A stretch of DNA of 64,000 nucleotides from an uncultured Clostridia bacterium. GTDB lineage: Bacteria; Bacillota; Clostridia; Christensenellales; UBA3700. The notes under the pieces are model-generated. The model was not told the origin of the DNA. It worked only from the letters and a program-made list of their open reading frames with translations, and did no database searches. The stretch's first letter is position 1, and every line of letters starts with the position of its first letter. Below, in pieces: positions 1 through 64,000 of this stretch. The stretch spans positions 1 through 64,000 of the forward strand of contig CAMBZZ010000005.1 of NCBI GenBank assembly GCA_945872615.1. Direction: 5' to 3'. A program made the position numbers and the translations under genes.

Positions 1-217
1 CTGATTTATTTGAACAAGAACTTAAAAAGTGTTGCACTTAGTTTGACAATTCACTCTAAGGCACTCATTTAACTCAAGTCGGAGGTCGATGACTTGCGTT
101 AGAAAAAAACTTACGGACACTCTATTGGTCGGACAGCACACCTCGTCAGACGGACAGTGCTGCTTTAGTAATAATATTGCCGACTAAGCCCTAGTCTTTA
201 ACTAGATCGTCTACAAG
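1..217. other. Unassigned sequence downstream of dacF
   Basis: No convincing gene, promoter or strong terminator was seen here. The segment lies between the window edge and the stop codon of dacF. In B. subtilis the spoIIA operon follows dacF, but nothing resembling its first gene starts in these bases. Confidence 0.4.
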
Positions 218-1387
218 TTACCATTGAGAAGCTAAGTCTTTGAAATAGTCGAACAGACTTGCCTTGTCCGCGTCTTGTTCTGCAACTAAATTAACCGTTC
301 GTTCGTTGCCTTGCGTGGTTATCGTTACACTACCCACGACGTCTCCCTTTTTGATAGGAGCTTTGACGTATTGAGGTAAGTTTACGCTTACGCTACCGAG
401 CTTTTCTCCTCCCTTGCAAAGAACCGCGACGTCACGTTCGGGTCTCACGGCAATGGATTTGACAGGAGACGCCTTGACTGCCAACTGCTCGGGCATATCT
501 TGGTCGTGCGAATACACAACTTGCTGTTTGTATGCGCCGAAACCGTAGTCAAACAGTTTACTTACTTGGTTAAAACGCGTCTTAGAATCGTTACATCCAA
601 TGACCGTGGCTACGACTTTTAGCCCGTTTCTTTGCGCGCAAGCCGACAAACAAAATCCCGCCTTAGCCGTATATCCCGTCTTACCTCCTATGCAGCCTTT
701 GTAATGTCTTATAAGTTTGTTGGTATTGACGAGTTGAGTAATTCTACCGTCGGGGTGAGTGTAATTCTCCAAATAGATACTTGCGTAATCGTAATATTTG
801 TCGTGCTTCATCAATTCTCTAGTCATAATATTGACGTCACGAGCCGTACTATATTGCTCGCGTTCGCTAGGAAGCCCCGTTGCACTACAAAACAACGTAT
901 TGTTCATACCCAATTCTTTAGCTCTTAAGTTCATCATCTCCACGAATGCCTCGTGGGAGCCCGCTATTCTCTCTGCCATCGCTACCGAAGCGTCGTTGGC
1001 AGATACTACTATTATTCCTTTGAGCAAATCGGTTACGGCGTAACTGTCACCCGTCTCCAAAAACATTTGAGAGCCGCCCATTGCCGAAGAATTAGCTGAG
1101 ATAGTAACCTTTTCGTCTAGAGTTACGTTGCCCTTATCAATCTCCTCCAAGGTAAGCAATGCCGTCATAATCTTGACCATGCTGGCAATCTCGTGCTTTT
1201 CGTCGGGCTTGTAACTGTACAATTCTAGTCCCGTGTCAAAGTCGGTCATATATTTGCTAAACGACTTGGAATCAACCGTTTCGTCCACACTCGCTTCTTG
1301 GATATTGGCAGGCAAACACAACGTTGAGCCTATAGCCAAAGTGAGCGTGACAAGCAATAAAAAAAATATCGAATAAAACTTTTTCAT
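218..1387 (-). CDS. dacF: D-alanyl-D-alanine carboxypeptidase, DacF/PBP5 type
   Basis: Low-molecular-weight penicillin-binding protein that removes the terminal D-Ala from peptidoglycan stem peptides outside the membrane. An N-terminal hydrophobic signal (about residues 5-25 counted from the upstream GTG) is followed by the three serine-acyltransferase motifs: SMVK (about 71-74, nucleophile Ser), SAN (131-133) and KTG (238-240). The last 100 residues fit the beta-rich C-terminal PBP5 domain. I chose the ATG at 1387 because a GAGGTG Shine-Dalgarno lies just upstream; a GTG two codons earlier overlaps that site. It lies downstream of deoB on the same strand, as dacF does relative to drm in B. 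subtilis, where the enzyme acts in spore cortex formation. Whether it is sporulation-specific here is not shown. Confidence 0.93.
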   Translation of the reverse strand: MKKFYSIFFLLLVTLTLAIGSTLCLPANIQEASVDETVDSKSFSKYMTDFDTGLELYSYKPDEKHEIASMVKIMTALLTLEEIDKGNVTLDEKVTISANSSAMGGSQMFLETGDSYAVTDLLKGIIVVSANDASVAMAERIAGSHEAFVEMMNLRAKELGMNNTLFCSATGLPSEREQYSTARDVNIMTRELMKHDKYYDYASIYLENYTHPDGRITQLVNTNKLIRHYKGCIGGKTGYTAKAGFCLSACAQRNGLKVVATVIGCNDSKTRFNQVSKLFDYGFGAYKQQVVYSHDQDMPEQLAVKASPVKSIAVRPERDVAVLCKGGEKLGSVSVNLPQYVKAPIKKGDVVGSVTITTQGNERTVNLVAEQDADKASLFDYFKDLASQW

Positions 1388-1488
1388 ATTCACCTCGCTA
1401 TGGCTTTATTGTGTGGATAATGATAAGCAATATTCGAAATTTATTATAAATTAGAGCAAATATTAGAATTATTTTAAGAAAACTATAT

Positions 1489-2613
1489 CTATTTGTTATT
1501 TATTTTGAAGAATTTTAGTATTTGTTCACCGACAAACCCAAAGCCGTCTATAGTGCCAAAATTGCGAGAAGAAACGCCCTTAGAATAAAAGAGTGCAGGC
1601 ACGTTTTCTCGCGAATGGTCGGTGCTTGGCGTGGACGGATCACAGCCGTGATCTGCCGTGATAATCAGAAGATCATCATCTTGCATTGCCTCAACGATTT
1701 CTACAAGTCTTGCGTCAAAATCTTGCAGACACTTTTTGTAACCCTCTATATCGTTGCGATGCCCGTACAACATATCGAAGTCAACAAGGTTGGAAAATAT
1801 CAAACATTCGTCATATTGGCGCATTGCCGATATTGTTGCGTCAACCACTTCTCGGTTGCCGTGAGCAACTATAGCCTCGTCAATTCCTACTCCGCTAAAT
1901 ATATCGTTGATTTTTCCTATTGCGATGGTCTTGACGCCATTGCGTTGCAATATATCGAGCGTACTCTCCCCTTGCGGCGGCAATCCGAAGTCTTTACGCT
2001 CCGCCGTACGATAGAAGTTGCCTTGTTCGTCTATAGCAAAAGGTCTCGCTATCACCCTAGCTACACCATCCTTGCCCGTCATAATCTTTCGCGCCTGCTC
2101 ACACATTTCGTATAGTCTTTGAGTGGAATATATAGTGTTACAGCACGCTATTTGCAACACGCTGTCAGCCGAAGTATAAACTATCGGATACCCTGTAGCC
2201 AAATGCTCATTGCCGAGCCTTGCAATAATCTCAGTACCGCTTGCCGCCTCGTTGCCAAGAACGCCGTCTACGCCCCATGCCTCGGTTAGGCGGGATATAA
2301 TGTCGGCATCGAAGCCGTGCGGATAGGTTGGATAGGGCTTGTCGGTGACTATGCCCATCAACTCAAAGTGTCCCGTAGTGGTATCCTTGGCACGTGACAA
2401 TTCTACGAGACGCGCATAACTTGCCTTAGGTGAGCTACACATAGGCAATATACTTACGCCGTCTATATTATTGAGCCCAAACGACACCAGATTAGGGATA
2501 TTTATGCCTTGCGAGATAGACAAGTAAGTATTGCTACCCTCGTCACCGTAGCATGCGGCGTCCTTTGCTCCGCCTATTCCGAAACTATCCAATACCAATA
2601 GAATTGCTTTCAT
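1489..2613 (-). CDS. deoB: Phosphopentomutase
   Basis: Converts (deoxy)ribose 1-phosphate to the 5-phosphate in nucleoside salvage; cytoplasmic. The N-terminal DSFGIGG motif carries the metal-binding Asp, and the C-terminal DHGCDP...TDHSREN motif carries the remaining Mn ligands of the alkaline-phosphatase superfamily. The length of 374 aa is slightly short of the usual 390-400. I chose the ATG at 2613, where the conserved MKAILLVLDSFG start lies. There is no Shine-Dalgarno, and TATAAT lies exactly 6 nt upstream, so the mRNA is probably leaderless. Twenty extra upstream codons are open but not conserved. Confidence 0.93.
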   Translation of the reverse strand: MKAILLVLDSFGIGGAKDAACYGDEGSNTYLSISQGINIPNLVSFGLNNIDGVSILPMCSSPKASYARLVELSRAKDTTTGHFELMGIVTDKPYPTYPHGFDADIISRLTEAWGVDGVLGNEAASGTEIIARLGNEHLATGYPIVYTSADSVLQIACCNTIYSTQRLYEMCEQARKIMTGKDGVARVIARPFAIDEQGNFYRTAERKDFGLPPQGESTLDILQRNGVKTIAIGKINDIFSGVGIDEAIVAHGNREVVDATISAMRQYDECLIFSNLVDFDMLYGHRNDIEGYKKCLQDFDARLVEIVEAMQDDDLLIITADHGCDPSTPSTDHSRENVPALFYSKGVSSRNFGTIDGFGFVGEQILKFFKINNK

Positions 2614-2619
2614 ATCACT

Positions 2620-2648
2620 ATTATATACCATATTTATGCGTTTGAAAA
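2620..2648 (-). promoter_or_regulatory. Predicted leaderless promoter of deoB
   Basis: On the minus strand the sequence reads TTTTCA (2643-2648), a 17-nt spacer, TATAAT (2620-2625), then AGTGAT and the deoB ATG. A start 6-7 nt after the -10 would put the 5' end at the initiation codon. The -35 is a weak match (4 of 6). Confidence 0.55.
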
Positions 2649-2704
2649 GATATAATTGTCCACAAAAATTCATAACCCGACAAATAAGCCAAACAAAACG
2701 GTAC

Positions 2705-2710
2705 TATAAT
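2705..2710 (+). promoter_or_regulatory. Predicted -10 element of the Spo0A-like gene
   Basis: TATAAT lies exactly 6 nt before the ATG at 2717, with no Shine-Dalgarno between. No good -35 was found at 16-18 nt, so an activator or another sigma factor may be needed. The promoter is divergent to that of deoB, about 80 bp away. Confidence 0.45.
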
Positions 2711-2716
2711 CTTAGT

Positions 2717-3052
2717 ATGCAAGAGCTGATTAAGAAGTATTTGATTACTATGGGTATTATGCCCAACTGTTCGGGATATAGATATTTGAGCGAACTAATC
2801 GGAGATTTATGCCACGGTAAAGAAATCTTTCCTCTAAAACACAACGGGTACAAAAAATTGTCCGATAAATATAGTCAAACCGTGGGAAATATCGATAAGA
2901 ATATCCAAAATTGTATTGCTAAAGCGTGGAACAACTGCGATATTGATTTGTTATACGCTCGATTCGGCAACACTATCGACCAGGACAAAGGAAAACCGAC
3001 GTGTAAGCAGTTTATCGTTCAATCCTATGAAAATTTAAGATTTTTGAAATAG
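2717..3052 (+). CDS. Stand-alone Spo0A C-terminal-type DNA-binding domain protein
   Basis: 111-aa protein that matches by eye the whole effector domain of Spo0A: an N-terminal helix with a PxxxxGYRYLSELI-like motif (about residues 15-28), a central helix-turn-helix (LSDKYSQTVGNIDKNI, about 48-63), IAKAW (about 67-71) and the C-terminal KPTCKQFI segment (about 93-100). In Spo0A this domain binds 0A boxes and follows a phosphorylatable receiver domain. Here there is no receiver: the protein starts at the effector domain. The recognition-helix region differs from the TASRVERAIRH type I remember, with several Arg replaced by Asn or Lys, so DNA specificity is probably changed. Divergent from deoB and followed by a SpoIIM-like gene. 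It could be a divergent paralogue or a constitutive regulator; it is unlikely to be the main Spo0A. Confidence 0.72.
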   Translation: MQELIKKYLITMGIMPNCSGYRYLSELIGDLCHGKEIFPLKHNGYKKLSDKYSQTVGNIDKNIQNCIAKAWNNCDIDLLYARFGNTIDQDKGKPTCKQFIVQSYENLRFLK

Positions 3053-3220
3053 TATCGATATAACCATCATATTGCTTTTATGAATCTATGGCGTTTGAGT
3101 GCAATTAATTTCCTCTCGAGCGTGACGACTATCGCTAATCCAACGCCAAGTCAACACGTGCGCATATCTGCGTGGGGCGAAATTTGACATATTTTGCAAA
3201 ACAACCCGATAAAATATTAT
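3053..3220 (+). promoter_or_regulatory. Intergenic region with putative promoter of the SpoIIM-like gene
   Basis: TTGACA at 3184-3189 is followed after 18 nt by GATAAA (3208-3213), with the ATG 7 nt further on. TAAAAT at 3210-3215 is an alternative -10 at a spacing of 20. No Shine-Dalgarno is present, so the transcript may again be leaderless or nearly so. No terminator for the preceding gene was identified. Confidence 0.4.
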
Positions 3221-3838
3221 ATGAAAAATCGCGACAAAAAAAAGACGAAAGTGAGATTTTACTTAGCCAACGTCAAGTCAATATTGGATATAGAAAAATT
3301 TTGGTGGATATATTTGCTGATAGCGATAATATCGATAGTAGGATTGATAATAGGTATTATGGTAGGCAAAAACATAGACAAACCCGACCAATTTTCCCCT
3401 TATCAACTAATTGCCCTATCTCAATACGGATATTTTGGCAATTTTTTGAAAATATCCTTCTACTTAGCTATAGCCGTATTTATAGCATTTTTGTCGATTT
3501 TGAACCCTTGCTTTGGATTGCTGAGTTTTTGCACGGCAATCTTTGTAGGCTATCGCATAGGGTATTTGATTACCGTATCTTTCAACGTCAACGTCGCTAC
3601 GGCTATATTGTCGCTTATATTTTATTATTTGCCTTTGTGGATTACGTTTTTGGCGGTTATAGCCACACAACTGATATTCAATCTCGGATATAATAATTGC
3701 CTAAAATCTATCAACTTGTGCAAAAATTTGATAGTATTATCGGCGCGCGTTGCTTTGATTTTGATTGTTTCTGCAATAATTATCGCACTCATCTTGTGCG
3801 TGTTGTTGCCGCTGCTATTCAATCTATTGTTCTTTTAG
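3221..3838 (+). CDS. SpoIIM-like integral membrane protein
   Basis: 205-aa protein with about five hydrophobic segments (roughly residues 29-48, 73-93, 97-120, 130-155 and 172-205) after a short basic N-terminus. Length, topology and the FGLLSFCTAIFVGYRIG segment fit the stage II sporulation protein M / DUF95 family. In spore formers SpoIIM forms the engulfment complex with SpoIID and SpoIIP in the septal membrane. Context agrees: in B. subtilis spoIIM, drm (deoB) and dacF are near neighbours. An upstream in-frame TTG would add nine residues but has no ribosome-binding site; I prefer the ATG. The assignment rests on eye alignment and synteny. A generic DUF95 membrane protein is the alternative. 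Confidence 0.55.
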   Translation: MKNRDKKKTKVRFYLANVKSILDIEKFWWIYLLIAIISIVGLIIGIMVGKNIDKPDQFSPYQLIALSQYGYFGNFLKISFYLAIAVFIAFLSILNPCFGLLSFCTAIFVGYRIGYLITVSFNVNVATAILSLIFYYLPLWITFLAVIATQLIFNLGYNNCLKSINLCKNLIVLSARVALILIVSAIIIALILCVLLPLLFNLLFF

Positions 3839-3980
3839 AGTTGCAAAGATTGAAAATATAAGTCGTCATAGCGACGTTGATAAAAGAAAAAACGGTATGC
3901 GCATTGCGATAAAACGCGTCGAAATCTATGCGCAATAGCTTAATTTTGTTTGCGGCAGACTTACTTATCACAATTACGTC

Positions 3981-4018
3981 AAAAAAAAATGCCACTTGCG
4001 ATTGCAAGTGACATTTTT
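3981..4018 (-). terminator. Terminator of rny (probably bidirectional)
   Basis: A stem of about 10 bp (GCCACTTGC / GCAAGTGAC) with a four-base loop is followed on the minus strand by a run of eight or nine T. On the plus strand it is followed by ATTTTT, so it may also end the SpoIIM-like transcript. Confidence 0.88.
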
Positions 4019-4020
4019 GA

Positions 4021-5622
4021 TTACTTGGCATACTCCGTATGTCTGACTTCCCTAATGACGTTGACTTTGATCTGACCCGGATATTCCAGCTCTGCCTCAA
4101 TCTTTTTGGCAATGTCCTTAGCCAAAAATGCCGTAGCTTTGTCGTCAACTTTTTCGGGTTTTACCATTACGCGGATTTCTCTTCCCGCTTGAATAGCAAA
4201 GGATTGTTCTACACCCTCGAATGCGTTGGCTACGCTCTCGAGTTTTTCTAGTCTCTTGACGTAATTTTCGAGCGACTCTCTTCTTGCGCCTGGTCTTGCA
4301 CCCGATATAGAGTCTGCCGCTTGTACGATAACTGCCTCGATGGTCTTAGCTTCTACGTCGCCGTGATGCGCTTCTATCGCATGTACGACCGCAGGGCTTT
4401 CTTTGAACTTCTTGGCAAGTTCTACACCAATAGATATGTGAGTACCTTCTACCTCGTGGTCTACCGCCTTACCTAAGTCGTGCAACAAACCCGCACGCTT
4501 GGCAACTTTGACGTCGGCGCCGAGCTCGGCTGCCATAATGCCTGCAAGATAGCTAACTTCCAATGAGTGTTTGAGTACGTTTTGACCGTAACTGGTACGA
4601 TACTTAAGTCTACCCAAAAGCTTTATAATCTCCGGATGCAAGCCGTATACGCCCGCGTCGAACGCTGCGTTTTCGCCCGCTTCCTTCATCTGCGCGTCAA
4701 GTTCTTTCTTAACCTTTTCGGCTGTCTCTTCGATGCGTGCAGGATGTATTCTGCCGTCGGAAACAAGCCTTTCGATAGTAAGTCTTGCGACCTCTCTTCT
4801 TACCGGGTCAAACCCCGACAAGGTTACTACGTCAGGCGTATCGTCGATGATAAGGTCTACGCCCGTAGCGTTTTCGATTGCACGGATATTTCTTCCCACT
4901 CTACCAATGAGGCGTCCTTTCATATCCTCGCTTGGGAGTTCTACTACCGAAACCGCGAACTCCGAAGCATGGTCAGCCGAACATCTTTGAATAGCCATAG
5001 CAACGATATTTTTTGCTTTTTTGTCGGCTTCTTCTTTGGCTTTTTGCTCGATTTCTTTTGCCTCTACGGCAGCGTCTCGGCGTGCCTCTTCCAAAAGTTC
5101 GTTCATTAAAACGTCCTTGGCTTCGGCTTGGGTCATCTGCGCAACCTTTTCGATCTCTTCAATCATTCTGGAATGAGCGTGTTGAATCTCTTCTTCCAAA
5201 TTGTCAAGTTTCTTTTCCTTTTCTTCGAGTTGGCGTTTTTTATCGTCAAGCACGTCGGACTTGTGGTCTATCGCACTCTCTTTTTTGGATAAAAAATCTT
5301 CTCTTTGAGCAAGTCTTTGTTCGGTGCGATTGATTTCGTTTCTTCTCTCTCTGCACTCTTTCTCAAACTCGCTTCTCAGTCTTTGCTGTTCGTCTTTTGC
5401 TTCAACTTTTGCCTCTTTGAGATAAGATTTAGCGTCTTGTCGACCCTCTTCTCTAATACGGTTGCACTCTTGCTTTACACTACCTACCATGCGGCGGGCT
5501 ACGAATCTGTAAATTAGCAAGCCGATTGCACAGCCTACCGCTACCATGGCTATGGCTATGCCTACTACGGCTCCCGAAGATATCCCAAGAAGATAATCGA
5601 AGCAACTGAATGTAGTTGTCAT
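4021..5622 (-). CDS. rny: Ribonuclease Y
   Basis: Membrane-anchored endoribonuclease that initiates mRNA decay in Firmicutes. 533 aa, with an N-terminal transmembrane helix (about residues 12-40), a long charged coiled coil (about 45-195), a KH RNA-binding domain (about 215-280, with [15 protein letters not shown]) and an HD phosphohydrolase domain (about 340-435, with [12 protein letters not shown]). The start is supported by AGGAGG 5 nt upstream of the ATG. It lies directly downstream of recA, as in many Firmicutes, but has its own consensus promoter and terminator. Confidence 0.97.
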
Positions 5623-5679
5623 ATTAACCTCCTGATATTAAATTGTTAAGTTGCAATAGCATATATTTATGCTTATTAT

Positions 5680-5708
5680 ATTATAAATAATATTAACTAT
5701 AAAGTCAA
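5680..5708 (-). promoter_or_regulatory. Promoter of rny
   Basis: TTGACT (5703-5708), 17-nt spacer, TATAAT (5680-5685) on the minus strand. This gives an untranslated leader of about 50 nt ending in a strong AGGAGG ribosome-binding site. Confidence 0.82.
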
Positions 5709-5723
5709 TACCAAATATACCAA

Positions 5724-6734
5724 TTATTTGTTTTCTCTCGTTTTTTCGATGATTTTGGTCTTGATTTCTTCGGCTACTTCCGGGTTGTCGTCAAGATACG
5801 ATATAGCCTTGTCTCTGCCTTGCGCAATCTTTTCGTCGTTGTAACTAATCCAAGACCCGCTCTTGAGCAAAATGCCCATATTGATACCCGTATCTACTAT
5901 GCAACCCATTGCCGATATGCCCTTGCCGAACAAAATATCGAATTCACAGTTTTTGAAAGGAGGCGCAACTTTGTTTTTGACGATTTTTACCTTGGCTTTG
6001 TTGCCTACGAACTCCGTGCCGTCTTTGATAGCGTCGCCCTTACGAACCTCCATTCTTACGCTAGAATAGAATTTAAGCGCCTTACCGCCCGGCGTAACTT
6101 CGGGATTGCCGAACATAACGCCGACCTTCTCTCTAAGTTGGTTGATAAAGATAAGACAAGTGTTGGTCTTGCTGATAATTGCCGTCAACTTTCTGAGGGC
6201 TTGCGACATAAGTCTCGCTTGCAAACCAATGGTAGATTGTCCCATTTCTCCCTCGATTTCCGCTCTAGGAGTGAGTGCCGCAACCGAGTCGATGACGATT
6301 ATATCTATGGAGTTGCTACGTACCAAAGTCTCGGCAATATTGAGTCCTTGCTCTGCATCGTCGGGTTGAGAGACGTAAAGATTATTGACGTCAACGCCCA
6401 ATTTTTCGGCGTAAACCGGGTCCAAAGCATGCTCCGCGTCGATAAAGGCAGCCGTTCCGCCATTCTTCTGACATTCGGCGATAGCGCTCAAAGCAACCGT
6501 CGTCTTACCCGAAGACTCGGGGCCGTAAATCTCTATAATTCTTCCCTTAGGAAGACCTCCGACGCCCAGCGCCATATCGAGCGACAAGCAACCCGTACTG
6601 ATGACCTCGATAGGTCCTACGCTCTCGTCTCCCAATTTCATTATTGCACCCTTGCCGTATTGTTTTTCTATCTTGGCGATTGCATCTTCTATCAAACTAT
6701 TTTTTTCATTGTCAACTTTCTTGTCTTTAGCCAT
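5724..6734 (-). CDS. recA: Recombinase RecA
   Basis: ATP-dependent strand-exchange protein of homologous recombination that triggers LexA cleavage. 336 aa. Walker A GPESSGKT (71-78), Walker B IIVIDS (about 145-150), L2 loop [11 protein letters not shown] (about 212-222). The C-terminus is short and mixed in charge. A GAGG ribosome-binding site precedes the ATG. Only 12 bp separate it from cinA, so it is cotranscribed with the ftsK-rimO-pgsA-cinA series. No LexA-type box was recognised close to the gene. Confidence 0.98.
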
Positions 6735-6746
6735 AATTAACCTCGC

Positions 6747-7448
6747 TTAAAATTTTGTTATATAATCGAGCAACAGATACAACGCTTTATCCGTTACACT
6801 CTTCCTAATTACGTTGCGTTCTCCGTCCAATTCGAGACGAATAACGTCGACAAAACCCTCTCCTGCTACTCCTACGAAAGCCAAACCGACGGGGGTGTCG
6901 TTTTCGTCACTGGCGGGTCCCGCGCAACCCGTAGTGGCAATTACGAAATTGTTGTCTTTGTTTTTTAGCCCCATAGCCATCTCTCTCGCAGTCTCCTCGC
7001 TAACCGCACCGTACTGCTTGAGCGTGGACAATTTGACGTGAAGTCTCTTGACTTTGCTGGCGTTGGTATAAGTCACGAGCGCTTCGTTGAGAACGCCCGA
7101 ACTGCCCGACACGTTGACTATTCTACTACTGAGCATGCCACCCGTAAGCGACTCGGCAACGGCAATTCTTATGCCCTTGTCTAGACATATCCTTACTACC
7201 TTTTGCTCGAGAGTTTCGTCGTCCTCGCTGTATATCTTGTTGCCTAGCACTCTTTTTACAGCGTCTATCGTGGCAAAAAAATCCTCTTCTTCGCCACCGA
7301 AATTGTCGACTATTATCTTGTAGTCCAGTCCTTCGCTATCGACTGCGACGGTTATACCTTCGGTAGAGAGTTCCAACACCTCGTCCACCTCTTCCGCTGT
7401 CAATTCTAACGCTCTAATGATACATAAATCTTTGTTCTTGTCTATCAT
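6747..7448 (-). CDS. Compact CinA-like protein lacking the N-terminal MoCF domain
   Basis: The C-terminal 155 residues are a clear CinA C-terminal (nicotinamide-nucleotide amidase, PncC) domain: AESLTGGMLSSRI, YTNASK, GAVSEETAREMA and TTGCAGPASDE are recognisable. The 75 or so residues before it resemble the CinA middle (KH-like) domain, including the DDETLEQ linker. The usual 170-residue N-terminal COG1058 pyrophosphatase domain is absent and no remnant is encoded upstream, because pgsA ends 4 nt before the start. So amidase activity (NMN to nicotinic acid mononucleotide) is expected, but not ADP-ribose pyrophosphatase. I chose the ATG at 7448; an upstream in-frame start would overlap pgsA. 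Confidence 0.88.
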   Translation of the reverse strand: MIDKNKDLCIIRALELTAEEVDEVLELSTEGITVAVDSEGLDYKIIVDNFGGEEEDFFATIDAVKRVLGNKIYSEDDETLEQKVVRICLDKGIRIAVAESLTGGMLSSRIVNVSGSSGVLNEALVTYTNASKVKRLHVKLSTLKQYGAVSEETAREMAMGLKNKDNNFVIATTGCAGPASDENDTPVGLAFVGVAGEGFVDVIRLELDGERNVIRKSVTDKALYLLLDYITKF

Positions 7449-7452
7449 AATC

Positions 7453-8037
7453 TTATTCTTTAGTTTCGGCAAGAATTGCCTTGTTTTTGAGTATATAGTT
7501 GAGCCCGCTGACTATCGTCATCACCGTGGCAAAGACGAAAATAACCGTGCCTATCCAAGCAAAGACTTTGAATGCCACGTATTCTACTTGCATTGCAGGC
7601 GGCGCAAAAAGTATGAACGCCATGCTAAGCATTGTCGAAGCCGTCTTGATTTTGCCTAGTTTGTCTGCGGCTAAGACAAAGTTGCGCAGTGCTGCCATTT
7701 GTCTAAAAAGCCCGATGATAAGTTCTCTCGCCATAATCAACACGGCACATATCATCGCCAAATAAGGAATAGGCAAATAACCGCCCTCCACTATGACGAA
7801 AAGCCCCGCCACAACCAAAACTTTGTCGGCTATAGGGTCAAGAAATTTGCCGAGATTGGTGACAAGATTGTACTTGCGAGCCAAGTGTCCGTCTACGTAA
7901 TCGGTAAGCGAAGCTAACATAAAGATAAGCCACGTAAAAATAAACGCATACTTCCACACCGATTGCAAGCAATACGACAAAATAACTATCGGTATCAATA
8001 TCAGTCTTGCGACCGTGATTTTTGTTGGTAAATTCAT
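7453..8037 (-). CDS. pgsA: CDP-diacylglycerol-glycerol-3-phosphate 3-phosphatidyltransferase
   Basis: Integral membrane enzyme making phosphatidylglycerol phosphate, the committed step to phosphatidylglycerol and cardiolipin. The CDP-alcohol phosphatidyltransferase motif D-x2-DG-x2-AR-x8-G-x3-D-x3-D is complete at residues 46-71. About five hydrophobic helices are visible in 194 aa. The start codon overlaps the rimO stop as ATGA, which implies coupled translation. Confidence 0.95.
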   Translation of the reverse strand: MNLPTKITVARLILIPIVILSYCLQSVWKYAFIFTWLIFMLASLTDYVDGHLARKYNLVTNLGKFLDPIADKVLVVAGLFVIVEGGYLPIPYLAMICAVLIMARELIIGLFRQMAALRNFVLAADKLGKIKTASTMLSMAFILFAPPAMQVEYVAFKVFAWIGTVIFVFATVMTIVSGLNYILKNKAILAETKE

Positions 8038-9353
8038 ATCAATTCTCCTATACTGTCTTCTCCGTCTACTCCGACGATTTTTACTTTGTATATAGTGCCG
8101 ACATCAACGGGTCTATCGGCTGTAAAATATACCGTCGTGTCTATATCCGGTGCGTCAAACGAAGTTCTACCGACGAAGGCTTGTCTATCGTAATCCACGC
8201 CCTCGTATATTACGTCGACGACTTCTCCCACTCTGGCAAGCAGCTTTTGAGCGAGAATATTCTCCGACAACTCGTACAACGCCTCCACTCTCTCTTGCTT
8301 GACCTCTTCGTCAATCTGTCCGCTAAGACGAGCGGCGGGAGTGCCCTCCTCGCAAGAATAGGCAAAGAAACCGCACCTATCGAGTTTAGCTTCGGCAATA
8401 AAGTCGTAGAGTTGGTCAAAGTCCTCTGCGCTCTCACCCGGGAAACCTACGATGAAGGTGGAACGAATGGCAAAATTACCTCTACTCCTTATCCTCTCTA
8501 TGAGTTGTCTAATATAGTCGCCGCTCACGCGTCTATTCATCTTCTTTAGTATTGTATCACTTATATGTTGACAAGGTATGTCAAGATATTTACAAATTTT
8601 TGGATTGGAAACAATATAATCAAGAAGTTCGTCGGTAATGAGTTCCGGATACAAATACATCAAGCGTATCCATTCGACGTCGAGCTTGCTCAACTCTTGA
8701 AGCAGCTCTATTAGTCGTGGCTCGCCGTACAAGTCTTTGCCGTAATTGGTCACGTCTTGAGCCACCAAAATAATCTCTTTGATTGGATGTTCGGTAAGTA
8801 AATCTCGCACCTCTTGTACTATATCTTGTATAGGACGAGACGTGTATCTACCTCTTATGTAAGGTATGGCACAATAGGTACAATGATTGTCGCACCCTTC
8901 GGCGATTTTGACGTAAGCATAATGCTCGGGCGTCGTCAATACTCTATCGGAAGAAAAGCGCCTATCGTTGATGTCGTTTTTGACGCAAACTTGTCCGCCG
9001 TCTTTGGTCAAGCCGTCTAAGATTTCGGGTAGTTTGTGATAATTAGCAGTACCCAAGAATACGTCAACTTCGGGCATCTCGGCGCTCATCTCATCCATAT
9101 ATCTCTGAACGAGACAGCCTGTAACGACGAGCACCTTGCACTTGCCTTGCTTTTTGTATTCCGCCATCTCCAAAACCGTGTTGATAGCCTCAACCTTTGC
9201 CGACTCGATAAATCCGCAAGTATTGACGATAATTATCTCCGCCTCGCTAGGATCGGGAGTAAAATCGTAGCCGTAGTTTTTGAGATAAGCAAGCATATTT
9301 TCGGTATCTATTCTGTTTTTGTCACAGCCTAAAGATACTGTTCCTACTTTCAT
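8034..9353 (-). CDS. rimO: Ribosomal protein S12 methylthiotransferase RimO
   Basis: Radical SAM methylthiotransferase that modifies an aspartate of ribosomal protein S12. 439 aa. The N-terminal UPF0004 domain has cysteines at 10, 46 and 80 for one [4Fe-4S] cluster. The radical SAM triad C154-x3-C158-x2-C161 is followed by a C-terminal TRAM domain. The KVGTVSLGCDKNRIDTE start is typical of RimO rather than MiaB. The ATG overlaps the ftsK stop by one base (TAATG). Confidence 0.95.
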   Translation of the reverse strand: MKVGTVSLGCDKNRIDTENMLAYLKNYGYDFTPDPSEAEIIIVNTCGFIESAKVEAINTVLEMAEYKKQGKCKVLVVTGCLVQRYMDEMSAEMPEVDVFLGTANYHKLPEILDGLTKDGGQVCVKNDINDRRFSSDRVLTTPEHYAYVKIAEGCDNHCTYCAIPYIRGRYTSRPIQDIVQEVRDLLTEHPIKEIILVAQDVTNYGKDLYGEPRLIELLQELSKLDVEWIRLMYLYPELITDELLDYIVSNPKICKYLDIPCQHISDTILKKMNRRVSGDYIRQLIERIRSRGNFAIRSTFIVGFPGESAEDFDQLYDFIAEAKLDRCGFFAYSCEEGTPAARLSGQIDEEVKQERVEALYELSENILAQKLLARVGEVVDVIYEGVDYDRQAFVGRTSFDAPDIDTTVYFTADRPVDVGTIYKVKIVGVDGEDSIGELI

Positions 9354-12300
9354 TATTCGTCTCCTTCGAGCGCTCTCTTTTTGAGTTGCTCGACTTGTTC
9401 TTCGTTGAGAGCAAATACCAAGTTTTTACCTTCTTGTCTTACGTAGTTTTTGCTCTTGAGCCAATCCACTATTCTTCCCGCTCTGTTGAATCCTAGACTA
9501 AATCTTCTCTGCAAGCCCGATATGGATACGGTAGAATTCTCCAGTCCGTAATCCAAGACGTCCATACACAGTTCGTCAGGGAATTCACTATTGCGCTTGT
9601 CCATACCGTCGGCGTCCACGACAGCCGCTTCTTCTTCCGTCTTGTTGATAAAGTTGCTGATTTGCTCGTCAAAATAAGCCTCGTTGCGCTCTTTGACTTG
9701 CTCTACGATTGCCTTGACCTCTTTGGTGTGAATAAACGCGCCTTGCACACGCACCGGATTTGGCTTGACTGCTTCTTTGTACAACATATCGCCCATGCGC
9801 AAGAGTTTTTCTGCGCCTTGATAGTCGAGTATCGTCTTGCTATCCACACCGCTGGTGACGGCAAAAGCTATTCTCGTAGGGAGGTTGGACTTGATAGTAC
9901 CGGTAATAACGTCTACGGAAGGTCTTTGGGTGGCAAGTATGAGGTGAATACCCGCGGCACGCGCCTTGGCGGCAAGCTTTTTGACCAAAGCTTGGAATTC
10001 TTTGCCTACCGGCGACAAAATAATATCGCCAACCTCGTCTATTACTATTAGAATAAACGGCAATTTTTTGTCCGCGTCGACCTCTTCGTTGTATTGAGCA
10101 AGATTGGCTACCGACATGTCCGTCATTAGTTGATAGCGGTTTTCCATCTCCTCGACCGCCCATTTGAGCGCGTTGATGACCTTCTTTTCTTCCGACAAAA
10201 TTTGCGGGATAAGCAAGTGCGGAATATTGCGATAGATGTTGAGTTCTACGACCTTAGGGTCTACGAGTATCATACGAAGCTGTTCGGGCGAGTATTTGTA
10301 CAACATACTGCATATCATACCGTTGAGACACACCGACTTACCCGCACCCGAAGCACCCGCTACCAAAGCGTGAGGGAATTTTGTGATGTCGCTGACGTAA
10401 CATTTGCCGTCTATATCCTTGCCCAGAGCAAAATACAATCCGTCCTTGTCGGTATTGTTGAACTCCGGACTGTTGATGACCGCCTTTAGTCCTACGGTAC
10501 CTCTGTTCTTATTAGGAATCTCTATACCGCAACATCTTTTGCCCGGGATTGGGGCTTCGAGACGCATACTCTCTACGCCAAGCCACATGACAATATCGTT
10601 ATATTTTGACGTGATACGTCCGAGTTGCGCGTTGGTCTCGAACTCTATACGAGAAAAAGTAGGACCTTTGACTATATTGGAGACTTGTATCTCTACGCCG
10701 AAGTCAGCCATCTTCTCGGTGAGCGTCCTTGCTAAATCGTCCAAATAGTCGCTGTCTACCGCTACGTCCTCTTGATAATCTCTCAAACAATCCAAAGAAG
10801 GAGGATTGTAAGGCGCGATAACTCGTGGCTTTGGTTTTGGTAATTCCTTCTTTTCGTCGTGTACCGCTTGATTTTGCACTACTTGATTTTGTGCGGTTTG
10901 ATTGTTGTTTCTAATCGCGCCGAAGTCAGGCTTGAGGCTTTGATAAGGGAAGTTGACTGGGGTCTCCTCAACCTCTTTGGCACCGCTGTTGCTTTGAGCC
11001 TTTTGCTCCGCCTCACGCTGTCTTTGGGCTTGTCGCTCTTTGAGCTGTCTCAATCTCTCGGCTCTTGCCTTCTTTTCTTCGTCTTCTCGGGCTTGTTGCT
11101 CTGTCTGCTCGGGTTGTTCGCAAGGCTTTATCTCATCGTCTTGAGGTTGCATCGAAGCGTTGTCGTCAACGATAGCTTGAGCATCGTAGGCTGCGTCTTG
11201 CTTAGTTTCGTCAGCCTTATCCCTATCGTCCGCATCGTTGTCTCTATACTCTTGCAAGCCTTGGTTGAGGGCGTTTTCTATCTCTTGCATAAAGTCGGAC
11301 TTTTCGTCCTCTCCCTTCTCTTGCGAATCATCAGCCGAGTTGTTGACGCCCATATGGTTGATGATTTGTTGCATGCGATAGTTGCTACAATAAGGTTTGT
11401 AGCGCTCGTCGATTTCTTGAGGTTGCCGAGGCTCGGATTGTTCTTCTTGGATAGGCTGCTTAGGCACGACGTTGTTCTTAGCGCCGTACCTTGTCGAAGG
11501 GTCAACCGTCAAACTGCCCCTATATTGAGGAGCTGCCGGCATTGCGCCGTCATTGTACCAAAAGTCAAGCACCGCTTGTCTTTCGGCGTCGACGCTGTTT
11601 TTTACTTCTTGCGGATTGAGTATGGTGCCGTCTTCGTCAAAGGTATCTCCGCTCTCTTCGTCGTTGAGGTCGACTTTCTCCAAAGGCTCGTATTCCAACG
11701 GTCGATTGCTTCCCAAATAGCCTTTGCCTATATTGTTGGACAAACTCTTGCCGCTGACCGTGCCGTTGTATAATTCTCTCTTTTTCGAGCTATCCTGACT
11801 TGCACCGTCAACCGATTGTCCCTCGGAGGCTTTGCTCGACTTGGAAAATACTCTTACTTTGTCTGTACGCGAAGGGAAAATCAACTCGCTGTTGATATTG
11901 ACGACTATAGCCATTGCCACGAGCCCCGCCAAAAACAAACTGAGTATAATCATTGCAAAAACGTAGGCTTTGCACATAGGATACGCAACTAGCGCTCCCA
12001 ACCAACCGGCAGGCGTGTCTGCCGACTTGAAACACGAGTCGATATACGTCGAATATCCCGCTGCGGACAAATGTTTGGTCAACGAAACGTGACATATCAT
12101 AATGACTACGGCAGCGATGAGTATATAGCAAACTCTTGCGCCGAAATTTGCCCTCGGTCTTTTGCCGAAAATCAAAAGCAACCCCCACACGAGGGTAGCC
12201 AAAGTATAGCCGTAAACGGCATAGCCGAATACGCCCACGAAAAAGTCTCTAACGTAAGCGCCCGCCCTACCGAATACTCCTACCAAAATACAAAACAATA

Positions 12301-12379
12301 AAAGCGCCAGACCCGATACCATCAGTCCGTTGAAAATTCTATTGGAACGGCTTTGCTTTTCCGTTGAATCTTTGCTCAC
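9353..12379 (-). CDS. ftsK: DNA translocase FtsK/SpoIIIE
   Basis: Septal DNA pump that clears chromosomes from the division septum. 1008 aa: four N-terminal transmembrane helices (about residues 15-165), a long acidic and Gln/Pro-rich linker (about 170-540), then the alpha/beta RecA-type motor with Walker A GASGAGKS (675-682) and Walker B ILIVIDE (about 776-782), and a C-terminal winged-helix gamma domain (about 935-1000) that reads KOPS/SRS sequences. The start is GTG with AGGAG nine bases upstream. The linker is longer than in SpoIIIE of Bacillus. Head gene of the ftsK-rimO-pgsA-cinA-recA run. Confidence 0.96.
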   Translation of the reverse strand: MSKDSTEKQSRSNRIFNGLMVSGLALLLFCILVGVFGRAGAYVRDFFVGVFGYAVYGYTLATLVWGLLLIFGKRPRANFGARVCYILIAAVVIMICHVSLTKHLSAAGYSTYIDSCFKSADTPAGWLGALVAYPMCKAYVFAMIILSLFLAGLVAMAIVVNINSELIFPSRTDKVRVFSKSSKASEGQSVDGASQDSSKKRELYNGTVSGKSLSNNIGKGYLGSNRPLEYEPLEKVDLNDEESGDTFDEDGTILNPQEVKNSVDAERQAVLDFWYNDGAMPAAPQYRGSLTVDPSTRYGAKNNVVPKQPIQEEQSEPRQPQEIDERYKPYCSNYRMQQIINHMGVNNSADDSQEKGEDEKSDFMQEIENALNQGLQEYRDNDADDRDKADETKQDAAYDAQAIVDDNASMQPQDDEIKPCEQPEQTEQQAREDEEKKARAERLRQLKERQAQRQREAEQKAQSNSGAKEVEETPVNFPYQSLKPDFGAIRNNNQTAQNQVVQNQAVHDEKKELPKPKPRVIAPYNPPSLDCLRDYQEDVAVDSDYLDDLARTLTEKMADFGVEIQVSNIVKGPTFSRIEFETNAQLGRITSKYNDIVMWLGVESMRLEAPIPGKRCCGIEIPNKNRGTVGLKAVINSPEFNNTDKDGLYFALGKDIDGKCYVSDITKFPHALVAGASGAGKSVCLNGMICSMLYKYSPEQLRMILVDPKVVELNIYRNIPHLLIPQILSEEKKVINALKWAVEEMENRYQLMTDMSVANLAQYNEEVDADKKLPFILIVIDEVGDIILSPVGKEFQALVKKLAAKARAAGIHLILATQRPSVDVITGTIKSNLPTRIAFAVTSGVDSKTILDYQGAEKLLRMGDMLYKEAVKPNPVRVQGAFIHTKEVKAIVEQVKERNEAYFDEQISNFINKTEEEAAVVDADGMDKRNSEFPDELCMDVLDYGLENSTVSISGLQRRFSLGFNRAGRIVDWLKSKNYVRQEGKNLVFALNEEQVEQLKKRALEGDE

Positions 12380-12416
12380 TCGACGTTCTCCTTATAGTTG
12401 AAGATGGTCATAATTG

Positions 12417-12445
12417 ATTATAGCACAAATGATAACGATTTACAA
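12417..12445 (-). promoter_or_regulatory. Promoter of the ftsK operon
   Basis: TTGTAA (12440-12445), 17-nt spacer, TATAAT (12417-12422) on the minus strand, about 37 nt before the GTG start of ftsK. Confidence 0.75.
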
Positions 12446-12510
12446 TATAATATAAAAAATAAACTAAATTAAATAATGCGTTTTGTCCCAGTACATCGTT
12501 ATTTTGCAAT

Positions 12511-12541
12511 AAAAATGCCGCACCCCGACGGAATACGGCAT
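12511..12541 (-). terminator. Terminator after the M16 peptidase gene
   Basis: A 12-bp stem including G-U pairs (ATGCCG... / ...CGGCAT, 12515-12541) is followed on the minus strand by TTTTTATTG. Confidence 0.85.
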
Positions 12542-12564
12542 CAAAATCTTTTTTACCAAAAATA

Positions 12565-13824
12565 TTATCGCAAACAATCAAGCAAGTCCTCGTCCACCTT
12601 TTGACCGACGTAACTAACCACCGCCTTGGACAAGTCGTAGCAGTCGTCAATAACTTGCGCCACGTCGTCCATAGTAACGCCCTCGATAATTTCGATTTGT
12701 TGGTCAATATCGAATAGGCGATCGGTGTATAGCGCGTGCTTGGCAAGCACTCTCATCTGGGCGGACGTGCTCTCTTGTCCGAGAACGTAGGCGCTCTTTA
12801 GTTGTCTAATACCCTTTTGCAATTCCGCCTCTGTAAGGTACGTCTTTCTTACTTCGTCAATCAACTTTTTGACGGCTTGCAAAGATTTGCACACCGAAGA
12901 GGGATTGGTACCTATATAAATAGTTGTTACGCCGTTGTTGATATAGGTAGAAGGATAACTGTACACGTTGTATGCAAGACCTTGCTTTTCTCTAATCTCT
13001 TGAAATAGCCTACTGCTCATGCCGCCGCCAACTATATTGTTGACGAGCATCATTGCCATAGACAGCGGGTTGTCGTACTCGTATGCGGGCATTGCAATAG
13101 CAATATTGGATTGCTCTATATCTTTGAACTTGGAGACGTAACTGCTAGTAGGAGTATGCCTCTTATCCGTCCACACCCTATCCTTGTTGCAAGCGAATTT
13201 GCCTTCAAAATACTCCTGCACCATAGCTTTAGCCTTTTGAGCGTCGATATTACCCACGATTGAGATAACTACGTCGTCCGCCACGTAGTTGGCTCGGATA
13301 TAGTTGATTAGATCTTGTCTACTAAAGTTCTTGACGTTGTTTCTCGGTCCCAAAATCGGCATTGCCAAAGTATTGCCGTCAAAATACGCCGTAGAAAGAT
13401 TTTCGAGTACCAAGTCGGCGTTGTCGTCCTCGCTCATTGCAATCTCTTCGAGCACCACGCCCTTTTCTCTCTCCATTTCTTCTTGCGGATAGGTCGAATT
13501 GAGAACGATGTCGCTGAGCACTCTAAGGCAATCTTCCGCCACGTCGTCCACGCTGATAGTGTAATAACACGTCATTTGCTTGGAAGTAAAGGCGTTGATT
13601 TGCGCGCCCATACCGTCTATCTCGTCAACTATCTCAAAAGCACTGCGAGTTGCCGTGCCTTTGAAGGTCATATGCTCGATAAAGTGCGATATACCGTTGT
13701 TGGATAGATTCTCGTTGTTACTGCCGCAACCCACGGCGACCGCTATGCCGACCGACCTTACGCCCGATAGCTTTTTGTAGACCAATCTAAGTCCGCTAGG
13801 ATATTGATAAATAAAACTATTCAT
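12565..13824 (-). CDS. M16 family zinc peptidase (MlpA/YmxG-like)
   Basis: 419 aa. Pitrilysin-type inverted zinc motif HFIEH at about residues 47-51 with the distal Glu near 127 (EKGVVLEEI), which is the expected spacing of about 76 residues. The C-terminal half is the second M16 fold, with the R/Y-type GLAYNVYSY segment. It lies downstream of rpsO, pnp and a polysaccharide deacetylase, the same order as B. subtilis rpsO-pnpA-ylxY-mlpA. Two candidate ATGs exist. The first (13830) directly abuts a -10 TATAAT; the second (13824) lies 6 nt after it. I prefer the second, which implies a leaderless mRNA. Confidence 0.93.
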   Translation of the reverse strand: MNSFIYQYPSGLRLVYKKLSGVRSVGIAVAVGCGSNNENLSNNGISHFIEHMTFKGTATRSAFEIVDEIDGMGAQINAFTSKQMTCYYTISVDDVAEDCLRVLSDIVLNSTYPQEEMEREKGVVLEEIAMSEDDNADLVLENLSTAYFDGNTLAMPILGPRNNVKNFSRQDLINYIRANYVADDVVISIVGNIDAQKAKAMVQEYFEGKFACNKDRVWTDKRHTPTSSYVSKFKDIEQSNIAIAMPAYEYDNPLSMAMMLVNNIVGGGMSSRLFQEIREKQGLAYNVYSYPSTYINNGVTTIYIGTNPSSVCKSLQAVKKLIDEVRKTYLTEAELQKGIRQLKSAYVLGQESTSAQMRVLAKHALYTDRLFDIDQQIEIIEGVTMDDVAQVIDDCYDLSKAVVSYVGQKVDEDLLDCLR

Positions 13825-13830
13825 AACCAT

Positions 13831-13859
13831 ATTATAGATTATTATCTAGCTTTTGTAAA
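13831..13859 (-). promoter_or_regulatory. Leaderless promoter of the M16 peptidase gene
   Basis: TTTACA (13854-13859), exactly 17 nt, TATAAT (13831-13836), then ATGGTT and the ATG at 13824. There is no Shine-Dalgarno. The upstream polysaccharide deacetylase gene ends about 12 bp beyond the -35. Confidence 0.75.
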
Positions 13860-13870
13860 GTCAACCAAGT

Positions 13871-14605
13871 CTATACGTTGTTTTTTTGGATTATTTGGCT
13901 GACGGTGACTGCTTGGAGACCTTGACTTGAATAGTATTGGAATATATCGGGCAAAGCCTCCAAAGTGTGCTTGGTAGGATGTGCCAAAATCATATCTCCG
14001 GCACTTACGTTTTTGGTGGCTCTCTGATACACCAACGAAGCGTCCTTGTCACGCCAATCTATGGTATCTTTTGACCACATAATCACCGTCATGTCTAGGC
14101 TTTTAGCCGCCTTGAGAGTTGATTCGCCAAAGCTACCCGACGGCGGTGCAAAGAGCTTGATTGAGTAACCGCTGACAGCCAAAACCAGACTGTTGGTGGC
14201 TTTGATTTCGCTGAGATTTCCCTCTAAGCTCAACTTTTTGTGATCCTTGTGAAAATAACCGTGATTGCCTATCTCATGCCCTTCGTCAATTATTTTTTTG
14301 AGTAAATCGTTGTTGTCGTCAACCCAACTACCACCGACGAAAAAAGTGCATTTGACGCCGTATTTTTTCATCACTTCGAGCATCGGCTCGATAAATTCCG
14401 TACCCCAATACACGTTGATCATCAAAGCCACTTCGTTCCGAGTGCTTTCACCGCGATAATACGGCGCTTCGACGTCGCCAGAAAATGCAAAAATAGAATT
14501 ATATCCGCTAAAACTCGTCACCGCGACTATCGCTAGCATCGCGATAATTATTACGTTGGTGAGTATACTCGTCAATCTAATGCCCGCTATTTTGAACTTT
14601 TTCAT
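13871..14605 (-). CDS. Polysaccharide deacetylase-fold protein (YlxY-like)
   Basis: 244 aa with an N-terminal membrane anchor or signal (about residues 12-38) and a NodB homology domain. The HEIGNHGYFH motif with both zinc-ligand histidines (about residues 121-130), the FAPPSGSFG motif and a C-terminal ILAHPT motif are present. The first catalytic motif, normally TFDDG, reads MINVYWG, so the base and metal Asp pair is missing. I recall the same change in the YlxY branch next to pnp, where activity is unproven. The start has AGGT very close to the ATG, and TACAAT lies 5 nt upstream. Confidence 0.86.
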   Translation of the reverse strand: MKKFKIAGIRLTSILTNVIIIAMLAIVAVTSFSGYNSIFAFSGDVEAPYYRGESTRNEVALMINVYWGTEFIEPMLEVMKKYGVKCTFFVGGSWVDDNNDLLKKIIDEGHEIGNHGYFHKDHKKLSLEGNLSEIKATNSLVLAVSGYSIKLFAPPSGSFGESTLKAAKSLDMTVIMWSKDTIDWRDKDASLVYQRATKNVSAGDMILAHPTKHTLEALPDIFQYYSSQGLQAVTVSQIIQKNNV

Positions 14606-14719
14606 ACCTAATTGTATTCTTCGAGCAGGCGATATATGATAGTGACCTTATATAATGGCAAATGAGTTAAGTTGCTTGACGAAAGTTGGACGTATAATAT
14701 AGTTTTTGAAAATTTGCCA

Positions 14720-14748
14720 AAAAAAATCACGCCGCATAGGCGGCGTGA
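14720..14748 (-). terminator. Terminator of pnp
   Basis: A 9-bp GC-rich stem (TCACGCCGC / GCGGCGTGA, 14727-14748) is followed on the minus strand by eight T. Confidence 0.92.
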
Positions 14749-14764
14749 CGTTGGCTAATCAACC

Positions 14765-16849
14765 TTACTTGATTACTTCGAGAAGTTTGAGCGCAATGCC
14801 CTTTTCGTTGATGTCGATGACTTGTACTTTTACTTTGTCGCCGATAGCAACCACGTCTTCTACCTTTTCTACTCTCTCTTTCTTAAGTTTGGAGATATGA
14901 ATCATAGCGTCCTTACCCGGAGCAAGTTGTACGAATGCGCCGAAGTTCATAATTCTAACGACTTCGCCTTCGAGTATCGTACCTACTTCAGGGTCGTTGA
15001 CGATGAGTTCGATGATAGACTTAGCCTTTTGGATAGCGTCCATATCGTCGCTGGATACGAATACGTCGCCAAAGTCGCTGATGTCAATCTTAACGCCCGT
15101 ATCTTCGATAATCTTGTTGATGACTTTGCCTTGCTTGCCTACAACGTCACCTATCTTGTCAGGGTTGATGTTGAAGGAAACAATCTTAGGAGCGAACTTG
15201 GAGAGTTCCTTTCTTGGCTCAGGCAAAACGGCGAGCATCTTGTCGAGAATCTCAAGTCTGCCGACTCTAGCCTGTGCCAAAGCTTTGCGCAAAATCTCTT
15301 CGTTGATACCTTTGATTTTGATGTCCATTTGGATAGCGGTGATACCGTCTTTGGTACCTGCTACCTTGAAGTCCATATCGCCGAGGAAGTCCTCAAGTCC
15401 TTGAATATCCGTCAAAACAGATACTTTGGACTTGTCTTCGTTGCTGATAAGTCCCATTGCAACGCCCGCTACAGGCTTTTTGATAGGCACGCCCGCGTCC
15501 ATAAGAGCAAGGGTGCTACCGCACACGCTGGCTTGGGAAGTAGAGCCGTTGGAGCTGAGAACTTCGCTGACCGTGCGGATTGCGTATGGGAATACGTCTT
15601 CGGACGGAAGAACAGGCTCGAGAGCTCTCTCTGCGAGTGCGCCGTGACCGATTTCTCTTCTTCCCGGGCTCTTGGCAGGTTTTGCCTCGCCTACGCTGTA
15701 TGGTGGGAAGTTGTAGTGGTGAATATATCTCTTGCATACTTCGTCGTCGATACCTTCGAGTTTTTGAACTTCGGAGATAGTGCCGAGGGTGCAGCAAGTG
15801 AGAACTTGAGTCTGACCGCGAGTAAATACGCCCGTGCCGTGTACTCTTGGCAAAACGCCTACTTCACACCAGATAGGTCTGATTTCCGTCAAAGCTCTGC
15901 CGTCAGGTCTGATACCTTCGTTGAGAATCTTAGCTCTAACCTTAGCTTTCTTCATAGCGTACAAGGTCTCGCCGATGTCCTTTTTACCGTCAGGGAAAAC
16001 CTCTGCAAAGTGAGCGTAAACGTCCTCGTCAAGGGCTTCTTCTGCCTTTTCTCTTGCTTGACGGTCGTAGTTTTCGAGTACGGCGTCCATCTTAGCGTCT
16101 GCATATTCTTTGACTGCAGAAGCAATCTCCGGAGCAGGTGCGTAGAGAGTTGGAACGAACTTCTCTTTACCGATTTCTTTTTGGATAGACTCTATCCAAG
16201 CAACTATCTTTTTGATTTCTTCGTGACCGAACAAAATAGCGCCGATCATCTCTTCTTCCGTCAATTCGTTGGCACCCGCTTCTACCATCAAGATAGCTTC
16301 CTTAGTACCGCTGAGGCTGAGGTGAAGTCTGCTTCTGTCTCTTTGCTCACTGGTTGGGTTGATGACGTACTGTCCGTCAACGTAGCCCACGATTACCGAA
16401 CCCGTAGGTCCTGCAAACGGAATATCGCTGATGCTGAGCGCGATAGAGCTACCGAGCATAGCGTATACTTCAGGCGGATAATTGGTATCTACCGACAAGC
16501 AAGTAGCCGTCACGCAAACGTCGTTGTAAAATCCCTTAGGGAAAAGCGGACGCAAAGGTCTGTCGATAAGTCTCGATACGAGAATTGCCTTGTCGCTAGG
16601 TCTTCCCTCTCTCTTCTTGAAGCCGCCTGGAATCTTACCTACCGAATACATCTTCTCTTCAAAGTCGCATCCGAGTGGGAAAAAGTCGATTCCGTCTCTC
16701 TGTGTCTTTGCCATCGTAGCGTTGACCATAACCGCAGTATCGTTGCAACGAACGATGCAACTGCCGTTGGCTTGTCCGCAATACGCACCCGTCTCTACGG
16801 TAACTTCTCTACCGCCGATGGTCGTGCTGAAAATCTTTCTGTCTTTCAT
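14765..16849 (-). CDS. pnp: Polyribonucleotide nucleotidyltransferase (PNPase)
   Basis: Phosphorolytic 3'-5' exoribonuclease of the degradosome. 694 aa with two RNase PH domains (about 1-225 and 305-540) joined by an alpha-helical domain, then KH (about 550-610, VVGKQGKVINKI) and S1 (about 618-690, GAFVQL) RNA-binding domains. A GGAGG ribosome-binding site precedes the ATG. It follows rpsO, as in most bacteria. Confidence 0.98.
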   Translation of the reverse strand: MKDRKIFSTTIGGREVTVETGAYCGQANGSCIVRCNDTAVMVNATMAKTQRDGIDFFPLGCDFEEKMYSVGKIPGGFKKREGRPSDKAILVSRLIDRPLRPLFPKGFYNDVCVTATCLSVDTNYPPEVYAMLGSSIALSISDIPFAGPTGSVIVGYVDGQYVINPTSEQRDRSRLHLSLSGTKEAILMVEAGANELTEEEMIGAILFGHEEIKKIVAWIESIQKEIGKEKFVPTLYAPAPEIASAVKEYADAKMDAVLENYDRQAREKAEEALDEDVYAHFAEVFPDGKKDIGETLYAMKKAKVRAKILNEGIRPDGRALTEIRPIWCEVGVLPRVHGTGVFTRGQTQVLTCCTLGTISEVQKLEGIDDEVCKRYIHHYNFPPYSVGEAKPAKSPGRREIGHGALAERALEPVLPSEDVFPYAIRTVSEVLSSNGSTSQASVCGSTLALMDAGVPIKKPVAGVAMGLISNEDKSKVSVLTDIQGLEDFLGDMDFKVAGTKDGITAIQMDIKIKGINEEILRKALAQARVGRLEILDKMLAVLPEPRKELSKFAPKIVSFNINPDKIGDVVGKQGKVINKIIEDTGVKIDISDFGDVFVSSDDMDAIQKAKSIIELIVNDPEVGTILEGEVVRIMNFGAFVQLAPGKDAMIHISKLKKERVEKVEDVVAIGDKVKVQVIDINEKGIALKLLEVIK

Positions 16850-16905
16850 TACTAACCTCCAATTTAGCTTTTGATAATATCTTCTATTTTATTATAACTA
16901 ATTTT

Positions 16906-16939
16906 TATAAAATGAGAGCGTTGAAATAAACGCTCTCAT
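16906..16939 (-). terminator. Terminator of rpsO
   Basis: An 11-bp stem (ATGAGAGCGTT / AACGCTCTCAT, 16912-16939) with a six-base loop is followed on the minus strand by TTTATAAAAATT. The interrupted T tract suggests partial read-through into pnp. Confidence 0.8.
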
Positions 16940-16944
16940 GTTTT

Positions 16945-17211
16945 TTACTTACGCAAACCGAGTTTTGCTATAAGATTACGATAACGCTCGATGTCGGTCT
17001 TCTTGAGATATGCAAGCAAGTTTCTTCTCTTACCTACCATTCTCAACAAGCCTCTTCTTGAGTGGAAGTCCTTTGCGTTGGTGGCAAAGTGTTCGTTGAG
17101 ATGTTCGATTCTTGCGGTAAGAAGCGCGATTTGAACTTCCGGGGAACCCGTATCCCCTTCGGTTAGAGCGTATTGCTCGATGATTTGTTGTTTCGTAAGA
17201 TTGTTTTCCAT
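16945..17211 (-). CDS. rpsO: 30S ribosomal protein S15
   Basis: 88-aa primary 16S rRNA-binding protein of the small subunit platform. The conserved [35 protein letters not shown] and the C-terminal Arg/Lys tail are all present. The ATG at 17211 is preceded by AGGAGTC. A leader of about 75 nt lies between promoter and gene and could hold an autoregulatory structure, as known for S15 in other bacteria. Confidence 0.97.
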
Positions 17212-17291
17212 ATTTGACTCCTTGAGTTTTATTTGCCCTAAACCAAGCATAACATCGGAAAATTGTTAAACCTCGCACAGGGTACGGTAGT

Positions 17292-17320
17292 ATCTTAGCA
17301 CAATAAAAATTTCTTGGCAA
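17292..17320 (-). promoter_or_regulatory. Promoter of rpsO-pnp
   Basis: TTGCCA (17315-17320), 17-nt spacer, TAAGAT (17292-17297) on the minus strand, giving a leader of roughly 75 nt before rpsO. Confidence 0.7.
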
Positions 17321-17595
17321 CTGTTTGAAAGGTATTTATTAAATAAATATCTATACCTAGTCTTTATCGGTTAGCATTGCATCACTTGCATTACTCGTGG
17401 TGCTCACAACAAGGCTTCGTCGCTAAAATATCGTCGTAGCAAAATTATTTTTTGCCTTTTGAGACGAGTTTATGCAAAAAGCCTTAACTCCACTTGCAGC
17501 ACGCACGTAATACTCCGATATGGCACGGTCGCAGAATCGTGTGCGACGTAGGCTTACGACGAGAGTGGCAAAATTAAGTATGCAACGACTATAGT
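17321..17595. other. Gene-free stretch between rpsO promoter and hemZ
   Basis: No gene or clear terminator was found. Around 17540-17575, GTGTGCGACGTAG...ACGACGAGAG loosely recalls the end of the palindromic repeat at 60.75-61.2 kb (TATTGCGACGCAT...CCGCGAGAG), so this may be a decayed copy. Very uncertain. Confidence 0.25.
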
Positions 17596-19044
17596 TTAAG
17601 AGTTGAACTTTTCTTCAAAAAACTCCCTTCTCTTGAGCATATTATCCTCTCCTCGCTCGAGATACACGTCTAACCCCTTTGGGTTGGCTAGCCTTTCTAA
17701 ACGCTTTTGGTCAAGGTAAACGGCTTTGGATATTCCGCCAGCGCCGCAAGCAACGACGTCGTGAGTTTCTTCCATTATGTCGATATTGTAGATACACTCC
17801 TTGCCCGCCTTGCAATAGCCGATATTCTCTAAGTTACCGCTCATATACTTTTGCTTGTACATATAGTACGGCATGTAGCCGTGACCGATAAGCGTCTCGA
17901 TACTATAGTTGACCATATTCTCGGCAAGATCGGCGTCGGTCTTGTTGTCATAGCCGTCGAGTTTTAGAGCCGAGCCTCGCTTGATAGCCAAAGTATGTAC
18001 GGTAATATTGTCGGGGTCGAGAGCAACGGCACTGTCCACCGAACGTCGAAAATCTTCAAAGTCCTCGTTAGGTAGCATGGCAATCAAGTCCATATTGACG
18101 TCAAAGCCCATATTTTTGGCAATTTCATAAATCTTATAAATATCGTCTACTGTGTGTTTTCTGCCTATTTCGTCTAGAGTTTTTTGATTGAAGGTCTGCG
18201 GATTGACGGAAATTCTACCTACGCCAAAGTCTTTGAAAACTTGAAGTTTTGTTCGATCAATCGTATCGGGTCTACCCGCCTCTACGGTAAATTCTCTAAA
18301 CTCAACCTTGTCGAGCGGGGACAAAACTCTTTGTAGCTGCTCGGCAGTCAAAGACGTAGGCGTACCTCCACCCACGTAAATGGACCTAATCTTTTTGCCC
18401 GCTTTGCTAAGCATATCTACCGCGTCCGCTACGTCTCTATGTAACAAGTCGCAATATGGCTCGACGGATTTGGATATTTTGGATAGCTCAGCCGACAAAA
18501 AAGAACAATATACACACCTCGAAACACATATCGGTATATTGATGAATAAGTCAGCCATGTCGGTATCGGTGCAATATACCCCTCGTTGATTGTGGCAAAT
18601 ACTACTTATCAAGTCGGCTTTGGCGGGACTAACCGACAGAATGTCGGTAAAATATTTTTCGGCGTCGATTCCTCGCGCCGTCAGGTCGTGAAAAAGTTTG
18701 GTCGGACGTATCCCCGTGAGAGAGCCGTACGGCAAAGACACCCCCGTCTTTGCTTGCAAATATTGGTACAATGCGATTTTAGCGTGACGCTTAATATCAC
18801 TCTTTTGACGTACATAATCGGCATTTTGTTCTAAATTAATGGTATTTTTAGAACAATATAGCGGGTTTTGATAATCTTTGATTATACATTGATAAGTATT
18901 GGAGCCTAGTTGATCGATTGAAAGGCTTACCTTATCGCCATCTCGTTCTATGACAACGTAAGGGTAATACGCCCTCAAAAGCTCCATAAAATCGTTGAGA
19001 AATTCTTCTCTATCGGTGGTAAAGTTGATACTGATATTAGTCAT
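17596..19044 (-). CDS. hemZ: Coproporphyrinogen III dehydrogenase-like radical SAM protein HemZ
   Basis: 482 aa. The radical SAM triad C173-x3-C177-x2-C180 sits in ICVSRCVYCSF, followed by the YVGGGTPTSL motif typical of HemN/HemZ. The N-terminal 165 residues are the HemZ-specific extension. Formal role: oxygen-independent oxidation of coproporphyrinogen III to protoporphyrinogen IX. No other haem gene is nearby, so the real substrate is open. The ATG overlaps the stop of the MBL hydrolase gene by eight bases, implying translational coupling. Last gene of the relA-dtd-MBL-hemZ run. Confidence 0.88.
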   Translation of the reverse strand: MTNISINFTTDREEFLNDFMELLRAYYPYVVIERDGDKVSLSIDQLGSNTYQCIIKDYQNPLYCSKNTINLEQNADYVRQKSDIKRHAKIALYQYLQAKTGVSLPYGSLTGIRPTKLFHDLTARGIDAEKYFTDILSVSPAKADLISSICHNQRGVYCTDTDMADLFINIPICVSRCVYCSFLSAELSKISKSVEPYCDLLHRDVADAVDMLSKAGKKIRSIYVGGGTPTSLTAEQLQRVLSPLDKVEFREFTVEAGRPDTIDRTKLQVFKDFGVGRISVNPQTFNQKTLDEIGRKHTVDDIYKIYEIAKNMGFDVNMDLIAMLPNEDFEDFRRSVDSAVALDPDNITVHTLAIKRGSALKLDGYDNKTDADLAENMVNYSIETLIGHGYMPYYMYKQKYMSGNLENIGYCKAGKECIYNIDIMEETHDVVACGAGGISKAVYLDQKRLERLANPKGLDVYLERGEDNMLKRREFFEEKFNS

Positions 19045-19690
19045 AGAATATTGGATTATTGTTGCGCTCGTAGGCGCTAGTCGTGCACTCGCCGTGTCCC
19101 GTCAAAAGCAAAATATCACCTTGCAAACCGAGAATTTTGGTTATAGATAGTCTGAGCGTATCGAAGTCACCGTCGGGAAAATCCGTCCTACCGTAACTGT
19201 CTCTAAAAATAGTATCGCCGCAAAACATCACCTTATCGTAATGCTTTCCTCGGTACGACGCGTCTTCGCAAAGATAGCACACTCCCCCTCTGCTGTGTCC
19301 CGCAGTTGTCATAACTTGAATATTAGTCCCTGCAATCGACAAGTTTTGCCCGTCCTCTACGTAGACGTCTATAGTAAACTGCCGTGTAGTGATATTGAGC
19401 ATAGTTGCAAGATAGTTGTTTTGATTGGCAATCTTGCTCTCGTCTTGTCTGTTCATATATACTCTGGCGCCATCGCTCTGTAACTTGGCAACCGAGCCGA
19501 TATGGTCAAAGTGTCCGTGCGTGACTAAAACTGCCTCTAAATCGACGTTATTAGCCGTCAAACACTCTTTGATAGCCTCGTAGCCGTCGCTTGGGTCAAC
19601 GACAAAGCCTTGCTTACTCTTTTCGTCAAAAACAATATAGGTATTGGTGTCAAAAACTCCCGAAACTATAGTATCAATGGTAAGCGACAT
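19037..19690 (-). CDS. MBL-fold metallohydrolase, glyoxalase II-like
   Basis: 217 aa. The metallo-beta-lactamase HxHxDH motif reads THGHFDHIGS, followed by the GHSRGG and GDTIF motifs that carry the other metal ligands, and a C-terminal TGHGECT. Related proteins hydrolyse hydroxyacyl-thioesters. The position between dtd and hemZ is conserved in Clostridia, but the physiological substrate is unknown. Starts at ATG with a short GGA ribosome-binding site, two bases after dtd ends. Confidence 0.9.
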   Translation of the reverse strand: MSLTIDTIVSGVFDTNTYIVFDEKSKQGFVVDPSDGYEAIKECLTANNVDLEAVLVTHGHFDHIGSVAKLQSDGARVYMNRQDESKIANQNNYLATMLNITTRQFTIDVYVEDGQNLSIAGTNIQVMTTAGHSRGGVCYLCEDASYRGKHYDKVMFCGDTIFRDSYGRTDFPDGDFDTLRLSITKILGLQGDILLLTGHGECTTSAYERNNNPIFYD

Positions 19691-19692
19691 AT

Positions 19693-20145
19693 TTATTCCT
19701 TTTTTGCATTCTTTTCCAAAAACAAAGTAACCGGTCCGTCATTGGACATATCTATGTGCATATGCTCGCCGAATACTCCCGTTGCTACCTTGCCGAGCTT
19801 AGTTCTAAACTCCTCTACGGTAAGATTGTAAAGAGGTAATGCCTCGTCAAAATGCAACGACCTCTTGAAGTCGGGACGTCTATTAGAAAAGCAATCGCCG
19901 TAAAGCGTAAAATTGGACACGACCATCACTTCTCCGCCAACGTCTTCCATAGTTTTGTTTAGTTTACCGTTTTCGTCCCTAAAAACGCGCATTCCTACCA
20001 CTCTATCAACCATATATTTGACGATTTTTTCGTCGTCACCTTGGGTATAACCAACCAAAACCAGGTAGCCCGTACCTATGGAAGATATTATCTTGTCGTC
20101 GACGCTCAAAGTTGCGTTGTTTACTCTCTGCACAATAGCTCTCAT
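19693..20145 (-). CDS. dtd: D-aminoacyl-tRNA deacylase
   Basis: 150-aa homodimeric enzyme that cleaves D-amino acids (and glycine) from mischarged tRNA. It begins MRAIVQRVNNA and has the SNFTLYGD motif and the C-terminal NDGPVT motif with the cis Gly-Pro of the active site. Its ATG touches the relA stop. Confidence 0.96.
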   Translation of the reverse strand: MRAIVQRVNNATLSVDDKIISSIGTGYLVLVGYTQGDDEKIVKYMVDRVVGMRVFRDENGKLNKTMEDVGGEVMVVSNFTLYGDCFSNRRPDFKRSLHFDEALPLYNLTVEEFRTKLGKVATGVFGEHMHIDMSNDGPVTLFLEKNAKKE

Positions 20146-22292
20146 TATACTCTCACCACGTCAACAACTCCCTTGATACCCTTGAGTTTGTTGATTACAC
20201 TCTCCAAAAATTTGATATTTGCTACTTCTACCGATACGGAAACGCTGCCCATGCCGTTCTTTTCCTTCTTTCCGCTGATATTGGTAATCGCCACCTTCAT
20301 TTCGCTGATTGTGGAGGCTACGTCAATGAGTAGCCCGATTCTATCTTCGGCATACACCTCTATTGACGCAACGAAGCTGTCCTCAACGGTACTAGGCCAC
20401 TCGGCTTCCACGATACGCTCGGGCTCGAAGTATTTGCAATTAGGACAGTCCGCCCTATGAATGGTCACACCTCGGCTGCGCGAAACGTAACCCACGATTT
20501 TATCTCCCGGAAGAGGCGTACAACAGTGCGAAAAACGAGTTTTCATACCCGAACAGCCCTTGATAAGTATGCCGTTATCCTTCTTTTTCGACGATACCGC
20601 GCGGGTCTTGATAGCGGCTTGAGTTTCAGTCTCGGGGTGCTCTTTTTTGTAAAACTCTATCATTCTGTTGACAAGTTGCGCTCCCGATATTTCGCCGTAA
20701 CCGACTAGTGCGATAATCTCGTCAATGCCCGTTACGCTATATTTTTGCAAAAGCCCCTCTTTCCAGCCGTTGCATGATAGCAGATCGGCAATATTATAGC
20801 CCTTGTGTCTTGCTTCTTTTTCTAATTGTTCCTTGCCGTTTTTGATATTCTCTTCTTTCATTTCTTTCTTGAAGAAAGACTTGATTTTACTTTTGGCGCC
20901 CGGCGTGATGACGAACTTAAGCCAATCTCTCGACGGACCTTTGGAATTGTTGGAAGTAATAACTTCTACAACGTCGCCGTTGGAGAGTTTGGTATTGATA
21001 GGCACCATGCGAGAATTGATTTTGATACCCGTGCATTTGTTGCCCACTTGAGAGTGTATTGCATAGGCAAAATCTATGCCCGACGAGCCGTTAGGCAAGT
21101 TAAACACGTCACCCGCAGGCGTAAATACAAACACTTGGTCGGCGTAAAGGTCGATTTTGAGAGAATCGAGATATTCTTTGGAGTCGCTGACTTCGTTTTG
21201 CAATTCCATCACGTTGCGAATCCAAGCAAGCTTGTTGTCGTCAAACGTATTGGCTTTGCCCGACACGTTGCCTTGCTTGTATTTCCAATGCGCAGCGATA
21301 CCGTATTCGGCAATATTGTGCATCTCGTGAGTACGAATTTGAATCTCAAAAGGAAAGCCGTAAGAAGTCAAAACCGTCGTATGCAACGACTGGTATAGAT
21401 TGCCCTTAGGGACGGATATATAGTCCTTAAATCTACCCGGAAGCGGACGCCACTTGGTATGTATCGCACCTAGTACGGCGTAACAGTCCTTGATGTCGTC
21501 CACGATAATACGCAAGGCTACTAGATCGTAGATTTGGTCGAAAGTCTTGCCCTTTTGCAGTTTGCGGTAAATGCTGTAAAAGTGCTTTGGTCTACCGTTG
21601 ACGTCGCCTTTGATGCCCAATTCTTTGAGCATATCTTTGAGTTCTTGCGAAATCTTTTCTACGTCGCTCTCACGCTCTATCTTCTTTTGAGCTACCTTTT
21701 CGGCAATAAAATAATAGTCATCGGGGTGCAAATATCTAAGACACAAGTCTTCGAGTTCGCCCTTGAGCCCCGAAATTCCTAGCCTTGCCGCAATAGGCGC
21801 GTATATGTCGAGCGTCTCCGTTGCGATACGGATTTGGCTCTCTTGCGTCTTAAATGACAGCGTGCGCATATTGTGCAATCTATCGGCAAGTTTGATGATA
21901 ATGACCCTTATGTCGTTGGACATAGCGAGGAACATTCTTCTAAGGTTTTCCGCTTGTTCCTCTTCTTTGGTCTTAAAGTTGATTTTGTTGAGTTTGGTTA
22001 CGCCGTTGACTAGCATAACCACGTCGTGTCCGAATTCTTGGTCAATCTCCTCCGCGCTATGTTCGGTGTCCTCGATGACGTCGTGCAAAAGTGCGGCGAT
22101 AATTGTGTCCGTGTCAAGTCCGAGGTCAACGAGAATTTCGGCAACCGCGCTTGGATGAATAAAGTAATCCTCCCCCGATTGTCGCTTTTGACCGCTATGA
22201 GCCACCTTGGCAAAATAATACGCCTTTTCTATCTTGCTATAGTTGGCTTCGCTATAATTTTCTCTAATTTTAGTTAAAAATTGTCCTTCCAC
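20145..22292 (-). CDS. relA: Bifunctional (p)ppGpp synthetase/hydrolase
   Basis: 715-aa Rel protein controlling the stringent response. HD hydrolase domain with HP (46-47), HD (70-71) and the RLHNMRT motif intact; synthetase domain with RxKHFYSIYRK and the EIQIRT motif; then TGS (about 390-450), a helical/zinc-finger region with CCTPLPGD, and a C-terminal ACT domain. Both activities should be present. The start is GTG, overlapping the end of recJ; it is preceded by no strong ribosome-binding site, so coupling to recJ translation is likely. Confidence 0.97.
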   Translation of the reverse strand: MEGQFLTKIRENYSEANYSKIEKAYYFAKVAHSGQKRQSGEDYFIHPSAVAEILVDLGLDTDTIIAALLHDVIEDTEHSAEEIDQEFGHDVVMLVNGVTKLNKINFKTKEEEQAENLRRMFLAMSNDIRVIIIKLADRLHNMRTLSFKTQESQIRIATETLDIYAPIAARLGISGLKGELEDLCLRYLHPDDYYFIAEKVAQKKIERESDVEKISQELKDMLKELGIKGDVNGRPKHFYSIYRKLQKGKTFDQIYDLVALRIIVDDIKDCYAVLGAIHTKWRPLPGRFKDYISVPKGNLYQSLHTTVLTSYGFPFEIQIRTHEMHNIAEYGIAAHWKYKQGNVSGKANTFDDNKLAWIRNVMELQNEVSDSKEYLDSLKIDLYADQVFVFTPAGDVFNLPNGSSGIDFAYAIHSQVGNKCTGIKINSRMVPINTKLSNGDVVEVITSNNSKGPSRDWLKFVITPGAKSKIKSFFKKEMKEENIKNGKEQLEKEARHKGYNIADLLSCNGWKEGLLQKYSVTGIDEIIALVGYGEISGAQLVNRMIEFYKKEHPETETQAAIKTRAVSSKKKDNGILIKGCSGMKTRFSHCCTPLPGDKIVGYVSRSRGVTIHRADCPNCKYFEPERIVEAEWPSTVEDSFVASIEVYAEDRIGLLIDVASTISEMKVAITNISGKKEKNGMGSVSVSVEVANIKFLESVINKLKGIKGVVDVVRV

Positions 22293-22293
22293 G

Positions 22294-24591
22294 TCATTTG
22301 CTCAAAACTCGATACAACTTACTGCAATCGAGTTTCGTCTTAACCTCTCTATCAATAATTATAGCATTATTATCGTATTTTACAATACCCAAATCTACAA
22401 AAACTGCCATCGCAACGCAAAATTCCTCCCACGCCACGCCCTCTACGCCGATATTTTGAAACAAAGTATAATAGTCGGTATAACTCTTAGCGGCAAGTAG
22501 CGTTTTGATAGCGGTAAATACCTTGCCGAGCCCCGCGTAGTCAAGCAACTTATTTCGACATCGCCGTTGCATAATATCGTCGTCAACTACCCAAACACTT
22601 GCGTCTTTAGATATTTGCATCTTTGCCGTCAAAGCCCCCGAAAGCGGTCTTTCCAACAACACGATATTGTCGTAATAAGTGAGATTGACGTTGACGTCGG
22701 GATTATAGATTAGTCTATTATACGGACAGTCGCTGTCGCAAAAGCCGTTGTTTATCATCAATTTAGCGATGATTTTGGGGTCAATCGACTTGAACGTATC
22801 GTAATCGTAACACAAATAACAAGTTCCGTAACTGCTATCCGCGATAGCGTCGAAGGCTCGTTCTTTATCGATATGGCGTACTTGTATAGGACTATTTGAC
22901 TTGTATATGCTCTGCATAACGTAGTTAGCCACGCCCATATCGCACTCTACGTCGTTACAAGTGACGTTGAGCACGTTGGCTTGCAGAGTTTCGCTATTTT
23001 TAAACACGTTGACGGATAGAGAAAAACGTATTTTTTTCTTTGCCGAACTATTGAGCAAACTTAATTTATCTATAGCCGAAAAAGCTAAAAAATCGCTGTC
23101 TTTGTAGTGATATTTTAGGTGTTCGCTATTGCCTATAGGAGCAAAATCACACTTGCCCATATCGGTGCTAAAAGTCACTTCTCTGTTACCTTCGCCGTAC
23201 GGCTCGAGATAAGCAAGTTGTTTGGCAAACTCTATATCGAAGTCGTCGAGTTTACAAAACGCCTCGACCTTTGGTTGCAATGCTTGACTAGAGATAGTTG
23301 ATTTGGCAAAAGCGTTGATACGCCTAATAAACTCTTCTACATTATCTTCTTGAAGAGAGAGACCGCAAGCCATTTTGTGTCCGCCGAATTTGAGTAAAAT
23401 ATCCGAACAAGCCGAAACGCAATCGAGGATATTTACGCCCTCTACGCTTCTGCCCGAGCCTTTGACCACGCCCTTATTTTTGGTAAGCAGTATGACGGGA
23501 CGATTAAATTCGCCGACAAGTCTTGCGCTAGCTATGCCCAAAATACCGTCGTCCCAATATCTGTCGTACAAGACTATGATAGGATTGTCCTCAAAGTCAA
23601 ACCCTATCAGTCTATCGTCGCAAGCCGTAGCAAGGTCGGTGGTCATGGTTTGTCTCAGGTCATTGAGTTTTTCTATCTCTTCAATCAGGTTGCTAAGCAC
23701 GAAATTATCGTTGCTGACAAAGAGTTCCACTACGGGATTGGCGTCTTGTAATCTGCCTACGCTGTTGATACGAGGAGCAATCTTGTAGCTTATGTCGCTT
23801 GACTTGACAACGCCCTTCACGCAACTCTCTACCAGCATTTTGACACCCTTTCTATATCCGCGGTTGATGAGCATCAAGCCGTAATATACGATTATTCTAT
23901 TGTCCTCAACCAAAGGCACAATATCGGCAACGGTAGCGATTGCGGCAATATCGTAGTACTTTTTGCTCTCTTGTACCCCCGCTAAAGCCTCGACCAATCT
24001 AAGCGCAACTCCCGCGCCGCACAGTTCTCTAAAACAGCCTTTGGATAATTTTGGATTGAAAATATTGCACTCGGGAAGTTCGGCGATAGGCTCGTGATGG
24101 TCGGTAACAACCACGTCGATGCCTAGCACTTCTTGCGCATACTGTACTTCGTTTTTTGAAGAAATGCCACAGTCTACGGTGACGATAAGGTCGGGAAAAC
24201 TTTGCTCGGCAATACTCTCCAACGCTTCGATGCTCAAGCCGTAACCGTGCGTATGTCTGCTTGGCAAAAAGTACGACACGTCCACCCCTCTGGATTGGAG
24301 ATAGAGATACAAAATACTGACTCCGCAAATTCCGTCGCAATCGTAATCACCGTATAGCACGACTTTTTCTTTATTGTCAACGGCTTGCTTAATTCTTTCT
24401 ATGACGCCGTCAAGTCCCACGTAAAGCTCGAGCGGCGTCATATTGCTCTGCTTTGGATACAAAAAAGCATCAGCCTTGTCCAAGGTATCTATATTGCGTG
24501 ACACCAAAATGTCGGCGATGACCTTGTTAAGACCAAAATGAGAGGCTATTTGTCCCGCGATTACGTCATTATTTGTATCTTTGAGCATCAT
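22294..24591 (-). CDS. recJ: Single-stranded-DNA-specific exonuclease RecJ
   Basis: 765 aa, 5'-3' ssDNA exonuclease of repair. DHH-family motifs: DYDCDG (82-87), TDHHEP (DHH at 164-166), a DHHA1 domain with GGHKMACGLSL (about 395-405), then OB-fold and a long C-terminal extension typical of Firmicutes RecJ. Begins with two tandem ATGs without an obvious ribosome-binding site. The secF terminator separates it from secDF. Confidence 0.95.
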   Translation of the reverse strand: MMLKDTNNDVIAGQIASHFGLNKVIADILVSRNIDTLDKADAFLYPKQSNMTPLELYVGLDGVIERIKQAVDNKEKVVLYGDYDCDGICGVSILYLYLQSRGVDVSYFLPSRHTHGYGLSIEALESIAEQSFPDLIVTVDCGISSKNEVQYAQEVLGIDVVVTDHHEPIAELPECNIFNPKLSKGCFRELCGAGVALRLVEALAGVQESKKYYDIAAIATVADIVPLVEDNRIIVYYGLMLINRGYRKGVKMLVESCVKGVVKSSDISYKIAPRINSVGRLQDANPVVELFVSNDNFVLSNLIEEIEKLNDLRQTMTTDLATACDDRLIGFDFEDNPIIVLYDRYWDDGILGIASARLVGEFNRPVILLTKNKGVVKGSGRSVEGVNILDCVSACSDILLKFGGHKMACGLSLQEDNVEEFIRRINAFAKSTISSQALQPKVEAFCKLDDFDIEFAKQLAYLEPYGEGNREVTFSTDMGKCDFAPIGNSEHLKYHYKDSDFLAFSAIDKLSLLNSSAKKKIRFSLSVNVFKNSETLQANVLNVTCNDVECDMGVANYVMQSIYKSNSPIQVRHIDKERAFDAIADSSYGTCYLCYDYDTFKSIDPKIIAKLMINNGFCDSDCPYNRLIYNPDVNVNLTYYDNIVLLERPLSGALTAKMQISKDASVWVVDDDIMQRRCRNKLLDYAGLGKVFTAIKTLLAAKSYTDYYTLFQNIGVEGVAWEEFCVAMAVFVDLGIVKYDNNAIIIDREVKTKLDCSKLYRVLSK

Positions 24592-24620
24592 AAGCTAATC
24601 TATATTCGTCGTTTTCGTTA

Positions 24621-24646
24621 TCAAAAAAGGGTTGCATTGCAACCCT
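24621..24646 (-). terminator. Terminator of secD-secF
   Basis: A 9-bp perfect inverted repeat (AGGGTTGCA / TGCAACCCT, 24628-24646) is followed on the minus strand by TTTTTTGATA, just upstream of recJ. Confidence 0.85.
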
Positions 24647-24665
24647 CTTTGTTTGTAGTGTCAGG

Positions 24666-25778
24666 TTACATACCTGCGTATTGTTTTTTGCCGGCTGTAA
24701 TCTTCTTCTTGTTGACCTTGGACTTGTCGTACGCGTTCTTCATCAAGCAGTAGAGCGACGGTGCGATAACTAGAGAAGAATAGAAACCTGCGATAAGTCC
24801 GAAGATAACAGGCAACGCAAATTCTCTAACGCTCGAAGCACCCAAAATCGCAAAGATTACGATAGAAATCATAGTCGTGATAGTGGTGTTGACGGAACGG
24901 GAGAAGGTATCCCATATCGACTTGTCAACGATAGCGTTGTTGTTGAGAGCCATCGTCTTGGACAAGGTCTTTTCGTTTTTCATATTCTCTCTCACACGGT
25001 CGAATACGACGATGGTATTGTTGATAGAATAAGATACGATAGTAATCATTGCTGCTATAAATGCGCTGTTGACTTGCACTCTGAAGATAATCGTCAAGCA
25101 AACCATCATCAATACGTCGTGCGCAATAGCTATGATAGCAGCCAAACCACTCCAAATCTCAAATCTTATAATGATATATATAAGAATGAGTACGAGGGTG
25201 ACTAGCAAAGAAATGAGCGCCGTTTGAATGAGTTTAGCCGAAGCAGTTGCACCGATATAACTCATATCAACCTTGACCGAGTCGTAGCCGTTGTCATCTG
25301 AGTATATACTTTGAAGTTGCTCTTTGATAAGCTCGTTGCGGTAGTTGGTGATGGCGTTGTCCTTGTCGTAAGTCTTGGATACGTTGTCGTATTTGACAAT
25401 GATGGACATATTCTCGCCCACGTCGGACTTTTGAGAATAACTGATAGAGCCTACTGCGGCATTGGCAGGAAGGTTGACGCCGTTGGCTAGCGCATACTCT
25501 GCCGTCTTAGCGGCAATTTCTTCACTCTTGATTACTTCTGCAATCTTGTCGAGATGAGAGTTGAAACCGTCGTTAGAGCCAAGTTCGCCTTCTCCAAGCA
25601 CTATAGTGATGACCGAGCCGCCCGAGAAGTCGATACCGATATTCATACCTTTGCTGAAGTCTTTTTGACTAATTGCCACACCCGCAAATACGATGATTGC
25701 GATAAGCAAAACGACAAAAGGAACTACTATCCAAATTCTCCACTTATTGATAATGGAAGTACCGTACAATTTATTCAT
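24666..25778 (-). CDS. secF: Protein translocase subunit SecF
   Basis: 370 aa. RND-type auxiliary subunit of the Sec translocon that uses the proton gradient to help export. Signature GIDFSGGSVITI after the first helix, an extracytoplasmic domain of about 120 residues, then five helices including YSINNTIVVFDRVREN (motif D). GGAGG precedes the ATG; it follows secD by one base. Confidence 0.96.
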   Translation of the reverse strand: MNKLYGTSIINKWRIWIVVPFVVLLIAIIVFAGVAISQKDFSKGMNIGIDFSGGSVITIVLGEGELGSNDGFNSHLDKIAEVIKSEEIAAKTAEYALANGVNLPANAAVGSISYSQKSDVGENMSIIVKYDNVSKTYDKDNAITNYRNELIKEQLQSIYSDDNGYDSVKVDMSYIGATASAKLIQTALISLLVTLVLILIYIIIRFEIWSGLAAIIAIAHDVLMMVCLTIIFRVQVNSAFIAAMITIVSYSINNTIVVFDRVRENMKNEKTLSKTMALNNNAIVDKSIWDTFSRSVNTTITTMISIVIFAILGASSVREFALPVIFGLIAGFYSSLVIAPSLYCLMKNAYDKSKVNKKKITAGKKQYAGM

Positions 25779-25779
25779 A

Positions 25780-27168
25780 TTACTTTACCTCCTTTGCCAT
25801 AGCAGGCTCTTCGACAACGCTTGCGACGGTTTTGAGAGCAAACTTAGGAGCGTCTTCTTCTTTGAACCATACCATGAGGCAACTGAGAAGCAGTCTCGTG
25901 AGGAACAAGGAAGAAAGCATCGACAAAATTATACCTACGAGCAGGGTTATACCAAAGCCCTTGATAGAAGCCGCGCCGACGATGATAAGCACGATTGCAC
26001 CGATGATAGTGGTCACGTTACCGTCGATGATTGCGCCGTAAGACCTCTTGAAGCCGTTGGATACTGCCGTACGCATCATCTTGCCCGCTGCATGCTCTTC
26101 TTTGATTCTTTCGAAGATAATTACGTTGGCGTCAACTGCCATACCTATAGACAACAGCACGCCCGCAATACCGCTGAGGGTAAGTTGTACCCAAGGCAAT
26201 ATGGCAAGGAAGAATACGTAAGTGAGTGCGTAGTAGATAAGCGACAATGACGAAGCCACGCCCATCATACGATAGATAATGCAAAGATATACGATGATGA
26301 GAGCCAAGCCCACAAGTCCCGCGATTACGCCCGCCTTGATGGCGTTGGTGCCGAGGGTTGCGGTGATGGTGTTAGACTCACTCATCTTGAGGGTAAGAGG
26401 GAAAGAACCGGCTTGAATCTTGACAGCCAATTCGTAAGCTTGCTCGTAAGTGTAGTTGCCCGAGATAGAAGCGTTGCCTCCCGAGATGGTGGAAGAAACT
26501 TGCGGAGCAATTACCTCTTCTTTATTGATATAGATACCTATACGTTTGGAAGTAGAAGAACTTGCTTCGGCAGTGGCGTCGGCAAACTTCTTGGCGCCCT
26601 TGGTGGTAAACTTGAGAGCAACTTCGTACGTGCCGCTTTCGCTGTTGTAAGTCACGCCCGTCTCGGCAATGTCCTTACCCGTGATAGGGTCGTCGTAAGA
26701 AACGCCTGCACCTTGCGAATATTCGCCTTCGTACTTCTTGAATTCCAAACTTGCAGGACGACCTATCAAATCAAAGATTCTGTCGGGGTCGTCTACGTCA
26801 GGCACTTCTACTCTGATACGATTGTCGTAAGTGGTAACTTGCGCTTCGGTGTAACCCTTTTCTACCAACAAACTCTCGAGACTGGAACGAGTACCTTCGA
26901 TAAGGCGATCTCTCTCGTCGCTTTCGAGGTCTGCCCATTTACGCTCTACGCCCGCGTCGGTCGTGTCGATTACTGCGTTTTGGTCGACGTCGAATACGGC
27001 GTAAGCACCACCGCTAAGGTCGAGACCGAGTTTGATTGTCTTAGGAAATGCGATGTAGTTGTAAATGCCGAGTTCTCCGTTGTCGAGAGAAACGAAAGCA
27101 AATACACCGCCCAAGATAACCAATACAGTAAATATAGATAAAATCACTATTGATTTTTTCTTGTTCAC
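25780..27168 (-). CDS. secD: Protein translocase subunit SecD
   Basis: 462 aa. Partner of SecF with an N-terminal helix, the LGLDLSGGAYAVF signature, a P1-type periplasmic domain, and five C-terminal helices with the GMAVDANVIIFERIKEE motif. I place the start at a GTG (27166-27168) with AGGAGG ten bases upstream. The reading frame is open for 37 further codons upstream, but these cross the leader and contain no Shine-Dalgarno-linked start. Confidence 0.95.
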   Translation of the reverse strand: MNKKKSIVILSIFTVLVILGGVFAFVSLDNGELGIYNYIAFPKTIKLGLDLSGGAYAVFDVDQNAVIDTTDAGVERKWADLESDERDRLIEGTRSSLESLLVEKGYTEAQVTTYDNRIRVEVPDVDDPDRIFDLIGRPASLEFKKYEGEYSQGAGVSYDDPITGKDIAETGVTYNSESGTYEVALKFTTKGAKKFADATAEASSSTSKRIGIYINKEEVIAPQVSSTISGGNASISGNYTYEQAYELAVKIQAGSFPLTLKMSESNTITATLGTNAIKAGVIAGLVGLALIIVYLCIIYRMMGVASSLSLIYYALTYVFFLAILPWVQLTLSGIAGVLLSIGMAVDANVIIFERIKEEHAAGKMMRTAVSNGFKRSYGAIIDGNVTTIIGAIVLIIVGAASIKGFGITLLVGIILSMLSSLFLTRLLLSCLMVWFKEEDAPKFALKTVASVVEEPAMAKEVK

Positions 27169-27238
27169 CTTGTGTTGCCTCCTAATATTTGTCAACTCTA
27201 CATATAGTCCGATTGGACATAATAATTTAGTCTTTTTT

Positions 27239-27267
27239 ATTATATATTTATATAATATTATTGTCAA
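27239..27267 (-). promoter_or_regulatory. Promoter of secD-secF
   Basis: TTGACA (27262-27267), 17-nt spacer, TATAAT (27239-27244) on the minus strand: a full consensus promoter with a leader of about 65 nt. Confidence 0.85.
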
Positions 27268-27340
27268 TAACTTTGACAAAATAAAGAGGCAACGGAATAA
27301 AATTTCTCAAAAAAATAACCGATAAAATCCTATGCCACAA

Positions 27341-27376
27341 CGAAAATACGCCTCTTGCTACCTACAAGAAGCGTAT
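27341..27376 (-). terminator. Probable terminator of the SCIFF operon
   Basis: A 12-bp imperfect stem (ATACGCCTCTTG / CAAGAAGCGTAT, 27346-27376) is followed on the minus strand by TTTCGTTG. The T tract is short, so efficiency is uncertain. Confidence 0.55.
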
Positions 27377-27406
27377 AACGCAAAAAAATACATTTTGTAT
27401 ATTGAC

Positions 27407-28774
27407 CTACTCTTGCGCCTGCTCAGCCCCTTCGATTGCGGATATTGCAAGCGAAAGTTCAAAACGCTTGCGCATCATAGCGCAACTGATTGGGTAAGGC
27501 TTGTCCATAGATCCCGCGTAGTTGAGGTTGTTGGCTACGCAACCGCCGCTGCAATAATATTTGGCAATGCAATCGGCGCAGTCGGGCTTGTTGGTGACGA
27601 TATTTTTGGCAAACTTGAGCGACACGTTCATATCTATATCGCCTTCAAAAACGTTGCCCATCTTATATCCTTCCTTTTCGGCAAACTGATGGCAAGGATA
27701 GAGACTTCCGTCGGGCGTTACGGCGAGGTATTCGCAACCCGAACCGCAACCCGTCAAACGTTTGATTACGCAAGGTCCCCCCTCGAGGTCTATCATAAAG
27801 TGAAAAAAGTTGAACCACTTGTCGCCCTTGCGCCTATCGATATAAATCTCCGCCAGCTTGTCATACTCCTCCAAAATGCGCGGTAAATGTTCCTCTTTGA
27901 TAGCGAGATCGGGAATGTCCGTCACTACCGGCTCTAACGATATTTGGTCAAAGCCCGCGTCATTGAGTGCAACGACGTCGCTCGCAAAATCGAGATTGCG
28001 CGCAGTAAAAGTGCCTCTGACGTAGTAGGATTTGTCGCCCCTTACGCTTCTAAACTTTTGTGCATTTTTGAGGATAAGGTCATAGCAGTCTTTGCCGTTG
28101 GCGGTTTTGCGCACTGCATTATGCACGCAAGGTCTGCCGTCGATACTCAAGACCACGTTGCTCATCTCCCGATTGAGCCACTCTATAGTCTTATCGTTTA
28201 GAAGCACGCAGTTGGTGGTCATGGTAAAGGAAAAGGTCTTACCGCTCTCCTGCTCTCTACCTCTTGCGTATTCTACTATACCCTTGACTACGTCGAGGTT
28301 CATCAAAGGCTCGCCGCCGAAGAAGTCTATCTCCAAGTTGCGCCTTTTGCCGCTATGTTCGATGAGAAAGTCTACCGCCTTGCAACCGACTTCCAAAGAC
28401 ATATAGGCTCTGTCGGTCGTGTGATAAGTGCCCTCATCGGCAAAGCAATATTTACACCTTAGATTGCAATCGTGACAAATATGCAAACATAGGGCTTTGA
28501 TTTCGCCCACGCGCTTTTGGTTTTGGGTAACGGTGCAAGGACTGTCAAGCACTCCTTGTTCGACGAGAATATCGAGTTCGGCGTTGACTTCTGCTATCGT
28601 CGCACTATCTAACTTGGAAAAATCGTCTTTTTCGTGGTCGGTCATATTCTCTCCGAAACGATTTTTGACAACTAAAAAAGCGACATAATCCACGTTATGT
28701 AGACTGCCACTTTCTTTGTCCCAAACAAAATAGTACGCCCTCTCGTGATAATTAAAGCTAAAAGAATGCGTCAT
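27407..28774 (-). CDS. scfB: SCIFF peptide maturase (radical SAM/SPASM)
   Basis: 455 aa. Makes thioether cross-links in the six-cysteine SCIFF precursor encoded immediately upstream, giving a ranthipeptide. Radical SAM triad C103-x3-C107-x2-C110; the FFGGEPL motif follows; the C-terminal SPASM region has GCGSGCEYLAVTPDGSLYPC and CADCIAKYYCSGGC for two auxiliary Fe-S clusters. The N-terminal 80 residues are the peptide-recognition (RRE-like) domain. AGGT precedes the ATG. A known conserved pair in Clostridia; the role of the product in the cell is still unsettled, with signalling proposed. Confidence 0.95.
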   Translation of the reverse strand: MTHSFSFNYHERAYYFVWDKESGSLHNVDYVAFLVVKNRFGENMTDHEKDDFSKLDSATIAEVNAELDILVEQGVLDSPCTVTQNQKRVGEIKALCLHICHDCNLRCKYCFADEGTYHTTDRAYMSLEVGCKAVDFLIEHSGKRRNLEIDFFGGEPLMNLDVVKGIVEYARGREQESGKTFSFTMTTNCVLLNDKTIEWLNREMSNVVLSIDGRPCVHNAVRKTANGKDCYDLILKNAQKFRSVRGDKSYYVRGTFTARNLDFASDVVALNDAGFDQISLEPVVTDIPDLAIKEEHLPRILEEYDKLAEIYIDRRKGDKWFNFFHFMIDLEGGPCVIKRLTGCGSGCEYLAVTPDGSLYPCHQFAEKEGYKMGNVFEGDIDMNVSLKFAKNIVTNKPDCADCIAKYYCSGGCVANNLNYAGSMDKPYPISCAMMRKRFELSLAISAIEGAEQAQE

Positions 28775-28792
28775 TTTGTACCTAATTGTCGC

Positions 28793-28966
28793 TTACAGCA
28801 AAGGTTTCTTTGGCGAATTTACCTTTTCTTCTCTGTTTTTGCAAGATTGATTGCCTACGGTGCAAGAAGTCTTGCAAGCCGATTGACAACTGGATTGACA
28901 CTCACCGCAACCGATGTTGCCGGACTTTTTCATACCATTGTTTACGATAGAATTAATATGTTTCAT
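28793..28966 (-). CDS. scfA: SCIFF ranthipeptide precursor
   Basis: 57-aa peptide starting MKHINSIV. Six cysteines at residues 20, 23, 27, 31, 35 and 42 lie within 23 residues, with the family pattern CGEC...SC...AC...SC. The Thr and Ser residues between the Cys are candidate acceptors for the cross-links. The Lys-rich last 15 residues follow the cross-link region. GGAGG lies 5 nt before the ATG. 18 bp upstream of its maturase gene. Confidence 0.93.
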   Translation of the reverse strand: MKHINSIVNNGMKKSGNIGCGECQSSCQSACKTSCTVGNQSCKNREEKVNSPKKPLL

Positions 28967-29083
28967 AATGCCTCCGTCAAGGTTATTTATTTAATGATAT
29001 TTTATATCATTTTATACGGTTTGGCAAGTACTTTTTTACAATAACTTATTTTAGCAATTTTTGTCGCGATTTTCGGGGTTTGT

Positions 29084-29473
29084 TCATACCGTACTCGGCT
29101 TTTTGACGTTGACGACTATTACTCCGCTGATGACGCCCGCCAAGATACCGCATGCAAAATCTATGATTTTTAGCGTGCTTACGCTAAGCGAGCCTGCAAG
29201 CAGTCCAAACACCAAAAAGGAAACCAATACGTATATCACGCCAATGAGCAACCCTTTGATTATACCGTAACGCGTGCTTTTGATTGACAATACCGAGCCG
29301 AGAGCCACGCTGATTATCTTATTAGCGATATTAACCCCGTCTATTACACCGTCCGACACGTTGACGAACTTGAACACGATAGCAAATACGAGCGTCAACA
29401 AAACCGAAATCAAGACGGCAATCAAACCGCCCAACAATACGTCCAATATATCCCTTGCGCTTAACTTTTTCAT
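29084..29473 (-). CDS. TIGR04086/YrzE-type membrane protein
   Basis: 129 aa with four predicted transmembrane helices (roughly residues 11-33, 51-66, 74-96 and 100-122) and the internal quasi-repeat seen in this family. It typically lies next to the SCIFF genes, yajC and tgt in Clostridia, as here. Function unknown. The ATG at 29473 is supported by AGGAGGAG; six further upstream codons overlap that site. Confidence 0.78.
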   Translation of the reverse strand: MKKLSARDILDVLLGGLIAVLISVLLTLVFAIVFKFVNVSDGVIDGVNIANKIISVALGSVLSIKSTRYGIIKGLLIGVIYVLVSFLVFGLLAGSLSVSTLKIIDFACGILAGVISGVIVVNVKKPSTV

Positions 29474-29551
29474 ATACTCCTCCTGCCTCAATCTATGACG
29501 ACGTGGCGGTGTATATGATATATAATCGGCTTTTGTAACAATTTTTGATTA

Positions 29552-29601
29552 GTTGTTTCGTACGCAAAGCAACTATAGCAAGCTACGAAACATCATAAGA
29601 C
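29552..29601. repeat. Imperfect inverted repeat between yajC and TIGR04086 gene
   Basis: GTTTCGTA and TACGAAAC are separated by about 27 bases, forming an 8-bp stem with a large loop. It lacks a T run on either strand, so it is not a standard terminator. It may be an operator or nothing. Confidence 0.25.
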
Positions 29602-29617
29602 AGACAAATATTGCGCT

Positions 29618-29650
29618 AAAAACAAATAGCGGTGCAAGATATTGCACCGC
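29618..29650 (-). terminator. Terminator of yajC
   Basis: A perfect 9-bp stem (GCGGTGCAA / TTGCACCGC, 29629-29650) with a four-base loop is followed on the minus strand by TATTTGTTTTT. Confidence 0.85.
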
Positions 29651-29676
29651 TTGATTGTATTTGCGATTTTTGCTAA

Positions 29677-30174
29677 TTAGATTTCGTCGCCGGTTTCGGT
29701 CTCTACTACTTCTGCTTCAACGACTTCCTCTTCGGTTGCTTGAGCCTTTTTCTTGTCGGCTTTCTTTGCCTTTTTCTCCGCAAGTTTTGCCTCAGCCTCA
29801 ACTTCGTCTTCTGCAACGGCTACGTTTTCTTCGGGTTTAGCCTCTTCTACTACGCCCTCTGCCGAAGTGGTCATAGTGGTGTAGATAGCAGACTTGTCGA
29901 GTACGACGGTAACCGAGCCGTCCTCGCTAGCGCTAAGGTCGAGCACGAAGCAGTTGCTTTGGTTGTCTATTGCTTTGATAACTCCCACAAAGCCACCGAT
30001 GGTCTTAACCTTGGTGCCAACCTTGATAGAGTTCATCATCTCTTGAGCCTTCTTTTGTCTTTTCTTTTGAGGAATGATAGAAAGTAGCATCATACCTACC
30101 AACAAAACAGCCATTACGATAAGCATGGTAATGGAGCTGGTCTTGGAAGTCTCCGCCAAAATTATATTATACAT
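29677..30174 (-). CDS. yajC: Preprotein translocase subunit YajC
   Basis: 165 aa. Single N-terminal transmembrane helix (about 15-34), then the conserved IIPQKKRQKKAQEMMNSIKVGTKVKTIGGFVGVI core, followed by an unusually long acidic/Ala-Lys-rich tail (about 105-165) that most YajC lack. Partner of SecDF. GGAGAACG precedes the ATG. Confidence 0.92.
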   Translation of the reverse strand: MYNIILAETSKTSSITMLIVMAVLLVGMMLLSIIPQKKRQKKAQEMMNSIKVGTKVKTIGGFVGVIKAIDNQSNCFVLDLSASEDGSVTVVLDKSAIYTTMTTSAEGVVEEAKPEENVAVAEDEVEAEAKLAEKKAKKADKKKAQATEEEVVEAEVVETETGDEI

Positions 30175-30303
30175 AACGTTCTCCTTTATTTTTCGTTTAG
30201 TTTATCTTAAACAATATTTGCAAAAAAATCAACACATATTGCATATTTTCTAAAAATATTAACAAAAAAATTACACAATCGGCGGATTTTTTGTCGCAAG
30301 GCG

Positions 30304-31500
<1,197 letters not shown>

Positions 31501-31599
31501 CTAGTCCGTATCGCAAGCAATTTCAACAAAACGTATTGGCAAAACGTTTTTCTCGCTGCGACTTGCGACCAACGTCAATGGCGTCGTCCTTGTCCTTGC

Positions 31600-32643
31600 C
31601 TAAATCAACAGAGTAGCGTCGCCGAATGAGAAAAATCTATACTTTTCTTTGACGGCGATTTCGTACATTCTTAGAGTTTCCTCTTTGCCTAAAAATGCGC
31701 TGACAAGCATTATTAGTGTAGATTCGGGGAGATGAAAGTTGGTTATGAGCCCCTTCACCGTCTTAAAGCGATAGGACGGATAGATGAATATATCGGTATT
31801 GCCGCTGCACGCTTTGACGTATCCGTCGTCGTCAGCCACGCTCTCCACGACCCTCACGCTGGTGGTGCCTACACATATTACTCGTCTGCCCTCTCTCACC
31901 GCACTATTGATGAGGTCGGCATTAGTTTGGTCAATCTCGTAATACTCGCTGTGCATCTTGTGTTCCAAGATATTGTCGACCTTGACGGGACGAAAAGTGG
32001 CTAGCCCTACGTGGAGCAATACTTTGGCAAACTGCACTCCCTTGGCTTTGAGTTCGTCAATAAGCCTACCCGTAAAGTGTAGCCCCGCTGTAGGTGCTGC
32101 CGCCGAGCCTTGCACCTTACTATACACCGTCTGATAGCGATCTTTATCCTCGAGCCTCTTAGTAATATACGGTGGCAAAGGCATATTGCCTATCTTGTCG
32201 AGTACGTCCTCGAAAACGCCTTGCCACTCGAATTTTATCCTTCTAATACCCTCTTCGCCGTAGCCTACCACTTCGCCTTTGAGGTCGTCGCCGAAGTCGA
32301 GACGAGTGCCGATTTTCATCTTTTTGGCAGGTCTGGTGATACATTCCCAATCGGTGTAGTCGAGCCTTTTGAGTAGCAACACTTCGCAGTTTTTTTCTTT
32401 GCTTGCGCCCTCGCTCATACGGCTGGCAAAGAGCCTTGCGGGTATAACCTTGGTCTCGTTGACGACAAGCAAGTCGCCTTCGTGAAGATAGTCTACAAGG
32501 TCGTAGAAATGCTTGTGCTCTATACTGCCGTCCTCTTTGTGATAGACCAGCATGCGAGAGCTATCTCTCGGCTCGACGGGGGTCTGCGCGATGAGTTCTT
32601 TGGGCAGGTCGTAAAAAAAGTCGTGAGTCGATAGATTAGTCAT
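31600..32643 (-). CDS. queA: S-adenosylmethionine:tRNA ribosyltransferase-isomerase
   Basis: 347 aa. Adds the epoxycyclopentanediol from SAM to preQ1-tRNA. Start region with [14 protein letters not shown], the central [13 protein letters not shown] motif, and the C-terminal [10 protein letters not shown]. Its ATG lies inside the last codons of ruvB (8-base overlap), so translation is coupled. A gap of 168 bp without visible gene separates it from tgt. Confidence 0.97.
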
Positions 32644-33697
32644 CGTTTACCTCGAAGAGTGACATTTGTCTTCCTTCGTCTTCCTTTGGCGGAATTAGAC
32701 CGAGATGACGATATGCGTCGGCTAGACAAACTCTACCCCTAGGCGTGCGTGCGACGAACGCTATCTGCATAAGATACGGCTCGTAAACGTCCTCTATAGT
32801 ACCGCTGTCCTCGCCTATGGATGCCGACAAGGTGTCGAGCCCCACGGGTCCTCCGCCAAACTTGTTGATGATAGTATCTAGGATTTTCCTATCCACGTTG
32901 TCTATACCGAGTTTATCTATCTCCATCTTAGACAAGGCATAATCTGCGACCTTTTTGTCCACTACTCCGTCGCCCATAATCTCGGCAAAGTCACGCACAC
33001 GCTTGAGTATGCGGTTGGCAATTCTCGGTGTGCCTCGGCTTCTGAGGGCGATCTCTCTTGCACCGTCCTCACTTATTTTTACACCTAGTAGCTGTGCCGA
33101 TCTCTTGACTATATCGGCTAGTTGGTCGGGGGTGTAGAGTTCCAACCTACAGTTGACGCCGAATCTATCTCTAAGCGGTGAGGTTATCATACCCGCCTTA
33201 GTGGTCGCGCCTATGAGGGTAAACTTGTTGAGCGATATTCTTATACTCTTGGCAGAAGGTCCTTTGCCCACAACGAAGTCGAGCGCAAAGTCTTCCATAG
33301 CCGAATATAACACCTCTTCGATATTGCGATTGAGACGATGAATTTCGTCTATAAAGAGCACGTCGTTCTTCTCGAGATTGGTGAGTATTGCCGCCAAGTC
33401 TCCCGCCTTTTCGATAGCGGGTCCGCTGGTTATCCTTATTTGGCTACCCATTTCGTTGGCAATGATGTGCGCAAGCGTAGTCTTGCCAAGTCCAGGTGGT
33501 CCGTATAGCAAAACGTGGTCGAGAGCCTCGCCTCTGGCAATAGCGGCTTTGATATATACCTCTAAATTTTCTTTGACCTTGTCTTGTCCCACGTAGTCTT
33601 GCATGGTCTTGGGTCTAAGGGTGTTTTCCGCTTCCTTTTCGCCAAGCCCGGCTAGTGAGGACATAAATCTTTGGGTGTCGTCTTGTTCAAAATCCAT
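32636..33697 (-). CDS. ruvB: Holliday junction branch migration ATPase RuvB
   Basis: 353 aa AAA+ motor of the RuvAB complex. Walker A GPPGLGKT, Walker B LFIDEIHR, the [18 protein letters not shown] sensor/arginine-finger region and a C-terminal winged helix. The ATG at 33697 has AGGAG upstream, which lies within the final codons of ruvA, one base after its stop. Confidence 0.97.
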
Positions 33698-33698
33698 A

Positions 33699-34298
33699 TT
33701 ACAAACTCCTAAATGCCAGCGCAATGACGCTCTCAAGGTCGTCGGCGTTGCCCCTTACCTTAGCCACGGCTTGCTCGGCTTGCGAGCGAGATATGCCGAA
33801 GCTCATCAAGGCTTCTACCGCGTCGCGAGTGATTTCGTCTCCGCTATTGACGATAGGCGTTGCATTGGCGCCCAATATGCTCTCCAACGCGCCGTCGGCG
33901 TTGAGCTTGCCTTGCAACTCCAATACTATTCTCTCGGCAGTCTTTTTGCCTACGCCCTTACTGCTTGCGATAGCCTTGACGTCGGCGTTGACGATAGATG
34001 ATACGAGCTGTCCTAGTTCTTGCCCCGACAAGATTTGTATGGCAAGCTTCGGACCTACGCCCGACACGGTGAGTAGGTTCTCAAACATTGCCTTTTCTTC
34101 TCGGCTGTAGAAGCCGAATAAGCGCAACGCGTCCTCTTGCACTTGTAGGTAGGTATATACCGTCACTTGCTGACCGATATTGCCGAGTTTGATTAGAGTT
34201 GAGGTCGACACCGCAAGGTCGTAACCTACTCCCCCGCACTCAACGACGAGCCTACCTTCGCCACAATATATCACTTTTCCACTAATAGAATAATACAT
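33699..34298 (-). CDS. ruvA: Holliday junction DNA helicase subunit RuvA
   Basis: 199 aa. N-terminal OB fold, two helix-hairpin-helix motifs ([12 protein letters not shown] and [12 protein letters not shown], about residues 70-122) and a C-terminal UBA-like domain III that contacts RuvB. It starts without a Shine-Dalgarno site 6 nt after a -10 hexamer. Separated from ruvC by a terminator, so ruvAB-queA form their own unit. Confidence 0.95.
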
Positions 34299-34304
34299 AA
34301 CTCA

Positions 34305-34333
34305 ATCATAATTTATTTATATAAAAAAGTCAA
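34305..34333 (-). promoter_or_regulatory. Leaderless promoter of ruvAB-queA embedded in the ruvC terminator
   Basis: TTGACT (34328-34333), exactly 17 nt, TATGAT (34305-34310), TGAGTT, then the ruvA ATG. The -35 bases are the last stem bases and first T of the ruvC terminator, and its T tract is in the spacer. So one short segment both ends ruvC transcription and starts ruvA transcription. Confidence 0.72.
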
Positions 34334-34353
34334 GTCTATAAGATAGGCTTGAC
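34321..34353 (-). terminator. Terminator of yebC-proA-ruvC
   Basis: An 11-bp stem with one G-U pair (GTCAAGTCTAT / ATAGGCTTGAC, 34329-34353) and a three-base loop is followed on the minus strand by TTTTTT. Confidence 0.88.
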
Positions 34354-34490
34354 GTAAGTTTAAGATTGCGGTATTTTATTATGCTACGTTTAAATATAAA
34401 AACTCTTCCAATCACAAGAGAGTTGTTTATTGATAAAATTATTATAAATAGTTTTACTCTTCATGCCATAGGTGCGATATGCCGTGACAC

Positions 34491-34982
34491 CTAAATGCTA
34501 AACAAACCCCCGAGCCTATTAGTCTGTGCGTGCGTCAACGCAATCGCCAAAGCATCGGCGGCGTCGTCGGGTTTGGGTATTGCTTTGAGCCCCAAAAGGC
34601 GGGTTATCATAAACTGAATCTGCTTTTTGTCGGCTTTGCCGTAGCCCGTGAGTGACTGCTTGATTTGGTTAGGGGTATACTCGAACATAGGCAGTCCGCT
34701 TTGCTTGCACGCTAATAGAATTACTCCTCTCGCCTCGGCTACCGTGATACCCGTAGTGATATTTTTGGTAAAAAATAGTTCTTCTATCGCCACTTGGTCG
34801 GGCTTGAAGGTATCTATCAACTCGCCCATACCCTTGTAGATTAGCTCCAATCTTTCGGGCAATGATAGCTCTTTGGGAGTATTGATAACACCGCAGTCGA
34901 CGGGACGATAGACGCCCTTTTCGCTATCTATCACGCCGTAGCCCACTATGGCAAGTCCCGGGTCGATACCTAAAATCCTCAT
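34491..34982 (-). CDS. ruvC: Crossover junction endodeoxyribonuclease RuvC
   Basis: 163 aa Holliday junction resolvase. Acidic catalytic residues at Asp7 (GIDPG), the IEELFF Glu near 69 and the C-terminal DDAADALA pair near 138-141. The ATG overlaps the proA stop as ATGA. Unusually for the region, it is cut off from ruvA by a terminator. Confidence 0.95.
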   Translation of the reverse strand: MRILGIDPGLAIVGYGVIDSEKGVYRPVDCGVINTPKELSLPERLELIYKGMGELIDTFKPDQVAIEELFFTKNITTGITVAEARGVILLACKQSGLPMFEYTPNQIKQSLTGYGKADKKQIQFMITRLLGLKAIPKPDDAADALAIALTHAQTNRLGGLFSI

Positions 34983-36217
34983 TGTCTGACTTGTCCTTGA
35001 CCTTTGATGATATACTTTTCGCTAGTAAGTTGTTCCAATCCCAGAGGACCTCTTGCGTGTAATTTTTGAGTAGAAATGCCTATCTCCGCGCCAAAGCCAA
35101 ACTCGAATCCGTCGGTAAAGCGCGTCGAAGTGTTGACGTACACACAACCGCTGTCCACCTTCTTGGTAAACTTGTCGATATTAGACTCATCAAAGGACAT
35201 TATGCCGTCACTGTGCTTGGTGTTGTTGGCGTTGATGATTGTAATGGCATCGTCCACGCCGTCCACGACTCTCACCGTCAATTCGTAGTCGAGATGCTCC
35301 TTCTTGTAGTCATCCTCGGTGGCGGGGATAATGCCCTCGCCGTAGCGCATAGTAATAGGACAACCCACTATCTTGCAACCGCCCTTTTGCAACGTCTCGA
35401 TCATAGACGGCAAAAACTTATCGGCAACGCTCTTATGTACCAAGAGTTGCTCCAAAGCATTGCACACCGAAGGTCTTTGCATTTTGGCGTTGTATACCAC
35501 CTTTTTGCTCATCTCTAGGTCGGCGCTCTCGTCCACGAAGATATGGCAGTTGCCACCTGCGGACGCTATGACGGGGATAGAAGAATTGGCAAGCACGAAC
35601 TTCTTAAGTCCGTCGCCTCCCCTCGGAATAATTACGTCCACGCTGTCGGATTGCTCGAGAAGCTCTTGCGTGCCTTGTCTAGTCACGTCGTCGATAAAGC
35701 CGACTATATTAGGATTGAAACCACACTGAGCTATGCTATCGTACACGATTTTGTATAGTGCGCGGTTGCTGTTGACGGCTTCCTTTCCGCCACGCAAAAC
35801 CACGCAGTTGCCCGACTTGATACACAAGCCTGCCACGTCTATAGTCACGTTGGGGCGAGCCTCGTATATTACGCCCACTACGCCGAGAGGCGCTCTCACC
35901 TTGTCTATGACAAGTCCGTTAGGGCGCTGGAAAGTAGCCACTACCGCGCCCACGGGGTCAGGTAAAGCCACTATTTGTCTTATGCCCTCCGCCATAGCCT
36001 CTATGCGCGCGTCGTTGAGCCTAAGTCTGTCTTGCATAGCCTTGCCGAGGTAATCGGCGCTATCTACGTCGGTGGCGTTGGCTGCGAGAATATCATCCTT
36101 ATGCGCTACGATATTGTCCGCTATGGTGGTAAGTATTGAGTTTTTGACTGCCGTATCGGCTGCCGCCAAGTCGTAGCTGGCAAGTCTAGCCGACCTGCAA
36201 ATATCCTTGACTGACAT
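34979..36217 (-). CDS. proA: Gamma-glutamyl phosphate reductase
   Basis: 412 aa. NADPH-dependent second step of proline synthesis. Aldehyde-dehydrogenase fold with the IPRGGDGLKKFV segment, the QRPSVCNALE motif carrying the catalytic Cys, and the C-terminal HARGPLGLEQLTS signature. The ATG overlaps the yebC stop. No proB is next to it in this window. Confidence 0.95.
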   Translation of the reverse strand: MSVKDICRSARLASYDLAAADTAVKNSILTTIADNIVAHKDDILAANATDVDSADYLGKAMQDRLRLNDARIEAMAEGIRQIVALPDPVGAVVATFQRPNGLVIDKVRAPLGVVGVIYEARPNVTIDVAGLCIKSGNCVVLRGGKEAVNSNRALYKIVYDSIAQCGFNPNIVGFIDDVTRQGTQELLEQSDSVDVIIPRGGDGLKKFVLANSSIPVIASAGGNCHIFVDESADLEMSKKVVYNAKMQRPSVCNALEQLLVHKSVADKFLPSMIETLQKGGCKIVGCPITMRYGEGIIPATEDDYKKEHLDYELTVRVVDGVDDAITIINANNTKHSDGIMSFDESNIDKFTKKVDSGCVYVNTSTRFTDGFEFGFGAEIGISTQKLHARGPLGLEQLTSEKYIIKGQGQVRQ

Positions 36218-36960
36218 TATTCTTCGTCGTCCTCTTCGTCCAATTCTGCGTTGTGATATACGTTTTGCACGTCGTCGTTGTCCTCGAGCATATCGAGAAG
36301 TTTGCGTACTTTGACTTGAGTTTCCTCATCAGGCGTAACGGTGTTGGATGGTATCATATCCACGTCGGCGGACAAAATGCTGAGAGTTCCGTCCTTTTCG
36401 ATAGCCTCTCTCACTTGTCCGAGCGTGGTATAGTCGGTATAAATCTCTACCACGTCCTCGTCTACCGTCACGTCGTCTGCACCACAGTCAAGGGCAAGCA
36501 TCATTATCTCGTCCTCGTCCAGCCCCGCTTTGTCTACCACGATTACGCCCTTTTTGTCAAACATGTAGGACACGCAACCCGTAGTACCCATAGAGCCGCC
36601 GCACTTGTCGAATACGTGTCTTACGTCGCACGCGGTGCGGTTTTTGTTGTCGGTAAGCGTCTCGACGATGACTGCAACGCCGCCTGCAGCGTAGCCTTCG
36701 TAGATATTTTCTTCGTAGTTGATTGCGCCCAGCTCACCGCTAGCCTTTTTGATACCTCTTACGATATTATCGTTAGGCATATTGTTAGCTTTGGCTTTGG
36801 CAATGACGTCTCTAAGTCTTGCGTTGCTGTTAGGGTCTGGTCCGCCCGCCTTGACTGCAACGGCAAGCTCTCTACCTATCTTGGTAAAGATACTGGCACG
36901 CTTGGCGTCCGACTTACCCTTCTTGTTTTTGATATTAGCCCACTTGCTATGTCCTGACAT
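36217..36960 (-). CDS. yebC: YebC/PmpR family protein
   Basis: 247 aa. Starts [15 protein letters not shown] and has the [15 protein letters not shown] and NMPNDNI motifs. YebC proteins were annotated as transcription regulators, with more recent work linking them to translation of proline stretches. The C-terminal tail is acidic. GGAGG precedes the ATG. Confidence 0.95.
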
Positions 36961-36997
36961 AAAATCCTCCTACGTCAATGTAAATTTCTCTAAAAAT

Positions 36998-37026
36998 ATA
37001 ATATTATATAGTCGTACAAAAATCAA
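36998..37026 (-). promoter_or_regulatory. Promoter of yebC-proA-ruvC
   Basis: TTGATT (37021-37026), 17-nt spacer, TATTAT (36998-37003) on the minus strand, about 38 nt upstream of yebC. Confidence 0.6.
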
Positions 37027-37146
37027 GTTTTTTGCAGACTTGCTTTCTACTTTCAATGCTTGCAATACTACGATTGCGGTATTTCTATATGTTTGGTAAT
37101 TTCGATATTTGCAATTTTTGCCGTATATCTATAACACTCGGCTCGT

Positions 37147-37899
37147 CTAGCGATTGAAGACTAGTTCGAATAGTCCCACCGACAAGCTAACGCCCGCATT
37201 GAGCGATTCCATATCCCCTTTCATTGGCAAAGATATTATTTGGTCGGCTCGACGGCGCATAGTGTCGCTTATACCGTGCGCCTCGTTGCCTACTACCAAA
37301 GCCCAAGGCTTAGCCTTATCGATTGACACGTCGAATATGCTCTTTCCGTTCATATCCAACACCAACACTTGTTTGCCTTGCAACAATTCAACCACTCGCT
37401 CTCTCGTACAAGGTACGATATTGCATTTGAGCACACCGCCCATAGACGACCTGACTACCTTGCCCGACAAGTGGTCGGCACAATCTACTGCAACCACGTC
37501 CTCTATACCGCACGCCACGCAGCTCCTTATTATCGTGCCCATATTGCCGGGGTCTGCCACGCCGTCCATAACCACGATATTTCCACCGCCGATTGGACGT
37601 GGCGTAGGTACTTTGACTACGGCTAAAATTCCGCACGGAGTTACCGTCTCAGACAAACAAGCCATAACTTTGTCGCCGACGAGCAATGTTTGACAGTCGT
37701 ATTTGGATATAATTTCGCTAAATTGCTCGCTCTTACTTTGCTCTACGACTAGATATTTTACCTCTGCGCTACTTGGCATGTCCTTGACGATATTACCCCC
37801 TTCCACGACAAACAAACCCGATACGTATCGAGTTTTTTTGTCTTTTAGGCTCCTGATAGCCTTGATAGTCGGATTGGTGGTCGAAGTGATAATTTCCAT
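37147..37899 (-). CDS. TrmH/SpoU family RNA 2'-O-methyltransferase
   Basis: 250 aa. SPOUT knot motifs: N-terminal substrate-binding domain (KxVRFVVEG-like, about 27-100), then DGVADPGNMGTIIRSC (motif 1, about 128-143), VVGNEAHGIS (motif 2) and LPMKGDMESLNAGVSLSV (motif 3). It probably methylates a 23S rRNA or tRNA ribose; the exact site cannot be told. Downstream of rplT as in Clostridia, where the TrmH-type gene often follows infC-rpmI-rplT. No ribosome-binding site is evident. Confidence 0.92.
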   Translation of the reverse strand: MEIITSTTNPTIKAIRSLKDKKTRYVSGLFVVEGGNIVKDMPSSAEVKYLVVEQSKSEQFSEIISKYDCQTLLVGDKVMACLSETVTPCGILAVVKVPTPRPIGGGNIVVMDGVADPGNMGTIIRSCVACGIEDVVAVDCADHLSGKVVRSSMGGVLKCNIVPCTRERVVELLQGKQVLVLDMNGKSIFDVSIDKAKPWALVVGNEAHGISDTMRRRADQIISLPMKGDMESLNAGVSLSVGLFELVFNR

Positions 37900-37910
37900 A
37901 ATATTATTTA

Positions 37911-37931
37911 GGGCAACCGATTAGGTTGCCC
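37911..37931 (-). terminator. Hairpin after rplT (weak terminator or attenuator)
   Basis: A perfect 8-bp stem (GGGCAACC / GGTTGCCC) with a 5-base loop, but followed on the minus strand by TAAATAATATT rather than a T run. Partial read-through into the methyltransferase gene is likely. Confidence 0.5.
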
Positions 37932-37949
37932 GTCAATAATCAAATAAAT

Positions 37950-38294
37950 TTACGCCTTAGCCTTTTCGCAAAGTGCGGTAAATGCTTGAGGGTCGTTGAC
38001 TGCGATGTCTGCCAAAACCTTACGGTTGAGGTTGACGCCCGCCTTCTTGAGTCCGTTCATAAATCTGCTGTAGCTGAGACCGTTCATTCTTGCGGCTGCG
38101 TTGATACGAGCGATCCAAAGTTGTCTGAAGTTGCGCTTCTTTTGTTTTCTTCCTACGAATGCGTAGTTGCCGGATTTCATTACGGCTTGACGAGCCACAC
38201 GATACAGTTTGGACTTTGCGCCAAAATATCCTTTGGCTTGCTTCATAATCTTTCTTCTTTTCTTTATAGCGTTGACGCCTCTTTTAATTCTCAT
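37950..38294 (-). CDS. rplT: 50S ribosomal protein L20
   Basis: 114 aa, basic N-terminal extension ([15 protein letters not shown], then [12 protein letters not shown]) and a globular C-terminal domain. Early 23S assembly protein; in B. subtilis it represses its own operon by binding the infC leader. Third gene of infC-rpmI-rplT. Confidence 0.98.
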
Positions 38295-38311
38295 ATCTTA
38301 GTCCTCCACTG

Positions 38312-38500
38312 TTAAATCAAACTCTTGATGGTCTTTTCTTGTGTCACAGACACGTAAGCAGTCTTTCTGAGACCGCGTTTTCTCTTAGACGATTTTTTGC
38401 TAAGAATATGTCTTCTGTTCATCTTAGCTCTTTTAATTTTGCCGTTTCCTGTCAACTTAAAGCGCTTTCCTGCGCCACTATGTGTTTTTTGTTTTGGCAT
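38312..38500 (-). CDS. rpmI: 50S ribosomal protein L35
   Basis: 62 aa, very basic; starts [18 protein letters not shown] with the [19 protein letters not shown] core. It lies between infC and rplT with tight spacing, a standard operon. Confidence 0.97.
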
Positions 38501-38531
38501 AGTTCGTTATCCTCCATAGGTATATTTATAA

Positions 38532-39050
38532 TTATTTTTTTACGATTGGATTGAGTATCATAGCTACGGTGCGACCTTCGAGCACGGGTCTTTTTTCCAT
38601 AGTAGATACGTCTTTGAGAAGGTCGAAGAAGTCGTCCATTACTCCGACTGCCAATTCCGGACGGGTGATAAGTCTGCCCTTGAGCCTTATCGAAGCCCTA
38701 ACCCTATCGCCACTCTCCAAAAACTTGCGTGCGCTCTTGGCTTTGGTGTTGAGGTCTCCCACGTCGATAGAAGCCGACAACCAAACTTCTTTGAGTTCTA
38801 CGATTTTTTCTTTTTGGGTTTTGCGATTTTCCTTCTCTCGCTTGGTGGTCTCGTATTTGTATTTGCCGTAATCCATCAGTTTGCAAACGGGTGGCTTGGC
38901 GGTCGGTGATATTAATACCAAATCGAGATTTTGCTCATCTGCGATATTGTTGGCTTCAAAACTCGACATAATGCCGATTTGTTCTCCGTCAGCACCGAGA
39001 AGTCTGACTTCCTTTTCTCTGATTTGATTGTTAATCAATAATTCTTTGAT
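38532..39050 (-). CDS. infC: Translation initiation factor IF-3, predicted AUC start
   Basis: 172 aa. N-terminal domain from KELLINNQIREKEVRLL, linker, and C-terminal domain (KEVWLSASIDVGD..., MILNPIVKK end). The best GGAGG (39059-39063) lies 8 nt upstream of an in-frame ATC at 39048-39050. The only upstream ATG would place this GGAGG inside the coding region and lacks a ribosome-binding site. infC is known for rare start codons that IF-3 discriminates against, giving autocontrol. So an AUC start is likely; an upstream ATG start would add nine residues. Confidence 0.9.
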   Translation of the reverse strand: MKELLINNQIREKEVRLLGADGEQIGIMSSFEANNIADEQNLDLVLISPTAKPPVCKLMDYGKYKYETTKREKENRKTQKEKIVELKEVWLSASIDVGDLNTKAKSARKFLESGDRVRASIRLKGRLITRPELAVGVMDDFFDLLKDVSTMEKRPVLEGRTVAMILNPIVKK

Positions 39051-39194
39051 AAGAATTTCCTCCCTGCCCTTTGGCAATAAAATACGGGTGACAAAAACAA
39101 TCTGTCACCCGAAAAATACCTTCGAATTATTAACCGTAGCCAACCGTTGTCGCTAGGTGAGTACCAGACTGCTTTGTTTTCCTCGTATATCTTA
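39051..39194 (-). promoter_or_regulatory. infC leader with terminator-like hairpin (L20-leader type position)
   Basis: A leader of about 130 nt precedes infC. It holds a 9-bp hairpin (CGGGTGACA / TGTCACCCG, 39085-39111) followed on the minus strand by TATTTTATT, which fits an attenuator. In Bacillus this operon is controlled by an L20-binding leader that causes premature termination. The position fits, but the L20-binding fold itself was not verified. Confidence 0.5.
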
Positions 39195-39217
39195 CCAAAG
39201 CCCAAGCAATCTGTCAA
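39189..39217 (-). promoter_or_regulatory. Promoter of infC-rpmI-rplT
   Basis: TTGACA (39212-39217), 17-nt spacer, TAAGAT (39189-39194) on the minus strand. Confidence 0.7.
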
Positions 39218-39235
39218 CTATTTTTTATAGGTATT

Positions 39236-41173
39236 TTAGTCCAATCTTTTGTCGGCTACTTCTTTGAGAACTCTCGCGGTAAATTCCTCGAGTTTCATCT
39301 TGCCGAGGTCGCCCTCGCCTCTTCTTCTCACGGCTACCACGCCCTCTTCGGCTTCTTTGTCGCCGATGATGAGCATGTAAGGTATCTTCTCCATTTGTGC
39401 AGCCCTTATCTTGTAACCCACCGTTTCGCTTCTCGCGTCGACTTCCGTCCTTATTCCCATTGCTCTAAGTTGATTAGCAATATTTTCGGACAGCTCTTTG
39501 GTGCGGTCTGTGAGGCACAATACCTTAACTTGCGTAGGGGCAACCCACAACGGGAATGCGCCCGCAAACTTCTCTATCATCAAGGCGATAGTTCTTTCGT
39601 AGCAACCAATCGAAGTACGGTGAATGATATAAGGTCTTTGCTTTTCGCCGTTCTCGTCAATGTAGGACATGTCGAAGTTTTCGGCAAGGAACATATCCAC
39701 TTGCACGGTAATGATAGTGTCCTCTTTGCCATGCACGTTTTTGATTTGAATGTCGAGTTTCGGACCGTAGAAAGCCGCCTCGCCGATAGCCTCGGTATAA
39801 TCCAAGCCGATATGGTCGAGAATTTGGCGCATAGTGTTCTCCGCCTCTTCCCACTTCTCGGGGTCGTTGATATACTTGTCGGTATCGTTAGGGTCCCACC
39901 TACTAAATCTATAAGTCACGTCGTCCTTGAGTCCCGTGCAAGCGAGCATATAGTTGATGAGGTCGATAGCGCCCATAAACTCTTGTTCGAGTTGCGACGG
40001 CGTACAAATAATGTGACCTTCGCTTATCGTAAATTGTCTTACTCTTATAAGACCGTGCATTTCTCCGCTGGCTTCGTTACGGAAGAGCGTGGAGGTTTCA
40101 CCGTATCTTATCGGTAAATCTCTATACGACTTGAGCCCGTTGTTGTAGATGGTATATTGGAAAGGACAAGTCATAGGTCTGAGAGCAAAGACTTCGTCAT
40201 CCTTCTTTTCGTCGCCGATGACGAACATACCGTCTAGATAGTGGTCCCAATGCCCCGAAATCTTGTATAGGTTGGACTTAGCCATAAAAGGCGTCTTGGT
40301 GCGCACGTATCCTCTGCGCTCCTCTTCGTCCTCTACGAAGCGAACGAGGGTCTGCATAAGTTTTGCGCCCTTAGGCATCAACAAAGGCAAGCCTTGACCG
40401 ATGTTTTCGTCGGTCATAAATATACCCATCTCTCTACCGAGCTTGTTATGATCACGCTTCTTGGCTTCTTCGAGTGCGGTGAGATAATCCGTCAAGTCGC
40501 TCTTTTTGTCAAAGCAAGTGCCGTACACACGCGAGAGCATCTTGTTGTGCTCGTTGCCACGCCAATATGCACCCGTGAGCGAAGTGAGCTTGAAGGCTTT
40601 GATATAGCCGGTGCTAGGAAGGTGAGGTCCCGCACACAAGTCCACGAAGTCGCCTTGCTTGTAGAAAGATATTACGGCGTCCTTAGGCAAGTCGTTGATG
40701 AGCTCTACCTTGTAATCCTCGCCGTACTCTTTCATAAGTTTGATTGCTTCGGCTCTAGGAAGCTCGAAACGCTCGAGCGGATAGTTGGCTTTGATAATCT
40801 TTTTCATCTCGTCCTCAACCTTGCCGAGTTCTTCCATAGTGATAGCCGTCTTAAAGTCGAAGTCGTAATAAAAGCCGTTGTCGATAGCCGGTCCGATAGC
40901 CAATTTGACGGTCGGATAAATACTTTTCATAGCTTGTGCAAGCACGTGCGAACATGTATGTCTATAGATTTTGCGTCCCTCTTCGTCCTTAAAGGTGAGG
41001 AGCTCGAGCGTGCAGTCCTTGTCTACTACCGCGTTCATTTCTACGACTTTGCCGTCGATTTTTGCGCCAAGAGCAACTCTTGCCAAGCCCTCGGATATAT
41101 CCAAGGCAATATCCATCACCTTGATACCGTCGGGGTACTGTTTTTTGCTACCGTCTTTGAGTGTGATAATCAT
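39236..41173 (-). CDS. thrS: Threonyl-tRNA synthetase
   Basis: 645-aa class II synthetase. TGS domain (1-62), editing domain with RHTCSHVLAQA and the C-terminal CAGPH motif, catalytic core with motif 2 FRNEASGEMHGLIRVRQF and motif 3 ending RTSIGCYERT, then an anticodon-binding domain. I chose the ATG at 41173, which has AAGGAG upstream and gives the normal MIITLKDGS start. The frame upstream runs into the T-box terminator. Regulated by a T-box riboswitch. Confidence 0.98.
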   Translation of the reverse strand: MIITLKDGSKKQYPDGIKVMDIALDISEGLARVALGAKIDGKVVEMNAVVDKDCTLELLTFKDEEGRKIYRHTCSHVLAQAMKSIYPTVKLAIGPAIDNGFYYDFDFKTAITMEELGKVEDEMKKIIKANYPLERFELPRAEAIKLMKEYGEDYKVELINDLPKDAVISFYKQGDFVDLCAGPHLPSTGYIKAFKLTSLTGAYWRGNEHNKMLSRVYGTCFDKKSDLTDYLTALEEAKKRDHNKLGREMGIFMTDENIGQGLPLLMPKGAKLMQTLVRFVEDEEERRGYVRTKTPFMAKSNLYKISGHWDHYLDGMFVIGDEKKDDEVFALRPMTCPFQYTIYNNGLKSYRDLPIRYGETSTLFRNEASGEMHGLIRVRQFTISEGHIICTPSQLEQEFMGAIDLINYMLACTGLKDDVTYRFSRWDPNDTDKYINDPEKWEEAENTMRQILDHIGLDYTEAIGEAAFYGPKLDIQIKNVHGKEDTIITVQVDMFLAENFDMSYIDENGEKQRPYIIHRTSIGCYERTIALMIEKFAGAFPLWVAPTQVKVLCLTDRTKELSENIANQLRAMGIRTEVDARSETVGYKIRAAQMEKIPYMLIIGDKEAEEGVVAVRRRGEGDLGKMKLEEFTARVLKEVADKRLD

Positions 41174-41194
41174 ATTTTTCTCCTTTTCGTCAAT

Positions 41195-41427
41195 AAAAAA
41201 GTCCTTATACTCCGTAGAATATAAGGACGACAATTATCGCGGTTCCACCTTATTTGCAACCTAAGTTGCCACTTAATTTCGTTGATTCGCCCAACGTAGC
41301 GTGCTTACAAAAGGTGGTATAAGTATTGGCGTTGTGCGTCATCTCAGCTCCCGACGCTCTCTGTATCAACGTAGACAACCTTACTTGTCCTTTTGCCCGA
41401 CCTAAGTCACAGCAATTTCGTAACGAT
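41195..41427 (-). promoter_or_regulatory. T-box leader of thrS
   Basis: Senses uncharged tRNA-Thr. On the minus strand the T-box core AAGGTGGAACCGCG is at 41238-41251. It is followed by a 12-bp terminator stem (GTCCTTATATTC... 41201-41228) and TTTTTT (41195-41200). The core can pair with part of the upstream sequence as antiterminator. Stem I shows the AGAGAGC and GGGAGCTGAGA segments. Two adjacent ACC triplets at 41313-41318 are the likely specifier region (Thr codon), which I infer from the fold position only. Confidence 0.92.
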
Positions 41428-41456
41428 ATTATAGTACAAGGATTTTGCTTTGTCAA
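41428..41456 (-). promoter_or_regulatory. Promoter of thrS
   Basis: Perfect consensus on the minus strand: TTGACA (41451-41456), 17 nt, TATAAT (41428-41433). It begins 6 bp after the stop codon of the YtxC-like gene. Confidence 0.9.
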
Positions 41457-41462
41457 CGATTT

Positions 41463-42185
41463 TTATAAAAACTTGACCTTGACTATCCCCACCAATTTTT
41501 CTACCAGCGACGGCGTGACTTCACTTCTCTCTACCGACACTTGCTCCACTCTATTGTATATCAATGTCGCCACTATATCGTCCGAGGGGTCGTCGAAAAT
41601 ATGCACGTCGTCTATATTTAATCCGCTTGCTCCGTCGACTAAACGCAAGGCGGGTTTGGTGGCTAGATATGCGTTTTTGCACCTAATTCTATTGCCCTTG
41701 CCAAGGTAGGCGACTATCTGATAAACGTCCTTCTTCTTGGGGTTGTAGGAGAGCAATTCTATACTCATCATACTTAGTTCCGACCAATCGAATTGCAGCC
41801 CTTCCATTCTAAAATCAAATATTCCGTCGAGGTTGTAAGTCTTGCTGCGGTGCAAAATTTCTGCCAGCTTTTTGCGCTCGTACTCTCTATTGTAAAATAC
41901 GAGGGCACTCGCGAGCGCCTTGTCTTGCGGCAAGTCTTGCTCAAAAGCGCATTCTTCGACTATATATTGATATTTATAATTGTTGAGCAAAATGCCTATG
42001 ATTATTTCTTCTACTCTTCCTCTCACTATAGGCGACTTGTCGTCGTCGCAAGCAAGAGCAAAAATACTATAGCCTATGCTTTCAGCCCTTGCGTAGGCTA
42101 GGTCGGGCAGTCTCGTAAATTTATTTTCCAATAAATCTGCGATTTTGTCTCTTTTGCGGGATAGATACACTTCTGTTTGCCACAT
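41463..42185 (-). CDS. YtxC-like protein (putative sporulation protein)
   Basis: 240 aa, no signal peptide or transmembrane segment, mixed alpha/beta. No catalytic motif was recognised. It lies immediately upstream of thrS, where B. subtilis and Clostridia carry ytxC, a gene restricted to spore formers. The region with NKFTRLPDLAYARA and YVEEIIIGILLNNYKYQYIV-like helices is compatible with that family but is weak evidence. The protein is shorter than usual YtxC (about 280). It starts at ATG 6 nt after TACAAT with no Shine-Dalgarno. If not YtxC, it is a hypothetical protein. Confidence 0.5.
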   Translation of the reverse strand: MWQTEVYLSRKRDKIADLLENKFTRLPDLAYARAESIGYSIFALACDDDKSPIVRGRVEEIIIGILLNNYKYQYIVEECAFEQDLPQDKALASALVFYNREYERKKLAEILHRSKTYNLDGIFDFRMEGLQFDWSELSMMSIELLSYNPKKKDVYQIVAYLGKGNRIRCKNAYLATKPALRLVDGASGLNIDDVHIFDDPSDDIVATLIYNRVEQVSVERSEVTPSLVEKLVGIVKVKFL

Positions 42186-42191
42186 ATAGAT

Positions 42192-42197
42192 ATTGTA
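42192..42197 (-). promoter_or_regulatory. Predicted -10 of the YtxC-like gene
   Basis: TACAAT on the minus strand is separated by exactly 6 nt (ATCTAT) from the ATG. No good -35 was seen. Same geometry as the other leaderless candidates. Confidence 0.4.
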
Positions 42198-42304
42198 TGC
42201 AAGGCAGTATCAATAATTCAGCGCTACAGGCGATATATTTGCATCTAGCGCTTATCTTGTCGTTTTCTCCTCAAAGCAACCTATCGCGTAAAAAAATCGG
42301 CTAA

Positions 42305-42952
42305 CTAATCGCGTTTGTTCTTGGCTATATCTCTTATATCCCAACCCAAAACGAAAGAACAAAATCTATTGTCTTGACGTTTTTCCAATAATTTGAAGAT
42401 AAGACCGGCAATCAAATAAGCGACGGCTCCCGACACGATACCTACTATTATGCCCGCCAATGCGTCGCTGGCGTAATGCGCGATGAGATACACTCTCGCC
42501 ATAGCCATGACAATCACGCCTATATAGCCCACCCAGCTCCACTTTTTGTTACAACACAGCAGCATTGCCGTCGCCCAAGCGGCTACAGCAGTCACGTGTC
42601 CCGACGGAAAAGAAAATCCGTCTTCGGCAGGGCTTCCCACCGCTTGCCAAAACGCCGCATAGGTCGGGTCGGTCATAGGACGCGGACGAGCTATGAGGTC
42701 TTTGAGAATGACGCTGGTAATAAGCGCACCGCACGCCACCGCGCCGAATAGGCATACGCCGAACTTGCGCGTAGGCTTAAATAACGTCAATATGATTGCC
42801 GCCACGAAGAATATAATTCCCTTTTCGCCAAGCAGCGTCACAAGTTTGAAAAAAGGCGTAAAAAATCCTCCCGCCGACTCGGCAAGCGAGTGCATCGCAT
42901 CGAAAATCGCTCCGTCATAGGTAGCGAAAACGTCGTTTAGCCATTCAGCCAT
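42305..42952 (-). CDS. PAP2-family membrane phosphatase
   Basis: 215 aa, five or six transmembrane helices. The three lipid-phosphatase motifs are intact: KDLIARPRP, SFPSGH and ARVYLIAHYASD. The substrate is probably undecaprenyl pyrophosphate or a phosphatidate-type lipid; the sequence alone does not tell which. GGAGGAAT precedes the ATG. Directly downstream of, and likely cotranscribed with, the MscS gene. Confidence 0.92.
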   Translation of the reverse strand: MAEWLNDVFATYDGAIFDAMHSLAESAGGFFTPFFKLVTLLGEKGIIFFVAAIILTLFKPTRKFGVCLFGAVACGALITSVILKDLIARPRPMTDPTYAAFWQAVGSPAEDGFSFPSGHVTAVAAWATAMLLCCNKKWSWVGYIGVIVMAMARVYLIAHYASDALAGIIVGIVSGAVAYLIAGLIFKLLEKRQDNRFCSFVLGWDIRDIAKNKRD

Positions 42953-42968
42953 CTTATTCCTCCGTAGA

Positions 42969-43919
42969 TTAGTCGTTAGACTTAGGTTGGTTTATCACCA
43001 CTTGAGGGAACGGTATATTAATATCGTTGTCGTCGAAGACTAGTTTGATTTCTCTATTCATATCGCGTTGCACTTGGAAGACGTCTTCTTCTTTGCACTT
43101 GGCAATGAGCAAAAGGTTGACGCTCGACTCGCCTAGCGCGCTGACGCCCTTATAGTAAGGACCTTCGATGATAGCGGGGATATTGTTTTTGATTGTATCG
43201 AGGTTGTTTTTGATGACCTCTTCCACCTTAGGTATCGAAGCGCCGTACTCTATGGCGACTTCGCATTTTGCTACGGAAATCTCTTGCGTTTGGTTGATGA
43301 TAGAGGTGATTTGACTGTTGTTGACGATGTTGACGTTGCCGCCCGCGTCGACTATTTTCGTCGTGCGAATGCCCACCTCTTGCACGGTACCGCGCCAACC
43401 GTTGATTACGACTATGTCGCCCACTTCGAACTCACCCTCAAAGACGATAAACATGCCCGCAACTATGTCGGACACCAGGCTCTGCGCACCGAGACCTATG
43501 ACGAGGGTCAATATTCCCGCGCCGGCAAGGAGTGTCGCCGTATTGACGCCCCATGCGCCGAGCACAAGCATAAGGGTCACGAGTGCAATAAGCCACTTGA
43601 GGAAGTTGACGAGCAACTTGTGTATCGTGATAGCCCTCTTGGTGTCGGCGAAACTCTTACGCATAATGTATTTGATTAGCCAATACACCACTATAGCAAA
43701 CGCGATTATCTGTACGCTCTTTATCATAGCGGGTATTTTGTTAAACACCTTGTTGACAAAGTCGTTGCCGCTTATCGCTTGATTAAACACGGAATCTTCG
43801 CCGAAAAGTTGGTTGGAGAACACTCCCATCAATACGGTAAGCGTCAGAGCAAGCACCAAAACGAGAATTTGAATCGTTCTTTTGGTGAGTTTTTTCATAG
43901 GTCTTTTTATTTTTTTCAT
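42969..43919 (-). CDS. Small-conductance mechanosensitive channel (MscS family)
   Basis: 316 aa. Three N-terminal helices; the third, pore-lining one is Gly/Ala-rich (LLAGAGILTLVIGLGAQSLVSDIVAG, about residues 130-155, quoted in part). The following beta domain starts VGDIVVINGWRGTV, then an alpha/beta cytoplasmic domain. Releases solutes on osmotic downshock. Basic N-terminus without signal. Confidence 0.93.
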   Translation of the reverse strand: MKKIKRPMKKLTKRTIQILVLVLALTLTVLMGVFSNQLFGEDSVFNQAISGNDFVNKVFNKIPAMIKSVQIIAFAIVVYWLIKYIMRKSFADTKRAITIHKLLVNFLKWLIALVTLMLVLGAWGVNTATLLAGAGILTLVIGLGAQSLVSDIVAGMFIVFEGEFEVGDIVVINGWRGTVQEVGIRTTKIVDAGGNVNIVNNSQITSIINQTQEISVAKCEVAIEYGASIPKVEEVIKNNLDTIKNNIPAIIEGPYYKGVSALGESSVNLLLIAKCKEEDVFQVQRDMNREIKLVFDDNDINIPFPQVVINQPKSND

Positions 43920-43928
43920 AATATTTCC

Positions 43929-44405
43929 TTACTTTCGTTTTGTTTTTATTTTTTGTTTGGTCAAGAGTTTTTGGGAGGCTCCGTCGCCCATATACACGGC
44001 AACGGTATATTCCATACCTTCTTTTAGATTGTCGAAGCTTCCGCTATTCTCTCCGCCCTCTATAGTAGTTTTGCGATGAGTAAAATCGTTGTACGCTTCC
44101 ACGGTCAAGTCGTTTGCATCTCCCTCGACGTTGACGACCCATTCTATTTGGGTATCGGTAGAATTGAGAGAAGCAATATAAGCCTCCACCTCGGCATCGG
44201 AAGAGGTGGCTACTCCGCCGCCAATCAACAGCGCCGAAATGGCTAGCAGCGTGCTTGTTGCTATCGTGCCGCTCTTCTTAATCGCCCTATATCTGCCGTT
44301 ATCGTTAAATTCGACGGGTTCGGGAGTTGTAGTCGGAGCGTTATATTCTTCTTTTGGGACTTCGACGGGTTTGACCGTCGTGTCGATTTCGTTAAACTCT
44401 TGCAT
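43929..44405 (-). CDS. Single-pass membrane protein of unknown function
   Basis: 158 aa. An acidic/Pro-Thr-rich N-terminal segment (1-40), one transmembrane helix (about 47-68), then a C-terminal beta-rich domain (about 80-150) with WVVNVEGDANDLTVEAYNDF and GMEYTVAVYMG segments that look fibronectin III-like. The N-terminus would be cytoplasmic. It precedes the MscS gene by only 9 bp, so cotranscription is likely. No family recognised. No Shine-Dalgarno; a TTGTAA-16-TATAAT promoter lies about 45 nt upstream. Confidence 0.7.
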   Translation of the reverse strand: MQEFNEIDTTVKPVEVPKEEYNAPTTTPEPVEFNDNGRYRAIKKSGTIATSTLLAISALLIGGGVATSSDAEVEAYIASLNSTDTQIEWVVNVEGDANDLTVEAYNDFTHRKTTIEGGENSGSFDNLKEGMEYTVAVYMGDGASQKLLTKQKIKTKRK

Positions 44406-44515
44406 ATCGGTCGTTAGATAATTTTTCTCGCTAAGTCTTTTTGATTATTATATCACACGTTACGCTTTTTACAATCGATTTTACGTTATCTACCCAAGAC
44501 GCAATCTTCTCTAGC

Positions 44516-44541
44516 AAAAAAAAGGCGGACAATCGTCCGCC
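44516..44541 (-). terminator. Terminator of the RsgI-like lipoprotein gene
   Basis: A perfect 7-bp stem (GGCGGAC / GTCCGCC, 44524-44541) with a four-base loop is followed by eight T on the minus strand. Confidence 0.92.
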
Positions 44542-44562
44542 CCTTCTAATTAGATTGTTCTA

Positions 44563-45999
44563 TTAAGCCATTGCGGCTTTTCTCTCTTGTTGCTTGGCTT
44601 GTAGATAAGCTATAGCCTCGTCTTTCGCTTGTTCTATCTTAGCGTTAAAGTCGGCTTGCGCTTGGTCTATCGTCGCTTTTGCGTCCGTTTGAGCATTAGC
44701 AATCTCGGCTTTTTCTTCATCTGTCAGGTTGCCGTCCATTGCGATTTTCGTGTCATCTTTTGCCTTGATTACGTCGGCAAGCAAAGCTTTGTAGCTATCT
44801 ACGTCCGTCAACTTGTTGACGTCAATGCCCTCAATCCAATCTCCGAGTTTTTCCACGGCTACTTTGAGATTGCCGTATGCCGAAGCGTCGTCTTCCATCA
44901 TAGCTTGCTCGGCTTGCTCTTCCGCCGCACTCAAGCCCGCTTTGATTTGCTCGAGCTTGGCGAGCACTACTTGTTTATCGGCTTCGGAGGCATTTTTGAC
45001 TAGTTTGTCACAGTATGCGTCAATGCTCTCCACCGTCACTTTACCGTCTTGATTTTGCAGCTCTTCTACTTCTACGCCCAAAATCGTGGCAATATCGCTC
45101 GCAACCGTTGCGCTTACTTCGAGTTCTCCGATTTGCTCGGCTATATAGATTGCGCCTTGCAAGGCATATTGCGCCGTGGTAAGCCCTAAGAGTTTCGTAC
45201 CCATCCAAGTAGCATTTGCCGCCGCGCTTACCTTATCAAGTCCGCTTGCCTTAGCCGTCATCATTTCGATATATTTGGCGTTGAAAATGCCAAAGTTTGC
45301 CGTATCTTTAGCAAGATCGAATGCTACGCTCGCAGAATCATATACCGCTTGATAAGCCGCAGTCGCATAGACGGATATTCTGTTCTCCCCGCTCTCGCAT
45401 ATCTCAATCAATTCACCGTTGTCCATAGACACGGCAGTCTCCAGGTCCAAAGACGCGTCGTACGCGCACGCGCCTAGTGCCAAGGCGAATTTAGATGCGG
45501 TAACGCCCGCATAATTTGGGTTGTTTTGTTTGAATTCCTCCCACTTTCTCGCTACCGAGAAAGGAATATCGGTACTTATATTCAGAGAAATGTCAGTCTT
45601 GACGTTGCCTATGGCGGCGGTAACCTTGGTCTCGATACTGTTCTCTAAGGTCGTCGTTTCTCCCGCTACGCTGACGGAGATTCCGCTGTTGTCGTCGGTG
45701 ATATAGCCGTATTCTATAGCCAAATCGACTATTTTAGTCGTGGCACTTTCAACGCTAGCGTTGATAAGTCCCTCTTCTCCGCACAACATTATTTGAGCGT
45801 CCTCGTTCTTTGCCGCAATGCTAACTACCCTGTCTTCGCTGTCGACAACCATCTCTATAGAGGGATTGATATTCAGCGATACCAAAGCCTTGTCGGTCTC
45901 TTGAGGCAAAGTATTATTATTGTTGCAACCCACGAAAGCTATCGTTGAGCATACCGTTATAATTGCAACTACCAATGCCAAAAATCTAAATCTTTTCAT
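44563..45999 (-). CDS. Lipoprotein with RsgI-like domain and helical C-terminus
   Basis: 478 aa. Signal peptide with lipobox AFVGC (lipidated Cys25). Residues about 40-150 resemble the RsgI middle domain: SLNINPSIEM, then DRVVSIAAKNEDAQIML and a VESATTKIVDLAIEYGYI helix. In Clostridium RsgI proteins this extracytoplasmic segment sits behind an anti-sigma-I domain and a transmembrane helix. Here there is no anti-sigma domain, no helix and no sigI neighbour. The rest is Ala/Glu-rich helical, with DUF-like repeats of unknown role (about 215-478). GGAGG precedes the ATG at 45999. Confidence 0.75.
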   Translation of the reverse strand: MKRFRFLALVVAIITVCSTIAFVGCNNNNTLPQETDKALVSLNINPSIEMVVDSEDRVVSIAAKNEDAQIMLCGEEGLINASVESATTKIVDLAIEYGYITDDNSGISVSVAGETTTLENSIETKVTAAIGNVKTDISLNISTDIPFSVARKWEEFKQNNPNYAGVTASKFALALGACAYDASLDLETAVSMDNGELIEICESGENRISVYATAAYQAVYDSASVAFDLAKDTANFGIFNAKYIEMMTAKASGLDKVSAAANATWMGTKLLGLTTAQYALQGAIYIAEQIGELEVSATVASDIATILGVEVEELQNQDGKVTVESIDAYCDKLVKNASEADKQVVLAKLEQIKAGLSAAEEQAEQAMMEDDASAYGNLKVAVEKLGDWIEGIDVNKLTDVDSYKALLADVIKAKDDTKIAMDGNLTDEEKAEIANAQTDAKATIDQAQADFNAKIEQAKDEAIAYLQAKQQERKAAMA

Positions 46000-46146
46000 G
46001 TTTACCTCCTTTGGCAATATTATATCGTCTTCACCAATAATGTAGCACCAAACCCAAAAAATGTAAATATAATCGAGCACAAATTTCAAATTTTGTTCAA
46101 ATTTTACATTGCTTCAATCGTTATATGGCAATACAATCTAATAGGC

Positions 46147-46213
46147 TAAAAAAGAACGCGCCAATTAGATTAGCACGTTCTATTTTAGTATTTTGACAGA
46201 TATTACTGTCAAA
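46147..46213 (-). terminator. Two tandem hairpins after the SPFH gene
   Basis: Next to the stop codon is a TTTGACAG / CTGTCAAA hairpin (about 46192-46213). Beyond it is a 9-bp stem (AGAACGCGC / GCACGTTCT, 46153-46181) followed on the minus strand by TTTTTTAGCC. The second looks like a standard terminator; the first may be a stability element. Confidence 0.75.
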
Positions 46214-46216
46214 AAA

Positions 46217-47125
46217 TCAAAGTTTGTTGCCGCAAGACGGACAAAAGGCGTCTTTTGCATTGACTTTTTTGCCGCACTTTGGACACACTTTTCCGTTATT
46301 ATATATGTTGATAGTAGTGTCGTCCGCCATTGCCTTTCCTACCGTTTCGATAGTTTCCATAGTGCGCTTATGGCTGTCGGAGATATTCTTCTGCAGTTTA
46401 TCTTCTTCCTTTTCAAAGCTACTTCCTCTCAACTCAAGCCTACGCTTTGCTTCTAAGTCGGCTGCGAGTTTTTCCATTGCCGCTCTATCGGCGTAGTGTG
46501 GCGGCTCTATCGTAAATACGCTGACGGCTACGCCGTATTCTTCTTGTAGCATATTGCTAAGGCTACTCTTGATATTGGCGGTAATGTCCAAGATATGCGT
46601 AGCATATTCCACGTATGATATTCTCGCGCTTATCATCACGTCGGCGGTTACTTTGATGACGTGCGTAGCAATAAAATCGGTAAAGTATTCATCCACGTCT
46701 TTGACTGTCAAAGAGCTTTTGCTTCCCACCATTGCGGAGACAAACTTGTCCACGTTCCCCACCTTGATTTTTGCCGAGCCTCTAAATGCCATGCGGATAG
46801 GCATCTGTAAGATGCTGTCCATATAGTCGTACTGCTCCGTGCCCCATAGAATCGTCACTATTTCTTCACAGTTGACGTAGCATACCTTGGCGTTGACTTG
46901 TTGCAGTTGATTGCCAAACCTAATCTCGTGCAGACCTGCGCCGAGACTTTGCTTGCCCACACCTTCCACGTCGGTTATCGCAACGAATCTATCCGGCACC
47001 GATACGTAAGTCGTCGTGTCCGTATCTAGTCCCGTCAGTTTGTCCACCGTCACGATATTACTTTGCGATTGCTCCGACATTCTAATCGTCTTTGCAGATT
47101 TTTCTTTCTTTTTCCAAAAGCACAT
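46217..47125 (-). CDS. SPFH-domain protein with C-terminal zinc ribbon (YdjI-like)
   Basis: 302 aa. No signal peptide; the SPFH/band-7-like domain occupies about residues 40-245, with the strand DRFVAITDVEGV near the start. A charged helical segment follows (about 225-275), then a zinc ribbon with C281, C284, C295 and C298. Proteins of this type (YdjI, sometimes called virion core protein-like) associate with membranes and form multimers. The gene follows the TIR gene by 14 bp with a strong AAGGAGGT site, so the two are made together. The TIR protein also has a zinc ribbon, at its N-terminus. Confidence 0.83.
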   Translation of the reverse strand: MCFWKKKEKSAKTIRMSEQSQSNIVTVDKLTGLDTDTTTYVSVPDRFVAITDVEGVGKQSLGAGLHEIRFGNQLQQVNAKVCYVNCEEIVTILWGTEQYDYMDSILQMPIRMAFRGSAKIKVGNVDKFVSAMVGSKSSLTVKDVDEYFTDFIATHVIKVTADVMISARISYVEYATHILDITANIKSSLSNMLQEEYGVAVSVFTIEPPHYADRAAMEKLAADLEAKRRLELRGSSFEKEEDKLQKNISDSHKRTMETIETVGKAMADDTTINIYNNGKVCPKCGKKVNAKDAFCPSCGNKL

Positions 47126-47139
47126 AATTACCTCCTTAT

Positions 47140-49305
47140 CTACTTATACAATATTTCATTTAATTTCTTTTCACTTATTTCTAACTCATCTATTTCATCT
47201 TGAATATACGACAAGTGACTATTTAAAAAATCAATATAACCATTTTTTTTACGTGCTTCAATTCTTAATTCTCTTCTCTCTCGAATTAATGATATTTCTA
47301 AAGTAAAAACAATAAATATGTACAATAATGGCAATATTGGTTTACATATTATCTCACCAAATAATTCATCTATTCCACCAAGATGTATTGCCAACAATAC
47401 AACACGTGCAAAGAAAGAAAAAAACAAAAGAAATATACTGACAAAAAACGCAACAGAGGAGTAAACAGGTCCGATCATAGTAAGTATAAGTACTATTGCA
47501 CTTAACAGTAAACATGAAGTAAAAATAAAACTAGATTGTATTAATCGATTATATTTTTTTATTTCTTTATTTTTATTTTTATAATCTTTTTCTTGGGTAA
47601 GAATATTTTTCTTCTCATCTTCTAAATCCGCACTTTTAGAACTAATCCTCTCTTTTAAAGACTTAATTCTCTGTTGCACTAATTCTGTATATATATTGTC
47701 TCTCTTATCCACCAAGCAGTTTACCAAATTGTGATATTCCGGCGTTTCTACTATTACTCCCATATCGGTTATCCCTCTCCCTTTACATTCTATAAGAGTA
47801 GACCAACATATTTGATACGTAGGATATTCTGCCACAAGGTTTTGAGCAAAAGGCAAAGCTTCTTTATACATATCCTCACACAACATCGAGTTTATATTCG
47901 ATATTTTATCCTGTGCCTTACAATTCTCTGTACATACGGAGATAATCTTGTTATAGTATTTCTTTTCTTCCGCATTGCAATTCTTCAAAACGAGTTTCAT
48001 CCATTCACAGTCCAAATCTATTGCAAAGTCCATCAACTGCGCTTCGTCAACGATACGCCATTTAGCATCGCCGTACATTCCGCTATATATATCCCACAAA
48101 TAATCTTCCGCCCATAGAAGCAGGCAAGCTCTGGCGGCTTCATAATCTGTAGGAGCAAACTTCTGCAATTCTTCAAAGCACTCGTCGTGTGCTTTTTTTA
48201 TATCACCGTCTGTCTTATTATAATACAATTTTAGGTGTCCCAATGCCTCTCTCTTCTTTTTGTCGGCAACAAGTTGTTCTGGTGTAAGATCCACCTTTAC
48301 CTTTTCTCTTGCGGTGCGGGCTAGTTCACGCATTTTTTCAAACTCTTCGAAGCGCTTTTTAGCCACGTCGCTGACGTTAACTTTTGTGATGGAGTTATCT
48401 GTATTTTCCACGTTTTCAAAGGCGGTTTTCAAATAACTTCTTACCTTGTCCCACCAATCCATATCGTCGTGGCGGATTGCTTGCTCTGCTCTCAATGTAG
48501 TTGGCAAGGTTTCGGGAGCGACGTTAGAGCCGAGAATCGTCTTAAAGGACTTGATTGGGTTGTCTTTGACCAAGTTTACAAATCTAGACCATTCGTTTTT
48601 TACCCACACTGCGTTGATATGTTCCAATGACGTACCTAGTATGAGCATTACTTTGGCGCTGTTGAGTGCCGAAAAGATATTGACTTCATACGCTCCCGCC
48701 TTGTCTGCAAGAGACTCTTCGGCATAAAAGACCTTGTAGCCGTAACCTGTCAGTTTGTAATACAAATCGCGCGCCCACTTACTCTCTTCCGTCGGGGTTG
48801 TGCCGTCTTCTTCGTTTTGCTTGTAACATATAAATATGTCGTAACTCTGCATTTTGCCCGACATGCTCAACAACTGTTTGCGCACCTTTTCTATGCTCTC
48901 GCCAAGTTTTTTGTACTCGGCACTTTCACTAGGCGTAGCGTCCTTGACTGCATTGTTGAAGTTGATATTGTCCTTGACAGCAATATTCTGCACTCTATGG
49001 CACAGCGTAGGCTTGTACTCGTTGTCTACTTTGTCTTTGACAAATTCTATGCCGTACTCCGACAAAAACATACCCCAATGAGCCTCGGCGCAAGTATTGT
49101 CCAAAGCTATAGCTCTCTCATACTCTTCCATAGCTCCCGCAAAGTCTTTGCGATACCTCAGCTTAGCACCCATATTGAGCGCAAACATCAACTCGCCATT
49201 GGTAGACTTGACGTAAGATTCCTTTTTGCAGTACCTACAACGATAGTGCCCTTCGGCAACAATTTCCATTTCCCCACCACAGTTTGGGCATTGCAAAATG
49301 TTCAT
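47140..49305 (-). CDS. Zinc-ribbon / TIR / membrane protein
   Basis: 721 aa. Domains in order: zinc ribbon with C6, C9, C23, C26; a TPR-like segment (about 40-80, FAGAMEEYERAIALDN); a TIR domain (about 152-290) starting SYDIFICYKQ with WVKNEW carrying the likely NADase Glu238; a long helical region (300-590); three or four hydrophobic helices (about 593-690); and a short coiled-coil tail. TIR domains in bacteria often cleave NAD+ in defence (Thoeris, CBASS) or act as scaffolds. The AAGGAGG-ATG start is clear. The last 550 bases are visibly poorer in G+C than the rest. Antiphage function is plausible but inferred. Confidence 0.85.
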   Translation of the reverse strand: MNILQCPNCGGEMEIVAEGHYRCRYCKKESYVKSTNGELMFALNMGAKLRYRKDFAGAMEEYERAIALDNTCAEAHWGMFLSEYGIEFVKDKVDNEYKPTLCHRVQNIAVKDNINFNNAVKDATPSESAEYKKLGESIEKVRKQLLSMSGKMQSYDIFICYKQNEEDGTTPTEESKWARDLYYKLTGYGYKVFYAEESLADKAGAYEVNIFSALNSAKVMLILGTSLEHINAVWVKNEWSRFVNLVKDNPIKSFKTILGSNVAPETLPTTLRAEQAIRHDDMDWWDKVRSYLKTAFENVENTDNSITKVNVSDVAKKRFEEFEKMRELARTAREKVKVDLTPEQLVADKKKREALGHLKLYYNKTDGDIKKAHDECFEELQKFAPTDYEAARACLLLWAEDYLWDIYSGMYGDAKWRIVDEAQLMDFAIDLDCEWMKLVLKNCNAEEKKYYNKIISVCTENCKAQDKISNINSMLCEDMYKEALPFAQNLVAEYPTYQICWSTLIECKGRGITDMGVIVETPEYHNLVNCLVDKRDNIYTELVQQRIKSLKERISSKSADLEDEKKNILTQEKDYKNKNKEIKKYNRLIQSSFIFTSCLLLSAIVLILTMIGPVYSSVAFFVSIFLLFFSFFARVVLLAIHLGGIDELFGEIICKPILPLLYIFIVFTLEISLIRERRELRIEARKKNGYIDFLNSHLSYIQDEIDELEISEKKLNEILYK

Positions 49306-49333
49306 AATTTCCTCCTTAGAATTTACTTTTTAA

Positions 49334-49388
49334 GTAATAATTTATTACCTAATGTATACATTATATAATGTAAATGTCTACAAGTCAA
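49334..49388. promoter_or_regulatory. Divergent promoter-operator region of TIR and HTH genes
   Basis: Minus-strand promoter TTGACT (49383-49388), 17 nt, TATAAT (49360-49365) for the TIR gene. Overlapping TATAAT on the plus strand (49364-49369) for the HTH gene. Three perfect palindromes are packed here: GTAATAA-T-TTATTAC (49334-49348), AATGTATACATT (49351-49362) and ACATTATATAATGT (49358-49371). The latter two overlap and cover the shared -10 bases. A repressor here would shut both promoters. Confidence 0.75.
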
Positions 49389-49432
49389 TAGGTTTTCGAC
49401 TTTATAATGAAAAATCAGCGGAGGAATTGATA

Positions 49433-49639
49433 ATGCAATTAAGAATACTTGAGATACTCAAAGAAAAAGGTAAAACAAAATATTGGCTGTACAATCAAAT
49501 GGGACTAAGCTATCAAAACTTCAATAAAATAGTCAACAACCAAACGGGCAGTATCAAGTTTGAAAATCTAAAAGCTCTTTGCGACATTCTCGAATGTACT
49601 CCCAACGACTTATTTACCGAGTATCACAACAAAAAATAG
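49433..49639 (+). CDS. Cro/C1-type HTH regulator
   Basis: 68 aa, a bare helix-turn-helix domain: KTKYWLYNQMGLSYQNFNKIVNN is the HTH (quoted in part; about residues 14-36), followed by FENLKALCDILECTPNDLF, the usual XRE tail. No ligand or oligomerisation domain. GGAGGAAT lies 8 nt upstream of the ATG. Divergent from the TIR-SPFH operon across palindromes that fit its own operators, so autorepression and repression of the TIR operon are likely. Confidence 0.88.
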   Translation: MQLRILEILKEKGKTKYWLYNQMGLSYQNFNKIVNNQTGSIKFENLKALCDILECTPNDLFTEYHNKK

Positions 49640-49641
49640 TT

Positions 49642-49670
49642 TTAGCTCCGAATTCGGAGCTAATTTATTT
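49642..49670 (+). terminator. Terminator of the HTH gene
   Basis: A perfect 9-bp stem (TTAGCTCCG / CGGAGCTAA, 49642-49663) with an AATT loop is followed by TTTATTT. Confidence 0.85.
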
Positions 49671-49779
49671 ATCAATTCGTCAGTTAATTTTCACGTATTC
49701 AAATCCTAATACGACCAATCCATCCCACGATTATTAAATTCTATTCAAGAAAAAGATTGAAAATATTGTCGCTATTGAG

Positions 49780-49808
49780 TTGACAAAGGCACGAGTTTGG
49801 TTTATTAT
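49780..49808 (+). promoter_or_regulatory. Promoter of tRNA-Leu
   Basis: TTGACA (49780-49785), 17-nt spacer, TATTAT (49803-49808), ending 17 bases before the mature 5' end of the tRNA. Confidence 0.85.
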
Positions 49809-49825
49809 ACTATTGCTAAATAAAT

Positions 49826-49908
49826 GCGGACATGGCGGAATTGGCAGACGCGTACGTTTGAGGGGCGTATGGGAGACCGTCCGGGTTCAAGTCCCGGTGC
49901 CCGCACCA
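49826..49908 (+). tRNA. tRNA-Leu (GAG)
   Basis: 83 nt, CCA encoded. Acceptor GCGGACA pairs with TGCCCGC except for an A5-C68 mismatch. The D-arm contains GAATTGGCAGACGC; the anticodon stem TACGT/GCGTA holds the loop TTGAGGG with anticodon GAG (Leu CUU/CUC). The class II variable arm is short, and the T arm is CCGGG-TTCAAGT-CCCGG. It stands alone with its own promoter and terminator. Confidence 0.96.
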
Positions 49909-49911
49909 CAC

Positions 49912-49946
49912 AAAAAATAGGAGCAAGCATTGCTCCTATTTTTTGT
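49912..49946 (+). terminator. Terminator of tRNA-Leu
   Basis: A stem of about 15 bp (AAAAAATAGGAGCAA / TTGCTCCTATTTTTT) with a three-base loop directly after the CCA. It ends in TTTTTT on the plus strand. Confidence 0.9.
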
Positions 49947-50012
49947 GGTGTAGGCACACATAGAGTTGAGCCTAACGAGCATAGCGAGTGTAGTAAAATT
50001 GAGGAATAAATT

Positions 50013-50606
50013 ATGAAAAAAGTTATTGTTTATATTCACGGAAAAGGCGGAAACGCCCAAGAAGCCGAGCATTATAAAAATCTTTTCCGAAGTTGCGACG
50101 TGATAGGTTTTGACTATCGCTCAAGTACGCCTTGGGACACCAAACAAGAATTTTCAGAATATTTCGACAATATGAGCAAAGATTACGACTCCGTAAGCAT
50201 AATCGCCAACAGTATAGGAGCGTACTTTTGTATCAACGCTTTGAGTGACAAAAAGATACAAAAAGCATATTTCATCTCCCCTATCGTCAATATGGAACAA
50301 CTTATCTTGGATATGATGCAGTGGGCTAACGTTACGGAAAGTGATTTGCAATCACAAAAACTTATAGCAACGACTTTTGGCGAAACTCTATCTTGGAAAT
50401 ACCTCGTTTGGGTAAGAAACCACCCTATAAACTGGAAAATTCCTACAAAAATACTCTATGGAAGTAAAGACCACTTACAATCGATTGACACGATTAAGTC
50501 CTTTGCCAAGCAATTCGGGGCGAGCGTTTGCGTTATGGAAAATGGGGAACACTGGTTCCATACCAAGGAACAAATGGACTTTTTGGATAATTGGATTAGT
50601 AGATAA
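50013..50606 (+). CDS. Small alpha/beta hydrolase
   Basis: 197 aa. Starts KKVIVYIHGKGG (oxyanion-hole HG). Nucleophile Ser67 in ANSIGAY, acid Asp153 in YGSKDHL, and His180 in NGEHWFH make a complete catalytic triad. No lid domain or signal peptide. Substrate unknown; probably a carboxylesterase or similar. GAGGAAT precedes the ATG. Downstream of the tRNA terminator; no separate promoter was recognised. Confidence 0.88.
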   Translation: MKKVIVYIHGKGGNAQEAEHYKNLFRSCDVIGFDYRSSTPWDTKQEFSEYFDNMSKDYDSVSIIANSIGAYFCINALSDKKIQKAYFISPIVNMEQLILDMMQWANVTESDLQSQKLIATTFGETLSWKYLVWVRNHPINWKIPTKILYGSKDHLQSIDTIKSFAKQFGASVCVMENGEHWFHTKEQMDFLDNWISR

Positions 50607-50688
50607 AACAGTTGTCACGACTTTGCATTTGCTTTTGCCGTAGGTACCCCCCCACTTGCCCGCTATCCTTTATTATTCGAGCCAACTC

Positions 50689-50892
50689 CTATTTTCTTTC
50701 AAAGTTGACCGTTTGGTTTTTCATAGAAATTTTGCTCACCGAAAAGCCGTAGTCCGACAGTTCTTTTTTATAGCTCAAAAAAGAATGGTCGATAGGCATA
50801 CCCGAGATTTTTTCTATCTCGGCAAAAGTCAGTACGAGCTTGTCTCTATTTTGTTCGCTTATAAATTCCCAAAGTCGTTGATATTTACTCAT
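50689..50892 (-). CDS. DUF7662-like small protein
   Basis: 67 aa. MSKYQRLWEFI, then LTFAEIEKISGMPI and a C-terminal YGFSVSKISMKNQTVNF recall a widespread small domain (DUF7662), found alone or fused to other proteins and predicted to bind nucleic acid. The middle of the domain, usually with a conserved WW/H pair, is shortened. No Shine-Dalgarno; possible promoter elements lie just upstream. Convergent with the hydrolase gene. Confidence 0.6.
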   Translation of the reverse strand: MSKYQRLWEFISEQNRDKLVLTFAEIEKISGMPIDHSFLSYKKELSDYGFSVSKISMKNQTVNFERK

Positions 50893-50971
50893 ATCGTTTA
50901 GATTAGTTTATATGCTTATAGTTTCTATGAATTACAAAGTTTAATCGATATTTTTTATATCGAAAATAGTC

Positions 50972-51709
50972 TTATCGACGATTATTTCTTCTGCCGAACA
51001 ATGTCAGCACGTACACGAAGAAACGCAAGAAATACAAAAGTGAAACCAATGAGGAAGCAAGATAAGTCATAGCCGCGGCGCTTAGCACCTTACTTGCTCC
51101 TTGCACTTCGTCTTCGTTCAATATACCTTCTTCGACTAGCATTTTCTTAGCCCTTCGGCTCGCGTTGAATTCTACCGGCAAAGTAATCAAAGTAAACAAA
51201 AACGACCCGCCGTAGAGAATAACGCCCACCATAGCGATATAAAAGCCTATGCTAGCGGTTGTCGACGATATAATCAAGTCGATGACCAAGCCGATCAGCA
51301 CGAGCGGAAGCGACAATCGAGTTCCGAAATTGACTACGGGTACTAGAGCCGTTCTGATTTTGTAAAAAACATACCCCTTGCGCTCCTGAAGCACGTGTCC
51401 CATTTCGTGTGCCGCAACTGCAACCGCCGCAACGGAATTGCTACCGTAAGTGCTATCGGATAGATTTATCATTCTCGCCTTGGGGTTGAAGTTGTCGGAC
51501 AACTTTCCGCTTATGCGCCCAATGGAAATATCGTATATATCGTTGCTTTTCATCAAGCGCACGACGGCGTCGTAGCCCGTCATATTGGAGGAAGTGGGCA
51601 CGGTATCGTATCGGGCAAACGTTTTGTTTACCCTACTGTTCGCTATGAAGCAAATAATCATACATACCCCAAGCGCACCCAAAAACCAAAAATAATCTTG
51701 CAAATACAT
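50972..51709 (-). CDS. YugP-type neutral zinc metallopeptidase
   Basis: 245 aa. One N-terminal helix (about 5-23), then the gluzincin-like HEMGH motif (H101, E102, H105) and two or three further helices (about 125-175 and 215-235). The family is membrane-bound; natural substrates are unknown. The ATG at 51709 has AAGGAG upstream. The gene stands alone. Confidence 0.9.
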   Translation of the reverse strand: MYLQDYFWFLGALGVCMIICFIANSRVNKTFARYDTVPTSSNMTGYDAVVRLMKSNDIYDISIGRISGKLSDNFNPKARMINLSDSTYGSNSVAAVAVAAHEMGHVLQERKGYVFYKIRTALVPVVNFGTRLSLPLVLIGLVIDLIISSTTASIGFYIAMVGVILYGGSFLFTLITLPVEFNASRRAKKMLVEEGILNEDEVQGASKVLSAAAMTYLASSLVSLLYFLRFFVYVLTLFGRRNNRR

Positions 51710-51889
51710 ATCAATTCTCCTTATTTTCCGCAATCTACCAACGCATTCAAACCACTAGGTTTCTATTATATTTTGGCTAGATTTATAAGTTTCATAATAG
51801 GCTATCGATTAAGTATAATATTTTCTACGACAAAGCTCAATATTTCTCTAGTCAACTTTACACAAATTTTGCTTATATACAACGTCGCT

Positions 51890-52981
51890 TTATTTAATAT
51901 TATTTCTCTCTTTTTTGCTTCTAAGTCTTACGCTGCTACCCAAAGAGTCGCTGACGTCGCTTATCGCAACGAATGCTCGCGTGTCGATTGCTCCGACGAT
52001 TGCCTTGAGTTTGCCCACTTCGAATCTATTGACCACACAATAGATGACGGTTTTATCGGTTTGAGAATAGTGCCCTTTGGCTTTCATCACGGTGATACCT
52101 CGTCTAAATTCTTTAGACAGCGCGTCGGCGACGTCTTGGCATTTATCCGTGATGATAAAGGCGGCTTTAGCCCTATCCAAGCCGTCCACTACGAAGTCGA
52201 CCGCCTTTAGACCTACGGCATACGATACGATAGAATACAGCGACAACACCCAGTTGTGCATCAACGCACCCGCCAAAATATAGACGATTGCGTTGTATAT
52301 CATTACGAAAGTACCCACAGTCAGTCCGATTTTTTTGGCGATAACCACCGCCGCGACTTCTATTCCGTCGATAGCGCCGCCGCTGCGTATAGTAAGTCCG
52401 CTACCTATGCCCGACACTATACCGCCGAAGATTGCGCACAAAATCATCTCGTGTCCTACCAAAGGCGAGCCACCCTCGAAGTTGATACCGAACACGTATT
52501 GATATAGATAAGAAAACAAAGAATATACGCCTATGGCATACAAAGAATAGACGACGAATTTTACCCCCATTTTTTTAAATCCAAAGATAAAAAACGGCAA
52601 GTTGAGAGCAATCAAAAATACGCTCAGCGGCACTCCCGCAAGCTGCGAAAGCAAAAACGACGTACCCGATATACCTCCGTCGTATAGGCTGACTGGAGTG
52701 AGGAACAAAGTCACTCCCGTAGCGTTGATGATACCGGCTATAGTCAACATCAAAAAGTTGAAGGGAGAAAACTTGCCAAGGACTTGGCTCAAATTGACCT
52801 TTTTTCCTCCGTTTTTGACTTTGGGATTGATATAATGCTTTTTCTCAATAGGCTTTTTTGACGTCATAGCATTGTTATCGCTCTCCGACTTTGTAGCAAT
52901 ATCGTCGGCGTTGCAGTCTGTGTTTTGTCCAACGTCGACCGTCGTGCAATCTACAATTTCCGTCTTATCGTGCTTTTCCAT
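51890..52981 (-). CDS. YitT-family membrane protein with DUF2179 domain
   Basis: 363 aa. A hydrophilic N-terminus of about 75 residues, five or so membrane helices (about 80-285) with the GGxxxG-rich pattern of the family (GGISGTSFLL, GSGLTIRSGGAIDG), and a C-terminal DUF2179 domain of about 80 residues ending with a basic tail. A transport-like role is assumed in the family but unproven. AGGAGG precedes the ATG at 52981. Confidence 0.92.
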   Translation of the reverse strand: MEKHDKTEIVDCTTVDVGQNTDCNADDIATKSESDNNAMTSKKPIEKKHYINPKVKNGGKKVNLSQVLGKFSPFNFLMLTIAGIINATGVTLFLTPVSLYDGGISGTSFLLSQLAGVPLSVFLIALNLPFFIFGFKKMGVKFVVYSLYAIGVYSLFSYLYQYVFGINFEGGSPLVGHEMILCAIFGGIVSGIGSGLTIRSGGAIDGIEVAAVVIAKKIGLTVGTFVMIYNAIVYILAGALMHNWVLSLYSIVSYAVGLKAVDFVVDGLDRAKAAFIITDKCQDVADALSKEFRRGITVMKAKGHYSQTDKTVIYCVVNRFEVGKLKAIVGAIDTRAFVAISDVSDSLGSSVRLRSKKERNNIK

Positions 52982-53104
52982 ATTAGCCTCCTCTTCATAC
53001 GCATTAGCCGTCTCATACAATCTTTATTGACGCCTTGCGAGCAATATGCTCGAATTTACAGTCTATCGCATTCGCCGACCGTACGGCATAAGTATTTTAC
53101 AAAT

Positions 53105-53133
53105 AAGGTGCAACGCCTAAGAGTTGCACCTAC
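53105..53133 (-). terminator. Terminator-like hairpin after the transporter remnant
   Basis: An 8-bp stem (GGTGCAAC / GTTGCACC, 53107-53131) with an eight-base loop is followed on the minus strand by TTATTTGTAAAAT. Confidence 0.65.
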
Positions 53134-53148
53134 AAAATTGTCGAGAGA

Positions 53149-53442
53149 TTATTGCGAGTCTTCGTTTGATTTTTCCTCGATACTCTCCTCCACGCTGTCG
53201 GTGGTCACTTCTATTATTTCTTCGTTGGTATCTAAGCCTGCCTCTCTTGCTTCTTCCTCTTCAATCACCTTGTCCAATCCCTCGCCCGCTTCGGCAAGAA
53301 TTTCGTCGGCATTGACGGATTTAGCTTTGAGTTGTTCCAAAACTTGACGATAATTCTTTTTGCTGAGCGGATAGAAACACAAAGTAAGCAACATCAAGCC
53401 GCTTGACACAACAGAAATCCAAGTTGCGATATTGGCGTAATT
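53149..53442 (-). pseudogene. 3' remnant of a GPH/MelB-type sugar:cation symporter
   Basis: The frame reads NYANIATWISVVSSGLMLL then FYPLSKKNYRQVLEQLKAK, which matches the last transmembrane helix and the conserved Y-x-L-x-K-K end of glycoside-pentoside-hexuronide symporters. An acidic tail of about 55 residues follows. A stop (TAA) lies directly before this segment at 53443-53445, and the AT-rich DNA upstream codes for nothing similar. So about 400 residues have been deleted. A GTG at 53409 with no ribosome-binding site is the only possible start. Probably not expressed. Confidence 0.68.
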
Positions 53443-53760
53443 TTACAATTTTATTCCAATATTATTTTAGATATACTAACATAAAGAGACCTTGTAAGTC
53501 AATGCCAAATACCGATATTTGGATTTATTTAATACTCATTATTTGTTTCTATTTTGCCGTGCTCAGTCGCCACGGTCATGCGATGTCTTTTAACTTTACC
53601 GATATGTTGGCGTTGCGTGTTTTATCTTCAATTTAGATTTTTACTTAACCTTTTTTGGCTTACGGTATAGATTTTATCCAAAATTACGCCTAAAATGGTA
53701 AAATATATAATCTTTATTTATCAATTCAATAATTATTAAAGTTACTTACAAAAGTATCGA
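53443..53760. other. AT-rich gene-free stretch
   Basis: No supported gene on either strand. A 44-codon frame from 53503 on the plus strand encodes a hydrophobic stretch but lacks a ribosome-binding site. Probably decayed DNA associated with the deleted transporter. Confidence 0.4.
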
Positions 53761-53763
53761 GCC

Positions 53764-53793
53764 AAAAAAAAGGCTTTGCTCTAAAGCAAAGTC
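53764..53793 (-). terminator. Terminator of polA-coaE
   Basis: A 9-bp stem (GGCTTTGCT / AGCAAAGTC with a G-U pair, 53772-53793) is followed on the minus strand by eight T. Confidence 0.9.
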
Positions 53794-53806
53794 CCTACTA
53801 CGATTG

Positions 53807-54373
53807 TTATATACAATTTAATAAACCGAGCAATGTATCTACTTGCTTGTACAACTCTGGTTGCGACCCTTGATTGAGTATCGTCCAATCGCTGAGCTTT
53901 CGTATAGTCTCGTCACTCGGTTGTGCGGCAATTATCGACTTGGTTCTTTCCAAGGTATATCCGCTTCTTGCCATTACTCTTCCGATACGAATTTTTTCAT
54001 CGCAAGTCACGCCGATTACCTTGTCAAAAAAGCCCTCCAATACACTCCCCGCATATACGGATACTTCAACGAAGATATTATCGTATTCGTCGGCATATTT
54101 TTCCAGTCTGGCTTTGACTGCACCGTGCACGATAAAATTGAGCGCCTTACGTTTGTCGTCGTCCCCAAAAATCGCATTGGATAGAGCCTCTTTGTCCTCC
54201 ACTACTCTCTCGCTCACTCCGATAGCCTCGGCAATTTTCGCTTTGACTGCCTTCTCGCTCATCACGTCTTTGGCTATGACGTCACAGTCAAGGACGACCT
54301 TTCCCTTGCTTGCGATATAGCGAGCCACGGTAGATTTTCCGCTGCCTATATTGCCTATTATAGCAATCTTCAT
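53807..54373 (-). CDS. coaE: Dephospho-CoA kinase
   Basis: 188 aa, last step of coenzyme A synthesis. P-loop GNIGSGKST (about 7-15), the LDCDVIAKD motif, and the lid/Arg region GRVMARSG. The ATG at 54373 overlaps the polA stop (TGATG); a GTG one codon upstream is less likely. Downstream of polA as in many Firmicutes. Confidence 0.94.
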   Translation of the reverse strand: MKIAIIGNIGSGKSTVARYIASKGKVVLDCDVIAKDVMSEKAVKAKIAEAIGVSERVVEDKEALSNAIFGDDDKRKALNFIVHGAVKARLEKYADEYDNIFVEVSVYAGSVLEGFFDKVIGVTCDEKIRIGRVMARSGYTLERTKSIIAAQPSDETIRKLSDWTILNQGSQPELYKQVDTLLGLLNCI

Positions 54374-56925
54374 CACTTAGCCTCCAACCAATTCTCGCCC
54401 ACGCCGACTTCTGCTTCGAGTTTGACGCTAAGTTTGCATACGTTTTCCATACACTCTTTCATCAATTTTTGCACCTTTTCTACTTCGTTTAGCGGAGTAT
54501 CGACTATAAGTTCGTCGTGCACTTGCATTATGAGTTTTGCCCTAAGCCCCTCTTTTTTAAGAGCCTCGTACACCCTCAACATGGCTATTTTGATTATATC
54601 GCTCGCGCTGCCTTGCAACGGCATATTCATAGCGATACGCTCGCCGAAACTTCTGATATTGTGATTGCTTGCCGACAGCTCGGGTATATCTCTTCTTCTG
54701 CCGTACATGGTAGTGATATATCCGTCCCTACTTGCGTTGCTCACACAGTCCTCGGTATATTTTTTGACTTTCGGATATTTCTCGAAGTATTTGTTGATAA
54801 AGTCCCTCGCCTTCCATACGGGTATGGACAGGTCGTTGGATAGCCCGAAGTCACTAATGCCGTAGATAATACCGAAGTTGACGGCTTTGGCTTGTCTACG
54901 CATATCGGGGTCCACCTTGCTAAGAGGCACTCCCATCACTTGCGACGCCGTCGTTGCATGTATATCCACGCCGTTGTTGAAGGCGTCTATCATAGTCTTA
55001 TCGCCGCTTAGGTGCGCCATCAATCGCAATTCTATTTGCGAATAATCGGCGCATACGAGAGCATTGCCCTCTCCCGCGATATACATCTTCCTTATTTGTT
55101 TGCCCTCGGGTCGTCTTACCGGGATATTTTGCAGGTTAGGCTCGGTGGACGACAGTCTGCCCGTAGCCGTCACGGTTTGCTTAAATACCGTATGCACGTA
55201 CCCCTTCGAATCGATGAGCGGAATAAGCCCGTCCAGATAGGTGGACTTGAGTTTAGTCAGTTCTCTATATCGCAAAATAAGCGGAATGATCGGGTGCGCG
55301 TTCCTCAAACCTTCGAGCACTTCGCTGTTGGTAGAATATCCCGTCTTAGTCTTCTTTCCTCCCTTCAGTCCCAGGTCTTCGAAGAGCACGCTTGCAAGTT
55401 GTTTGGTCGAGTTGATATTAAAGGACTTGCCCGCAAGCGAGATTATCTGACTGCTCAACTCGTCTATTTCTTCGCCAAACTTTTGATTGAGCCTGTCAAG
55501 TACCTTTCTATCCACCCTAAAGCCCTGCTCCTCCATATCGAACAGCACTTCTACAAGCGGCAACTCTATTTCCTTATAAAGTTTATCCAACCCCTTTTGC
55601 TTCATTTCCTCGTCAAGTAAGCCGTTGAGGGCAAAAATATCCTCGCTTTCCACGCTCTTTTTGGCAAGGTACGCGTCGGACAATTCGGACAAGTTTTTGT
55701 AGTTCTTGATAGCGTTGCAAAGGTAGGCTTTGAGCAAAACGTCGTCGTAATTTTTTAAGCCGACGCCCTCGTAAGCAAGTGCGTGCATTACGCTCTTGGC
55801 GTCAAATAGCAGCTTTTTGATTTCTTCGTCCTCGAGATAAGGCTTGATATGTTCCAAAAGCTGTCCGTACCCCAGTCCTTCTCCCAAAAGATTGTCGCAT
55901 ACGACTATTTTGTAGGCTCTATGCTCCGAGGCGCTCAGCGAAACTTCCTCGGCAAGGCTTAGAGCCATGGTCTTATATTTTTTGACGTCGTCAAGTGCGG
56001 TTTGCAAGCCTTGCTCGTCGGTGATTTCCACCACTTCGCACTCGACTGTTTTTACGTCTTCCGTCTTATTTTCTTCGATTGTATTTTGATCTATTTTGGT
56101 TATCAGTTTAAAAAATTCCAGCTCTCTAAACTTTTCCTTGACCTTTTCGCCCCACGGCTCAACGATAGCATTGTCAAGGTCGAATTCTATCGGCACGTTG
56201 ACGTCGATTGTTGCTAGTTTGTACGACAGATACGCCATATCCTTACCGGTTTCCAATTTTTCTTTTAGTTTGCCCTTTATCTCGTCTATATGTTCGTACA
56301 CACCGTCCAGCGTGCCGTATTTGGATAGCAAATCTTTGGCAGTTTTTTCGCCCACTCCCGCAACTCCGGGGATATTGTCGGAGCTATCTCCCATCAGCGA
56401 CTTGAGGTCGATAATCTGAGACGGTACTAGCCCTTCTTGCGCCAAAGCCGCCTCGTCGTAGGTAGCAATCTCCGTTATCCCCTTTTTGGTGAGCAAAACG
56501 GTCGTAGTGTCGTCAATGAGTTGCAAACTATCCCTATCTCCCGTCACGATATAGGTTGGCACGCCGTAGCGCTTGGCAAAAGTACCTATAATATCGTCCG
56601 CCTCGTAACCGTCTAGAGCAACGACGGGGATATTCATCGCCGCCAACACTTCTTTCATAGGTTCCATTTGCTTGGCAAGGTCCTCGGGCATACCCTTACG
56701 GTTGGCTTTGTATTCCTCGTACATAGTTTTTCGGAAGGTAGGTGCTTTTTGGTCGAATACGGCAACGATATGCGTCGGTTGATACTGCTCGATGATTTTC
56801 ATGAGCATATTGACGTAGCCAAAAATTCCGCCCGTAGGCTGTCCCGCCTTGTTACTGAGATAAGGCAAAGCATAGTATGCGCGATTGATAAGGCTGTTGG
56901 AATCCAACAAAACGAGTTTGGTCAT
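54373..56925 (-). CDS. polA: DNA polymerase I
   Basis: 850 aa. 5'-3' exonuclease domain (1-290, starting KLVLLDSNSLINRAYYA), a degenerate 3'-5' exonuclease domain (about 300-460) and the family A polymerase with motif A DYSQIELRL, motif B RRQAKAVNFGIIYG and motif C QVHDELI. The DEDD residues of the proofreading site are not recognisable (TMALSLAEE in place of a D-x-E motif), as in other Firmicutes Pol I. I chose the ATG at 56925. The frame continues 58 codons upstream through the promoter region, which I exclude. Confidence 0.96.
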   Translation of the reverse strand: MTKLVLLDSNSLINRAYYALPYLSNKAGQPTGGIFGYVNMLMKIIEQYQPTHIVAVFDQKAPTFRKTMYEEYKANRKGMPEDLAKQMEPMKEVLAAMNIPVVALDGYEADDIIGTFAKRYGVPTYIVTGDRDSLQLIDDTTTVLLTKKGITEIATYDEAALAQEGLVPSQIIDLKSLMGDSSDNIPGVAGVGEKTAKDLLSKYGTLDGVYEHIDEIKGKLKEKLETGKDMAYLSYKLATIDVNVPIEFDLDNAIVEPWGEKVKEKFRELEFFKLITKIDQNTIEENKTEDVKTVECEVVEITDEQGLQTALDDVKKYKTMALSLAEEVSLSASEHRAYKIVVCDNLLGEGLGYGQLLEHIKPYLEDEEIKKLLFDAKSVMHALAYEGVGLKNYDDVLLKAYLCNAIKNYKNLSELSDAYLAKKSVESEDIFALNGLLDEEMKQKGLDKLYKEIELPLVEVLFDMEEQGFRVDRKVLDRLNQKFGEEIDELSSQIISLAGKSFNINSTKQLASVLFEDLGLKGGKKTKTGYSTNSEVLEGLRNAHPIIPLILRYRELTKLKSTYLDGLIPLIDSKGYVHTVFKQTVTATGRLSSTEPNLQNIPVRRPEGKQIRKMYIAGEGNALVCADYSQIELRLMAHLSGDKTMIDAFNNGVDIHATTASQVMGVPLSKVDPDMRRQAKAVNFGIIYGISDFGLSNDLSIPVWKARDFINKYFEKYPKVKKYTEDCVSNASRDGYITTMYGRRRDIPELSASNHNIRSFGERIAMNMPLQGSASDIIKIAMLRVYEALKKEGLRAKLIMQVHDELIVDTPLNEVEKVQKLMKECMENVCKLSVKLEAEVGVGENWLEAK

Positions 56926-56988
56926 AATTCTCTCTGTGCCACACGATTGTTTGGTAGCGAGTATGGCTAATGTGATGATAATAATTAT

Positions 56989-57017
56989 ATTATATATGAT
57001 TATTGCCGAGATGTCCA
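56989..57017 (-). promoter_or_regulatory. Promoter of polA-coaE
   Basis: TGGACA (57012-57017), 17 nt, TATAAT (56989-56994) on the minus strand; a second TATAAT at 56984-56989 overlaps it. Confidence 0.72.
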
Positions 57018-57047
57018 TTTTTATTTTTAATTTATGGGCGGATATAT

Positions 57048-57077
57048 TTGACTTTTGCGCCCATATTTTGTTATAAA
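57048..57077 (+). promoter_or_regulatory. Promoter of the Na/Pi cotransporter gene
   Basis: TTGACT (57048-57053), 18 nt, TATAAA (57072-57077) on the plus strand, about 85 nt upstream of the ATG. Back to back with the polA promoter. Confidence 0.6.
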
Positions 57078-57165
57078 ATAAATGTAGACCTATAGACAAT
57101 CACTAAGACTTGCTACTTGCAAGTGATATTCATTCGGTGCTATCAGCCGAATTTTGAGGAAAAAT

Positions 57166-58872
57166 ATGAATGCTATTGACATTTTAGAATGCGTCTTGAT
57201 GATGCTTGCGGGCTTGGGCGTTTTTCTCATAGGTATCAAAGCCATGGGCGACAATCTCGAAGCCGTCGCAGGCAATTCTTTGAAATCTATTTTCAACAAA
57301 ATCAGCAACAATAGATTTACGGGCGTAGTGGTAGGCGCGGGCGTGACGGCAATTATCCAGAGTTCTTCCGCCACCACGGTTATGGTAGTGGGCTTCGTCA
57401 ATGCGGGCGTAATGACGCTTACCCAAGCCACTTCTATCATAATGGGCGCCAACATAGGTACCACTATCACCGCCCAAATAGTTTCGCTCCAATCCTTGCC
57501 AATCACGGCGTTTTTTGCTGCTATGGCGTGCGTGGGCGCCTTTATGCAGACCTCCAAAAAGTTGCACGTGCGCAACGTTGGCTCAATCATTGCCGGCATA
57601 GGCGTACTCTTCGTAGGTCTCGACGTAATGAGCGGCGCAATGAAACAAATTGCCGAAATCGAAGCCGTGCGCAACGTACTCAACGCCACCACCAATCCTC
57701 TTTTGTTGTTGCTCCTCGGCGCGGTAATCACGGCGGTAATCCAAAGTTCTTCCGTCACCACCTCCATCATCATCAGCATGGGTATCAGCGGACTTATCGG
57801 TCTCGAGAGCGCAATCTACACCACACTCGGTATCAATATCGGCACATGTATCACGGCGGTGCTCGCTTGCATCGGCTCAACCGTCAACGCCAAGCGCACC
57901 TCGATTATTCACTTGCTTTTCAACTGTATCGGCTCCTTCTTCTTCTTTATAGTGTTCTTGATTTTGGACAAATTTACCAACTTCTTCACTTGGATGTCGG
58001 GCACTTTCAACGGCTCTATCGCCAACCAAATAGCTATGTTCCACACGGCGTTCAACGTTATCACCACGTTGTTGCTACTGCCTTTCGTCAAGGTATTGCC
58101 TAAGCTTGCTACCCTCATCATACCTGACAAAAAGTCGAGCGCGGACGACCAAAAGGACATCATCGAGACGGAGAAATTCCAATTTATCGACAACAGACTG
58201 CTCTCCACGCCTTCCATTGCGTTGGTGATGATACGCAAGGAGATTTTGGCAATGGCAGGTCTCGCCAAAGACAACCTCGATCTCTCCATCCAAGCCGTCA
58301 AAAACAAAGACTTGTCCCAAAAAGAATTGTTTGACACTAGAGAAAAACGTATCGACTTCCTCAACAAGGCAATCACCAAATACACTATCAAGGTATCCAG
58401 CGAGCACATCTCCTACATCAGCGAAAAGGAGAGCGCGTCCTACTACTACGTTGTGTCCAATATCGAGCGTGTGGGCGACTATGCGCAAAATATCATGGAA
58501 TACACCCAAGAGCTCATCGACTACAACGCCGAGTTCTCCGACACTGCTAAGAAAGAAATCGAAGATATGAAGATTGCTATCGACAACCTCTACGACGCCG
58601 TCGTATCGGCATTCGAGAGACAAGACATCACCCAAGAACAGACAATCAAAGACCTCGAAGAAATCGTCGACGACTATAAGGCTAGTCTCGAACGCTCCCA
58701 CCTCATTCGTCTCGGCAACGGTCAATGTAGCGCCGAGTCGGCTAGCGTCTTCCTTTCCCTCGTCAGCAACATGGAGCGTATCGCCGACCATATTCTCAAT
58801 GTCTTCAAGAGCATGAAGCAATACACTCAAGTCACCAAAACCACTCACGTACTCGCTTCTCCAAAGGCGTAA
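57166..58872 (+). CDS. Na/Pi-cotransporter II-related protein with PhoU domain
   Basis: 568 aa. Two inverted-repeat membrane halves, each with a QSSSxTT motif (IQSSSATT near residue 61 and IQSSSVTT near 203), eight or nine helices, then a cytoplasmic PhoU-like helical domain (about 360-550). Sodium-driven phosphate uptake or export control is the family role. GAGG precedes the ATG at 57166. The gene uses C-ending codons more than its neighbours, as highly expressed genes often do. Confidence 0.93.
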   Translation: MNAIDILECVLMMLAGLGVFLIGIKAMGDNLEAVAGNSLKSIFNKISNNRFTGVVVGAGVTAIIQSSSATTVMVVGFVNAGVMTLTQATSIIMGANIGTTITAQIVSLQSLPITAFFAAMACVGAFMQTSKKLHVRNVGSIIAGIGVLFVGLDVMSGAMKQIAEIEAVRNVLNATTNPLLLLLLGAVITAVIQSSSVTTSIIISMGISGLIGLESAIYTTLGINIGTCITAVLACIGSTVNAKRTSIIHLLFNCIGSFFFFIVFLILDKFTNFFTWMSGTFNGSIANQIAMFHTAFNVITTLLLLPFVKVLPKLATLIIPDKKSSADDQKDIIETEKFQFIDNRLLSTPSIALVMIRKEILAMAGLAKDNLDLSIQAVKNKDLSQKELFDTREKRIDFLNKAITKYTIKVSSEHISYISEKESASYYYVVSNIERVGDYAQNIMEYTQELIDYNAEFSDTAKKEIEDMKIAIDNLYDAVVSAFERQDITQEQTIKDLEEIVDDYKASLERSHLIRLGNGQCSAESASVFLSLVSNMERIADHILNVFKSMKQYTQVTKTTHVLASPKA

Positions 58873-58900
58873 ATTAAATCTAAATCAATACTTCAAATGC

Positions 58901-58932
58901 AATAGCCACAGCCATACAAGGTTGTGGCTATT
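58901..58932 (+). terminator. Hairpin downstream of the Na/Pi cotransporter gene
   Basis: A 13-bp stem with one G-U pair (AATAGCCACAGCC / GGTTGTGGCTATT) with a loop of six bases, followed by ATTAATAC. Weak T tract; the next hairpin may do most of the termination. Confidence 0.55.
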
Positions 58933-58940
58933 ATTAATAC

Positions 58941-58978
58941 AAACGAAAAAGTGAGGCACGCGCCTCACTTTTTCGTTT
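58941..58978. terminator. Bidirectional terminator between Na/Pi cotransporter and yqeY
   Basis: A 17-bp perfect inverted repeat (AAACGAAAAAGTGAGGC and its complement) with a four-base loop. The A and T tracts at its ends let it terminate in both directions, for convergent genes. Confidence 0.88.
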
Positions 58979-58988
58979 ACATCCGCTT

Positions 58989-59411
58989 TTACAGAGTTTT
59001 GAGTATCTCGCCCACTCTCTTCATATCGCACTTGCCGTTGAAGTTGGACTTAAAGTACTTCATCACGTTGCCTATAGACTTGTCGTCGAGTTTTTCGATT
59101 TCGGCTTTGATTTCTTCATCGCTCATCATCTTTGGCAGATATTGCGACACGGTAGCTATTTGCACGTCGAGGCTTGCCACCGATTCGGCTCTTCCGCCCT
59201 TTTCGTAGCCCAGTCTTTCCTCTTGCAATTCCTTCTCCACCTTTTGCAAAACGACTATAATATCGCCTTCGGTCAGCTCTTTGCCCTTACTTCTCGCCTC
59301 GATTGTCTGCAACATAATCTTGCTGATTACGGCGTCGTAAGCGTTCATCGCGTCTCTATTTTTCTCTTTCATTGCTTGCATTTTTGCTTTCTTAAAAAAG
59401 TTTATATCCAT
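58989..59411 (-). CDS. yqeY: GatB/YqeY domain protein
   Basis: 140 aa helical protein of the YqeY type, related to the tail domain of the amidotransferase GatB. The VQIATVSQYLPKMMSDEEI segment is conserved. It may bind tRNA, but its function is not established. AGGAGG precedes the ATG. Confidence 0.92.
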   Translation of the reverse strand: MDINFFKKAKMQAMKEKNRDAMNAYDAVISKIMLQTIEARSKGKELTEGDIIVVLQKVEKELQEERLGYEKGGRAESVASLDVQIATVSQYLPKMMSDEEIKAEIEKLDDKSIGNVMKYFKSNFNGKCDMKRVGEILKTL

Positions 59412-59455
59412 ACTATCCTCCTGTACGTTTTTATTTTATCATAAATTTAGCGTTT

Positions 59456-59767
59456 TTAACAACAAAATTTCATAATCAATTCCACCACGAAGACCGCCGC
59501 CGTAGAGATGAGTGCAACGGGCAACAGCCCAAGCTTGCGCCAAGACGCCAATATCGCCGCAACGAAGCCCACCAACGCGCTCCATATCGATGACGTGCAA
59601 TACAATACGGCGGGGAAAATCATCGCCGACAAAATACCGTACGGCATATAGTTGAGCACCGATTTGACAAAGGTATTTTTGATTTTACCCCTAAATATCA
59701 CAAAAGGTAACACCCTAGGCAAGTAGGATACGAGGGCTACTACGGCAATCATTATCAGTAGTTTCAT
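59456..59767 (-). CDS. azlD: Branched-chain amino acid export protein AzlD
   Basis: 103 aa, three or four helices with the YLPRVLPF motif at the N-terminus typical of AzlD. Works with AzlC. The ATG overlaps the azlC stop (ATGA). Confidence 0.92.
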   Translation of the reverse strand: MKLLIMIAVVALVSYLPRVLPFVIFRGKIKNTFVKSVLNYMPYGILSAMIFPAVLYCTSSIWSALVGFVAAILASWRKLGLLPVALISTAAVFVVELIMKFCC

Positions 59768-60645
59768 ACCTCGCCCCCTATGCTATCCGCCTCGTCTTTT
59801 GCCAAGTCGACAGCCTTTTGCTCGTCGCTAATTTCTATACCGTCCTCGCCACTCTCAACGCCGACGTCAATAATCGAATTATCCTCAACGACCCGCTCAC
59901 TCGTTTGTTCGTCTTTACTCTCTTGCTCGCCGTCATTATTTTGCTCGTCCTTGATAGGCGCAACTATAGCCATAATCATCGCCGACACACCGCCCGCGAT
60001 GACGTACACCCAACCGCTAGAGAGCTTGTTGAGATAAGGCGTCCAATAGAAAATACAGCTAATCGCCACGGCAATACCAACCACTCCGAGCACGGCTTTA
60101 TTCTCTCTACAAGTCGGCGTGACTATAGCCACGAACATTGCGTAAATCATAATGCCTAGAGCCGAATAAAGCAATACGGGTATCACGTTTTGAAGAAGCG
60201 CGCCAATAGCCGTACCTCCGACCCAGCCCACGTAAGAGGCGGTCGTCACACCTATGCAGTAACCAAAAGTAAGCCTACCTTTGGTAGAATATATGACGGC
60301 AAAGTTTTCGTCCGTCATACCGAAAGCAATGACCAATCGCTGCCCCATTCCAATATCGCTCGGCAATTTTTGCGCCACCGACAAAGACATCAAAAAGTAA
60401 CGTAGATTTATCATCAAGACGGTAAATGCAATCTCTGCAATACCCGCGCCCACGCTCCATAGATTGACCGCAGCAAACTGCCCCGTGCCCGTAAAGTTGG
60501 TGAGGGATATGAGTATAGGCGCCCACTTGGCGAGCCCGCTCTGCACGGCAGTCAAACCAAAGGCAATTGATACGCTGAGGTATCCAAGTCCTACGGGCAG
60601 TCCCATCTTTATTCCGTCTTTTATCGTCAGTCTTTTTTCCGTCAT
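59764..60645 (-). CDS. azlC: Branched-chain amino acid exporter AzlC, with extra acidic tail
   Basis: 293 aa. Residues 1-230 are a standard AzlC: GLPVGLGYLSVSIAFG, the FTGTGQFAAV motif and the LMINLRYFLMSLS motif, seven or eight helices. A further 60 residues form an acidic cytoplasmic tail rich in Glu/Asp/Ser, absent from most AzlC proteins. No strong ribosome-binding site; TATAAT lies about 45 nt upstream. Confidence 0.92.
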   Translation of the reverse strand: MTEKRLTIKDGIKMGLPVGLGYLSVSIAFGLTAVQSGLAKWAPILISLTNFTGTGQFAAVNLWSVGAGIAEIAFTVLMINLRYFLMSLSVAQKLPSDIGMGQRLVIAFGMTDENFAVIYSTKGRLTFGYCIGVTTASYVGWVGGTAIGALLQNVIPVLLYSALGIMIYAMFVAIVTPTCRENKAVLGVVGIAVAISCIFYWTPYLNKLSSGWVYVIAGGVSAMIMAIVAPIKDEQNNDGEQESKDEQTSERVVEDNSIIDVGVESGEDGIEISDEQKAVDLAKDEADSIGGEV

Positions 60646-60748
60646 TTGTCCACAAAATATCGCCGCATTATTTTAGCAGCGATATTATAATACTTTTATC
60701 TTCATAAAGCAAACGAAAACCGTCCCTACACCGCTAAAATGCCCCACT
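60646..60748. other. Promoter region of azlCD
   Basis: Contains a minus-strand TATAAT about 45 nt before azlC and no gene. The -35 could not be fixed with confidence. It borders the repeat cluster. Confidence 0.35.
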
Positions 60749-61207
60749 ACGTGACCGAACGCACCCACAAACTCGACACAGTATTGCGACGCATATCCGC
60801 TACCGCACCCTTTTGACTGCGTAGATACGAGTTAGGCGAGGAGAACGAGGATTGGGCGACAGGAGCGTACTATATTGCGTACGTGACTGAGCACAACCGC
60901 AAACTCATTAAGCATAACGACGTAGATATGCCGCGAGAGCGACACAGTATTGCGACACATATACCAAGTAGCATTGATTATATTTTGACGGCATAGGTGC
61001 AAGTAAGACAAGGAAAAAGGCAACTTTATCGAAGCGAGCGTACTTGCTCCAATGCGAAATTAGTTGCTTACTCTTAATACTCTCGCGGTGGAGATGCGAG
61101 CAAGACAAGGAGAGTGAGGACGGCGTGAGGGAGCATACTAATTCGTATGTGACCGAACGCACCCACAAACTCGATGCAGTATTGCGACGCATATCCGCCG
61201 CGAGAGC
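60749..61207. repeat. Cluster of degenerate palindromic MITE-like elements
   Basis: The best-preserved element is at 61081-61207 (127 bp) and has terminal inverted repeats of 19 bp: CTCTCGCGGTGGAGATGCG and, at the other end, the complement of CTCTCGCGGCGGATATGCG (2 mismatches). Its centre is an AGCATAC / GTATGTGAC hairpin. A half element at 60751-60800 repeats about 50 bp of its right arm with 2 mismatches. Diverged versions lie at about 60829-60945 and 60995-61078. No protein-coding signal was recognised. Directly abuts the stop of the topoisomerase gene. Confidence 0.78.
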
Positions 61208-61208
61208 G

Positions 61209-63656
61209 TCAAATGTTGTGCTTGCGGGCACTATCAATAACAATCATCGCCCCAATATCTTTAGCCTTCAGTTTGAGTATATTTTTACCTTTGGAGGTGC
61301 GCTTGTCTATTGGGATGTCCTCGGTATTGATAGCAACGCATTCTTTATTCATGCCCACCAAGGCAATATCGTACGGATAGGTCACGAGCCCCACGAACAC
61401 GGCGATTCCCAGCGAGTTATCAAAGAGTTTTACGCCTTTACGGAAGCGCTTAGTCGGCTCTATTTCAGGCAAAATTACGCGTTTGCTGATACCGCTTTCC
61501 ATTATCACGACTATCTCGCCCGCGCCGTCGTTTTGGCTAGCGTAAGCCACGCTGTCGCCCTCGCCGAGCATCACGCCTCTCACACCGCTCGCCTTGCGAC
61601 CTTGTAGAGGAATATCGTCCGATTGAGCGTTGAGCGCCATACCTTGCTCGGTGGCAAAAAAGATATATCCGCTGTCGTCTTGTTTGATTTCCACCCAACT
61701 TAGCACGTCGCCGTCCTTGAGCACGATAGCGGGAGCAAGCGTTTTTTTGTCTGCGCTAAACTCGTCGCCGGCAGTTCTCTTGACCATACCGTTTTTGGTC
61801 ATCATATACAGTTCTTTACCCTTGAGCTCGCTAGGATTGAATATTGCCACCAACTTTTCGTCGCTAGCAGCTTTAGAAATCTTAGATATAGCCGTACCCT
61901 TACTCTTCCACTTGTCGTCGGGCAAGTCGTCGAGGCTAAACACCACGCAGTTGCCCTTGTCGGTAAAGCCTATGATATTGCCGTCGTTGGTGCAAGGCAA
62001 AACTTGCTTTGCGAGGTTAGGTGCCGTACAGTTGACGATACTCTTGCTAGCCATAGCGTAGCTTTTTTCCGTCAAAAATCTCATCTCGCCCTCATAGCCA
62101 AGCACGATAAATCCCTTACGTTCCAACTTAATTTTGCTAAGGTCAATATCCGAGGATATGGTTTCGTGTTCCGCCACGATAGTGGACTTTCTAGGCTCGT
62201 TGTATTTCTTTTTTATTTCGCTTATCTCTTTTTTGACTACGGATAGCTGTTTGCGCTTAGAGTTGATGATAGAATCGAGCTCCTTAATCTTCTCTTTGAG
62301 AGCCTCTAACTCCTCTTTCATCTTATCCACGTCGAGTTTATTCAATCTCTTAAGAGGAACGTCCAATACGGCAACGGCTTGTTTGTCGGAGAGCTCGAAT
62401 CTCTCTCTCAATCTCTCTCTCGACTCGTTGTAGGTCTTGGATGACAGTACTATGTCCACCACTTCTCTTATGTTGTTTACGGCAATCAGCAAGCCTTCGA
62501 GCACGTGCGCCCTCTTTTTGGCTGCGTTGATTTCGTATTGCGACCTCTTGTAGATAATCTCTCTCTGATATTCTACGTAAAATGAAATTATGTCCAGCAG
62601 TCCCATTTGTTGAGGTTTGCCGTTGGCGATAGCTACCATATTGCAGCAGCATGCCGATTCCATTTTGCTCGTCTTAAATAAGCTTGCAAGTGTTCTCTCC
62701 GCGTCGGCGTCCTTTTTGAGTTTGATAACGCAGCGCATACCGCTTCTATCCGACTCGTCGACTATGTCGCTTATCACGCCGAAGACTTCCTTTTTGCTCT
62801 CTCTCAGCGCGTTGATACCCTGTAGCAGTGTGCTCTTTTTGATACCGAAAGGTATCTCGGTGATTACGATATTTTGTTTGTCGCCGTCCTTTTCGATATG
62901 CGTGCGGGCACGGGTGATAATTCTACCTTTGCCCGTCTCGTACGCCTTGTAAATTTCTTCGCTGTCGATGATGATACCGCCCGTAGGAAAGTCTGGCGCA
63001 GGGATATAGTTCATCATCTCTTTTAGCGTAATGTCGGGGTTGTCTATGTAGGCAATTACGCCGTCGATGACTTCGCCTAGATTGTGTGGCGGAATATTGG
63101 TTGCCAAGCCTACCGCAATACCGCTGGTGCCGTTGACTAGCAAGTTAGGGTATCTACCCGGCAAAATATCCGGCTCTTCGAGCGAGTCGTCGAAGTTGAG
63201 CGACATAGGCACGGTATCTTTGTCGAGGTCTCTCAATAGCTCCATGGCAAGCGGCGTCAGTCTTGCTTCGGTATAACGCATAGCAGCAGCCGAGTCGCCG
63301 TCCACCGAGCCGAAGTTACCGTGTCCGTCCACCAACGTACTTCTCACGCTAAAGTCTTGCGCCAATCTTACCAAGGCTTCGTACACCGAGCTGTCGCCGT
63401 GCGGGTGATATTTACCTAAGCAATCGCCGACTATACGCGCGCACTTACGGTGAGGCTTGTCGGGGGTTATACCGAGCTCGAGCATGGTATACAAAATTCT
63501 TCTTTGCACGGGTTTAAGTCCGTCCTCAACCCTCGGCAAGGCTCTGTCGAGAATGACGTATTCGGAATAAGGAATCATAGAGTTGTGTATTATATCCTCT
63601 ACGCTTCCCTCTAATATTCTTGATTTATCTTCTATTATTTCGTTCTTTTTTGCCAT
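61209..63656 (-). CDS. Type IIA DNA topoisomerase subunit A (ParC-like)
   Basis: 815 aa. N-terminal winged-helix with catalytic Tyr128 (MRYTEARL), the [15 protein letters not shown] quinolone-determining region (Ser89, Glu93), a coiled-coil gate, and a C-terminal six-bladed beta-pinwheel. No canonical GyrA box (QRRGGKG) was found in the first pinwheel blade, where ...[13 protein letters not shown] occurs. So it is more like ParC of topoisomerase IV or a clostridial variant than true GyrA. Directly downstream of the partial B subunit (8-bp gap). Confidence 0.9.
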
Positions 63657-63664
63657 ACCGTACC

Positions 63665-64000
63665 TTATTTTGCGCTAAGTTCCTTAAATTTGTCCACCTT
63701 ATTGAAGTCGGCGTATTCGTAGATATATTGCTTACGCGGCTCTACGTCGGCGCCCATAAGCGTGTCGATGAGCTTGTCCGCCGTTGCGGCGTCCTCGATA
63801 GTCACTCTCATCAGCGTTCTCGTAGCCGGATTGAGGGTCGTCTCCCAAAGTTGTTCGGGATTCATCTCGCCGAGTCCCTTATATCTTTGCAATGTATAAT
63901 TCTTACCGCAGTCTTTGAGCATTTCCGTCAGTTCGTTGTCGTCGTAAGCGTACTTGACCACGTTCTTTTCGGTGATTTTGTATAGAGGCGGCATACCTAT
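63665..64000 (-). CDS. Type IIA DNA topoisomerase subunit B (ParE/GyrB), C-terminal part
   Basis: Only the 3' end lies in the window; the gene continues past 64000. The visible residues show PPLYKI, then the [19 protein letters not shown] motif and the C-terminal [11 protein letters not shown] of GyrB/ParE, with the TOPRIM domain further upstream. Together with the A subunit it makes a complete topoisomerase operon. Confidence 0.93.

Follow-up and report, generated by a model that had tools for sequence, protein, structure and literature searches.

A TIR-SPFH gene pair from an uncultured Clostridia bacterium and the wider family of TIR-SPFH gene sets

What does a TIR protein do in the company of an SPFH protein? 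Both TIR NADases and SPFH scaffolds are prominent subjects, and no literature joining the two was found among the matches listed; PMC7159879 and PMC13239085 contain all the terms but, in the portions of text available, do not join TIR with SPFH. The question is raised here by one locus in a 64,000-nucleotide stretch of DNA, analysed as a whole and called the window below, where genes for the two kinds of protein are immediate neighbours.

Layout of the pair and its two proteins

A sequence-only reading had described a two-gene layout with zinc ribbons on both partners, and ORFs, domain models and alignments agree that this is present as claimed. The first gene (47140..49305, minus strand), called from its ORF and domain models, encodes a 721-residue zinc-ribbon/TPR-like/TIR protein with C-terminal hydrophobic segments and lies 14 bp upstream of the second (46217..47125, minus strand), whose product is a 302-residue SPFH (Band_7_1) protein; a gene for a 68-residue HTH_26 (Cro/C1-type) protein (49433..49639, plus strand) diverges from both. 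The pair is operon-like. Its intergenic gap (47126..47139, minus strand) holds a Shine-Dalgarno-like AAGGAGG, a promoter-like site, TTGACT-17-TATAAT, precedes the TIR gene (49360..49388, minus strand), and a terminator-like hairpin stands 3' of the SPFH gene (46153..46181, minus strand). A 16-bp perfect palindrome at 49357..49372 is a candidate operator, and repression of the pair by the HTH protein would act through it.

The TIR protein begins with a zinc ribbon (residues 1-31; 49213..49305, minus strand) in which C6, C9, C23 and C26 are invariant in 17/17 sequences, followed by a TPR-like helical region (residues 37-84; 49054..49197, minus strand) that is seen in the structure model, with TPR models under cut-off. 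The TIR domain itself (residues 154-300; 48406..48846, minus strand) is placed by a domain match and the structure model; the TIR_2 match is below the Pfam cut-off. Of the features that mark a TIR-domain NADase, the fold is present in the model and Glu238 falls, by alignment, at the TIR catalytic position. Foldseek returned no PDB matches to the protein's model at E 0.001 or better, and the structure-match list, being filled by TIR, says nothing about the fold of residues 300-590. Glu238 (codon 48592..48594, minus strand, in a WVKNEW motif), which had been put forward as the likely NADase residue, keeps that role as the predicted catalytic glutamate, Glu being retained at this position in 137/138 homologue rows. 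A TIR protein encoded beside an SPFH gene in genome G072 has Ile in its place, so NADase activity may be dispensable in at least one relative. Three hydrophobic segments (residues 593-674; 47284..47529, minus strand) form a membrane anchor predicted from hydropathy and the model. All nine close-clade TIR proteins have two or three such C-terminal segments; among TIR ORFs of 400 residues or more, 52/134 lack a membrane helix by hydropathy. SARM1 carries SAM/ARM parts and SPARTA TIR-APAZ proteins carry APAZ/Argonaute parts; the window protein differs from both in having a zinc ribbon, TPR, a long helical region and hydrophobic segments instead.

In the second protein, the SPFH domain is present by its Band_7_1 match, and a C-terminal zinc ribbon (C281, C284, C295, C298; 46220..46285, minus strand) follows it; the CxxC motif is absent from 7/57 SPFH proteins of the wider loci. 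Hydropathy found no hydrophobic segment in this protein. Its N-terminus, MC[FL] plus basic residues (47105..47125, minus strand), has M1 and C2 invariant in 8/8 members of the close clade, a clade for which no member was found in GTDB r220 contigs. As background, Band_7_1 matches occur in 77/101 genomes of the order, usually as a single match in each.

This plan resembles pspA-ydjGHI of B. subtilis, in which a Band_7 SPFH protein that has its zinc ribbon at the C-terminus and lacks an anchor of its own is encoded beside a zinc-ribbon membrane partner, and where, according to the part of PMC8581546 available, YdjI requires YdjG/H to reach the membrane. One scenario suggested by the resemblance, and consistent with the YdjI/YdjG plan as described in parts of PMC8581546 and PMC11237479, is that the pair is a YdjGHI-like envelope-maintenance complex, in which the TIR domain would serve in assembly or signalling, and loss of NAD+ would not be what it is for. 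The Ile of G072 and the ordinary neighbourhood of the pair, described below, would fit such a complex. However, a pure scaffold would not need a Glu that is kept this widely, and the genome already has a separate, ordinary Band_7_1/YdjI-like gene on another contig (G000:C1). The window pair also differs from pspA-ydjGHI in that the SPFH partner carries a TIR domain and in that no PspA (ESCRT-III family) or TPM gene is present among the scanned neighbours; the operon itself has no PspA and ends at the terminator-like site.

Linkage of the two families and their further partners

Are the two genes neighbours elsewhere? Homologues proved to be often adjacent, as the two-gene reading would have it: of 78 named-genome loci, 53 have an SPFH gene (HMM score of 60 bits or more) no further than 5 kb from the seed TIR gene, as do 29/37 of those with 5 kb present on both flanks, and 12/24 order-level TIR regions have an SPFH gene nearby. 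An SPFH gene nearby is absent from 22/78 named loci, from 8/37 with long flanks and from the other 12/24 order-level regions; in five of these 12, the TIR match is without a zinc-ribbon part. All 57 SPFH genes in the named loci share the strand of the nearest TIR gene, and 19 SPFH genes lie within 100 bp of a TIR gene, against a random mean of 1.6. In the close clade, 7/9 TIR and 7/8 SPFH proteins, the window's included, were paired by agreement in the length of the longest contig, and the pairwise distances of these seven TIR/SPFH pairs correlate (r = 0.96; 2/5040 permutations). Many other bacteria, most of them Clostridia-type, have TIR and SPFH genes paired in their genomes. Within this large family of gene sets the window's pair is a minimal form and a rare one.

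Across that family the N-terminal zinc-ribbon/TPR/TIR module is constant and the C-termini are exchangeable. The ribbon had been proposed as the sensor; because its cysteines are constant and the C-terminal part varies, that assignment is not supported, and the sequences make it more likely that the ribbon serves assembly and that sensing falls to the C-terminus or membrane part. In single-pass relatives the TIR domain is predicted to lie inside, with RCC1, LRR, DUF6273 or FGE domains outside. These relatives look, by analogy, like inverted Toll-like receptors: they share with that plan a TIR domain, a single predicted membrane helix and, on the outside, a repeat domain (LRR or another), but the order is inverted, with TIR N-terminal, and the window's own TIR protein has no recognised outside domain.

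Relatives also carry more genes. A hydrophobic third gene, with three to four hydrophobic segments in 24/24 rows tested, occurs in 48/78 loci and lies within 100 bp of SPFH in 47/48. TIR genes can stand in tandem, and 28/78 loci combine two or more TIR ORFs with an SPFH gene. Such multi-TIR sets would fit graded signalling if TIR were a signal generator, converting NAD+ into an ADP-ribose messenger, cyclic or linear, that acts on a receptor encoded at another locus, instead of draining the NAD+ pool. In the part of PMC9092222 available, recombinant TIR domains from gut Clostridia, perhaps but not necessarily of this family, made ADPR or variant cADPR; the recombinant TIRs of that paper include CLOBOL_01188, COPEUT_02740 and HMPREF0367_01592. 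Yet the neighbours scanned included no gene recognisable as a linked receptor or effector, and we think a signal generator improbable.

In some SPFH-TIR sets of the window's own order there are ESCRT-III-like, AAA and BrxL genes, BrxL standing beside SPFH, ESCRT-III-like and AAA genes at three loci (L134, L137 and L193). The ESCRT-III-like assignment rests on Pfam Snf7 matches of 34 bits, above the cut-off of 27.3, in two of the five homologues tested (P0149 and P0179); the remaining three gave no Snf7 match, and the profile found no relative among PDB sequences. The AAA ATPase, encoded beside the SPFH gene, has a Vps4_C match and p97/Cdc48 as its best PDB matches. These operons are in this respect like archaeal/eukaryotic ESCRT-III/Vps4; the window pair is unlike it, with neither Snf7-like nor AAA genes among the scanned neighbours and no match to the ESCRT-III-like profile in the window's genome (G000). 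The label 'MIT-like' is a reading by eye only, a MIT model being absent among the Pfam rows shown. Some relatives' gene sets include HEPN and SIR2/AbiH-like genes, which together with BrxL give the family a theme of conflict that favours the alarm reading set out below. For envelope maintenance these partners cut both ways: ESCRT-III-like and AAA genes speak for it, but HEPN, SIR2/AbiH-like and BrxL genes speak against it, and overall we consider it unlikely, if worth keeping in mind.

Neighbourhood, regulation and mobility

Among 48 window proteins, seven PADLOC models were matched at 1e-10, each by a single protein (SspH twice, RTasPolA, mad8, pVip twice and PDC-S33). A DNA polymerase I is encoded in the window; we take all seven for paralogues of ordinary genes and reject a defence island in the window. 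The pair itself has no significant PADLOC model (best E 0.11 for TIR, none for SPFH). Of ten further neighbours scanned, seven are ordinary cell genes and three are unmatched; next to the pair come RsgI-like, fn3, MscS, hydrolase and peptidase genes. As in Thoeris, CBASS and Pycsar, the TIR effector here belongs to a bacterial set of few genes; PADLOC gave no Thoeris model, ThsA included (pair and HTH at E up to 1, the 48 window proteins at 1e-10) and no CBASS CD-NTase or Pycsar pyrimidine cyclase model in the 48 window proteins at E up to 1e-10.

The HTH protein, which matches PDC-M69A weakly (28.5 bits), had been read as a dedicated repressor. It is not a constant partner of the pair in relatives, where one similar ORF was found; other loci have an RHH gene (12/78) or unlike HTH genes beside SPFH (L151, L193).

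A further alternative is that we are looking at a selfish or mobile, addiction-like cassette with the HTH protein as its regulator. The G+C content is low for the TIR gene (38.5%), the HTH gene (32.9%) and the neighbouring hydrolase (38.7%), whereas 36 other window CDS, a set that includes the hydrolase, average 46.6% (sd 2.4); a tRNA-Leu gene lies next door; and no TIR match was found in G036, the sample's only genome of the same genus. The SPFH gene, however, is normal for the window (46.1%), no integrase was found among the neighbours scanned, phage and plasmid records held no relative of the TIR protein, and two-pattern scans of the TIR and SPFH close clades found neither in viral contigs. 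No readable empty site was found either, left and right flank marker genes lying on different contigs in each relative listed for both. A mobile cassette strikes us as very improbable.

A proposed scaffolded TIR at the membrane

Having seen two ORFs with their spacing and signals, TIR and SPFH folds in models, a conserved Glu238 and linkage of the families directly, we suggest, at roughly even odds, that the pair is a membrane-scaffolded NADase alarm, in which an SPFH oligomer would keep TIR in check, and damage to the envelope, or attack by a phage, would let the TIRs cluster and consume NAD+. Lacking a hydrophobic segment of its own, the SPFH protein would be anchored to the membrane by the C-terminal helices of the TIR protein together with the MC-basic N-terminus conserved in SPFH, much as YdjG/YdjH hold the SPFH protein YdjI in B. 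subtilis. The zinc ribbons on both partners would serve assembly, disturbance would be sensed by the membrane part of TIR, with the threshold set by the SPFH ring; clustering would then trigger NAD+ cleavage, leading to growth arrest or cell death. Counting against the alarm are the TIR loci with no SPFH gene nearby, the sub-threshold TIR_2 match, the missing PDB and PADLOC matches, the ordinary neighbourhood, the lack of relatives in phage, plasmid and viral records, the Ile of G072, the TIR ORFs without a predicted helix and the SPFH proteins without CxxC. Of the compact membrane TIR/SPFH system first proposed, adjacency and the Glu238 part have stood; the zinc-ribbon sensor is not supported, the HTH gene is not a constant partner, the window shows no defence island, and a role in membrane stress or against phages remains a suggestion.

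More tentatively, the window pair might be the smallest form of a family for bacterial surface immunity, in which inverted-Toll-like receptors stand in arrays, each with a cytosolic zinc-ribbon/TIR NADase, one membrane helix and a varied outside part (RCC1, LRR, DUF6273, FGE). An SPFH ring with a small membrane partner would organise these arrays, and some lineages would couple them to an ESCRT-III/AAA and BrxL machine. We give this broader proposal rather less than an even chance. If it is true, membrane TIR receptor signalling is a widespread system in bacteria. Partnership with TIR would give SPFH rings a clear output, NAD+, and family linkage, a constant N-terminal module and the predicted inside-TIR/outside-sensor layout would together amount to a Toll-like receptor plan at the bacterial membrane.

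Gene order and composition at the window locus

As the sequence-only reading had described, a TIR gene (721 aa; 47140-49305, minus strand) is followed after 14 bp by an SPFH gene (302 aa; 46217-47125, minus strand), the two facing away from a 68-aa HTH_26 gene (49433-49639). GGAGG-type ribosome sites precede all three genes, and terminator-like hairpins lie 3' of the SPFH gene and 3' of the HTH gene. Between the divergent TIR and HTH starts sits a 16-bp perfect palindrome that overlaps the -10 of the TIR gene's best promoter-like site. Palindromes of at least 16 bp arise in 19 of 2000 dinucleotide shuffles of this spacer, and the genome holds no further exact copy and one copy with a single mismatch; we regard the palindrome as a candidate operator only. 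An RsgI-like anti-sigma protein gene (44563-46008) adjoins the pair. Because its homologues occur in 29 of the 39 genomes of the family sample, we place it outside the pair.

G+C content is 38.5% in the TIR gene, 32.9% in the HTH gene and 38.7% in the alpha/beta-hydrolase gene that comes next, whereas genes of the window average 46.6%; at 46.1%, the SPFH gene shows no such deficit. The hydrolase gene follows a tRNA-Leu (together 49826-50606), and this stretch perhaps belongs to the same acquired segment. Low G+C, the tRNA-Leu and the lack of a TIR match in the sample's sole same-genus genome together make a recent arrival plausible.

Linkage of TIR and SPFH genes among relatives

The close TIR clade comprises the top nine proteins, the window's included, among the best 120 of at least 5211 matches, and the close SPFH clade eight of 26 matches. 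Seven TIR and seven SPFH proteins of these clades agree in the length of their longest contig, from which we infer that they are genomic neighbours, adjacency having been read directly only for the window. Across the seven pairs, distances between SPFH proteins track those between TIR proteins (first 305 residues) with r = 0.96, a value that 2 of 5040 permutations reach and that shared ancestry inflates. Among the matches listed, the nearest TIR homologue of the window protein (59%) is from Christensenellales.

Adjacency of homologues, which bears on the proposal of a two-gene system, proved to be common. We considered 78 named-genome loci from the best 80 of at least 569 TIR relatives, mostly Clostridia, Lachnospiraceae, Oscillospiraceae or Ruminococcus records (many animal-gut by title) with a minority from Lentisphaerae, Chloroflexi, Paenibacillaceae and Synergistales. 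Of the 78, 53 have an SPFH gene no more than 5 kb from the seed TIR gene, as do 29 of the 37 whose sequence spans 5 kb on both sides; 22 have no SPFH gene in the available flanks, 11 of these having less than 2 kb of flank on at least one side. All 57 SPFH genes share the strand of the nearest TIR gene, with 19 less than 100 bp and 54 less than 1.5 kb away from it, where random placement expects 1.6 and 19.5, respectively. Chance neighbours should be rare, since Band_7_1 matches, present in 77 of 101 genomes of the order, are mostly one per genome. Sampling the window's order evenly gave TIR matches in 21 of 151 genomes. Of 24 order regions examined, 12 have a same-strand SPFH gene no more than 5 kb away, the one in L122 being weak (48 bits); in five of the other 12 the TIR match has no zinc-ribbon part.

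Between two and four TIR ORFs are found in 29 of the 78 wider loci, 28 of which include an SPFH gene. A third gene, encoding a hydrophobic protein of about 230 aa with a coil containing SDPxS, is recognised by profile in 48 of the 78 (by clustering in 46, always on the same strand). It lies less than 100 bp from an SPFH gene in 47 of the 48, and in 37 it has an SPFH gene on one side and a TIR gene on the other; its protein has four hydrophobic segments in 18 of 24 rows and three in six. The profile finds no match in the window's genome, where the TIR protein bears C-terminal hydrophobic segments of its own. Five loci (L151 to L155) carry SPFH and third genes and no recognised zinc-ribbon TIR in the available sequence; in L151, L153, L154 and L155 other zinc-ribbon proteins lie near.

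Protein architecture and larger operons

Across the TIR family the N-terminal module is constant and the C-termini differ: among 60 TIR proteins (at most one per locus) we find DUF6273 in 16, RCC1 in nine, LRR_5 in three and ankyrin in two. Hydropathy gives no helix in 52 of 134 TIR ORFs of at least 400 aa, one in 59 and more in 23. Where one helix is followed by at least 60 aa, Lys and Arg are richer before it in 45 of 47 proteins and after it in none. A domain scan beyond the helix, covering ten of the 32 longer one-helix proteins listed, found domains in eight (RCC1 four, DUF6273 two, LRR_5 and FGE-sulfatase one each) and none in two. The charge bias and these domains predict an inverted version of the Toll-like receptor plan, in which the TIR lies inside and a binding-type domain lies outside. 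The window clade is unlike these members, with two to three C-terminal segments in 9 of 9, and the C-terminal part of the window protein contains no Pfam domain over cut-off.

SPFH genes of the order also head operons encoding a short coil protein, two coiled-coil proteins and, in addition, an AAA ATPase with an N-terminus that, by eye, resembles MIT. PMC11237479 describes operons in which Snf7/PspA genes have AAA and Band-7 partners, as well as the zinc ribbons of YdjG/YdjI; no word of its main text begins with 'Toll'. We call the second coil ESCRT-III-like because Pfam Snf7 matches two of its five homologues tested (34 bits; cut-off 27.3). In L134 (4039-11435), from the window's own family, both AAA (1e-41) and Vps4_C exceed cut-off for the ATPase, which is followed by BrxL and by a gene for a zinc-ribbon TIR protein; 'Vps4-like' is a loose term here because the best PDB matches are p97/Cdc48-type. 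L137 (772-7490) reads TIR, SPFH, three coils, AAA and BrxL, its first two genes being 12 bp apart. A TIR gene likewise falls within a run of this kind in L132 (5511-15557), L126 (1078-9973) and L194 (6684-14415); L193 carries BrxL, and its available sequence shows no TIR gene. Of 151 order genomes, 13 have a match to the coil profile, a weak one in one case; the window's own genome has none.

At the catalytic Glu position, the zinc-ribbon TIR protein of L137 (772-2112, genome G072) reads Ile (IWRRF), and is possibly a non-catalytic member. An invariant Met-Cys and a basic stretch occupy residues 1-7 of the close SPFH clade (P0121-P0128) and recur on the L137 SPFH and short coil proteins (2125 and 3051), possibly as a lipid-attachment or membrane-binding motif.

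A possible membrane NADase switch

In Bacillus subtilis the SPFH protein YdjI requires YdjG/H for reaching the membrane (PMC8581546). The window pair shares this plan of an anchorless SPFH protein and a zinc-ribbon membrane partner, but its partner differs in bearing a TIR whose catalytic Glu is intact; on both grounds we read the pair as a putative membrane-scaffolded NADase switch. No defence island is evident at the window, whose own surroundings look ordinary. In some relatives the SPFH and TIR genes are separated by HEPN-type genes (L039 6818-7429, over cut-off; L053 7198-7779, under it) or a SIR2_2-type gene (L075 9234-10184; SIR2_2 over and AbiH under cut-off); a gene of L066 (13224-13862) weakly resembles CARF-HEPN proteins. 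Judged from sequence, the HEPN, SIR2 and BrxL partners of some relatives would point to conflict, with phage, rather than maintenance.
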